Positions 1 through 35,094 of a DNA stretch of 35,094 nucleotides are shown piece after piece. The stretch is taken from the IMG/VR virus record IMGVR_UViG_3300030419_004439, positions 1 through 35,094 of that record; one strand, given 5' to 3'. The position numbers were made by a program, and so were the translations under genes. Every line of letters starts with the position of its first letter. The stretch's first letter is position 1. The notes beneath the pieces were generated by a model. That model worked only from the letters and a program-made list of their open reading frames with translations, ran no database searches and was not told the origin of the DNA. The DNA comes from a virus.

Positions 1-67
1 CGGAAGAGTTGTCGGGTTGCCAATCAATCTGATCAAAGATTGCTTGCCGAATGTCGGCACGGTTCAT
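1..67 (-). CDS. N-terminal fragment of a head or connector-region gene
   Basis: An ATG at 65-67 opens a frame of 22 codons that runs off the left edge, beginning MNRADIRQAIFDQ. A GAGGGG ribosome binding site lies just upstream on the minus strand. It is the next gene of the late operon after the head-associated protein. In tailed phages this slot often holds a head-completion or connector protein, but the fragment is too short to recognise. The ribosome binding site and start lie inside a possible long stem-loop, described separately. Confidence 0.6.
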   Translation of the reverse strand, partial: MNRADIRQAIFDQIDWQPDNSS

Positions 68-99
68 TGTTCACGCCCCTCGGGGCCGATTGGCAACCC
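14..99 (-). promoter_or_regulatory. 12-bp inverted repeat enclosing a ribosome binding site
   Basis: GGGTTGCCAATC at 14-25 and its exact complement GATTGGCAACCC at 88-99 can form a perfect 12-bp stem. On the minus-strand mRNA the loop holds the GAGGGG ribosome binding site and ATG of the left-edge gene. A smaller GCCCC/GGGGC hairpin at 75-86 also covers that ribosome binding site. The arrangement could control translation of the downstream gene or act as a weak terminator without a U-tract. The function is inferred. Confidence 0.4.
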
Positions 100-110
100 C
101 TCCGATTTAA

Positions 111-626
111 TTAAAGCTTCAACATACCGGCGAAAACAACCCGGCTACCGACAGCGGTGTCCGCAGCATCAGCCGTAAAAGCGGTTCCGAGAATCTTCTC
201 TTCAGCGCCAGCACCAGCAGCCCATGTATCAGCCATGCCATCGGTCGTAGCGTGGCACATGATCGATTCACCAGCAGCAACATCGCCGTCACCTTGAATG
301 TAGGTCGCGTAACCCCCACACTGGATAAATCCGTAAGAGCCAGATGCGATTGTGTGCTGAGCAACACCGATGATCTGATTCCGAGTATTTCCACCATCTG
401 ACTTATGGCCGTGGAAAGGTGAAGCCCAATCAGGGTTTACTTGGACAATATCACCAGCAAGAAGTTCCTCATCTGCAAGAATGTAGACCCACTTTTGGGG
501 GCCAGTGTCATTCTCAACACTAAGAGTAGAACTCTTTGTAGCAGGCAGAGTTACTTCGTAGCCCAATGGGAATCGAGCAGTAGTATCGACTTGAGAAACA
601 GTAGATGGAAAAGCGGTTCCGCTCAT
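111..626 (-). CDS. Putative head-associated (decoration-like) structural protein
   Basis: This is a 171-residue protein encoded 15 bases after the major capsid gene, with an AGGAG ribosome binding site before its ATG. It is rich in Ala, Gly, Thr and Asp, has many short beta-type hydrophobic stretches, and shows no signal peptide or membrane segment. A small beta-rich protein directly after the capsid gene is the usual place for a capsid decoration or cement protein. That role rests on position and composition only. A head-fibre or unrelated virion protein remains possible. Confidence 0.6.
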   Translation of the reverse strand: MSGTAFPSTVSQVDTTARFPLGYEVTLPATKSSTLSVENDTGPQKWVYILADEELLAGDIVQVNPDWASPFHGHKSDGGNTRNQIIGVAQHTIASGSYGFIQCGGYATYIQGDGDVAAGESIMCHATTDGMADTWAAGAGAEEKILGTAFTADAADTAVGSRVVFAGMLKL

Positions 627-641
627 GGTTAGGCTCCTAAA

Positions 642-1715
642 CTAAGCGATGTTACCACCGGTAACGGCGAAGTTAGCGGCGAGGAAATCACAGTACATAC
701 CCATGTAAAGCACATACTCGAATTGGTGAGCGTCCATGTCAGGACGGCGAAGAGGACCACGGACTGAGAAATCACCCTTGGTTTCCATCTTGTCGTCGCT
801 GCCCAGGGTGTATGTGTGCCAAGTCGAAGACTTGAGGCCGTAGATCACACCGTTTTGAGCATTGGCTGTCGAGAAGACGGATGGGTCGAGGAATTCTTCG
901 ATATACATCGTAGCCTTCAAGAACTTAACGCCTTGAGTGACATCATCGACACCGGCTTCGCCCTTGACAGCTTCTTCCACAATGATCCGATCTTCGAGAA
1001 GATCAATGTAGTTAGAGAAAGAAGTTTCGTCTGCCAGAAGAATATCGACTGGACCGAGCATCTTACCCTTACGAGAAGCGCGGAAGTATTCCTTACGAAG
1101 AGTTGAGATACCGTCAGAAGCCATCGAAGTGATGTTTCCGTATCCGTTCTTCCATCCGGTTGTTCCGGAAGCAGCGCCTTCTTTGGCAAGGCCGAACACT
1201 GTATCGTTCTGAGTAGAGTTAAACTCAAAAGCGCCAGTGCGGGCAGTGCCTTGTGGACTATAGGTTGTATCACCGTTGAACGTAAGGAATCCGCCAACAC
1301 CGGAACCATTTCCGTTCACAAGTTGCTTGGCGATACGTTGGTGGAAATCCATCAAAGCAGCTTCAGGGTACTGCTTGATGAGGTGTTCCACATCTGCGGG
1401 GCCGGTTGCTTCTGCCATATCCTTGTCGGGGACAAGGAAAGAGTAAACAAGACGAGAGGCGTAAGTGTTACCCTTCGCTGTAATGTCGGCGCGAGTAGCT
1501 GCAAGGCGCTCACCACCGTCTACAATTTGGGTCACATCACCAGGGCCTCCGGTGATGACACGGAATTCTTTGTACGGACCGCGAAGGCGGCTTCGTTCAA
1601 TGTTTCCGTTTTTAACAATCTTACTCAGGACAGGGGACCACGTTTCAAAAAGGTTTTGATAACGCGGAGCGAGTTCCTGAAGGGCGTCGTTCAATACTTC
1701 GGCAGAAATAGCCAT
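642..1715 (-). CDS. Major capsid protein
   Basis: This 357-residue protein would be the main shell subunit of the head. Its position after portal and a scaffold-like gene, its length, and an internal stretch starting near residue 45 (RLRGPYKEFRVITGG) fit HK97-fold phage major capsid proteins. A Gly-rich region lies near residues 135-200. The C-terminal part (MDAHQFEYVLYMGMYCDFLA) resembles the closing strand of such coats. A GGAG ribosome binding site precedes the ATG. No separate protease gene is visible in this head module, so maturation cleavage cannot be judged. Assignment is by context and general resemblance; no homology search was run. Confidence 0.8.
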   Translation of the reverse strand: MAISAEVLNDALQELAPRYQNLFETWSPVLSKIVKNGNIERSRLRGPYKEFRVITGGPGDVTQIVDGGERLAATRADITAKGNTYASRLVYSFLVPDKDMAEATGPADVEHLIKQYPEAALMDFHQRIAKQLVNGNGSGVGGFLTFNGDTTYSPQGTARTGAFEFNSTQNDTVFGLAKEGAASGTTGWKNGYGNITSMASDGISTLRKEYFRASRKGKMLGPVDILLADETSFSNYIDLLEDRIIVEEAVKGEAGVDDVTQGVKFLKATMYIEEFLDPSVFSTANAQNGVIYGLKSSTWHTYTLGSDDKMETKGDFSVRGPLRRPDMDAHQFEYVLYMGMYCDFLAANFAVTGGNIA

Positions 1716-1753
1716 AGGGAATACTCCGGTAAAGGACTAGTAGCGGAAATAGA

Positions 1754-2635
1754 TTACCCGGTGCGGCGCTTAAAGGCACGCGCAACTGCGAGTTTACGGG
1801 CATCGTGAATCCCGAAAGCTTTGTCGGAAACTGACTTTTCGGCACTCTCAGGGACATTAGCCGTTTCTGTAGCACCGGCTGTCATCTGTGCGCTAGCCCG
1901 TGGTTTGACGGATGTTGTCTCTGAAACTTTAGAGTCTGCCTTAGCCAGCCTAACAGCGTAGTGAGGGGGGACGTTTTGCGCCATATAAGACAGAGTTGTC
2001 TGGACATATGCTGGATTATTACTGCGAACAAAATCTACGGCAATCTCTGGATCAATTCCATCGTTAATGAATTGGAGAAACTTTTCTCGGCTTTCATCAT
2101 TGTCCATTACATCAGCGTTCTTTTGTTGAAAATCCCGAGCCCATTGTTCAGCTTCTGCTTTCTCTTTAGCGTTGATCTGATCAATACGGCCTTGGTATTC
2201 ATTGATGCTTTCTTCAAACTTAGACTTTTGATCTGCCCAAGATTGTTTATCTTTTTCGTATTGGGCCAACTGCTGTTCAGCTTTGTTGTATTTCTCTCGG
2301 AAATCTTTTCCAATATCTTCCCCTTCAAGAAGGGCTTGATACAACTCACGATCCTGTTCAAGAGAATTACGGATACTATCCAATTCTTTATTTAGATGCC
2401 CACTAAGACCCTCATGTACTGGACGGTATGGATCTGGAAGCGTTTCAACTTGACCATCCCAAGCACCAAAATCGAATTCAGGCAGACGATATTCCGGTTC
2501 TGCTGAAGACTCTGCTTCAGCGGAAGCTTCTTCGGATACCGATTCGGTTTCCGAAGTATCACTGACTTCTTCGGAAGAAGTTTCTTCGGATACCGATTCG
2601 ACCCCTTCTGTGGATTCCATAGATTCATCACTCAT
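1754..2635 (-). CDS. Putative capsid scaffolding protein
   Basis: This is a 293-residue protein. The first 50 residues are almost all Ser, Glu, Asp, Val and Thr. A charged, probably coiled-coil centre spans roughly residues 80-175, and a basic helix closes the C-terminus (A279 to R291). This layout and the position directly before the major capsid gene match phage scaffolding proteins, which template procapsid assembly and often bind coat through a basic C-terminal helix. Here that helix carries the ARxxAVxxAFxxR motif found in four other head-module proteins. Its ATG overlaps the stop of the preceding gene (ATGA), and GGGAGG provides the ribosome binding site. Confidence 0.75.
   Translation of the reverse strand: MSDESMESTEGVESVSEETSSEEVSDTSETESVSEEASAEAESSAEPEYRLPEFDFGAWDGQVETLPDPYRPVHEGLSGHLNKELDSIRNSLEQDRELYQALLEGEDIGKDFREKYNKAEQQLAQYEKDKQSWADQKSKFEESINEYQGRIDQINAKEKAEAEQWARDFQQKNADVMDNDESREKFLQFINDGIDPEIAVDFVRSNNPAYVQTTLSYMAQNVPPHYAVRLAKADSKVSETTSVKPRASAQMTAGATETANVPESAEKSVSDKAFGIHDARKLAVARAFKRRTG
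1757..1807 (-). other. Shared head-module helix motif, copy in the scaffold C-terminus
   Basis: The last 17 codons of the scaffold-like protein encode HDARKLAVARAFKRRTG. Its core, A-R-x-x-A-V-x-x-A-F-x-R, recurs with close spacing in the proteins at 2632-3051, 3467-5221, 7042-7518 and 7518-7778. Codon use differs between copies, so the similarity is at protein level and not a recent DNA duplication. Confidence 0.6.
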
Positions 2636-3051
2636 GCAGTTCCTCCCATAGCATTTTCAACTGCTTTACTTCGAGCGTCTGACATAGACACCTCTCCTTC
2701 TTGCGGCTCTTCGTCCACTGGAGGCTCTTCCATACCTCCAATACGAACAATCTCAAAACCTTGTGCCCGCAACTCATTCATAACAGATGCGGGATCGGAA
2801 ACGCCAGAGGCCAAAGCTGTGCCCAGGGCTGCTTCTGCATCATTATCGGACGGGGCAGAACCTTCGGCATCCATAAGAGCGGCTTCCGCCCTCATGTCTT
2901 CTGAATCTACTTCTGGCAAACCTTCAGCCCCTGACGCCCCCGGTCCGAGTTCGGCTTCTTCTACTTCAAGTTTTGCCAATTCCTCATTAATTTGATTCAT
3001 CAAATCTTCAGAGGTCATCTGTTGGTAAGCAGCGGGATTTTCAGCGGGCAT
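2632..3051 (-). CDS. Acidic head-module protein with the shared C-terminal helix
   Basis: This 139-residue protein is strongly acidic (many Glu/Asp plus Ala, Gly and Pro) with no recognised domain. It ends with SDARSKAVENAMGGTA, a copy of the ARxxAVxxAM motif also seen at the scaffold C-terminus. An AGGAG ribosome binding site lies inside the upstream zinc-ribbon gene, which it overlaps by 11 bases. Its stop overlaps the scaffold ATG. The composition and tail suggest a scaffold-associated or core protein. The function is inferred from context alone. Confidence 0.6.
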   Translation of the reverse strand: MPAENPAAYQQMTSEDLMNQINEELAKLEVEEAELGPGASGAEGLPEVDSEDMRAEAALMDAEGSAPSDNDAEAALGTALASGVSDPASVMNELRAQGFEIVRIGGMEEPPVDEEPQEGEVSMSDARSKAVENAMGGTA

Positions 3052-3466
3052 TTTTTGCTCCTGTATCTAAAGTAATTTTTGTAGCTTTATCTTTTATCTC
3101 AAGCTTCTTTTCTTTTTGGAAATTATTCCAATCTTTATAGCCCTGCTTCTGGACGCGCTGTTCCCTACGTTCATGTAGACGTTCGCGCTTATTCTGCCAA
3201 TAAGTGCTACTGCGATCAACGAATCTACAGTTAGGATTATCTTTGAGGTATTGGCGAGCCTCAGAATTAGATTCTGCTTTGAGGCCCGCTGAGTTGATTA
3301 CCAGTGGATTAGAGAAAATGATTCCCGCAGTAGCAAACATTGTGGGGAGTTTCTTCCCAACAGCATCGCAATCGGGGCACGGATAATCTTCACCATCCGT
3401 AGCCCGAGGTGCTAAAACATCATCTACTACCCCGCAGTTAGGGCACTCTATCTTATACAAGGGCAT
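3041..3466 (-). CDS. FmdB-like zinc ribbon protein
   Basis: This 141-residue protein starts MPLYKIECPNCG and has a second CPDC knuckle, giving four Cys at about residues 8, 11, 30 and 33. The pattern matches the N-terminal zinc ribbon of the FmdB family (MPLYEYxCxxCG). The rest is basic and probably helical (KRERLHERREQR near residues 92-103). Such small zinc ribbons occur in phage head operons, but their job is not established; protein or nucleic-acid contact is likely. It abuts the large Ala-rich gene upstream (stop and start adjacent). Confidence 0.65.
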   Translation of the reverse strand: MPLYKIECPNCGVVDDVLAPRATDGEDYPCPDCDAVGKKLPTMFATAGIIFSNPLVINSAGLKAESNSEARQYLKDNPNCRFVDRSSTYWQNKRERLHERREQRVQKQGYKDWNNFQKEKKLEIKDKATKITLDTGAKNAR

Positions 3467-5221
3467 CTAGATCCCCACATCGCTAGGGATATGCCCAATA
3501 TCGAGTGGAGGTGTCTTCTTTTTCCCACCTATCGGGTCATATTCAGTCAGCGTTTCTCTGCCATCTGATTCGGGTTCTTCTGGAATATCTACATCAGCCA
3601 TTGATACTTCTGGAGTCTCATCAATTCCGAATTTTTCTGCAATCGGTTTCCAGAAACGATCAGACCCTGCTTTCAAAAGCATACCGGGACGGTGACCTGC
3701 TGGAGCACCGATGATTTTGATGTCTTTGTTCGGCATAACAGCGTACGCCCAACCGCCATCACCTTCGAATTCACGAACAGCGCCTTCTGGAGCCGGAATC
3801 CTTTTCGGCGCCATCGCTTTAGCTACGGCATCTTTACGTGCTTCGGGAGTAGACATATCTTGTTGAGATTCTCCGACTGACGGATCGGGAGTCTGCTCCG
3901 AAGCCCAAAGGCCCTCATCGACAGGATCTTTATACATTTCTCCTCTAATTCCCGAAGACATTTTACTCAAAGTCGGACCGCCCTCTTCTCCCGTGTCAGA
4001 TACCTCTTCACCGATCCGAGGACTAGCAGGTTTTTGGGCTAACTCAGATTGGAGCGTTTCATATTCAGCTTCTGATGTATCAACGGGAGTAACCACAGGG
4101 CCACTGCCAGGAGCAGTTTGGACTTCATCCTCTGAAACAACGCCACTTTCGACGGCACCTTCGGGATCAGCGAAGAAGAACGCTTCTTTGTCGATAGCAT
4201 TATTCGCATATGCTCTGGAAAGGATACCGGGACTAGCGCCTAGAGCCTCTAGGTCTTTTGTCGAAAGATCATTAACTCCAAGGGGCCTGCCCAGAGTTTC
4301 GCTCGCATACTCTAAGCGGCTAAAGAAGTCTCCGATTTCACTGGCTGTTTGATAGAAAGCTACGACAGGGGCCAATAGCAACTCAAGTTCAGCCGCTGCC
4401 ATCGCACCGAATAGGCGGGGAGCGGATCTCGCAGCAACTGGAGAAAAGCTTTTCGCAAGTGCTTTCTTAGCTGCGGCATCAGTCGCCGCTCGACTAGCAG
4501 TACGTTGCGCTGCACCAGCCGCGCCTTTTGCTGCGGCCTGTTCCGCTTTTGCTGTACGAAGAGCCTTTGTCGCCCCTGTTTTTGTGTCTGTTCCGGGTGT
4601 TCCCGGCGTCGGGTTAATCGCCGGATTAAGTGCAGCCTTTTCTACGGCTTTAGTTGTGGAACCTATTTTACCTGTAGCACTTTTAGCTGCTGCTTTAGCT
4701 TTATTCGCTGCTCTAGCCTCTGCTCCTGCCTGACCGCCGAGAGAACGTTTAGCCGATTGTGCCGCAGCTTTAGAGGCTTCAAGCTGGCCCTTACTCACAG
4801 CCCTAGATGCAGCTTCACCAGTACCGACAACTGCTGCTCGGCCCCCTACCTGTTCTCCTACAGAAAGCCCAGGATCTTCAGCGGGCGCCCCTTGCCCTTC
4901 AAGGCGTTGAGCATACTGAGTCATTTGATTCATTCGACGCGCAAGGCCGATCTTACTTGTGAGATCCTGGGCATACTTTCGATCTTCTTCCGATGCGCCT
5001 TCAGGGTTTCGTTGAACCCGTTGATACTTTACATCGGTCTGCAAATCGCGCATAAGGCGATTACTAATCTCTTTAGTGATTGCCGAAAGGCGAGCAACTT
5101 CAGCGTAGTTTCCAGCATCAAATGCACTTGCTATTTTTCGCTGAATAGACTCCAGACTAATCTCCGGTGATGGAGCGGTAGCGGGGGAACCGGGTTCTTG
5201 GATAAAATCTGGAGTTGCCAT
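3467..5221 (-). CDS. Large Ala-rich putative internal virion protein
   Basis: This 584-residue protein lies between portal and scaffold. Residues about 140-250 are very rich in Ala, Lys and Thr, resembling histone-H1-like or DNA-condensing tails. A hydrophobic stretch at about 275-292 (LELLLAPVVAFYQT) could cross or touch a membrane. The C-terminal half is acidic. At 460-474 it has EARKDAVAKAMAPKR, a copy of the motif shared with the scaffold. The mix suggests a head-internal or ejected protein packaged with the genome, but no family is recognised. An AGAGG ribosome binding site precedes the ATG. Confidence 0.55.
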   Translation of the reverse strand: MATPDFIQEPGSPATAPSPEISLESIQRKIASAFDAGNYAEVARLSAITKEISNRLMRDLQTDVKYQRVQRNPEGASEEDRKYAQDLTSKIGLARRMNQMTQYAQRLEGQGAPAEDPGLSVGEQVGGRAAVVGTGEAASRAVSKGQLEASKAAAQSAKRSLGGQAGAEARAANKAKAAAKSATGKIGSTTKAVEKAALNPAINPTPGTPGTDTKTGATKALRTAKAEQAAAKGAAGAAQRTASRAATDAAAKKALAKSFSPVAARSAPRLFGAMAAAELELLLAPVVAFYQTASEIGDFFSRLEYASETLGRPLGVNDLSTKDLEALGASPGILSRAYANNAIDKEAFFFADPEGAVESGVVSEDEVQTAPGSGPVVTPVDTSEAEYETLQSELAQKPASPRIGEEVSDTGEEGGPTLSKMSSGIRGEMYKDPVDEGLWASEQTPDPSVGESQQDMSTPEARKDAVAKAMAPKRIPAPEGAVREFEGDGGWAYAVMPNKDIKIIGAPAGHRPGMLLKAGSDRFWKPIAEKFGIDETPEVSMADVDIPEEPESDGRETLTEYDPIGGKKKTPPLDIGHIPSDVGI

Positions 5222-5223
5222 TA

Positions 5224-7041
5224 CTATTTCCTCTTAGGTGCGGGATCTCCAGGGCCACCAGCCGCCCCGGTTGGAAGAACTACGCGAGGACCGGTTGAAG
5301 CGATCGGTCCCCCAGGTGTACTTGTATCACGAATATCTCGTTGATTTACTTGTGGAAGCTGTTTTTGGGGTTCCCCACCGCCTCCCATACCCATTTGCGC
5401 CATCATAGCCTGCTGCTGCATCGCCTTTTCTTCCTCTGAAATCATTAAATCAGGATCAAGATTCAAAAGGTCAATGACTGTACCGACCAATCGGCGCTTA
5501 TCAATATCAGCCGACGCCGATAGAAGATCCAAAACTTGAGAAAGGTTTCTCAATTGGATGGTTCGGCTGTTCTCTGTTGGGGAGTATGGAATAACATCGT
5601 AATCAAAGTCTAGCGGATCTTCTAAGAGTGTTCCGTCATGGACAGACCCTGGATCGCGAGCACCGAATGTGCGGCGAGAAACCATCATAGCTTCTTGACG
5701 ACCCGTAAGTCGGACAGGAATTTGGCTACCCGGTTCAAGGAATTCTTCGTATAAGCCAACAGTAATCTCTGCCATCCATTGAATAACATCTTGGATTGCC
5801 TGTAGACGACGACCGTTACGTGTCCGTACAGCCGTTTCCGCTAGTGCAACTTCAGTAGCGACATCGGCTACGCCGACTACACCGCGTTGAAATTGAGGTA
5901 GCCCAAGGGTGAATTCAATGTTTTTAGTGATCCGCTCGCGCATCGTATTGAAGCTAGGGGACAAAGCTGTAGTGGGAGTATTTGCGATAATGTCGCCAAT
6001 ACCAATGCCCGGTTTTGCATGAATAGCTACAGCATCCCCTGGACTTGTAGCCTCAAGGAGATCCTTGATAAATGCCCCAGGGTTATCTACGAGTCCCGAC
6101 TGAAATAGCGTGACCGGAATAGATGATTGAGCGTGCCTCAACTCTAGAGTGTCCAACTCATTGAGCATTTGCTGTTGCCGATCAATCAATTGAATATCGG
6201 AAATGCCTTCAAGACTTTGCATATTATCGTTGAAGGTAAGCAAACGATAGTTATTGCGTACAAACCGATATGGAAGTTTATCTTGGAATAGCGGTTCTTC
6301 TTCGTCTGCTAGGTAATGGTAATACTTATTACCTACGAAATCGTAGACCTCATAGACAGTGATCCAATCAAAAGCTTCAGAACTAATGTCCCGACTTTTC
6401 TTGAGAGCGGGCTTTAGCCAACGTGGGTAACTACCAAACTGAGCCCGCTTAACGACATCGCCATCATACCGGCGCTTACCCCGAGGCTTATTAGGGTCGC
6501 GGGGAGCCTTGGCCCTACGCTTAAACTCTTCCCGAGTAATGGTGGTGACTTCGATTAGATACCGAATATCCTCCCAACGTTCTGCCGAAAGGTCGAAGAA
6601 AACGAATCTAGGATCTAGGATACGAAACTCAGCCCGTTTTCTGGAGAACCTCCAGACACCCTTCATAATCGCTCGACCGTATACAGAAGCATAGGTCGAA
6701 AGGCGCCAAAGCAATTGAGCGGCACGTACTCGCTTTAGAGTATCATTAACAAGGGCTTCTCGATACTTCGCAAAATCAGTACGAAGATCGTTACGGGCAT
6801 TTACCGTGACTTGCGGATTCGGGGGGACAATTGAACTGACCATCGAATCGACGAATGAATAGGGATAATTAGTTTCAACAGCAACGTCCGAGTCGTCAAA
6901 CCCACTTTGGAGGTCGCGGTTTTCTCCCCAATACTCAGACCGATAGTACCGCAGATAGCGGTCCCACTTTTTACGCTCTTCTTCTGATCGCGTTTTGTGG
7001 ACACTAATCAAATCCCGAATCTGTTTTCCTTTAAGTCCCAC
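5224..7041 (-). CDS. Portal protein
   Basis: This 605-residue protein would form the dodecameric portal at the head vertex through which DNA is packaged and ejected. Its position two genes after TerL, its length, and the N-terminal pattern (KKWDRYLRYYRSEYWGEN) fit large phage portals. So do a central region with ADEEEPLFQDKLPYRFVRNN and SLEGISDIQLIDRQQQMLNEL, a long helical crown region, and a disordered Pro/Gly/Gln-rich C-terminus. The start is a GTG at 7039-7041, directly after the TAG of the acetyltransferase gene, with an AGAGG-type ribosome binding site. Assignment is by family resemblance and order. Confidence 0.85.
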   Translation of the reverse strand: MGLKGKQIRDLISVHKTRSEEERKKWDRYLRYYRSEYWGENRDLQSGFDDSDVAVETNYPYSFVDSMVSSIVPPNPQVTVNARNDLRTDFAKYREALVNDTLKRVRAAQLLWRLSTYASVYGRAIMKGVWRFSRKRAEFRILDPRFVFFDLSAERWEDIRYLIEVTTITREEFKRRAKAPRDPNKPRGKRRYDGDVVKRAQFGSYPRWLKPALKKSRDISSEAFDWITVYEVYDFVGNKYYHYLADEEEPLFQDKLPYRFVRNNYRLLTFNDNMQSLEGISDIQLIDRQQQMLNELDTLELRHAQSSIPVTLFQSGLVDNPGAFIKDLLEATSPGDAVAIHAKPGIGIGDIIANTPTTALSPSFNTMRERITKNIEFTLGLPQFQRGVVGVADVATEVALAETAVRTRNGRRLQAIQDVIQWMAEITVGLYEEFLEPGSQIPVRLTGRQEAMMVSRRTFGARDPGSVHDGTLLEDPLDFDYDVIPYSPTENSRTIQLRNLSQVLDLLSASADIDKRRLVGTVIDLLNLDPDLMISEEEKAMQQQAMMAQMGMGGGGEPQKQLPQVNQRDIRDTSTPGGPIASTGPRVVLPTGAAGGPGDPAPKRK

Positions 7042-7518
7042 CTATTCTTCCTCTTTCATGTTTATCTCTACTTCCTGCAAAGCTTCCGCAGGAATAGAAA
7101 ACTGAAGGACTCTCCCTCCTTCAGACTCTACGTGCTGTTGCGTAATGGGAATACCCGACTGCGCTAATCTTGCATAGACTTTGATGGCATCCGGTGTTGG
7201 AGCAAGGTCGCTCTTAAATCCGAGCCCATTGTCTTTCGCATACTGGAGTGCCTGTAGATAGAGTTGCGTCCCAATTCCCTGTCCACGCATTTCTTCCGGC
7301 AATTCGATAGACCGGACGCCGATGTTCTCAGCATCCTCTTCAAAGGTGAGGCCAATAGAATAATCCGTTTGTTCAAGGCGATCTCTCATTTGCTTAGACG
7401 TGATGTGAGAAAACTCACCATCATTTTCGACTTTCCAGTCAGTTTGAGGCCCCGCATGGCGAGCGATAGCATGACAAGCTGCCGACCTTCGAGCGATGAT
7501 GTGGGGTATGTGAGGCAC
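7042..7518 (-). CDS. GNAT-family N-acetyltransferase
   Basis: This 158-residue protein carries the GNAT acetyl-CoA binding motif A, R78-G-Q-G-I-G-T-Q-L, preceded by a beta strand (VRSIELPEEM). It would transfer an acetyl group from acetyl-CoA to an unknown amine. Such enzymes are found between terminase and portal in some phages. The first 25 residues lie outside the fold and contain ARRSAACHAIAR, a diverged copy of the head-module helix motif, so the enzyme might be carried in the virion. The start is GTG at 7516-7518, overlapping the TAG of the previous gene, which suggests coupled translation. Confidence 0.7.
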   Translation of the reverse strand: MPHIPHIIARRSAACHAIARHAGPQTDWKVENDGEFSHITSKQMRDRLEQTDYSIGLTFEEDAENIGVRSIELPEEMRGQGIGTQLYLQALQYAKDNGLGFKSDLAPTPDAIKVYARLAQSGIPITQQHVESEGGRVLQFSIPAEALQEVEINMKEEE

Positions 7519-7778
7519 TACTTACCCAAACCTTGCGACATTTGTAGCTTCTGACTGCCCTGTTTTTCGGATTGAGTCATTGAAGCCGCATCCGATCCAC
7601 CTGATTGTTGCGCCCGAGGTTTTCTGGCTCTTTGTGAGCCGAACATTCCTCTGGAAAAAGGAGAACCGAACATTTGGCTACCAGGCTGAGAGCCGAACAT
7701 CCCCCCCGGTCGGCGCTTATTCATCGCTCTTTTTATGGCTGCGGTTCGTGCTTCTTTAAGGCTAATTGCGCTCGACAT
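7518..7778 (-). CDS. Small basic protein with MFGS repeats and the shared helix motif
   Basis: This is an 86-residue basic protein. Residues 9-23 (KEARTAAIKRAMNKRR) form the motif shared with the scaffold and three other head-module proteins. Residues about 27-55 contain three MFGS units separated by Gln/Pro/Gly/Arg residues. The tail is Gln/Ser-rich and probably disordered. An AGGAG ribosome binding site supports the ATG at 7776-7778. It lies between TerL and the acetyltransferase. No known family is recognised; a small virion or assembly factor that binds coat or DNA is likely. Confidence 0.6.
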   Translation of the reverse strand: MSSAISLKEARTAAIKRAMNKRRPGGMFGSQPGSQMFGSPFSRGMFGSQRARKPRAQQSGGSDAASMTQSEKQGSQKLQMSQGLGK

Positions 7779-7787
7779 TAGAAACTC

Positions 7788-9611
7788 CTATTTCCATTTT
7801 GGTCCTTTTCTATACCACGTTTTCCGTTTTTTGTGTACTCCACTTTGACGCGCTTTATCTTGACTAACGGATGTTTGATACGCGTCCCAACTATCCCACG
7901 TAGGGAACAGTACGAGATTATCATCTTTACTCTCACTCTCAAAGACAGGTTTACCTCGGCGGGGAAGGGCGCGAGCCCCTACAATCCCCATGATTAAAGC
8001 AGAAACTTTATCCCAGTGATGTCGATCCCGTCGTCGTCTACTCGCAGAACCGCGAGCCAACTCAGCGTTTGCATTTTCTTCGATTCGTTTATCATTTTTA
8101 TAGCTAAGAAGTTGCTCTACAGTATTCGCGTCATGGAGCACAAGGTCATCGAGAAGCGAATCCGTCAACCAACCCATTGTCTGATCAATAGATTTTGACG
8201 TTGTAGTAAAACCTGGACGCTTTAGCTTTTCGTAGAAAAGATTTGAGTAGCCCCAATCACGGAGAAGCGCGAGAATGGACTGCCCAACACCGTTAGACTC
8301 AACCACGATAAGCGCATTGTTATACTTCTTCGCTGCTTTTGAGATTGCTTTGGTGAATAGAAGCGGGTCAGAGTGGTCAGCATATGTCGCTACCTGAGTC
8401 CATTCACCATCATAGACTTTTAGAATCTGAAACGCTGCGTGATCTCGCGCAGCATGACCACAAGGGTCAACACCCATGACGTATCGAGCATCAGCCTCGG
8501 GCTGTTCATACTCCATATACGGCCCACGCCATGCCACGGTAGCTTTCTTTTGGTGTTTCTCAAGAACGTGTGCGGGAATCGCAGACTGCGCTGAAGCAAT
8601 CCAACAACTGATGTCATCAAAGGGGTAGAACACTTTGAAGAATTCTGGATTACGGCGAATCTTTACGTCAGTGGATAGCATCAGACGGCGAAACGCTAGA
8701 TTCTCTTTTGTCAGACCTTCAGATCCGTAACGATGGAGCAAATCGATTTCTTCATTGTCTAGTTGCCAATCGTCTTTCCAGGGACGGGCGTTAAGATTTC
8801 CATCCCAAAACGGTTTGAACAAATAGTGGTGACGACCCACACCATTCTTCGCTTCAAGGCAGTGTTGATGCCAGTCATCCCGAGCCTCCCACGGAGTACA
8901 CTCAAAGATTGCTAGGGCATGGTCCCGGTTCATAATCGATGGATAGATAAGGAACATAGATCCAGCGAAGTCAGCCCAAAACGCGCACTCAGAAGCATGG
9001 AACGTATCAGGGCTTTGACCGATACCAACTGCTCCAGTCTCAGCCGAGAGGACACGCATCTTCCCACCTTCGAGTGGGCGAAAGGTCAACTGCCTCGCCT
9101 CTCGATTTGGGATTGTACGGCTACGAACCTTCTTCGGCCAACGTTCGTGAAGATGGTGAACACGTTTATGTAGGTATTCTGCGCGATCTTTCGTATCCGC
9201 GATGCACACATGGTCATGGGCTGGAGTAAAAGCCGCTTTCGGATAACAGGCATACTCAGAAGTGAGAGACTTGCCCATCTGTCTAGCGGTTAGCACCGTC
9301 AAAAACTTCGTCTGACCAGCATCAGTCAGAGGAGGGTTCGACATATAGTTAAGAATTTCCGCTTGCAGAGTTTTTGTCAATCGGTAAGGATCGTAAGGTA
9401 CGAACCGTCCGGTTTGCTGGTCATGTACTTGACCAAACGCCGGGAGAGACTTGTTCGGAGACTGGAGAAATTGGAGCACCTGAGCGGCATTTCCGCCTAA
9501 AGGCGACATATTTTGTGTCTTCTGAGTGCTTGACGGTTTCCCCCCTACCCCCGATGGCCTAGAGGACTGGCTTGGCTGATTACCCTTAGCCGATGTGCCT
9601 TTGTTACTCAT
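7788..9611 (-). CDS. terL: Terminase large subunit (TerL)
   Basis: This 607-residue packaging motor would pump DNA into the prohead and cut it. The Walker A motif is ARQMGKS (109-115). The Walker B region is DTFHASECAFW (202-212), with E208 as the likely catalytic Glu and Ser where Asp is more common. The RNase H-like nuclease shows GVDPCG (D382), VVESNG (E438) and HHWDK (D534), the expected three acidic residues. Both ends are long and basic or disordered. It overlaps the preceding gene by eight bases (ATGAGTAA), a coupled arrangement. The family call is secure; the packaging type (cos or headful) cannot be read from here. Confidence 0.92.
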   Translation of the reverse strand: MSNKGTSAKGNQPSQSSRPSGVGGKPSSTQKTQNMSPLGGNAAQVLQFLQSPNKSLPAFGQVHDQQTGRFVPYDPYRLTKTLQAEILNYMSNPPLTDAGQTKFLTVLTARQMGKSLTSEYACYPKAAFTPAHDHVCIADTKDRAEYLHKRVHHLHERWPKKVRSRTIPNREARQLTFRPLEGGKMRVLSAETGAVGIGQSPDTFHASECAFWADFAGSMFLIYPSIMNRDHALAIFECTPWEARDDWHQHCLEAKNGVGRHHYLFKPFWDGNLNARPWKDDWQLDNEEIDLLHRYGSEGLTKENLAFRRLMLSTDVKIRRNPEFFKVFYPFDDISCWIASAQSAIPAHVLEKHQKKATVAWRGPYMEYEQPEADARYVMGVDPCGHAARDHAAFQILKVYDGEWTQVATYADHSDPLLFTKAISKAAKKYNNALIVVESNGVGQSILALLRDWGYSNLFYEKLKRPGFTTTSKSIDQTMGWLTDSLLDDLVLHDANTVEQLLSYKNDKRIEENANAELARGSASRRRRDRHHWDKVSALIMGIVGARALPRRGKPVFESESKDDNLVLFPTWDSWDAYQTSVSQDKARQSGVHKKRKTWYRKGPKWK

Positions 9612-9993
9612 TTACTGCCTTTGGTTTTGCGGGTACTGAGTCGATAACCTTCGCCGCATCCTTGAGCGTAGGCGCCTCTGGATTGCCTGCGATCTGAATC
9701 AACTGCCCAATAAAGTTTACGTCCCCATCCCCATTAGTGATGTTCTGAGTTTGGACACATGAGTACATTAACTCGCCCCACAGCCTGAGTTCTTTGCTTA
9801 GTTTAGTGGGAACGTTTCCATTAGCGACAGCCATCGCACACATCGAGGCATAATCCAGTACGTCTTCGACGCTACGCACGCCCTTATCCTTTAGAATCGA
9901 GTTTAGATCGGGCACGGCAGGAAGGTTTTCATCAACCGCTGCTGGCAGATCGGGCTCGTTGTCGTCGTTTTCTAGCACGTCGTCGAAGTTCAT
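9604..9993 (-). CDS. Acidic protein upstream of TerL, candidate small terminase or accessory factor
   Basis: This 129-residue protein has an acidic N-terminus (DDVLENDDNEPDLP) and a helical centre (SVEDVLDYASMCAMAVANG, KELRLWGELMYSCVQTQN). The ATG is supported by GAGGTGA five bases upstream, although it lies 62 bases inside the end of the preceding gene. Genes coupled to TerL from upstream are often the small terminase subunit, but no DNA-binding helix-turn-helix is evident here. The neighbouring 332-residue protein has one. The two may share that role. The function is an inference from position. Confidence 0.5.
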   Translation of the reverse strand: MNFDDVLENDDNEPDLPAAVDENLPAVPDLNSILKDKGVRSVEDVLDYASMCAMAVANGNVPTKLSKELRLWGELMYSCVQTQNITNGDGDVNFIGQLIQIAGNPEAPTLKDAAKVIDSVPAKPKAVNE

Positions 9994-10930
9994 TCTTCAC
10001 CTCGGGGTCATCCCTATCATACACCGGTACGCGCAAAGGTAACTTAGCCCAGGGAAGTTTTTCATCTGGATTCAACTCCATAAACCTATACCTAAAGCGC
10101 ATTAACCAGCGTGTCGGCAGGGAATCGGTAGACTCCCACTCTCTCTTAGCCTGAATAGACGGAAAAACTAGCCCAGGGGTGTAGATTGGGCGAGGGATCG
10201 GGGCAAATGCAGCCTTAGCCTTTAATTGGGCCTGCATATAGGGTGTTTTTACGATCTCATCGTAGATCCGAAACGAATTCCTAGCGTCACCTAGCCATCT
10301 ACTCAAGCCATCCCCCCGATATAGGGCAGCGAGAGCCCTTGCCCTACGCTGATTCGTAACGATGGGCATGAGATCAGTGCTAACGGCCCATATGACAAAC
10401 TTAGACGCGTTCCCTGCCCAGGAGATAAGACGAGAGAATCGATTGTAGAGTGTCTGCACAGAACACTGGAGAGCCTCTGCAATCGCTGGAGGCGGTGCCC
10501 CGGCTAGGTACCACATAAAGCCACTAACCAAGTGCCTGTCTTCATATGAACTCAAGAAGCCCCAATGCCTAGGTGCAGGCGCCTTTAGGAAAGCACATGC
10601 CATTTCATACGGGCTAGGAGGCTCATTTACTGGAAATGATTCCTCGATCACCTTCGGCCACGCTTTCGGGGCCACCCCAAAGGACTCAGACAGTAATACC
10701 TGCTTAAACACGGGATTAATATCCGCATATCGCCGGATATACCGCGTGATCTGCTGCTTTTTGGGGGTAAGTTCTAAATTCCGTTGGGACTCCTGCTCCA
10801 TAAACGGTGAGCCTAGCGGATATGCCCGAAAGAAGTCTATCATCCCCAACGTATCCACCCACGTTGCCTTTGATCCACTACACCACAACCGAAACATCGG
10901 CGCTATCAGCGACTTTTCTTTCATATTCAT
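9932..10930 (-). CDS. Helix-turn-helix protein at the head of the packaging operon, possible TerS-like
   Basis: This 332-residue protein has a helix-turn-helix-like stretch at about 149-168 (AIAEALQCSVQTLYNRFSRL), helical flanks, and a very basic C-terminus (RRRARKRRQRARSA). It is the first well-supported gene of the leftward operon. DNA binding is likely, either as the small terminase subunit recognising packaging sites or as a late regulator. No clear Shine-Dalgarno precedes its ATG; it overlaps the stop of a short upstream frame as ATGA. It is larger than typical small terminases, so the role is uncertain. Confidence 0.55.
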   Translation of the reverse strand: MNMKEKSLIAPMFRLWCSGSKATWVDTLGMIDFFRAYPLGSPFMEQESQRNLELTPKKQQITRYIRRYADINPVFKQVLLSESFGVAPKAWPKVIEESFPVNEPPSPYEMACAFLKAPAPRHWGFLSSYEDRHLVSGFMWYLAGAPPPAIAEALQCSVQTLYNRFSRLISWAGNASKFVIWAVSTDLMPIVTNQRRARALAALYRGDGLSRWLGDARNSFRIYDEIVKTPYMQAQLKAKAAFAPIPRPIYTPGLVFPSIQAKREWESTDSLPTRWLMRFRYRFMELNPDEKLPWAKLPLRVPVYDRDDPEVKNELRRRARKRRQRARSASSG

Positions 10931-11103
10931 TTATACCACGGGGTTTTCCGCCATACTGGTATCGCGTTTGGTGGGACTCCCCCCCGGAACAACCCCCCCC
11001 CGGCCTTAACCGGAAGTGCTTTTTTCCGAAAACCCTTATTGCAGCTCAGTTGCATTTGCAGTGCAGTTGCTATAGCAGCTCGCCTGCGTATAGCGGCTCT
11101 CAT
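10927..11103 (-). CDS. Possible short leader ORF upstream of the packaging operon
   Basis: A 58-codon frame from ATG 11101-11103 ends in TGA overlapping the next gene's ATG. It is basic (MRAAIRRRAAIATALQMQL) and passes through a long G run. An AAGGGA lies about ten bases upstream. A GTG at 11128-11130 would add nine residues. The overlap could supply translational coupling to the next gene, which lacks its own ribosome binding site. The protein resembles nothing known and may not be real. Confidence 0.25.
   Translation of the reverse strand: MRAAIRRRAAIATALQMQLSCNKGFRKKALPVKAGGGLFRGGVPPNAIPVWRKTPWYK
11045..11090. repeat. Cluster of CAGTTGC direct and inverted repeats
   Basis: CAGTTGC occurs at about 11047 and 11063, with GCAG/CTGC elements interleaved up to 11090. 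The cluster lies just upstream of the packaging operon, where a small terminase could bind or a repressor could act. It is short and could be chance. Confidence 0.3.
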
Positions 11104-11105
11104 AT

Positions 11106-11182
11106 CCTTGACATTCCCTTGACATATCACCCGTCGAACAAGTGCCCTGCATCTGATACACTCAATGGGTGTACTTTGACAT
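11106..11182. promoter_or_regulatory. Three TTGACAT operator-like repeats in the divergent control region
   Basis: CCTTGACAT is present twice, with TTGACA at 11108-11113 and 11119-11124, exactly 11 bases apart, about one helical turn. A third TTTGACAT has TTGACA at 11176-11181. TTGACA is the sigma-70 -35 consensus, but no good -10 hexamer lies 16-18 bases downstream on the plus strand. Same-face spacing fits a regulator binding site between the leftward packaging operon and the rightward genes. The role is inferred. Confidence 0.4.
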
Positions 11183-11224
11183 TATGAGAACGGATAGATT
11201 GAGCGGGTTTTGAGACGGCTACAC

Positions 11225-11519
11225 CTGGCGACGACCGGGCGAGCACGCGAATAGACTTGAGTGAAAAGTAGGGACGTATGAAAACGTTGTCCGCTTGTTT
11301 CTTCGAGCGACACGCCAGAATGAACCTGGACAGTCTTTCCCAGTATTAAATACGAATGGAGGCAATGTTGAAAACCTCAAACTGACTGCGAGAATCGCGC
11401 CGTTTTCCCTGAAAAGGGCGCGGTTTTCGCAGTCCAGTTATCTGAAGGTGCGAAGCGGTAACGGGTCGCACCTTTCGATAACTGGCGATTAAGCCAGTTA
11501 GAAAGCCCGATAAAACGGG
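11225..11519 (+). ncRNA. Highly structured leader RNA upstream of the 205-residue protein gene
   Basis: About 300 bases contain successive stems. CTGGCG 11225-11230 pairs with CGCCAG 11313-11318 around smaller hairpins. GAGG 11359-11362 pairs with CCTC 11375-11378. CTGCGAGAATCGCGCC 11386-11401 pairs with 11417-11432 over 16 pairs with only G-U wobbles. CCAGTTATC 11434-11442 pairs with 11477-11485, extended by AAGGTGCGA/TCGCACCTT. AACTGGC 11480-11486 can instead pair with GCCAGTT 11493-11499, so the last two stems exclude each other. CCCG/CGGG 11506-11519 sits next to the GAGGT ribosome binding site at 11522. It resembles an attenuator or riboswitch-like leader; no known RNA family is recognised. 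Confidence 0.6.
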
Positions 11520-11534
11520 TCGAGGTAAAACAAA

Positions 11535-12152
11535 ATGAGTAAGACTATGCAAGACATCGAAGCGGAAGCAAAGGCACTTTTTGAGAAGCGGAACAGCTAC
11601 AATCCGTTTCCCTATCGGGTCGCCACGGACGAAAGAGCGCGGGTTCTACCTTGCGCGTTCCGTATCGAGGCGCATCCCGTAGGCGGAAAGGCTGACGGGC
11701 AACCGTCGAACGCTGTCTTCTATTTGGTGCGCGATACGTTCGATGAAGAAACCGGAGAGAAAACCGGAGCACGTCCAGAAGGTTTCGCACTGGCGGACGA
11801 GAACGGTCGGACAGTTTGCGTATCGTGGGATAGCGCAGCGAAGAAGGCCGATACTGCGAGGACGTGGAACCGGGTTGAGGAAGCGGCACGCGCGGCGGGT
11901 TGGCTTCGACATCTCCGAGGTGGGGAAGGTATCCCCAAAGAAGCGAAACGCCCCTATGAGATAGAAGCGCTCATGGCGGAGACTATCGCGCTTCTCTCGC
12001 GATTCTCAAACGGTGCCGAGGTTGACCGCAAGCAAGCGACGACCACGGCGAAAACCATTCGGCCGGACCTGGCGCCTTGGATGGACGAGAACGGCGACTT
12101 TCTGCCGCCACCGAAGAAGAAGACACCCGCGAAGAAGACCGCGAAGAAGTGA
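11535..12152 (+). CDS. Unknown protein with a histone-like lysine-rich tail
   Basis: This 205-residue protein starts at an ATG behind GAGGTAAAACAAA. No domain is recognised. The N-terminal half has a beta pattern (VLPCAFRIEAHPV, NAVFYLVRDTF, ARPEGFALADENG), the centre is helical, and the C-terminus is PPPKKKTPAKKTAKK, like histone H1 or other nonspecific DNA-binding tails. The gene is visibly GC-richer than its neighbours (many GCG, CGG and GAG codons), which suggests recent acquisition. It is the first gene of the rightward block, carries the structured leader, and is closed by its own terminator. DNA binding is inferred from the tail. Confidence 0.7.
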   Translation: MSKTMQDIEAEAKALFEKRNSYNPFPYRVATDERARVLPCAFRIEAHPVGGKADGQPSNAVFYLVRDTFDEETGEKTGARPEGFALADENGRTVCVSWDSAAKKADTARTWNRVEEAARAAGWLRHLRGGEGIPKEAKRPYEIEALMAETIALLSRFSNGAEVDRKQATTTAKTIRPDLAPWMDENGDFLPPPKKKTPAKKTAKK

Positions 12153-12167
12153 AGAAGCGGAAACGAA

Positions 12168-12199
12168 AAAGCCCCTATCGGGAAACCGGTAGGGGCTTT
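12168..12199 (+). terminator. Strong hairpin terminator after the GC-rich gene
   Basis: AAAGCCCCTATC pairs with GGTAGGGGCTTT as a 12-bp stem with a GGGAAACC loop. The 3' side has only a short T run. A run of A precedes it, so it could also stop leftward transcription. Confidence 0.75.
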
Positions 12200-12214
12200 C
12201 TCACATCTTCACGA

Positions 12215-12302
12215 AACGGTTTTATTTTTTAGTAGAACCGTTCTGGTATGGTCTTTGTTTTAGTTGGCTCCAGTCAGGACACTATCAAACGACAGTGTTC
12301 TG
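12215..12302 (+). promoter_or_regulatory. Two leader hairpins before the 47-residue gene
   Basis: AACGGTT 12215-12221 pairs with AACCGTT 12236-12242. CAGGACACT 12275-12283 pairs with AGTGTTCTG 12294-12302 as a 9-bp stem. The AGGAGGT ribosome binding site follows at 12327. The second hairpin holds the same place as the TGTGC/GCACA hairpins further downstream. The rest of the gap 12200-12340 shows no gene. Confidence 0.45.
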
Positions 12303-12340
12303 TCTCATGTTAACTAAGTTATCATTAGGAGGTAAAAAAC

Positions 12341-12484
12341 ATGACAGAGCGAGAAAAGAAACTGGCCGCTGAACTGAAAAGAATCTTGGCAAAAGGTAAA
12401 CGGGGAGAAACCTCCGTGAACCGCACGATTCTGTTGGCTGCCATCGCAATCTCTGAGCACAAGAAACTTGTGGCACAAGCATGA
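12341..12484 (+). CDS. Small basic unknown protein (47 residues)
   Basis: This ATG is preceded by a near-perfect AGGAGGT ribosome binding site seven bases upstream. It encodes 47 residues starting MTEREKKLAAELKRILAKGK, a charged helix, then an Ala/Ile-rich helix ending EHKKLVAQA. The stop overlaps the start of the next tiny gene (ATGA). No function is recognised. The ribosome binding site and coupling make it a likely real gene. Confidence 0.65.
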   Translation: MTEREKKLAAELKRILAKGKRGETSVNRTILLAAIAISEHKKLVAQA

Positions 12485-12558
12485 CGTTCTTAATCAATCT
12501 TTATTTAGTTTTGATTGTGGTCTTGCTTGTTGACTGCAAAGGCGGGAAAAATGGATAA
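12481..12558 (+). CDS. Tiny hydrophobic membrane peptide
   Basis: This 25-codon frame overlaps the preceding stop (ATGA) and ends inside the next start (ATGGATAA). It encodes MTFLINLYLVLIVVLLVDC followed by KGGKNG. It is a single membrane-spanning helix, or a signal-like segment ending at a Cys. The Asp before the Cys is unusual for a lipobox, so lipidation is doubtful. Coupling on both sides supports translation. The role is unknown. Confidence 0.4.
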   Translation: MTFLINLYLVLIVVLLVDCKGGKNG

Positions 12559-12769
12559 GTTTTGGGTTAGGGTTACGTGTCTAAGCGGTAAAAGCTACAC
12601 TGACTTTTGGTTCGGTACTGACCATGACATACTCAAGAAGATGAAGTCTCACTTTGTAAGTGGGCTTCATCATCGGATAGAAACGGGCCCCGTCCCAACC
12701 GAGTCCAACAACTTTCTTGTCGAAGAACGGACCTACTATTGGGATGGCGTAGAGATGGCCGTTTCATAG
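12551..12769 (+). CDS. Unknown 72-residue protein
   Basis: The ATG at 12551 is favoured over an upstream in-frame GTG at 12515 because it overlaps the preceding stop and has GGCGGGA upstream. The protein begins MDKFWVRVTCLSGKSYTDFW and looks like a small alpha/beta fold with aromatic strands (WVRVTCLSG, YYWDGVEMAVS). No family is recognised. It closes the small-gene set before a strong terminator. Confidence 0.6.
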   Translation: MDKFWVRVTCLSGKSYTDFWFGTDHDILKKMKSHFVSGLHHRIETGPVPTESNNFLVEERTYYWDGVEMAVS

Positions 12770-12791
12770 TAGAGTTTGATTACAAAGGAAG

Positions 12792-12840
12792 AAGGCTGGT
12801 CGTGAAAGCGATCAGCCTTTTTACTGTGCAATCAAGCACA
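12792..12840 (+). terminator. Cassette 1: terminator followed by TGTGC/GCACA hairpin
   Basis: AAGGCTGGTCG 12792-12802 pairs with CGATCAGCCTT 12809-12819 and leads into a T run. It is followed at once by TGTGC 12825-12829 and GCACA 12836-12840 with loop AATCAA. An AGAGGT ribosome binding site and the next ATG (12862) come within 22 bases, leaving no room for an ordinary promoter. Confidence 0.75.
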
Positions 12841-12861
12841 AACAAAGAGGTATAAAAAAAC

Positions 12862-13419
12862 ATGAAAACGATTTTAGATATGACGGCCAAGGATGGGAGC
12901 AAACATCTTCCTACTATTCTATTAGAGGCTTTGCACTCTGGTAGGGATGAAAGGGAAAGGATGCCTCACGTCATAAAAGGACGGACAAAAGTTTTTAAGA
13001 AGAAGTTTGGCCTGCCTGGTATGAGGATGTACCAACTTGGGATTCTCAGTGGAGAGGAATGGGGCCAGGAAGTTGCAGGCTTTCATTATGGCAACGGCTT
13101 CTTGTGTGGGATGCTGGCAATCATAGATCCCGGCTGGCCCATAGAACAAAACCCCATCGCTTCTATCATTTGCGAAGCGGAGTACATCACGGATCTCAAG
13201 TCCGCAAAAAGATATGCTCTCAACTTTGGTCAGTGGCAGAAAGGTTTGATGAACGCTGTCCGCATTGGAACCTTAGACCAAACAAAGGAAGGACATGCTG
13301 ATATTCCTTTGTCTGATATTCTTGGGCCCTATGGGGCTCACGATATGGGTGCCTGCTATGCGCCCATCAATAAGTTCCGCCTGAAAAATGAGATTGGGAA
13401 ATCTCTGATTCATCCTTGA
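12862..13419 (+). CDS. Unknown 185-residue phage protein
   Basis: The ATG follows AGAGGTATAAAAAAAC, the ribosome binding site type repeated through this region. The protein has a helical N-terminus, a basic patch (KGRTKVFKKKFGLPGMR, residues about 40-56), and a mixed hydrophobic core (GFHYGNGFLCGMLAIIDPGWPI). No catalytic motif or known domain is recognised. It stands alone between two terminator cassettes, so it is probably expressed as a separate early gene. Confidence 0.65.
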   Translation: MKTILDMTAKDGSKHLPTILLEALHSGRDERERMPHVIKGRTKVFKKKFGLPGMRMYQLGILSGEEWGQEVAGFHYGNGFLCGMLAIIDPGWPIEQNPIASIICEAEYITDLKSAKRYALNFGQWQKGLMNAVRIGTLDQTKEGHADIPLSDILGPYGAHDMGACYAPINKFRLKNEIGKSLIHP

Positions 13420-13430
13420 TGACATTGTAT

Positions 13431-13480
13431 AAAGCCCGAACGTTTACGCGTTCGGGTTTTGTATTGTGCAATCAAGCACA
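13431..13480 (+). terminator. Cassette 2: terminator followed by TGTGC/GCACA hairpin
   Basis: AAAGCCCGAACG 13431-13442 pairs with CGTTCGGGTTTT 13449-13460 (12 pairs, one G-U). TGTGC 13465-13469 and GCACA 13476-13480 follow, with the same AATCAA loop as cassette 1. A GAGGTAATAAAACAA ribosome binding site and ATG 13503 follow. Confidence 0.75.
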
Positions 13481-13502
13481 GAAACGAGGTAATAAAACAA
13501 TC

Positions 13503-14096
13503 ATGGAAACTACAATCGAACTGTTGCAGTTCTGTCGAACGAATACTTTTAATCCCGACTGCCCAGGTACTACTATAACTGGAATCGGGGCTGATGATTT
13601 TGTAAGTGCAGTCTTGGATCGAGATGGCAAATGGCAAACCTCAAAGGAATATCCTGAGATATGCCAGCACCTTTTTGTCGAGAATGATTTTACCACAACC
13701 CTTCAAGGTGTTGTCCAGGTAGTCCCTGGTATGGCAATCAAAGAAGACATGACGGTCCGAAGTGGAACAGGTAGAGAAGAAAAACCCTTCAAGGTTATGT
13801 GGGTCAACGCTTCTGATACCGAAGTTCCAAAGGCTAAGTATCTCAATCTGATTCTGTATTCTCGGGAGCATCTTGCGAACGAGGGTATTGATATTGAGAG
13901 TGATTGGGGAGTGGTAACTGTTCTCGGTGTACCAACACTGGAACAAACTCCACCAAAACGTAGCACCTTAGAGCGTAATGCTGAGAGCATCGAGGCTGGC
14001 GGAAACGGTTTCGATGTAACACCAGAACAGTACGATGATTCAGATTCGTATTGGTATGGGCAAGGTGGAAACGGAGAATGGATTACGGTGATGTAA
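13503..14096 (+). CDS. Unknown 197-residue protein
   Basis: The ATG at 13503 is chosen over an upstream in-frame start because it sits behind the repeated GAGGTAATAAAACAA ribosome binding site and after the cassette hairpins. The protein starts METTIELLQFCRTNTFNP. A stretch near residues 115-145 (AKYLNLILYSREHLANEG, SDWGVVTVLGV) faintly recalls DUF3228-type proteins, but this is a weak impression. The C-terminus is Asp/Gly/Tyr-rich and probably disordered. It sits alone between two cassettes. Confidence 0.6.
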   Translation: METTIELLQFCRTNTFNPDCPGTTITGIGADDFVSAVLDRDGKWQTSKEYPEICQHLFVENDFTTTLQGVVQVVPGMAIKEDMTVRSGTGREEKPFKVMWVNASDTEVPKAKYLNLILYSREHLANEGIDIESDWGVVTVLGVPTLEQTPPKRSTLERNAESIEAGGNGFDVTPEQYDDSDSYWYGQGGNGEWITVM

Positions 14097-14116
14097 TCGC
14101 TGTGTGATTCCAAAGG

Positions 14117-14168
14117 AAAAAGCCTGGGCATATATCGTGTCCAGGTTTTTTACTGTGCAATCATGCAC
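14117..14168 (+). terminator. Cassette 3: terminator followed by a variant small hairpin
   Basis: AAAAAGCCTGGGCA 14117-14130 pairs with TGTCCAGGTTTTTT 14138-14151. The small hairpin keeps its position but uses GTGCA 14155-14159 with TGCAC 14164-14168 around loop ATCA, a change that preserves pairing. AGAGGTAATAAAACA and ATG 14190 follow. Confidence 0.75.
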
Positions 14169-14189
14169 TGTATAAGAGGTAATAAAACA

Positions 14190-14894
14190 ATGGTTACTAC
14201 AGAGTTAAGGACCGCATGTTGTAACGCTTACTACACAGATTGGGATGGTATCCTGGTGTGTCGTAAGTGTGAGGCGCGGAACCCTGAGATTATAGAAATC
14301 GATTCAGATTCTATGTGTAACGAGTCTGGTATGGCGATCGAGTTTGGTCAGCCCGGTGTTGGTAAAACAAATCGATCCGGTGTTGGTAAAACAAATATCG
14401 AACGTCCACACTATGAGGATGAAGCAGTGTTTATCTATGTACTGGACGACGGGGAAACTTGGACATTAACTAAGCCGACTCCTGTTCCTGTCACGGCTGA
14501 ACAACTTACGCGCATCGAGAACGATGAAAACGTATACGATGTTGTTCCGGATTGGGACGAGCACTTTGTTCTTGGTGATCCTATCCCACGTTCTACGCGT
14601 AATGCTCCTGATGTGGTGGCTATCCCTGAGTATGACTTTGTTCAGGCAGGGATTGATGCCCGAGAAAGATTGAAGAAGACTGCGATGGAATCTGCCCAGG
14701 AATACATCGATCGCGAAGTCTTCCAACGCTTCCAGCTTTCAGCCAGGGACGCTGCTGCACTGGCTCAGACTATGCAACTCTCCGCCTTCAATATTCCGGA
14801 GGAGATTATGTGTAGAATCTGTGACGGTGAAGGCGGTGGGCTGAACGGTAAATGCACAGCCTGCGATGGGACCGGGCGAATGTGTGAGGAATAG
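14190..14894 (+). CDS. Double zinc-finger protein of unknown role
   Basis: This 234-residue protein starts from the ATG behind AGAGGTAATAAAACA. Cys residues at 10, 11, 24 and 27 (ACCNAYYTDW, LVCRKC) suggest an N-terminal zinc ribbon. C208, C211, C222 and C225 in CRICDGEGGG and CTACDGTG match the CxxCxGxG knuckles of DnaJ-type zinc fingers. An 8-residue tandem repeat (GVGKTNRS, GVGKTNIE) lies at about 56-71. A role in binding protein, RNA or DNA is likely from the fingers, but no specific function can be named. It is flanked by cassettes on both sides. Confidence 0.65.
   Translation: MVTTELRTACCNAYYTDWDGILVCRKCEARNPEIIEIDSDSMCNESGMAIEFGQPGVGKTNRSGVGKTNIERPHYEDEAVFIYVLDDGETWTLTKPTPVPVTAEQLTRIENDENVYDVVPDWDEHFVLGDPIPRSTRNAPDVVAIPEYDFVQAGIDARERLKKTAMESAQEYIDREVFQRFQLSARDAAALAQTMQLSAFNIPEEIMCRICDGEGGGLNGKCTACDGTGRMCEE
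14353..14396 (+). repeat. 24-base tandem duplication inside the zinc-finger gene
   Basis: A 20-base stretch beginning CCGGTGTTGGTAAAACAAAT at 14353 is repeated exactly at 14377, a 24-base unit. It adds eight residues in frame. The core GGTAAAACAA resembles the leader sequence around nearby ribosome binding sites. Confidence 0.8.
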
Positions 14895-14908
14895 TAAAAG
14901 CCTATTGG

Positions 14909-14959
14909 AAAAAGCATCGGCCCTTGTGGTCGGTGCTTTTTACTGTGCGCTTTTGCACA
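14909..14959 (+). terminator. Cassette 4: terminator followed by TGTGC/GCACA hairpin
   Basis: AAAAAGCATCGGCC 14909-14922 pairs with GGTCGGTGCTTTTT 14928-14941 (14 pairs). TGTGC 14944-14948 and GCACA 14955-14959 follow with a different loop, GCTTTT. Stem conserved and loop changed argues for structure. GAGAGGT and ATG 14979 follow. Confidence 0.75.
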
Positions 14960-14978
14960 AACGAGAGGTAAAAACAAT

Positions 14979-15416
14979 ATGAGAAAGATAACTGAACAAG
15001 CTATCGAAGCGTTCTCTAATCATAGAAACTTTAGTAAGGACAATACTCAAGTAACTACTGATGGCGGTTATGTTCGTCTGTTCCTATTCGGTAATAACAT
15101 AGCCAGATTGAACACTCGCACTGGTCAACGTGAAGTCACAACTTGTGGTTGGAATACTATAACTACAAAGGAAAGATTGAACGGCCTGCCTGGTGTGTCT
15201 GTTCACAGCGAAGATGGTGGCCTAGTCCTGAACAATAGAAAATGGAACGGCGACTGGATAGTTGTGAACCATTGGGAAGAAAAGTATGCCGCTATGTATA
15301 CTCCTACGTGTGATGTATGTGGGCACTGCGACAATGGCTGGTTCTATACACTGAATGGAAGACATGACTATGGAACTAAATGTTCCGCTTGTCATAGGAA
15401 GAATGTTTCCCTTTAG
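14979..15416 (+). CDS. Small protein with C-terminal zinc-binding cluster
   Basis: This 145-residue protein's C-terminal 36 residues contain C111, C114, C117, C135 and C138 (TCDVCGHC, KCSACHR), a probable zinc knuckle. The body is a beta-rich sequence (YVRLFLFGNNIARLN, GDWIVVNHWEEKYAAMYTP) that recalls small phage proteins of unknown role. The ribosome binding site is GAGAGGTAAAAACAAT. It shares the Cys-rich style of the preceding gene. The function is not recognised. Confidence 0.6.
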   Translation: MRKITEQAIEAFSNHRNFSKDNTQVTTDGGYVRLFLFGNNIARLNTRTGQREVTTCGWNTITTKERLNGLPGVSVHSEDGGLVLNNRKWNGDWIVVNHWEEKYAAMYTPTCDVCGHCDNGWFYTLNGRHDYGTKCSACHRKNVSL

Positions 15417-15423
15417 TTTAAGG

Positions 15424-15542
15424 AAAATGTTTCACTGGGTTTCAGCCCAAAGTATCGGACATTTTCTGTCCTTGGTTGGATGGAAAGTGTCCTTTACTGT
15501 GTGCTGATGCAATCGGTATACACGCCAGGTGTTTTTGCCTGG
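15424..15542 (+). terminator. Cassette 5: diverged hairpin cluster before the MoxR gene
   Basis: AAAATGT and ACATTTT (about 15424 and 15461) enclose a TGGG/CCCA hairpin and lead into GGACA/TGTCC. GTGT 15499-15502 pairs with ACAC 15520-15523 around a larger loop, in the place of the small cassette hairpin. CCAGG 15525-15529 pairs with CCTGG 15538-15542. GAGGT and ATG 15564 follow. It is a looser version of cassettes 1-4. Confidence 0.5.
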
Positions 15543-15563
15543 TGGTTTATGAGGTAAAAAACA

Positions 15564-16646
15564 ATGAGTAACAATATAGATATTGCTTATACGCTATGTA
15601 TCCAAGCCGGTGTTCCCGTATGTTTATGGGGGCCTCCTGGTATCGGGAAGACTGCGCGGACACATGCAATCGGCAGAGAGTTAAACAAGAAAGTTGTTGA
15701 ACTCATCTGTTCTACTATGGACCCAACAGATACGGGCTTGCCCATCATTAAAGATGGTAGGTTCGAACGTGTTGCTCCGCAGTGGGCTTACGATTGTGAT
15801 GACAATACAATCCTATACTTGGATGAGTTTTCTTGTACTCCCCCTGCTGTTCAGGCTGCTGCCTTGAAGATTGTAGGAGAACGGAAGTGCGGAGACTTTG
15901 CCTTGCCCAAGGGATTGTCTATTGCTTTGTCTGCTAATCCTGTCGAGCAGGCTGCTGGTGGGTGGGACTTGGCTCCACCTATGGCGAACCGTATGGTTCA
16001 TCTGGATTGTTCTCTATCTACTGACGACTGGTGCGATGGTATGGTTTCCGGCTGGCCCGACATGGAAGTTACTAAGCTTCCTAAAGGTTGGAGGAATCTG
16101 ATTCCATCAAAGCGTGCTCTGGTGACGACTTATATTAGACGTTTCCCTTCTCATCTTTTGGATCTTCCAAAGGAAGAAGAAGCCCAAGGTAAAGCATGGA
16201 GTTCTCCCCGTTCGTGGGACAACTTTTGTACTCTACTAGCTGCGGCTGAGTGTTCTGGCGCTGACGATTCAGTGATTCATTATCTTGCGAAAGGTACAGT
16301 TGGTCATGCGGCTACGTCTTTTATGACGTTCCGAGAGCAACTAGATTTACCTGACCCTGAGATTCTGATCGCTGACCCGTCTTTGTATGAACACTTTGAA
16401 CGTGGTGATAAGGCGCACGCAACGCTAGCTAGTGTGGCTGCTGCTGTACTCGCAAAGAATACAGCGAAGCGTTGGGAAAATGGTATCCGAGTAATGATTA
16501 CTGCCGCTGAAAAAGGTGGTACTGACATCGCAGCTATTGCTTGTCGGTCCCTACTTAAAGGCGGTATGCCTGCCGGTGCTATTATCCCTGATGAAGTGGA
16601 ACGATTCTTCCCCATGTACGCTGCCGCTGGTATCGTGAAGGGGTAA
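15564..16646 (+). CDS. MoxR-type AAA+ ATPase
   Basis: This 360-residue AAA+ ATPase has Walker A GPPGIGKT (23-30), Walker B ILYLDEF (83-89), a sensor-like LSANP and an arginine-finger-like ANRMVHL region. MoxR proteins act as hexameric chaperones, usually with a partner holding a von Willebrand A domain. That partner type is encoded two genes downstream (17604-18824). The genes are co-directional with a two-base gap to the next gene. The ATP-dependent remodelling role is family knowledge. The target here, whether host protein, virion part or defence factor, is unknown. Confidence 0.85.
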   Translation: MSNNIDIAYTLCIQAGVPVCLWGPPGIGKTARTHAIGRELNKKVVELICSTMDPTDTGLPIIKDGRFERVAPQWAYDCDDNTILYLDEFSCTPPAVQAAALKIVGERKCGDFALPKGLSIALSANPVEQAAGGWDLAPPMANRMVHLDCSLSTDDWCDGMVSGWPDMEVTKLPKGWRNLIPSKRALVTTYIRRFPSHLLDLPKEEEAQGKAWSSPRSWDNFCTLLAAAECSGADDSVIHYLAKGTVGHAATSFMTFREQLDLPDPEILIADPSLYEHFERGDKAHATLASVAAAVLAKNTAKRWENGIRVMITAAEKGGTDIAAIACRSLLKGGMPAGAIIPDEVERFFPMYAAAGIVKG

Positions 16647-16648
16647 GC

Positions 16649-17515
16649 ATGAAGACCAAGTTTATTCACGTCACTAGTGGTGCCGAAAGATGGATAAGAG
16701 AACTACCTAATGAGGCTCTGCGAGAGCGGGGCCTCAGTCATCATAGCTTTCAAACGTCTGTTCCTTACTATGCTTTTCCAGATAAGTCTCTGGACTTTGG
16801 AAAGCCTGGTATGCCTATACTACAAACGTCTGTTCGATGCTGTAGAAAGCATCATAAGATTGTAGTGTGGCCCGATGGTCGGCTAACTTTGACCGCCCAC
16901 CGAGGTAAGCGGGCGCAGAAAGCTATGAAAGTAGCCCGTGCTATGGGACAGAAGTATCGCTGTATGGATGTCTTAGAAAACTATCGACTCGTTTGTGAAG
17001 GTAGTTATCTGGCTGACAGAAAAGCTTTACCGAAAGAGTTGAGAGAAATAGCAGACCAGTGCTATCAGATACGGGAAAGGAGAAATAGGGTATCTCAATC
17101 GAGTAGATTCACTCGGACTCTTACCCTTAGTGAACGTATGCGGGATCGTAGAGATTCTATGACGAAAGCATACATCAAAACCTTGACCGACCAAGACCAC
17201 AGCTACGCCTGTCCGCTTTGGAATATCAGTACAGGTAGAGCCTCTCAATGGCAGCGGCACCAAAATAAACTTTGGTTCCGTAAGGCTTTGTTGTCTGGAA
17301 TCTTAGGATCAAAACTGAGTAGGGATGGGATAAACTTTTTCCCAACTATAATCCCTGATCATGTTCTCGATGCTGGGTACGGATACATTCCGGCGAATGA
17401 TAGTAAGGGCAATCCATATTGGATTATGATTGAAAGGACTGGAGAACAGTTCGGCAACTCACACAGAGGTATGAAGCCTAAGTGGGAAGTGTCGTCCTTC
17501 TACCAGGATTCTTGA
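16649..17515 (+). CDS. Unknown protein between MoxR and VWA partners
   Basis: This 288-residue protein begins two bases after the MoxR stop, with AAGGGG as ribosome binding site. It is basic and rich in Arg, His and aromatic residues (WPDGRLTLTAHRGKRAQKAMK, residues about 74-94; RHQNKLWFRKALLSG near 205). No catalytic motif or known domain is recognised. Its position inside a MoxR/VWA set suggests it is a substrate, adaptor or third component. A terminator-like hairpin follows before the VWA gene. Confidence 0.65.
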   Translation: MKTKFIHVTSGAERWIRELPNEALRERGLSHHSFQTSVPYYAFPDKSLDFGKPGMPILQTSVRCCRKHHKIVVWPDGRLTLTAHRGKRAQKAMKVARAMGQKYRCMDVLENYRLVCEGSYLADRKALPKELREIADQCYQIRERRNRVSQSSRFTRTLTLSERMRDRRDSMTKAYIKTLTDQDHSYACPLWNISTGRASQWQRHQNKLWFRKALLSGILGSKLSRDGINFFPTIIPDHVLDAGYGYIPANDSKGNPYWIMIERTGEQFGNSHRGMKPKWEVSSFYQDS

Positions 17516-17532
17516 ATCAGGTACAAAGAATC

Positions 17533-17587
17533 GAACACCGTTCTTCGGACCGGTGTTCCTTTCTGTGTATGTGATTTTCGCTACACA
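17533..17587 (+). terminator. Cassette 6: terminator followed by TGTGTA/TACACA hairpin
   Basis: GAACACCG 17533-17540 pairs with CGGTGTTC 17551-17558, followed by a short T run. TGTGTA 17564-17569 then pairs with TACACA 17582-17587. AGAGGTAAAAA and ATG 17604 follow. It shows the same order as the other cassettes with an altered but still paired small stem. Confidence 0.65.
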
Positions 17588-17603
17588 AAACAAGAGGTAA
17601 AAA

Positions 17604-18824
17604 ATGCAAGTAATGAATCGTGAGATCGTCGAAGATTCTCTCCAAATAAGGGAGAAAGTTATGGCGGCTAGACTCATAGCAGTAAATAGGTGGAGGTACT
17701 TTGCTCCGCAACTATTGTCTATGGTTCTGGTCGCTAAACCTGGCAGTTCTTTCGGAACGTGTGCGACGGATTGCAAGGGTCGTTTCTATTATGATCCTGC
17801 TTTCGTCCAAAATGTTTCCGTAGAAGAACTTGCAACCATCTGGTTGCATGAATGTCTACACTGCTGGCTCGACCATGCGAATAGGAGGGACGGTAGGGAT
17901 TCTTCCCGCTGGAATAAAGCCGTTGATCGTGAGATCAATGACGATCTAGTCGGAGAAGGTTTCCCTTTTCCTCTAAACTATCCACCTCTATTGCCCTTTG
18001 ACATCGGCCAAGAAAACGGACAACTCGCTGAGTTTTATTTTGAGTGCGAGGAAGAAGAAGATGGCGAAGACGAGGGTGAAGGCGGAGGTAAAGGTAAAGG
18101 CGGTGGCTCATCTATGGATGGCGAGCCCCGTGATTGGGAAGATGGGGATGAAACTCCATCAATACCGGAAGCCTTACAGGAATGTATCAGGCATGATGTA
18201 TCTAGTAAGATTGTCGAACATGCTAAAACCAGAGGGCGTGTGCCCGGTGGACTATTGCAAGAAGCTATGCGGCAGATTGAACCGCCTAAAGTTTCCTGGC
18301 AAAAAGAGTTAGCTGCTGCTGTTCGAGCGTGTGCTGCTGATGTAGCTGGGGCGGTGGACTTTACATACCGCCGTCCATCACGTAGGCAATCTATCTATGG
18401 CGACATAATCATGCCCGCTGTTCGTAGACCCGTGCCCGAGACTGTGATTGTCTTGGATACATCTGGTTCTATGTATGGTGGTGATTTAGATTCTGCCTTG
18501 AGAGAAACTCAGGGTGTTCTAAAGTCATTGGGCGGTCGCGGTATCCGCGTACTGTCCACTGATGCCCAGGTACATTCCCGCCAAAGAGTGAGTCACACAT
18601 CTAAGATTAAAGTTTTAGGTGGTGGCGGTACTGATATGAGAGTTGGGATAGCAGAAGCTAGAAAGCTGAAACCTTCCCCTGACTTATGTATCGTACTCAC
18701 TGATGGGTACACTCCCTGGCCTGACAATGCTCCGAAAGGGATGAAAGTCATTGTTGGTGTGACGGGTAAAAGTGGAAGGGACGGCCCGAGTTGGGCTCGA
18801 AACATTCGTATCGATGCCGAATGA
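17604..18824 (+). CDS. Putative metallopeptidase-VWA domain protein (DUF2201-like)
   Basis: This 406-residue protein has an N-terminal putative metallopeptidase domain with HECLH at 82-86 and a further His at 91, matching the HExxH zinc site. An acidic, Gly-rich linker lies near 150-190. The C-terminal von Willebrand A domain carries the MIDAS motif DTSGSM (285-290), a GGGGTD segment and TDG (366-368). This arrangement is that of DUF2201 proteins, which are normally found beside MoxR ATPases, as here. Together they probably form an ATP-driven remodelling or proteolytic complex. Both metal sites look intact. The substrate is unknown. Confidence 0.85.
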   Translation: MQVMNREIVEDSLQIREKVMAARLIAVNRWRYFAPQLLSMVLVAKPGSSFGTCATDCKGRFYYDPAFVQNVSVEELATIWLHECLHCWLDHANRRDGRDSSRWNKAVDREINDDLVGEGFPFPLNYPPLLPFDIGQENGQLAEFYFECEEEEDGEDEGEGGGKGKGGGSSMDGEPRDWEDGDETPSIPEALQECIRHDVSSKIVEHAKTRGRVPGGLLQEAMRQIEPPKVSWQKELAAAVRACAADVAGAVDFTYRRPSRRQSIYGDIIMPAVRRPVPETVIVLDTSGSMYGGDLDSALRETQGVLKSLGGRGIRVLSTDAQVHSRQRVSHTSKIKVLGGGGTDMRVGIAEARKLKPSPDLCIVLTDGYTPWPDNAPKGMKVIVGVTGKSGRDGPSWARNIRIDAE

Positions 18825-18828
18825 TGAA

Positions 18829-18891
18829 TGACGAAACGATTCCCTGGTTTCAGGGAGTCGTCTGCGGATAGCTACCGCACTGATGAGATCA
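18829..18891 (+). ncRNA. Type II hammerhead ribozyme candidate
   Basis: All core elements of a hammerhead are present in circularly permuted (open stem II) order. GAAA is at 18833-18836. Stem III is 11 pairs, 18836-18846 with 18851-18861, loop GTTT, closed by the required A-U and C-G. The cleavage nucleotide is C18862 after GU. Stem I is TGCGG 18863-18867 with CCGCA 18875-18879. CTGATGA is at 18880-18886. Stem II is the weak point: G18887-C18832 plus three pairs (TCA with TGA) around a bulged A. Predicted cleavage lies between 18862 and 18863, in the 3' UTR of the VWA gene. Confidence 0.75.
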
Positions 18892-18893
18892 AC

Positions 18894-18915
18894 GTTGGGT
18901 CGCTCCCAACTTTTT
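18894..18915 (+). terminator. Terminator after the hammerhead
   Basis: GTTGGG 18894-18899 pairs with CCCAAC 18905-18910 and runs into five T. It is only 17 bases before the next ATG, so the downstream gene depends on readthrough or on an overlapping promoter. Confidence 0.65.
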
Positions 18916-18932
18916 AATAGAGGTAAGAAACA

Positions 18933-19790
18933 ATGGAAGAAAAAGAAATCTCAATTGGTGGCGCTGTTACCATGTGGAAATCAGCACCGGCAATAAGAAG
19001 TCACGTACAAAAGAAACTACTCACCATTGGTGTTGGTGACTTTTGCCCTGAGCCTACAACCAGGCATGTCGCTCTCCGTAATGCTCTTAAAAGCCAATAC
19101 GGAAGTGAGTCTGTCAAGACGCTGCCTGGTTTCGCAAACTTTGCTGTGATTAACGCATCTGTTTCCAGCAAAAACTGGGAGGGCCAAGCAAAAGTCATCG
19201 TCAAATCTGAGTACGATGGGCTTACATTCCACAATCCGAATGATGAATACGATGATAACGGCGGTCTTGAACAAGTGACTGTCGATAACATCCAGCAGTT
19301 ATTCGAAGCTGAGTTGGGTTGCATCCCGGCCAATGATGTGTCGAAGATGCTAGTCAAGTTGGCTCACCATGTAGGCGGCATGGCCTGTGCTTCCGGTGCA
19401 GGTGGCGCTTACTGGATTCCAAAAGATTCTTTGAGTCTTTGGAAAGAGATTGCGGATACCGTTGAAGGTTCTTCACGGGGTAAGTCATCGTCTAAAGTAT
19501 TCATGTTCACTACAGCTATGGACGATGAAGCTGTCCGCGCTGTTGTCGGTTCTTTGGAGAACAATATCTTCAAAGAGTTGAAGGACATGGAAAACGAGAT
19601 TGCTTCTGGTAAGTTGAAGAAACGTGCCTTGGAATCTCGACAGCGTGCCCTTGGTGAGAAGCGAGAAACGATTCGAGAGTATGAAAGTATGCTCGGAGTT
19701 ACTCTCAAGAAACTTCACAAGGCAGTTGAGCAGACAAAGAAGAACAGTGTTCTTGCTGCTATGCTTTCTTTGGGAGGCGATGAGTCATAG
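18933..19790 (+). CDS. Unknown 285-residue protein with C-terminal coiled coil
   Basis: The ATG follows AGAGGTAAGAAACA. The N-terminal two thirds form a mixed alpha/beta region (FAVINASVSSKNWEGQAKVIVKS reads as strands). Residues about 205-270 are a long charged heptad-like helix. No catalytic motif is recognised. It follows the MoxR/VWA set and the hammerhead, and closes the cassette region. Phage proteins of this general layout occur near MoxR-like genes, but no function can be assigned. Confidence 0.65.
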   Translation: MEEKEISIGGAVTMWKSAPAIRSHVQKKLLTIGVGDFCPEPTTRHVALRNALKSQYGSESVKTLPGFANFAVINASVSSKNWEGQAKVIVKSEYDGLTFHNPNDEYDDNGGLEQVTVDNIQQLFEAELGCIPANDVSKMLVKLAHHVGGMACASGAGGAYWIPKDSLSLWKEIADTVEGSSRGKSSSKVFMFTTAMDDEAVRAVVGSLENNIFKELKDMENEIASGKLKKRALESRQRALGEKRETIREYESMLGVTLKKLHKAVEQTKKNSVLAAMLSLGGDES

Positions 19791-20092
19791 ATACTCCATT
19801 ACCCCTGAGCGCCTGAACGGGTGTTCAGGGGTTTTGGTGTGCTTATGAAGCATAAAAGACTAGTGGGGTAATAGACACCCTACCGATAATCACCCTATGT
19901 GAAACAACCAACCAACTAACATGGGTCATTAGACAGTAGACAGTGTTAGCGTCATTAGTTGAAGGAAGAATATAGTATATAGAGTTTGGTGCGACGTGGA
20001 AAACAGCCCACTAGTCACCCCTACTAGTCAGGTTGTGAACCACCCTTGACAGGTATGGTCTACTCAGTTACCCCATACGAAGGAGGTTCGAA
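19791..20092. repeat. 302-base gap with repeats, possible origin or control region
   Basis: No gene is seen. A terminator (CCCCTGAGCGCC 19802-19813 with a complementary strand ending at 19831, then TTTT) is followed by a TGTGCTT/AAGCATA hairpin at 19838-19854. Repeats include GACTAGTGGG 19858-19867 inverted at 20007-20016, ACTAGTCA at 20010 and 20023, tandem AGACAGT at 19931 and 19938, and GTCATTAG at 19925 and 19951. TTGACA at 20045 lacks a good -10. Its place just before the replication module fits an origin or operator region; this is inference. Confidence 0.45.
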
Positions 20093-20512
20093 ATGGGAAA
20101 GGGAGAATTGCAGAAGCTACTAGAGGCGGCACAAACCGCTTCTGGTTTTTCTAAAGAACAGATCCTAGAAGAAAGTCTAGCCCTGTTCTTAGCGAATCAC
20201 GGGAACGCTTCTGGTCCAGTCAATAGCAGGGCCAGCAAGTATGATACCCTGGATGCCGCTAAACTATTGTCCGCCGCTCATACGTTGGCGGCATCGGATG
20301 ACGGTATCCGTATCTGCTCATTCACTATGGATGAGTTGTTGGATACAGCATTTCCAGAAAAGGTTTTACTAGCCGAACATGACGTGAAGGTTTGGGCTGG
20401 TAGGCTCTTAGCTGCGGCAGGTTTTGAGCGTCGTCAGGTGCGGCGACGTGGTGGCTTGCGCCCCCTGGTATGGGAGCGTAGTTACATAGTAGAAAATGGC
20501 ACTAATACTTAA
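20093..20512 (+). CDS. Small putative winged-helix protein
   Basis: This 139-residue protein sits behind a strong AAGGAGGT ribosome binding site. The C-terminal part (DVKVWAGRLLAAAGFERRQV, then RRRGGLRPLVWER) resembles the small winged-helix domain seen at the end of phage primase-helicases (WxxLxxxGxxxxRxRxGGxRxxxW). Here it stands as a separate protein directly before the primase-helicase gene. DNA binding or replication initiation is possible. The N-terminal half is helical and unrecognised. Confidence 0.55.
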   Translation: MGKGELQKLLEAAQTASGFSKEQILEESLALFLANHGNASGPVNSRASKYDTLDAAKLLSAAHTLAASDDGIRICSFTMDELLDTAFPEKVLLAEHDVKVWAGRLLAAAGFERRQVRRRGGLRPLVWERSYIVENGTNT

Positions 20513-20523
20513 CCCTAAAAAGA

Positions 20524-20557
20524 TGTCCCGAAGCCGGGGAGCAACCGACTTCGGGAC
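20524..20557 (+). terminator. Hairpin between the winged-helix and primase genes
   Basis: GTCCCGAAG 20524-20532 pairs with CTTCGGGAC 20549-20557 as a 9-bp stem. No T run follows, so it may set mRNA stability or pausing and not termination. Confidence 0.45.
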
Positions 20558-20571
20558 TTGCGGAGATCAGA

Positions 20572-22806
20572 GTGGAGAGCAAGGACTTCCAAACTGGAGC
20601 AATATATAATTGGCAAATTTCTCTTTTCTTATCAGGCTTTACTAGTGTAAGGCCGCAACAGGTCGTTGTCAAATGTCAGTCTCAGGTAGATAAACTATTC
20701 CTAAGACCCCCGACTAAGATAAACGAGTTTCCAAAGCGTAAGCTACCATGCTGGTCGCCCGCTCTCTATCAGCCTGGGAAGACTAGGAAGAACGGAAACG
20801 TTTCTAGTTTGTCAGCACTGGTATATGATTTTGATTCTGGTAATACCTCACCGAATCTCATGGCATCGGACCTCCGCAAAGCTGGGCACGCCTTTGTCAT
20901 CTATACAACGTGGAGTCACACAAAAGCTAACCCCCGATTCCGGTTAGTCTTTTTCCTTAATAGACCTATTCTTCCACATGAGTTTGTTCGCGTATGGGAC
21001 AATGGCCTTTCCCTCATCAGTTATGTTGATGGGGTTGACCGGCAGTGTCGGGACATAGCGAGGCATTATGCTATGCCGGTTAGGAGATTGGGAGCAGAGG
21101 AATACGTGAGCGAGATAAATGTTTTTGGGAATCCACTTGATGTAGATAAACTATCATCAGCAAAATCGAGCAGCGGGGAAGGGGGAGAGTCGAAACTGTC
21201 CTCTGACATGCAGCTTGTTTTAGATGATGGCAAGTCTTTGCCTGTGTCTGAGGTAGTGGAGAAGGGTCCAGGTAAGTACAGATGTGCTTGTCCTTTTCAG
21301 GATGGGGCATCCCCCGGCTCGGCTTTTCTACGTGTAATGGATGATGGCCGATCATTCTTGCAGTGTACTAGTTCAAGGCACACGCATGAAGGAAAACAGT
21401 TCTGGTTAAAGAAGGGTGACGGAGGCGGAAAGAAAAGCAAACGCTCCGCACCTCGAAGCGTAGAGACAAGAGAGAAACTGTTGGGCGAGATTCCCGACGA
21501 GTTGATTGAATACGCAGAAGATAAGATTGTCTACTGTGCTCCGCAGGGAGTCTTCTATAGACGAGAGAAAGGTTCCTGGGCAATCTCTCACCCTTGGCAG
21601 AAGAGCCATTTAGTAGATCACTTAGTTGGACTACTGCCCAAGGGAACAGATGTTCGACATGCTCAAGCCTTGGTAGACCACACACTATCTAGGCAAGCAT
21701 ACGGTTTTGATTGCTCTCCCCGTGGCGGTTCAATCCTATGGGGTGATGTCGGTAGAATGATTAACCTCTACTCTAAGCCCAAGGTTAGCCCGGTTCAGGG
21801 CGATTGGCCTAGGATTCTGAGAGTTATCCGTGTTCTTTGTGCCCATGATAAGGTAGCTATGAAGTGGCTTATCCATTGGTCCGCTGCCCTGGCACAGTTT
21901 CCTGAACGTAGATCGATGGTCGCTACAATATCTATTTCACCGCATCAGGGTATTGGTAAGAGCCTTTACGGTAGAATCTTATCTGAGATAATCGGCCCAG
22001 GGAATACAGCCGTGGTGTCGAATAGAGCATTGAGAGATAAGTTCAATTCGAGTTACGTCGCAGCTTTGCTGGTTCTAGCTGACGAAGTTGGTGTAGACCC
22101 GCGAATGACTGACGTAGTGAGTGAGTTGAAAAGTTACATCACAGATGAAGAGGTACACTGTGCCGCCCCTTACGCAGCACGGACCAAGATTCAGAATAGA
22201 ATGTCTTGGTGGATGACCTCTAATAACAGAAGACCCCTTGTACTAGACGAAAACGATAGACGCATAACCATACTAGCAGCCGCTGAACCTACGCCCGAAC
22301 ACCGTAAGATGTTGAGATCGTGCTTTGATTCTAAGCGTGGAACCTTTGAACCGATATTCCGTGATGAGATTTCATCCTATGCCCACTACCTAAAAGCCTT
22401 AAAGGTTGACTGGAAACTGATTGCCTACCCCTTGGATACGAAAGCTAGACGACAAGTACAGTCCGCTAGCCTCTCATCAATCGATGCGTTCTTAGACGAC
22501 ATCAAGAAGTTGGGAGTCGTTTCTATTCTAGAAATGTATAAACCTAGAATGGGAGTGCGGATCTCAGAATCTGTTCTGCAAAACTGCATACCATGCGAAC
22601 GTCTGTACGCATCATTCCGAGAGTGGTGCGAGAGTCACGGCCACAACTACATTCCGCCCGAGGCTGAGTTGGGGCTGGCCGTTGTCTCATTGAAAGGTGT
22701 AGAGAAGACGAACGCTAGGATCGCAGGGTCCAAAGTCAAAGTCTATGTAGGCTTGACACGTAAAGAAAAGACCTCTGGACAAGTAGTAGAATTCCCCAAA
22801 AACTAA
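20572..22806 (+). CDS. Primase-helicase (AEP-type primase plus SF3-like helicase)
   Basis: This 744-residue replication protein has an N-terminal primase-like region with VYDFDSG (D86, D88) and YTTWSHTKANPRFRLVF (111-127), typical of archaeo-eukaryotic-type phage primases. A Cys/His segment follows (CACPF, CTSSRHTH) that may bind zinc. The helicase part has HQGIGKS (458-464), LLVLADE (D504, E505), and a later TSNNRRP sensor-like motif, as in DUF5906/D5-like helicases. It would open the origin, unwind DNA and prime synthesis. The start is GTG with GGAG upstream. The C-terminal domain is helical. Confidence 0.85.
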   Translation: MESKDFQTGAIYNWQISLFLSGFTSVRPQQVVVKCQSQVDKLFLRPPTKINEFPKRKLPCWSPALYQPGKTRKNGNVSSLSALVYDFDSGNTSPNLMASDLRKAGHAFVIYTTWSHTKANPRFRLVFFLNRPILPHEFVRVWDNGLSLISYVDGVDRQCRDIARHYAMPVRRLGAEEYVSEINVFGNPLDVDKLSSAKSSSGEGGESKLSSDMQLVLDDGKSLPVSEVVEKGPGKYRCACPFQDGASPGSAFLRVMDDGRSFLQCTSSRHTHEGKQFWLKKGDGGGKKSKRSAPRSVETREKLLGEIPDELIEYAEDKIVYCAPQGVFYRREKGSWAISHPWQKSHLVDHLVGLLPKGTDVRHAQALVDHTLSRQAYGFDCSPRGGSILWGDVGRMINLYSKPKVSPVQGDWPRILRVIRVLCAHDKVAMKWLIHWSAALAQFPERRSMVATISISPHQGIGKSLYGRILSEIIGPGNTAVVSNRALRDKFNSSYVAALLVLADEVGVDPRMTDVVSELKSYITDEEVHCAAPYAARTKIQNRMSWWMTSNNRRPLVLDENDRRITILAAAEPTPEHRKMLRSCFDSKRGTFEPIFRDEISSYAHYLKALKVDWKLIAYPLDTKARRQVQSASLSSIDAFLDDIKKLGVVSILEMYKPRMGVRISESVLQNCIPCERLYASFREWCESHGHNYIPPEAELGLAVVSLKGVEKTNARIAGSKVKVYVGLTRKEKTSGQVVEFPKN

Positions 22807-22818
22807 ACGAGAAATAAA

Positions 22819-24423
22819 ATGCCTGACCTATTTTCGTGGGCAGACTCTGTTCCTGTGTGGGCAGAGGATTTGCCTGGAGTGTGGAAGAACAAGAAGAACA
22901 ATGGTTATCGAGTACCTCACAATGCGTGTGGGATTCTTGAGTGGAACCAACATCAAAGGGATGGAGCCAAGATACTTGAAGGTGCTCTGAAATCACCCGC
23001 CTTACAGCCCTGGGTAAAAGGGTTCCTTATGCCGCATCAAATGAAAGCGGTTTCCCATTCACTTAAACGCCCTGCCTCTAATGTGTGGGCACCTCCCGGT
23101 TCTGGAAAAACGCTTTGCGGAATCGTGTGGCTGTGCGCCGCTGGCTCTAAGTTTAAGTTGGTAGTCACTAGGGCGATTGCCCGAGGTACATGGAGAGAAG
23201 AGATACGCAAGTACACTACTCTGAGAACCAAGTTACTGACTGGTCAATCCGCAGAAACGTTTGTCCCTGAACCTGATACTATTTACGTTACAGCCTGGGA
23301 GACTCTGATACATTGGGGTCCGGTGCTCACTAAGATGCACCCTGACAGTGTAGTGTTCGATGAGATCCACTGCGCTAAGAACCCCAAGCGTGTATTTGCT
23401 GTCATGTCTGCGTCTGGGGAAAAGCAGTGGAAATCTAGAGAAAACATTTCGGCAAACGCCAGCGAACTTTCTAAGAACTCCAATCGGAGATTGGGGCTAA
23501 CCGCTACGCCAATACCCAATAGGCCCAGGGATTTGTGGGCACAGTTGGATTTGGTAGAGCCGTGGCAGTGGGGCACCTTCCACCAATTCGGTGTCCGTTA
23601 TTGCGGAGGGTTCGAGGATACTTATGGATGGAAGTACGATGGTCTTAGTAACTCTGATGAGTTGAATAGCCGACTAAAGCTGGTCAAACATAAGACCTCC
23701 CAAAAAGCGATGGCGGCTAACCTCCCGCCCAAGCGTCGGCAGGTAGTACATCTATCACAAGAAGAACAGAACAGGCCCGCAGGAGGATTCAAACGAGAGA
23801 TACAAAAAGCATCGAAGATGGGTAACCATGAGGGTTTGTTTGAGTTGTACCTACAAGAAGCTGCCACACGTAAACAGAAGTACGTCATTGAACGTGTGAC
23901 TGAGGCTGCTCGATGCGGTCAAAGGGTCGCAGTCTTTACAGGCAGACGCAAAGATAGTGAGGAGATAGCTGACAAAGTGCAGAAACATTTCTCTAAAGAA
24001 GGCGTCACTGCCCAGGTGTGGTGGGCGCACGGAGGGCTGAGCACTGAGAAGCGCGATGAGATTCGCGGAGAGTATATGTCCGCTAAGGGGGCCGCTGTTC
24101 TTATTGCGACGGGGGACTCGATGGGCGAGTCCATCAACTTGCAGAAAACAGATTTGGCATTGATCGTAATGCTGCCTTGGACACCTCGGCAGATTCGGCA
24201 GTGGGAGGGCCGATTCATTCGATTGGGTGGAGATAGGCCGGTGCTGATTTCATACGTGATTGCCGAAGGGACTGTAGATGAGGACGTGACTGAGGTTTTG
24301 TTGGACAAGCTACCAGCAGTTGGCGCGGTCGCTCAGGATGAAATGATCACAGAATTCGAAGATTCGTTTTCGGCATCAGAGGGTGACCTACTGGCACGCA
24401 TAATATCTGCAACAAATGCTTGA
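22819..24423 (+). CDS. SF2 (SNF2-like) DNA helicase
   Basis: This 534-residue protein has Walker A GSGKT (94-98), DEIH (181-184), and motif III LGLTATPIPN. A C-terminal RecA-like lobe contains GDSMGESINLQ and PWTPRQIRQWEGRFIRLG. These match SNF2-like phage helicases, which unwind branched DNA or remodel protein-DNA complexes. It starts 12 bases after the primase gene. The role in phage replication or recombination is family knowledge. Its N-terminal 60 residues are not recognised. Confidence 0.88.
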   Translation: MPDLFSWADSVPVWAEDLPGVWKNKKNNGYRVPHNACGILEWNQHQRDGAKILEGALKSPALQPWVKGFLMPHQMKAVSHSLKRPASNVWAPPGSGKTLCGIVWLCAAGSKFKLVVTRAIARGTWREEIRKYTTLRTKLLTGQSAETFVPEPDTIYVTAWETLIHWGPVLTKMHPDSVVFDEIHCAKNPKRVFAVMSASGEKQWKSRENISANASELSKNSNRRLGLTATPIPNRPRDLWAQLDLVEPWQWGTFHQFGVRYCGGFEDTYGWKYDGLSNSDELNSRLKLVKHKTSQKAMAANLPPKRRQVVHLSQEEQNRPAGGFKREIQKASKMGNHEGLFELYLQEAATRKQKYVIERVTEAARCGQRVAVFTGRRKDSEEIADKVQKHFSKEGVTAQVWWAHGGLSTEKRDEIRGEYMSAKGAAVLIATGDSMGESINLQKTDLALIVMLPWTPRQIRQWEGRFIRLGGDRPVLISYVIAEGTVDEDVTEVLLDKLPAVGAVAQDEMITEFEDSFSASEGDLLARIISATNA

Positions 24424-24446
24424 CAGCCGTATTGCAACTATATAAG
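24420..24446 (+). promoter_or_regulatory. Candidate sigma-70-like promoter before the nuclease gene
   Basis: TTGACA at 24420-24425 (perfect -35) is followed after 15 bases by TATAAG at 24441-24446. TAAGAA at 17 bases is the alternative -10. GGAGAGA and ATG 24466 follow. It overlaps the helicase stop codon. The spacing is slightly short for the better hexamer. Confidence 0.45.
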
Positions 24447-24465
24447 AATAGAAGGAGAGAGATCA

Positions 24466-25281
24466 ATGAGCAAGATACTACTGGACGCAGGGCCATCCGA
24501 GAGGGGGTGGCACCGCATTGAGACTGCCGCACGGTGCCTGCGCTTCTTCGCGCTGCGCGAGAGTGGGGCTGTGCCCTTCCCTGAGAGCGAGCCTCTCATA
24601 CGGGGCTCCCTGGTCCACATCGGATTGGCGCACATATACGCCCGCAAGCAGGCGGCAGACTCTGGAAACGATCCAGAGAAATACTATACTTCAGTGGACG
24701 CGATTCTGAAGTTAGCAGAAAAGAATGGCCCCGCGTGGGAAGGGTTGGTTGACCACTGTTGCGACATGGTGAACGCATACCGCCTGCGATGGGGCGACGA
24801 TAAGAAGTGGAAAGTCATTTCTGTGGAAGAAGAGTTGCGTGCTACGCTTAGGGGTAAGTGGCTGTATACACAACGAGCAGACCTAATCGTCGAAGATGAG
24901 CACGGTAAGGTTTGGATTGTAGACCACAAGACTGCTTATAGGATTGCGTCGGTAACACTCAGTCCACATATTCTAGACGGTCAAATGCTTGGCTATCAGA
25001 TGTTTGGTAGAAAGAGATTCGGTAAAAGATTCGGTGGAGTTATCATCAACCGCATCACGACACGCGCACCGTTTGCGTTCGACAGGTCTTTGCTTGAGCC
25101 TGCACCAGATGCGTTGTCGAGGTTCGTCGGAAACCTTTGCGACGTAGAAGAAATGATTGAGAGGTACGAAGGTCGTCCACCTATGGAATGGCCCGGTACA
25201 TATTCGAATATGATTTGCACGCACAAGTACGGAAAGTGTGATGCGTTTGAACAATGTCAGTGGGGAGTGGGCAGTGAGTAA
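24466..25281 (+). CDS. Cas4/RecB-like PD-(D/E)XK nuclease with iron-sulfur cluster
   Basis: This 271-residue protein has H51, D139, D153-H-K155 and the QMLGY motif (173-177), which together give the RecB-family nuclease core. One upstream Cys (C24) and three downstream (C251, C258, C264) match the 4Fe-4S arrangement of Cas4 and AddB nucleases. It would resect DNA ends to leave a single strand for the Sak4-like protein encoded next. No cas1 or cas2 is nearby, so it is a recombination enzyme and not CRISPR adaptation. It overlaps the next gene by eight bases. Confidence 0.82.
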   Translation: MSKILLDAGPSERGWHRIETAARCLRFFALRESGAVPFPESEPLIRGSLVHIGLAHIYARKQAADSGNDPEKYYTSVDAILKLAEKNGPAWEGLVDHCCDMVNAYRLRWGDDKKWKVISVEEELRATLRGKWLYTQRADLIVEDEHGKVWIVDHKTAYRIASVTLSPHILDGQMLGYQMFGRKRFGKRFGGVIINRITTRAPFAFDRSLLEPAPDALSRFVGNLCDVEEMIERYEGRPPMEWPGTYSNMICTHKYGKCDAFEQCQWGVGSE

Positions 25282-26179
25282 ACAGAAGGTAGAAGAGTCG
25301 GGAGTATTCGCAGTGGTCTACGGACCATCGAAGACAGGTAAGAGCACGGCGACGGGAGCAGCAGGGGCAGCGGGATTGTTTATCGCGCAACCGGGGGGGC
25401 TGCTCCCGATCACCAACTACCTTGGTTTGAGTGGAGTCGAATACTTGGCGCCGACCAATGTTCAGGAGGCTTCCAAGATCGTTCGAGACAATGCGGGTAA
25501 GCATCCAACAATCGTAGTTGATGACTTTTCTCTGTTGGTCGAACAGACAATCCAACAACTTGAGAAGAAACATTCCTTCGGAGATATGTGGCGAGCACTC
25601 CGACACCAAGTTTTAGAAATGCGTGACGCAGCTAGAACTGCAACAGCCAAGAAAACCCATGTCATATTCAACTGTCATCAATCACCACCTAAAACTTCAT
25701 CCGGCAAGTACGTCAGGGGCGGGCCGCAGTTGCCCGGTCAATTGCCGGAACAGTTTTCAGCGTTCGCAGATGTCGTTGCCCGAGTCAAGTACGATGCGAC
25801 GGCAGCACCCTGGAAGTACATACTACGCACCGGCCCTGACGCTGAGTATATCAGCGGCGATAGGCTCGACATTTTCCCTGACCCTGCTCCGATAAATGTA
25901 GGAGAAGCACTGCGATGCGCTGGCTACGATATTCCTAGAGCCAAGGGATTAGAGTGGATGGAAGGTGTAGTGAATGACTTATCTTCATTGGTGTTAAAGA
26001 ATGACATACTCGAATGGAGAACAACGTTGAAGCCAGCAGCAGAAAAGCTGCGAAAGAAATACGAATTACCTCATGTTCGCTGGGCGATACAGGACTCTCT
26101 ACACAGAGCCGTCTTGCTTAATGCGAAAAACAATCTTCTCGACAACTTGTTTGCCGAGGAAAACCTGGAGGAGTGGTAG
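25274..26179 (+). CDS. Sak4-like RecA-fold recombination ATPase
   Basis: This 301-residue protein has Walker A GPSKTGKS (17-24), a PTIVVDDF Walker B, and a later THVIFNCHQS strand, as in Sak4/RecA-like phage ATPases that support single-strand annealing. The GTG at 25274 is preferred because GGGGAGTGGG lies just upstream, and the overlap with the nuclease stop suggests coupling. Two upstream ATG codons at 25238 and 25241 are in frame but lack a ribosome binding site. The nuclease, this protein and the SSB-like protein downstream form a plausible recombination unit. Confidence 0.8.
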   Translation: MSKQKVEESGVFAVVYGPSKTGKSTATGAAGAAGLFIAQPGGLLPITNYLGLSGVEYLAPTNVQEASKIVRDNAGKHPTIVVDDFSLLVEQTIQQLEKKHSFGDMWRALRHQVLEMRDAARTATAKKTHVIFNCHQSPPKTSSGKYVRGGPQLPGQLPEQFSAFADVVARVKYDATAAPWKYILRTGPDAEYISGDRLDIFPDPAPINVGEALRCAGYDIPRAKGLEWMEGVVNDLSSLVLKNDILEWRTTLKPAAEKLRKKYELPHVRWAIQDSLHRAVLLNAKNNLLDNLFAEENLEEW

Positions 26180-26288
26180 TCCGAGGTGGGATAGTTTTTT
26201 TATCATTTGTTTTTACCTCTCCCATTTAGGGCTACTGCTCTTCCTTTTACCTAAAACACAACAACATATGAAACGAGGTCCATTTATT

Positions 26289-26843
26289 ATGGAAAATCTT
26301 AGTATTGAACTGAACTTTGAAGGAGTAAACGCGGCTGGAGGATTGGGCTCTTTGCCCGCTGGCCTTCACGCAGCATCGATTGCGGAGTTTAAGCACTTCC
26401 CTGATACAAACCGGCTGTACGCTTACATGGTTACGAATGGTATTCGTCACCGCGAAAGTTTCGGTTTGGATAATCCCAATAGCCTTCCTTTTGTGAAAGC
26501 ATTTCTCTTGTCCGCTGGCGTTCCAGAAGACAAGGTGGCTGGGAAGAACAAGGTTCCCTTCCACAAGCTGTGTGGCCGTGATGTATTCTTCCAATACACT
26601 CCTGCTGATACAGACGATAGCGGGAACCGCATCGATGGTAGTTACGCTCGATACGTTTTCTACCAACAAGGTCAGTGGGAACAAATGGTTGCGTACAGCA
26701 ACAACGCACCATCAAACTCTGATGTCGTAGTTGAAGAGCCGACATCGAATGGCGCATCCTCAACTGCACCCGTTGAAGCTGTGGGAGCAGCGGACGACGA
26801 TGGGGATGACTTCGACTTCTTGCTCAACGATAGTGATGAGTAA
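26289..26843 (+). CDS. Putative single-stranded DNA-binding protein
   Basis: This 184-residue protein has a beta-rich body and an acidic, Phe-containing C-terminus (DDDGDDFDFLLNDSDE). That tail type is used by SSB proteins to recruit partners. The position between the Sak4-like ATPase and the DNA polymerase fits a phage SSB of the DUF669-like kind. The ATG behind ACGAGGT is preferred over longer upstream frames. The gap before it (26180-26288) is T-rich with weak inverted repeats and no gene. It overlaps the polymerase start by eight bases. Confidence 0.6.
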   Translation: MENLSIELNFEGVNAAGGLGSLPAGLHAASIAEFKHFPDTNRLYAYMVTNGIRHRESFGLDNPNSLPFVKAFLLSAGVPEDKVAGKNKVPFHKLCGRDVFFQYTPADTDDSGNRIDGSYARYVFYQQGQWEQMVAYSNNAPSNSDVVVEEPTSNGASSTAPVEAVGAADDDGDDFDFLLNDSDE

Positions 26844-29385
26844 GGCGATCGAATCCTTTAACGGAGCCCTTTGCAGGTCGTGTCCTCTTGGATGCGACCT
26901 GCATCGCTCCGGTGAAATGTTTCCGGTAGGAGCGGAAACCCATGACGGCGATAAGATTGCCATTATAGGTACGGCCCCTGGTAACCGAGAGATAGAAGAG
27001 GGTCGCCCATTCGTCGGCCCAAGTGGGATGGAGTTACAAGCTGCCTTGGATGCAGTGGGAATCTCCCGCACAGATTGTCACCTTACGAATACGATTGCCT
27101 GTAGACCGAAGGCCGATGACCTATCCGGCTATATGCTCAGACTAGGTAGGCGGAACAGAAAACGCAGATCAAAAGATGAGCCTGAATGGTCTACTCCACA
27201 CTCTTGCTGCAAGCCCAGGCTGCACAAAGAGTTGGAAGGTTTCACTAAATTCATTTGCCTTGGCGCCACCGCAGCGGCTGCGCTTAGAGGCGGTAACCCT
27301 TCCATTATGAAGCTGAGAGGTTCATGCGAAACGATTCCCGCACCTTGGGATAGGACTAAGAACATCCTCGTCGCATACACTCTGCACCCCGATTTTATAA
27401 TCCAAAGACCTAAGTGGCGATCTACTTATCAACATGACATAGCCAAAGCTGCTAGGTTTTTTGATGGAAACCTTTTGTGGAAAGACCCGCTAATCTTGCG
27501 GCCCCAGTCAATCAGAGAGGTTCAGTCTGCGTTGGCTGCTCTGCGGGCAGCGGGTAAGCCGATTGCGTATGACGTTGAGACTGACGCTAAGAATCCGCTA
27601 GATGCCCGACTGAGGTGTGTCGCTTTCTCGAATGAGAAGACTGCGGTAGTTGTGCCCATCTTATCTATCGACGGCGCTACTCGTAATTTCAACCCACAAG
27701 AAGAGAAAATCCTATTGGAGATTCTTAGAAACTTTCTCAGGAATCCTGGGGTACCTCTCCTCGGGCACAACGCAGGGCAATACGATAGAATCGTTTGCGA
27801 AGAACAGTTGGGTGTAACCCCTAAGTTATCCGCAGATACTTTGTTGATGCACCTACTCGCAGATAACGAAATGCCTCACAACTTAGGCTTTGTGGGTTCT
27901 AGGTACACAGACTTTACGGAAGCCTGGAAAGCTGACCATACGGCTACGCAGGCACGCACTGACCACGAACTACACACCTACTGTGCCAAAGACTCTTGCG
28001 TAACGATACGTGCGATGAAGCCTTTGACAGAAGTAATCAAGAAGAGAGAGCAGTGGCCTCTATTAAAGTTGGAGCATCAACTACAAGACATTGGCTGCAA
28101 GATGCAGCGCCTTGGAATGTTTGTAGATCAAGCAAAACTGTTGGAGCATGAGTTTAGGTTTGAGACTGAGGGCAAGAAGTATCGAGATATATGCCTAGAG
28201 ATAGGGCCGACAGACTTTAATCCCAACTCTACTACTCAGCTTAGGAAAATACTTTTCGATGAATGGGGATTGTCGCCAGTCAAATACAACGAGAAAAGCG
28301 GTGACCCTAGTACAGACGATGACTCTCTACGAAGGATGCTTACGGAGTACGGACTAGACGAAGAAAAGAATACCTTTATTCAAGCTATTCGTTTGGTCAG
28401 ACGAAATACAAAACTGCTGAGCACATACATCAAACCTCTACGCTCGGGCTTGGTACTACCTGATGGTCGAGTACACCCAGCATACAATCGACTACCCGCT
28501 ACAGGTAGGTATTCATCTTCGGAACCTAATGCTCAAAACATTCCTTATGATCTTCGGGACTTGTTTATTCCCCAGCCCGGTCATGTCTTTGTCGGCGCTG
28601 ATGCAGACCAGTTGGAGTTGCGGTACATCGCAGAAGAAGCAAACGCTGAAAGACTTATTGAAGTTATTAATTCGGGCCTAGACCCACACAACGAGACAAT
28701 GGAGATTGTTTATGGAAAAAGCATATGGTCGCTCAAAGGAGCGCCAGAAGAGAGAACGCAAAAAGGCAAAGACGCTTTCAAAGCTACGCGAGGCGTTACC
28801 AAGAATGTCCGATACGCGTGGCAATACGCAGCCAGCGTCCCGAGAATATGGGAAGCAGTCGTCAGTGTTGAGGATGATGAAGGTAAACTCATCTACTCGC
28901 ACCTCACAAAAAGGGACATTCGCGATGTTGTCCGAGGATTGGAGAGGGCAGATCCCGAGATCCCCCAATGGTGGCAGCAGACGCGGAACAGCTACAGGAG
29001 AAATGGATACGTAGCGGATTCTCTTTGGGGCAGGCGTCGAGATTTTAAGGATGAAGAGAAGCTAAATGAGTTGGTGAACCACCCAATACAAACAGGTGGA
29101 GCAGTTGTGGTGCATGAATCTATGCTGCAACTAACTACGGGCCACCCAGGTAGAGCGACAGAAACTGTAGAGCAAAGTGGTGTTGGCGTCATACCATTCG
29201 ACTTTGAGAATAAGACAGGTCTAGTGAACCAGTGTCACGATTCTCTATTGTTCGAAGTGCCCGAGGATGATGGAGAGAAAGTAAAGGAGTGGCTTCAAAC
29301 TGCGATGACTCGTCGCCGTAGGGATGGAGCCCGAGTCAACTATACAGCCGAAGCGGAGATCGGCATGAATTGGAAGGAGGTGTGA
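26836..29385 (+). CDS. DNA polymerase I fused to a family 4-like uracil-DNA glycosylase domain
   Basis: This is an 849-residue protein. Residues 1-210 look like family 4 UDG: CRSCPLGC (C13, C16, C20), GTAPGNREIEEGRPFVG from residue 45, NTIACRPK, and a later LHPDF. The 3'-5' exonuclease follows with D246xE248, GHNAGQYD and YCAKD. The polymerase has motif A DADQLELR (D589), motif B K656NVRYAWQYA with Tyr at the Pol I F762 position, and motif C QCHDS (D802) with Ser where Glu is usual. It would copy the phage genome and perhaps sense or exclude uracil. The start overlaps the SSB-like gene. Confidence 0.88.
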   Translation: MSKAIESFNGALCRSCPLGCDLHRSGEMFPVGAETHDGDKIAIIGTAPGNREIEEGRPFVGPSGMELQAALDAVGISRTDCHLTNTIACRPKADDLSGYMLRLGRRNRKRRSKDEPEWSTPHSCCKPRLHKELEGFTKFICLGATAAAALRGGNPSIMKLRGSCETIPAPWDRTKNILVAYTLHPDFIIQRPKWRSTYQHDIAKAARFFDGNLLWKDPLILRPQSIREVQSALAALRAAGKPIAYDVETDAKNPLDARLRCVAFSNEKTAVVVPILSIDGATRNFNPQEEKILLEILRNFLRNPGVPLLGHNAGQYDRIVCEEQLGVTPKLSADTLLMHLLADNEMPHNLGFVGSRYTDFTEAWKADHTATQARTDHELHTYCAKDSCVTIRAMKPLTEVIKKREQWPLLKLEHQLQDIGCKMQRLGMFVDQAKLLEHEFRFETEGKKYRDICLEIGPTDFNPNSTTQLRKILFDEWGLSPVKYNEKSGDPSTDDDSLRRMLTEYGLDEEKNTFIQAIRLVRRNTKLLSTYIKPLRSGLVLPDGRVHPAYNRLPATGRYSSSEPNAQNIPYDLRDLFIPQPGHVFVGADADQLELRYIAEEANAERLIEVINSGLDPHNETMEIVYGKSIWSLKGAPEERTQKGKDAFKATRGVTKNVRYAWQYAASVPRIWEAVVSVEDDEGKLIYSHLTKRDIRDVVRGLERADPEIPQWWQQTRNSYRRNGYVADSLWGRRRDFKDEEKLNELVNHPIQTGGAVVVHESMLQLTTGHPGRATETVEQSGVGVIPFDFENKTGLVNQCHDSLLFEVPEDDGEKVKEWLQTAMTRRRRDGARVNYTAEAEIGMNWKEV

Positions 29386-29555
29386 TGTATAAATCGGAAA
29401 AGGTATTCGACATAGCAAATAGAAAACCTTGGACATTGAGAATACTTTTTAACGGAGAACCTGTGTTTACAGGGACTTATACAGCCTTGGATGGAGCAAA
29501 CCGGGCTGAGAAAAAAGCGATAAAAAGATTATCATTAGAGGGAAAAAATGGCTGA
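29385..29555 (+). CDS. Small unknown protein after the polymerase
   Basis: The ATG at 29385 overlaps the polymerase stop (TGATG), with AAGGAGGT inside the polymerase end, so it is a coupled gene. The 56 residues (MYKSEKVFDIANRKPWTLR) are basic, with a strand-like centre and a C-terminal helix (RAEKKAIKRLSLE). No family is recognised. It overlaps the next gene by eight bases. Confidence 0.6.
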   Translation: MYKSEKVFDIANRKPWTLRILFNGEPVFTGTYTALDGANRAEKKAIKRLSLEGKNG

Positions 29556-30000
29556 CCCAAGGAAGATCAAGCATCTAAGAGTGTTCTACGCCCACCCATC
29601 GGGGCATACCTTAAATAAAATCGAGAAAGATCGTTCAGAGTTGCAGGAACTTCTAACGAAACGGTTTCATAAAAAGATAGGGGCTTATATGTCTCCTAAC
29701 ATTAGGGTCATTTCCGGTAGAAGGGAGCATCAACAATCATTTTCTGGTGATTGGGAACAGTGGCAGAAGAAGGTTGTAGCTAAGAAACATTCTATGACTG
29801 GAGATATTTGCTATCGGATGTTCGTCGTACCTGATGAGGTATGCGGACGATCTACTGCGGCGATCATACAGCACGCAAAGAACGCAAAGCGAACAGTCTA
29901 TTTGTGGGAAAAGGATTCAGGAAAACTGAAACCAGTGAGAGGGATTGAAACTTTTGATGCGGAAGATTGGACTTCCGGTTTCCGCATCTTGACCAATTAG
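29548..30000 (+). CDS. Putative Rossmann-like protein, nucleoside deoxyribosyltransferase-like
   Basis: This 150-residue protein starts with a strand and loop, HLRVFYAHPSGH. Later it has YRMFVVPDEVCGRSTAAIIQHAKNAKRTVYLWE split over a helix and strand. This order (first strand, polar helix, GR-S/T-x-x-E/I helix, final strand) is like nucleoside 2-deoxyribosyltransferase and DUF4406 folds that act on nucleotides or their remnants. The typical catalytic Glu is not clear, so activity is uncertain. The ribosome binding site is AGAGGGA. Confidence 0.45.
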   Translation: MADPRKIKHLRVFYAHPSGHTLNKIEKDRSELQELLTKRFHKKIGAYMSPNIRVISGRREHQQSFSGDWEQWQKKVVAKKHSMTGDICYRMFVVPDEVCGRSTAAIIQHAKNAKRTVYLWEKDSGKLKPVRGIETFDAEDWTSGFRILTN

Positions 30001-30008
30001 GAGAGAGG

Positions 30009-30233
30009 ATGAAAGTCGATATAGAGAAAGTGAAAGAAATCCTAAACCGTTTAAGGGAAAAGGGTTTCACTGATGAACAGATAGCTATCGCTATCGGAAA
30101 GCAAATGCCTGGGGAGGTACACCCGAGTTCTGTGAGTGTTTATCGCTGGCGAGCGGGTAGAAATAAGCCGGGAAGAGCCTTTAGTTGGGCGATTCTAGAG
30201 TTAGGAAAAATGGATGAAAGGAGTGCAAAATGA
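30009..30233 (+). CDS. Small helix-turn-helix regulator
   Basis: This 74-residue protein has a helix-turn-helix: KEILNRLREKGFTDEQIAIA for the first helices, then SSVSVYRWRAGRNKPG as the likely recognition helix and wing. This is the XRE/Cro-like pattern. GGAGAGAGG precedes the ATG at 30009. The longer upstream frame has no ribosome binding site. It could regulate phage early genes, including the divergent TTGACAT sites, but that link is a guess. It overlaps the next ATG. Confidence 0.6.
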   Translation: MKVDIEKVKEILNRLREKGFTDEQIAIAIGKQMPGEVHPSSVSVYRWRAGRNKPGRAFSWAILELGKMDERSAK

Positions 30234-31552
30234 GTTTTGTTAAAGAGATCACGACAAATATCAAGAGTAAGGATGGTAACTCTAAGACGTTTAATCTTGG
30301 AAAGCATACGCTTTTGATTGGACCTAATGAGAGTGGGAAATCTTCTATCGCAGAAGCGGTTCAGTTGGCGCTAACAGGGTCAGCTTTCGGTATGCTGTAT
30401 AGAAATAAGCCAATCAAAAGTGGCGATCAGTTGTCTACACTTCGGCCCGAAGGGTCTGAGGTTGTGTATGCCCAGGCTGTACTAGACAACGGCGAGTCGG
30501 CTGATTGGGTACTGGAAGAAGGTAAGCGGCCCAAAAGACATGGTGTGCAGGGCTACGCTTTGCCGATGAATGACCTAAAAGCAGTCATGGCTGGAAGCGA
30601 TGCGACCATCCGAAACTTCTTCTATGACAATCTCATTGGACAGAGCATAAACGAGGATGTCCTCGCTAATCTGCCCGAGGGGATGTGGGGGGCGTTTGAA
30701 GAGATTGCCGGTGCAGAATCCGTATCTGTCACTTCTCTCATCACAGCCTTGGGCAAGCGTAAGAGGGAAGAGTCGTCTAAATCTAAGGCTGCTCAACAGA
30801 TGCTTGAATTGCTGAATCCTGAAATTGTCAGTGATACTCAACTGTCTACCTTGTGGCTCCAACTTGCCGAGGCTGAACGATTAGAACGTTTGAAGGAAAT
30901 GTATCGGACATACCGAGATTCCGAAGGGCAAGTCGATGAGAGTAATCCGATTCTAGAAAAGATAAAGGCTTCGCTCAAGTCGTTCGGACCTAAAGAAAAG
31001 ATCCAGAATATGATGACTCCTGACGATGCCCGAGAAAAGTTGGAAGAGGCTTACGCGAAGAAGGGTGAATATCAAGCTGCTCTCAACGCTAAACAAGTAG
31101 TCGAAGATTCCAAGAAGTATGCCCAGGAGATTGCTGAGTTGGAGAAGGCTTTGATTAATACGATCCCAGCCCTTCTTAAAGACCAAGGTGCCTGGAAGAA
31201 ATACCAGAAATCAGTCAATGAGTTTCTACCTTCGGGCGATACATTCAAAGTCATCGACAATGGTTCCGTAAAGATGGGCCTTGCCCGAGATAATGGCCTA
31301 CACGTAGCCCTATCGGGCAGCACTGAGGCTCGAATCCTTGCGGCCATGTCAGCGGGGTTGCTCGAAAATCTCAGGGAGAACGGAGATTATCCAGCTTTGA
31401 TTGTGCTGGATGACCGTATGTGGGACACCTCGACGCTAGCGAAGACGATGAAAGAGTTGGAAAAGGTAGACTGCCAAGTCATCGTTATGAGCACTCAGAA
31501 GCCGAGGGGTCGGGAACGTGAAGCCTGGACCTACATCGAGTTAGAAAAATGA
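30230..31552 (+). CDS. SMC/RecF-like ATPase
   Basis: This 440-residue protein has Walker A GPNESGKSS (31-39), an ABC-type signature LSGSTEARIL (from 361), a Walker B LIVLDD (D394, D395), and a final IVMSTQ strand. The middle is helical with a short coiled coil (about 200-330), much shorter than Rad50. The second Walker B acid is Asp and not the usual Glu. No SbcD-like nuclease partner is encoded nearby. It probably binds or holds DNA in repair or recombination. AAGGAG lies before the ATG. Confidence 0.75.
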   Translation: MSFVKEITTNIKSKDGNSKTFNLGKHTLLIGPNESGKSSIAEAVQLALTGSAFGMLYRNKPIKSGDQLSTLRPEGSEVVYAQAVLDNGESADWVLEEGKRPKRHGVQGYALPMNDLKAVMAGSDATIRNFFYDNLIGQSINEDVLANLPEGMWGAFEEIAGAESVSVTSLITALGKRKREESSKSKAAQQMLELLNPEIVSDTQLSTLWLQLAEAERLERLKEMYRTYRDSEGQVDESNPILEKIKASLKSFGPKEKIQNMMTPDDAREKLEEAYAKKGEYQAALNAKQVVEDSKKYAQEIAELEKALINTIPALLKDQGAWKKYQKSVNEFLPSGDTFKVIDNGSVKMGLARDNGLHVALSGSTEARILAAMSAGLLENLRENGDYPALIVLDDRMWDTSTLAKTMKELEKVDCQVIVMSTQKPRGREREAWTYIELEK

Positions 31553-31761
31553 TACGAATGTTTAGTTGTGATCGTCACGATAAGATGTTGATTATCCATC
31601 AAGAGTTGGTTTGTCCGTTGTGTAAATACATAACGGACACCGCAGAAGCGCGAGAGCACGCGGAAGAAGCCCTGTCCTGTTTGCAGGACGACGACTTAGT
31701 GATGGAATTATCTGACGTAGCTGATAAACTAGTGTCATCAATGGAGAAGCTTAGTCAGTAA
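31549..31761 (+). CDS. Small protein with a Cys/His zinc knuckle
   Basis: This 70-residue protein overlaps the ATPase stop (ATGA). C7, H10, C22 and C25 (CDRH, CPLC) form a likely zinc site. The C-terminal half is an acidic helix (AEEALSCLQDDDLVMELSD). It may be an adaptor of the ATPase encoded before it. No family is recognised. Its stop overlaps the next ATG by one base. Confidence 0.5.
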   Translation: MIRMFSCDRHDKMLIIHQELVCPLCKYITDTAEAREHAEEALSCLQDDDLVMELSDVADKLVSSMEKLSQ

Positions 31762-32036
31762 TGTCTTTTTCAGAACTGTTTCCAATGATAAAAGAGTCAG
31801 TAAGCGATTATGAGTGGCATTACACACTTCATTTAATGGACATGCTCGAAGAGAAGACTGGTGGAGAAGTTATCCCTGTCACTAATTTTGATAATTTTAT
31901 TGGGTTTGCTCTCATGGCAAATGATAGAATTGTTTCTATGGTAGAGCATCAAGACGGTGACTCTCTATCTGACACCATCGATGCTCTTGGATATATGTTT
32001 TTCCATGTGTACGGAAGTAACCGGGCAGAAGCCTAA
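31761..32036 (+). CDS. Unknown acidic small protein
   Basis: This 91-residue protein begins in a TAATG overlap, with GGAGAAG upstream. It is acidic and helical (SVSDYEWHYTLHLMDMLEEK, then DTIDALGYMFFHVYG). No motif is recognised. It is translated together with the zinc-knuckle protein. Confidence 0.5.
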   Translation: MSFSELFPMIKESVSDYEWHYTLHLMDMLEEKTGGEVIPVTNFDNFIGFALMANDRIVSMVEHQDGDSLSDTIDALGYMFFHVYGSNRAEA

Positions 32037-32054
32037 ATAGGGGAGTTAAGTCTT

Positions 32055-32306
32055 GTGCCGGTTCGTTTGGGACAGAGGTTTTTATTAAAAGGTAGTCTGC
32101 CCCAAGTCGTTATGAGTTATGCCGTTTCCGAGCCTGGAGAGTGGACGGCGGCTTCTATTGCTCAAGACATAGAAGTCACTGTTTACTCTGTCAACGAGAG
32201 TGTCGGATCTCTAAGACGTAGAGGTTTGATACTGATTCGGGAAAGATCCATTCTTCCTACTGAAACTGGAAAAACATTACTGCTCCGTTCGATGGAACGA
32301 CAGTAA
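32055..32306 (+). CDS. Winged-helix DNA-binding protein
   Basis: This 83-residue protein starts at a GTG, with GGGGAG about nine bases upstream. The sequence has a winged-helix pattern: EWTAASIAQDIEVTVYSVNE for the second helix and turn, VGSLRRRGLILIRERSILPT for the recognition helix and wing, then TETGKTLL. This is the MarR/ArsR-like layout. It probably regulates transcription of phage genes. A long terminator follows, making it the last gene of this operon. Confidence 0.6.
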   Translation: MPVRLGQRFLLKGSLPQVVMSYAVSEPGEWTAASIAQDIEVTVYSVNESVGSLRRRGLILIRERSILPTETGKTLLLRSMERQ

Positions 32307-32314
32307 TCATCCCC

Positions 32315-32412
32315 CCAACCCCTTTGCCTATATCTTTGATTGTTTTTTAGTAAAAGCAGGGCTGTTTAACTTTCAGAGATTCCTACCGGGCAGAGGGGTT
32401 GGTTTTATTTTT
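32315..32412 (+). terminator. Long-loop terminator at the end of the replication operon
   Basis: CCAACCCCTTTGCC 32315-32328 pairs with 32389-32402 as 14 pairs with one G-U, closing a 60-base loop. TTTTATTTTT follows at 32403. The loop is AT-rich and could hide a promoter for the next gene, but no clear hexamers are seen. Confidence 0.65.
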
Positions 32413-32440
32413 ATGTTATTATGTACTGCCAGGAGTAATC

Positions 32441-32698
32441 ATGCCTACACCTAAAAAGAAAGCGCCCGCTAAAAAGAAAGCACCAGCAAAGAAGAAGCCT
32501 TCACCGAAGTACAAACTATCTGTGGCCACTAAAGGGGTAGAGTCTACTCTGAGGTTTTCTGCGAAGGCGGATATGGAATCTGCTCTTAGCCAACTGGAAC
32601 AGCATGTTGGACTACAGAGTAAAGGGCTTGCGTACTGCGTTGTTACCGCTGATGGCGAATTCCGGTATACAACAATCGAGTCAGTTAAGTCCGTATAA
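32441..32698 (+). CDS. Small histone-like lysine-rich protein
   Basis: This 85-residue protein sits behind AGGAG. The first 23 residues are MPTPKKKAPAKKKAPAKKK with Pro/Ser, a histone H1-like repeat. The rest is a small alpha/beta domain (YKLSVATKGVESTLRFSAKAD, YCVVTADGEFRYTT). DNA condensation or binding is inferred from composition. It shares the KKxPAKK style with the 205-residue protein at 11535. An in-frame start upstream at 32399 is rejected because it lies in the terminator. It ends three bases from the convergent minus-strand stop. Confidence 0.65.
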   Translation: MPTPKKKAPAKKKAPAKKKPSPKYKLSVATKGVESTLRFSAKADMESALSQLEQHVGLQSKGLAYCVVTADGEFRYTTIESVKSV

Positions 32699-32701
32699 AC
32701 G

Positions 32702-33013
32702 TTACTGTTTTCTGTTTTCGAGAATACGGTCTAGTTTAGCTACAATGTCATTATGGACTTTGGTTCGGGTAATCAAAAAATCTTTAGATTGCTCATCTAT
32801 TTGACCTCGGTACTCATCGATTACTCGGTCATACCTTTCTCGCATTTTTTCTGATCGAGCGTCATACTCTTTACGTATCTCATCAAGCTGTTCTTGGAAA
32901 CCTTCTACGAGTTTATCTAATCGCTTTTGCATAGCCATAAACTGGTACACCAAAAATGCAGCAAAGAGCCCAAGGTGGCCCCCGGCTAGTAGTGTGTCTA
33001 TTAAGGCTTCCAT
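32702..33013 (-). CDS. Putative holin-like membrane/coiled-coil protein
   Basis: This 103-residue protein has one hydrophobic segment near residues 5-28 (LIDTLLAGGHLGLFAAFLVYQF) and a long charged coiled coil (about 30-100). Proteins of this layout beside a peptidoglycan enzyme gene are often holins or lysis helpers. The ATG overlaps the stop of the L,D-transpeptidase-like gene (TAATG). The function is inferred from topology and neighbours. Confidence 0.5.
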   Translation of the reverse strand: MEALIDTLLAGGHLGLFAAFLVYQFMAMQKRLDKLVEGFQEQLDEIRKEYDARSEKMRERYDRVIDEYRGQIDEQSKDFLITRTKVHNDIVAKLDRILENRKQ

Positions 33014-33588
33014 TAAAATTCCGGTTCATCAATCAGTGTATAGCTAAAAGAGTTTCCCCATTTCTCTCGGGCCGCATAGCAGATAGACATAAACTCTTCA
33101 AAGTCTTTGCTGTGGCTGAACACTTGGCATCCAGCAGACCACTTATCTACTTGCGTCGATGCTGAGCCCGCTTTGTGGATATTGATTCCATAATAGCCCT
33201 CAGTAATAGACCGTACATCAAGATCAATAATGTCGTCTTTATTGCTGTCCCGGTAAGTTTTGACCGTACCGTTCCTCTGGCAGAGCGCGTCATATCTCCC
33301 CTGGTGCTTATCGATCTTCCAAACAGATCGGTATTGCCCAGGGACAAGGATAGCAGTTCCTTCGATACGAGTGGGGTTCTCAAGCCAGTATTTACCGGGC
33401 TCAGTAGTACATTCCCAAGTGCGTGTGATCCAACCCTGCTCATCGCGAAACACAACACACATACGATCATCGAAGCTATTGGCTTTATGGTCGCGGCTAC
33501 GGATACCAATGATGTTTAGGTTGTACTCGCCTTTCTCGAAGACCGTGTGGCCTAATGAGGCTACATAATCTAAGAGAACGGGACGCAT
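33013..33588 (-). CDS. L,D-transpeptidase (YkuD)-like peptidoglycan enzyme
   Basis: This 191-residue protein shows GYYGINIH (H138) and, 13 residues later, DKWSAGC (S151, G153, C154). That spacing is like the H and S/T-x-G-C motif of YkuD-fold enzymes with a catalytic Cys. Similar proteins occur in phage lysis or tail-entry regions. It may cut or modify peptidoglycan cross-links during entry or release. The ATG at 33586-33588 is preferred over a TTG three codons earlier because it overlaps the previous stop (TAATG). There is no signal peptide. Confidence 0.65.
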   Translation of the reverse strand: MRPVLLDYVASLGHTVFEKGEYNLNIIGIRSRDHKANSFDDRMCVVFRDEQGWITRTWECTTEPGKYWLENPTRIEGTAILVPGQYRSVWKIDKHQGRYDALCQRNGTVKTYRDSNKDDIIDLDVRSITEGYYGINIHKAGSASTQVDKWSAGCQVFSHSKDFEEFMSICYAAREKWGNSFSYTLIDEPEF

Positions 33589-33875
33589 TAATCGCAATCC
33601 GCGTTTGTAGCGGAGCAGATTTTCGCTTGATTGATGGCTTGCTGCTGCTGAACCTCAAGCATCTTAGCCATTAGGTCTTCCATCTTATCTAGGCGCTTTT
33701 CTACGCCTTCGATTTTAATGTCTACAATCTCTTGCTTGCCTGCCTTGGATTCAAGAATCTCGACACGTTGGTCGATTTCTTCTACATCTTGTGCAGCGGA
33801 TTCAAGAGAGGCGAAAGAGATGCCCGCAGCAAAAACTATAGTTACCCCAGGAACGATCCATTCTTTCATATTCAT
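33588..33875 (-). CDS. Small membrane-anchored coiled-coil protein
   Basis: This 95-residue protein has a hydrophobic N-terminus (IVPGVTIVFAAGISFAS, residues about 7-23), then a coiled coil (VEEIDQRVEILESKAGKQE and on) and a short tail with two Cys (KICSATNADCD). The ribosome binding site is AGGAGCAGG, with ATGA overlap to the previous gene. This is the layout of an inner-membrane spanin or similar lysis helper, but the paired outer-membrane lipoprotein is not clear. Confidence 0.5.
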   Translation of the reverse strand: MNMKEWIVPGVTIVFAAGISFASLESAAQDVEEIDQRVEILESKAGKQEIVDIKIEGVEKRLDKMEDLMAKMLEVQQQQAINQAKICSATNADCD

Positions 33876-34327
33876 TTTCCTGCTCCTGATGTGTAGTAAT
33901 ACGTAGCACCTAACCCGGTACTGACAACTACGACGACTGCGAGTGTTTCTATTCTACCAAACCAGCGTTGAGTAGAAGGCTTTTCCATCCAGGGGATAGG
34001 CTTTGTCGCCTCTTCTAGCATGTACTTATGCCATTCAATGTTTGTTTGAAGTTCAGCTATATCAATTTTATATTGAGCATTAACGGCTTTTGCCCATTCT
34101 TCTGTCGCTAATAGGTCAGCATAATCCGAGAGAGGTACGACCACTCCAGAACAAGGAGAGGAAGAAGGAGAGATCCGAAAAGATTCCGGAAGTGGCCGAC
34201 CCCTAGTAACCGGAATGGTGCGTTCGCATTGTCCATCTACCTTCTCGGGCACATTGGGCCTGGGAGGTAATGTGTATTTGGGCTCGTCAGCCTGGGCTAA
34301 GAGCATTGAAGCTAAGAACAGAATCAT
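33872..34327 (-). CDS. Putative exported/membrane protein in the lysis-type cluster
   Basis: This 151-residue protein has an N-terminal signal-like segment (MILFLASMLLAQADEP), a Pro-rich region with two Cys, a helical centre (YADLLATEEWAKAVNAQ), and a C-terminal membrane segment (LAVVVVVSTGLGATYYY, about 128-144). It overlaps its neighbour (ATGA). A spanin-type or virion membrane role is possible. The combination of a possible cleaved signal and a C-terminal anchor is not diagnostic. Confidence 0.5.
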   Translation of the reverse strand: MILFLASMLLAQADEPKYTLPPRPNVPEKVDGQCERTIPVTRGRPLPESFRISPSSSPCSGVVVPLSDYADLLATEEWAKAVNAQYKIDIAELQTNIEWHKYMLEEATKPIPWMEKPSTQRWFGRIETLAVVVVVSTGLGATYYYTSGAGK

Positions 34328-34569
34328 TTTCGCCTTTTCCTGGCGTTACCTCTAGCCGCTAGATCATCAGCAGGAGAATCACCGGTAAGGTCTTTTTCGA
34401 TCGCTTCGACTTCTTCATTGAGAGTCTGCTGGATATTTTCGCGAGCAATATCAGAAGAAGTATCTTTAGGTGGAGCCTTTTTAGGCTCCTTTTTTTTAAG
34501 AATCTTTCCGAAAAAGGTAGTTAGAAATGCGACTAAGATTACGCCAATAATGGTTTCTATATTTTCCAT
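34324..34569 (-). CDS. Small membrane protein with charged tail
   Basis: This 81-residue protein has one transmembrane segment (IETIIGVILVAFLTTFFGKIL), a basic-Pro linker (KKKEPKKAPPK), then an acidic helix (ENIQQTLNEEVEAIEKDL) and a basic end (RGNARKRRK). It is similar in style to pinholins or small phage membrane proteins. There is no good ribosome binding site; it probably depends on readthrough from the previous gene. Confidence 0.45.
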   Translation of the reverse strand: MENIETIIGVILVAFLTTFFGKILKKKEPKKAPPKDTSSDIARENIQQTLNEEVEAIEKDLTGDSPADDLAARGNARKRRK

Positions 34570-34573
34570 ACCA

Positions 34574-34945
34574 TTATGTCGCTAATAGGGTGATTGTAAC
34601 TGCACTGCTAGGCGAAGATATATTATTGGTGCCAGATACAGAAGAAATCCAAAGACTGACGCCAGATGTATAAGCGAATCCTGTATCTACGATATAAGTG
34701 CAAGATTTTCCTGCATTGACATAAAACATCATGTCCGCAGTGCTGCTACCCGGAGTAGCGGAAGCAGAATCTACATACTTCACATACACGCCTTGATCGA
34801 TATTGCGCGAATTATCAATTTTAACTTGATAGACTTTACCGCTAGTATTCCCCGTCACATTATTGTATGAACCATCCGAATCGGCCACCACTTTGACTAG
34901 TGTTCCCGCTAAAGCCGTTGGAGTTGTGATCTTAGATAGAGGCAT
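34574..34945 (-). CDS. Beta-rich virion protein
   Basis: This 123-residue protein has many Ser, Thr, Val and Gly residues in a repeating strand pattern (KVYQVKIDNSRNIDQGVYVKYV, MMFYVNAGKSCTYIVDTGFAY). It resembles small phage tail, fibre or capsid-surface proteins with an immunoglobulin- or jelly-roll-like fold. The gene lies just after another beta-rich frame, consistent with the end of the tail-gene block. The family is not recognised. Confidence 0.5.
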   Translation of the reverse strand: MPLSKITTPTALAGTLVKVVADSDGSYNNVTGNTSGKVYQVKIDNSRNIDQGVYVKYVDSASATPGSSTADMMFYVNAGKSCTYIVDTGFAYTSGVSLWISSVSGTNNISSPSSAVTITLLAT

Positions 34946-34950
34946 AGTGT

Positions 34951-35094
34951 TTACTTAGTAGTGAGCGTGATCTGTACTGTGCCATTACTCACTGTCGGTG
35001 CAGTATTGTCCGTTGGAGATGGTAATTTTGTTACCCAAAAGTTTAGGTCGGTATAATCGATACCTCCCTGAATTTGGAAAATTCGTTTAGCGTC
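34951..35094 (-). CDS. C-terminal part of a virion protein
   Basis: An open frame enters from the right edge and ends at TAA 34951-34953, giving 47 residues (DAKRIFQIQGGIDYTDLNFW and onward) with a Pro/Thr-rich, strand-like end (GTVQITLTTK). It is compatible with a tail or baseplate-type protein. The start lies outside the window. Confidence 0.5.
   Translation of the reverse strand, partial: DAKRIFQIQGGIDYTDLNFWVTKLPSPTDNTAPTVSNGTVQITLTTK

Follow-up and report, generated by a model that had tools for sequence, protein, structure and literature searches.

A predicted type II hammerhead ribozyme conserved between a VWA-like and a DUF6744-like gene of related phages

Phage genomes have been known to contain hammerheads since 2010-2011, and both the ribozyme class and the kind of location described here are already known. 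Cleavage in vitro has been shown for type II hammerheads from comparable contexts and, in the case of an A. tumefaciens array, also upon expression in E. coli (PMC3088659). Perreault et al. proposed a role for such ribozymes in dividing long phage transcripts into mRNAs of single-gene or operon length (PMC3088659), and what hammerheads do in phage genomes is still regarded as an open question (PMC6155905).

The locus studied here lies in a phage fragment of 35,094 nt, referred to in its entirety as the window. The locus resembles the Rfam family RF02276 (Perreault et al. 2011, PMC3088659) in its topology, in all core nucleotides, in a G-C pair at 10.1-11.1, in the UG...CA start of stem I and in its intergenic location in a phage. 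It differs from this family in its score (24.8 bits versus a threshold of 37), in a stem-loop I of 17 nt versus the approximately 22 nt of the larger group of comparand hammerheads, in a bulge in stem II, in the terminator-like hairpin that follows it, and in having, by inspection, no clear pseudoknot between loop I and the 3' tail. Like HHphage of the haloviruses HF1/HF2 (PMC3088659), it precedes a phage gene start at a short distance (13 nt in HHphage) and belongs to an early gene block; HHphage, which was compared by description only, differs as a variant with an altered core from an archaeal virus. With short-stem-I viral hammerheads of IMG/VR (e.g., L017, L032, L068, L080 and L136) it shares the 17-nt stem-loop I, a stop codon just upstream and a Shine-Dalgarno sequence downstream, and its 3' tail is similar to the GATCAA of L068, L080 and L136. 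Stem II is continuous and covarying with four bp in these comparands, whereas it is bulged in the window, and the window hammerhead is solitary, whereas L017, L032 and L136 have several copies per contig.

Anatomy and gene context of the hammerhead

The window has terminase, portal and major-head-protein matches on its minus strand and, on its plus strand, genes for ATPase, VWA, DUF6744-like, primase-like, helicase, nuclease and DNA polymerase proteins, a block rich in replication genes. An earlier note, made from the sequence alone, had placed a type II hammerhead between the VWA gene and the next gene. Its elements and coordinates proved correct base for base by sequence, RF02276 alignment and pair listing, and the topology, cleavage-site position and gene context that it gave were all upheld. 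The features of this junction are listed below; R1 is a covariance model described in a later section.

17604..18824, plus strand: upstream gene, metallopeptidase-like DUF2201_N plus VWA-like DUF2201 protein, 406 aa (PF13203 8e-33, PF09967 3e-18, PHROG 1314)
18829..18832, plus strand: stem II, 3' strand UGAC; C18832 is position 11.1 (listed pairs, alignment to R1)
18833..18835, plus strand: core G12 A13 A14 (GAA) (sequence, RF02276 alignment)
18836..18861, plus strand: stem III hairpin, 11 bp (18836-18846/18851-18861) with GUUU loop (pair listing, folding)
18862, plus strand: H17, a C; predicted cleavage C18862/U18863 (hammerhead consensus position)
18863..18879, plus strand: stem-loop I, 17 nt, 5 bp (18863-18867/18875-18879) and 7-nt loop AUAGCUA (pair listing)
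18880..18886, plus strand: core C3 U4 G5 A6 U7 G8 A9 (CTGATGA) (sequence)
18887..18891, plus strand: stem II, 5' strand G-a-UCA with bulged A18888 (pair listing, folding)
18894..18915, plus strand: hairpin GTTGGG-TCGCT-CCCAAC (18894-18910, six bp, -7.7 kcal/mol) followed by T5 (sequence, folding)
18920..18924, plus strand: probable Shine-Dalgarno sequence GAGGT (sequence)
18933..19790, plus strand: downstream gene, DUF6744-like protein, 285 aa, ATG at 18933 (PF20529 3.4e-8)

Since the VWA gene ends with a TGA at 18822-18824, the ribozyme, the hairpin and the Shine-Dalgarno sequence fill the 108-nt gap between the two genes. Two strong terminator-like hairpins were also observed on the plus strand downstream of the DUF6744-like gene, at 19801-19832 and 20119-20146.

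Sequence inspection identified positions 18829-18891 of the plus strand as a type II hammerhead with all invariant core nucleotides, namely CUGAUGA, GAA, A15.1-U16.1 and an H17 that is not G. Stems I and III are loop-closed and stem II is open, which is the type II order (RF02276 alignment, pair listing). The pairs on which Perreault et al. based acceptance of a hammerhead, N10.1-N11.1, N1.1-N2.1 and A15.1-U16.1 (PMC3088659), are present as G18887-C18832, U18863-A18879 and A18836-U18861, respectively. Stem III, which contains one G-U among its 11 pairs, closes on the core with A15.1-U16.1 and C15.2-G16.2, and folding gave pair probabilities of 0.84-1.0 for stem III and of 0.77-1.0 for stems I and III together. 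Stem-loop I, which begins with U18863, the first nucleotide of the predicted downstream cleavage product, is equal in length to that of the short-stem-I comparand subclass. By inspection only, no obvious Watson-Crick pseudoknot was seen between loop I and the 3' tail, and the 17-nt subclass likewise has no evident one; such a pseudoknot or another tertiary contact is a majority feature of type II hammerheads and is not universal.

Stem II is weak, as the earlier note had pointed out. It consists of four pairs (C18832-G18887, A18831-U18889, G18830-C18890 and U18829-A18891), with A18888 bulged after the first. In comparable viral type II hammerheads, stem II has 4 bp and covaries strongly. Forcing the hammerhead form cost 2.2 kcal/mol above the predicted minimum for the 74-nt ribozyme and 4.0 kcal/mol in a 111-nt context. 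The former value is inside the range of all comparands but worse than most of the 17-nt subclass, for which the cost was mostly 0-0.1 kcal/mol. An alternative pairing of GACG with CGUU, which would sequester G12, was counted as a competitor fold and not as structure. CTGATGAGATCAA, together with a perfect GATC/GATC stem II, is present in the IMG/VR loci L136, L080 and L068; the 5' strand of stem II is identical in the window, but TGAC instead of GATC lies opposite to it. Natural active hammerheads with a stem II of one or two bp are documented (PMC3088659).

The position of the hammerhead relative to the flanking genes is one that recurs in other viruses. Among the matches listed, the stop codon of an upstream ORF starts within 12 nt of position 11.1 in 84 of 108 viral hammerheads, compared with 5% of random control positions in the same contigs (loci L005-L124, e.g., L115 and L136). 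In many comparands the stop codon overlaps stem II. An ORF start preceded by a Shine-Dalgarno sequence was found within 200 nt downstream in 102 of the 124 comparands listed, mostly 15-45 nt away. The window fits this placement, with 10 nt from the stop codon to position 11.1 and 46 nt to the next start. A narrow literature search found no paper on the placement of hammerheads between stop codon and Shine-Dalgarno sequence. Translation termination and cleavage may interfere with each other at such sites.

The same gene junction in related phages

Four related contigs (L125, L126, L127 and L128) were found via the flanking proteins. The phage DNA collection held no relatives of the locus, and no relatives of the DUF6744-like protein were found among phage records or in bacterial and archaeal genomes.

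L125 is a near-identical relative, with VWA and DUF6744 proteins 96% and 95% identical to those of the window, and the hammerhead is the same in both. No differences between the window and L125 were seen in the 108-nt intergenic region, whereas the flanking genes differed at 70 of 1221 and 32 of 858 positions (4-6%); by our arithmetic, zero changes in 108 nt would be expected about 0.4% of the time at the rate of the flanking genes.

L127 and L128, which are the same in the region read, are more distant (VWA 69%, DUF6744 61% identical to those of the window) and have a diverged hammerhead in the orthologous VWA/DUF6744 intergenic region, with GAAA, U16.1 and CTGATGA. Stem III of L127 is paired at 11 of 12 positions with one mismatch, carries a long inserted hairpin, and shows four two-sided compensatory changes relative to the window (A-U to U-A, C-G to U-A, U-A to C-G and G-C to C-G). 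H17 is an A, and the stem I arms and CTGATGA are identical to those of the window. Stem II of L127 is weaker than that of the window, with U-U at 10.1/11.1 followed by U-A and C-G, and a U10.1-U11.1 mismatch is reported to be tolerated (PMC3088659); in addition, CUGAUG of L127 is able to pair with CAUCGG further downstream. Another hammerhead-like match in L127 (331-400, 15.4 bits) was rejected, as it lies within an ORF and has no core. As judged from these comparisons of sequence, the intergenic stretch encodes an evolutionarily conserved hammerhead RNA.

The statement of the earlier note that cleavage would occur before a terminator was borne out as regards the sequence, in which a putative terminator hairpin and U-run are present, but in L127 the short downstream hairpin (-4.9 kcal/mol) keeps GGGTCGCTCCC and the U-run is absent. 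Among the 124 comparands listed, a hairpin with a U-run is located downstream of the hammerhead only in the near-identical relative; hairpins without a U-run come after a few others.

At the same junction of L126, which is about equally related to the window and to L127 (75% and 73%), no hammerhead and no CTGATGA were found, which indicates that the ribozyme is not indispensable. It is possible that the hammerhead was lost in L126 or that it moved between lineages, loss being the simpler explanation. A very stable long hairpin (L126:3912-3998, z -4.4) was observed directly 3' of the VWA stop codon in L126, and this hairpin may replace the 3'-end protection provided by the ribozyme. A reading of this region as two kissing hairpins (TGTCAG/CTGACA) was rejected, since it folds as one long hairpin.

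Statistical significance and a subclass below the Rfam threshold

Scanning of the window with a descriptor (GAAA, stem III with 5 or more pairs, UH, stem I with 4 or more pairs, CTGATGA) returned exactly one site, the hammerhead. In 1500 dinucleotide shuffles of the whole 35 kb, any descriptor site occurred in five and a site with at least 8 pairs in stem III and at least 5 in stem I in one. The Rfam search of the window gave no match at the gathering threshold of RF02276 (37 bits); the score of 24.8 bits corresponded to E = 0.0032 for the 181 nt searched and E = 0.61 for the whole window. The Rfam gathering score is a database cut-off and not a biological feature, and the low score was not taken as a refutation because comparable viral hammerheads also fall short of it.

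A pattern scan of IMG/VR yielded at least 124 distinct sequences that fit a type II hammerhead pattern, and almost all of these had good stems. Among the matches listed, stem-loop I had two main sizes, 22 nt in the larger group and 17 nt, the latter being the kind found in the window. RF02276 scores were mostly 39-47 bits in the scored contigs with the 22-nt kind and 28-34 bits in those listed with the 17-nt kind, and none of 15 loci with 17-nt stem-loop I hammerheads attained the gathering score.

A covariance model, R1, was built from 24 independent IMG/VR hammerheads, with the window and its near-identical relative excluded. Two-sided covariation was counted in 86 cells of R1, a number reached by 0 of 500 shuffles, and all three stems of the model were 99-100% paired. 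Viral type II hammerheads thus include a covarying subclass that the Rfam threshold does not capture. R1 gave a single match in the window, with 35.6 bits and an E value of 1.2e-8 over 35 kb. In the search with Rfam models, which the earlier note had proposed as a check, RF02276 stayed under its gathering score. The window itself fits the sequence pattern used to pick the comparands, and R1 is therefore not blind to core identity, although the pattern leaves free those pairs of stem III, stem II and inner stem I that vary in R1.

Several features of the comparands were observed in addition. Members of the 17-nt subclass (L017, L019, L032, L033, L043, L045, L068, L071, L080 and others) often have a GUNANGC loop, with a 4-bp stem II and frequently CCAA in the 3' tail. 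In some hammerheads (L032, L036, L057, L097 and L109) an extra U is located between A9 and stem II (CTGATGA-T-GACC, opposite GGTC), as a core-adjacent insertion. Four short-stem-I hammerheads lie within 1.7 kb on the minus strand of L136 (247-1934), a multi-hammerhead gene array in which the hammerheads are followed by a Shine-Dalgarno-like sequence and a start codon. Among further pattern matches, L134 is plausible as a hammerhead and has a GATC stem II, and L137 was rejected, as it has no GAAA and is inside a long repetitive ORF.

Proposed role and alternative explanations

Beyond the observed anatomy, significance, conservation with covariation and gene-relative position, we infer the cleavage activity, its timing and its purpose as follows. 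During transcription of the VWA-DUF6744 RNA, stems III and I would form first, after which the CUGAUGA core and the short stem II would close the junction and the RNA would cut itself co-transcriptionally between C18862 and U18863. Hammerhead chemistry leaves a 2',3'-cyclic phosphate on the upstream product. This product would be a VWA mRNA with complete reading frame and stop codon, whose 3' end is a protective 11-bp hairpin, and the downstream product would be a DUF6744 mRNA whose new 5' end carries a 5'-OH and the hairpin of stem I. Cleavage would probably serve to give each of the two mRNAs its own stability and expression. We consider it likely that the ribozyme splits the VWA-DUF6744 message by self-cleavage at C18862/U18863, which agrees with the role proposed by Perreault et al. 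(PMC3088659).

That hairpins and core words came together by chance, with no ribozyme present, is extremely improbable. The Rfam score below gathering would agree with such an origin, whereas the rarity of comparable sites in the shuffles, the E value of R1 and the compensatory changes at the orthologous site in L127 argue against it and confirm the view of the earlier note that chance was very unlikely. The element at 18829-18891 almost certainly descends from a genuine hammerhead. It is unlikely, though less so, that this hammerhead has decayed, i.e., that an active type II ancestor has become inactive or very slow, with a stem II that is not continuous and TGAC in place of the GATC of close comparands, and that the hairpins alone were kept for mRNA stability or termination. 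The perfect stem II of L136, L080 and L068, the forced-fold cost of 2.2 kcal/mol and the presence in L126 of a strong hairpin in place of a hammerhead are consistent with decay; yet all catalytic core nucleotides and the three core-adjacent pairs are intact, the 108 nt are unchanged relative to L125, the L127 orthologue retains the core despite large divergence, and natural hammerheads with a stem II of one or two bp are known to be active (PMC3088659). The hammerhead is probably active.

An explanation of the element as mainly a terminator or attenuator, in which transcription mostly ends after VWA at the hairpin and U-run of 18894-18915 and the ribozyme only trims the terminated 3' end and frees a two-hairpin RNA of about 50 nt, is very unlikely. 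It could account for the six-bp hairpin and T5 directly 3' of the ribozyme and for their preservation in L125. However, the U-run is missing and the hairpin weak in L127, such a terminator follows 1 of the 124 viral type II hammerheads listed, and the Shine-Dalgarno sequence of the next gene comes immediately after, with no promoter-like site found between the hairpin and that gene.

Splitting of the VWA-DUF6744 message by self-cleavage, the favored explanation, might also be coupled to translation, although we regard this as quite unlikely. A ribosome terminating at the VWA stop codon would cover the 3' strand of stem II and GAAA and block folding, while untranslated transcripts would cut themselves. 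A further step of pausing or termination would come, in this phage lineage, from the adjacent hairpin and U-run. If true, the coupling together with the hairpin and U-run would constitute a switch that needs no protein and selects between mRNAs of two genes and of one gene.

In conclusion, what is added to the known hammerheads of phage genomes is a subclass below the Rfam threshold, a regular placement at the upstream stop codon and just before the next Shine-Dalgarno sequence, and an orthologous hammerhead pair with compensatory changes at the same gene junction, together with a lineage in which the junction has no hammerhead. The existence of this lineage makes the effect of having or lacking the hammerhead comparable in a fixed gene context.
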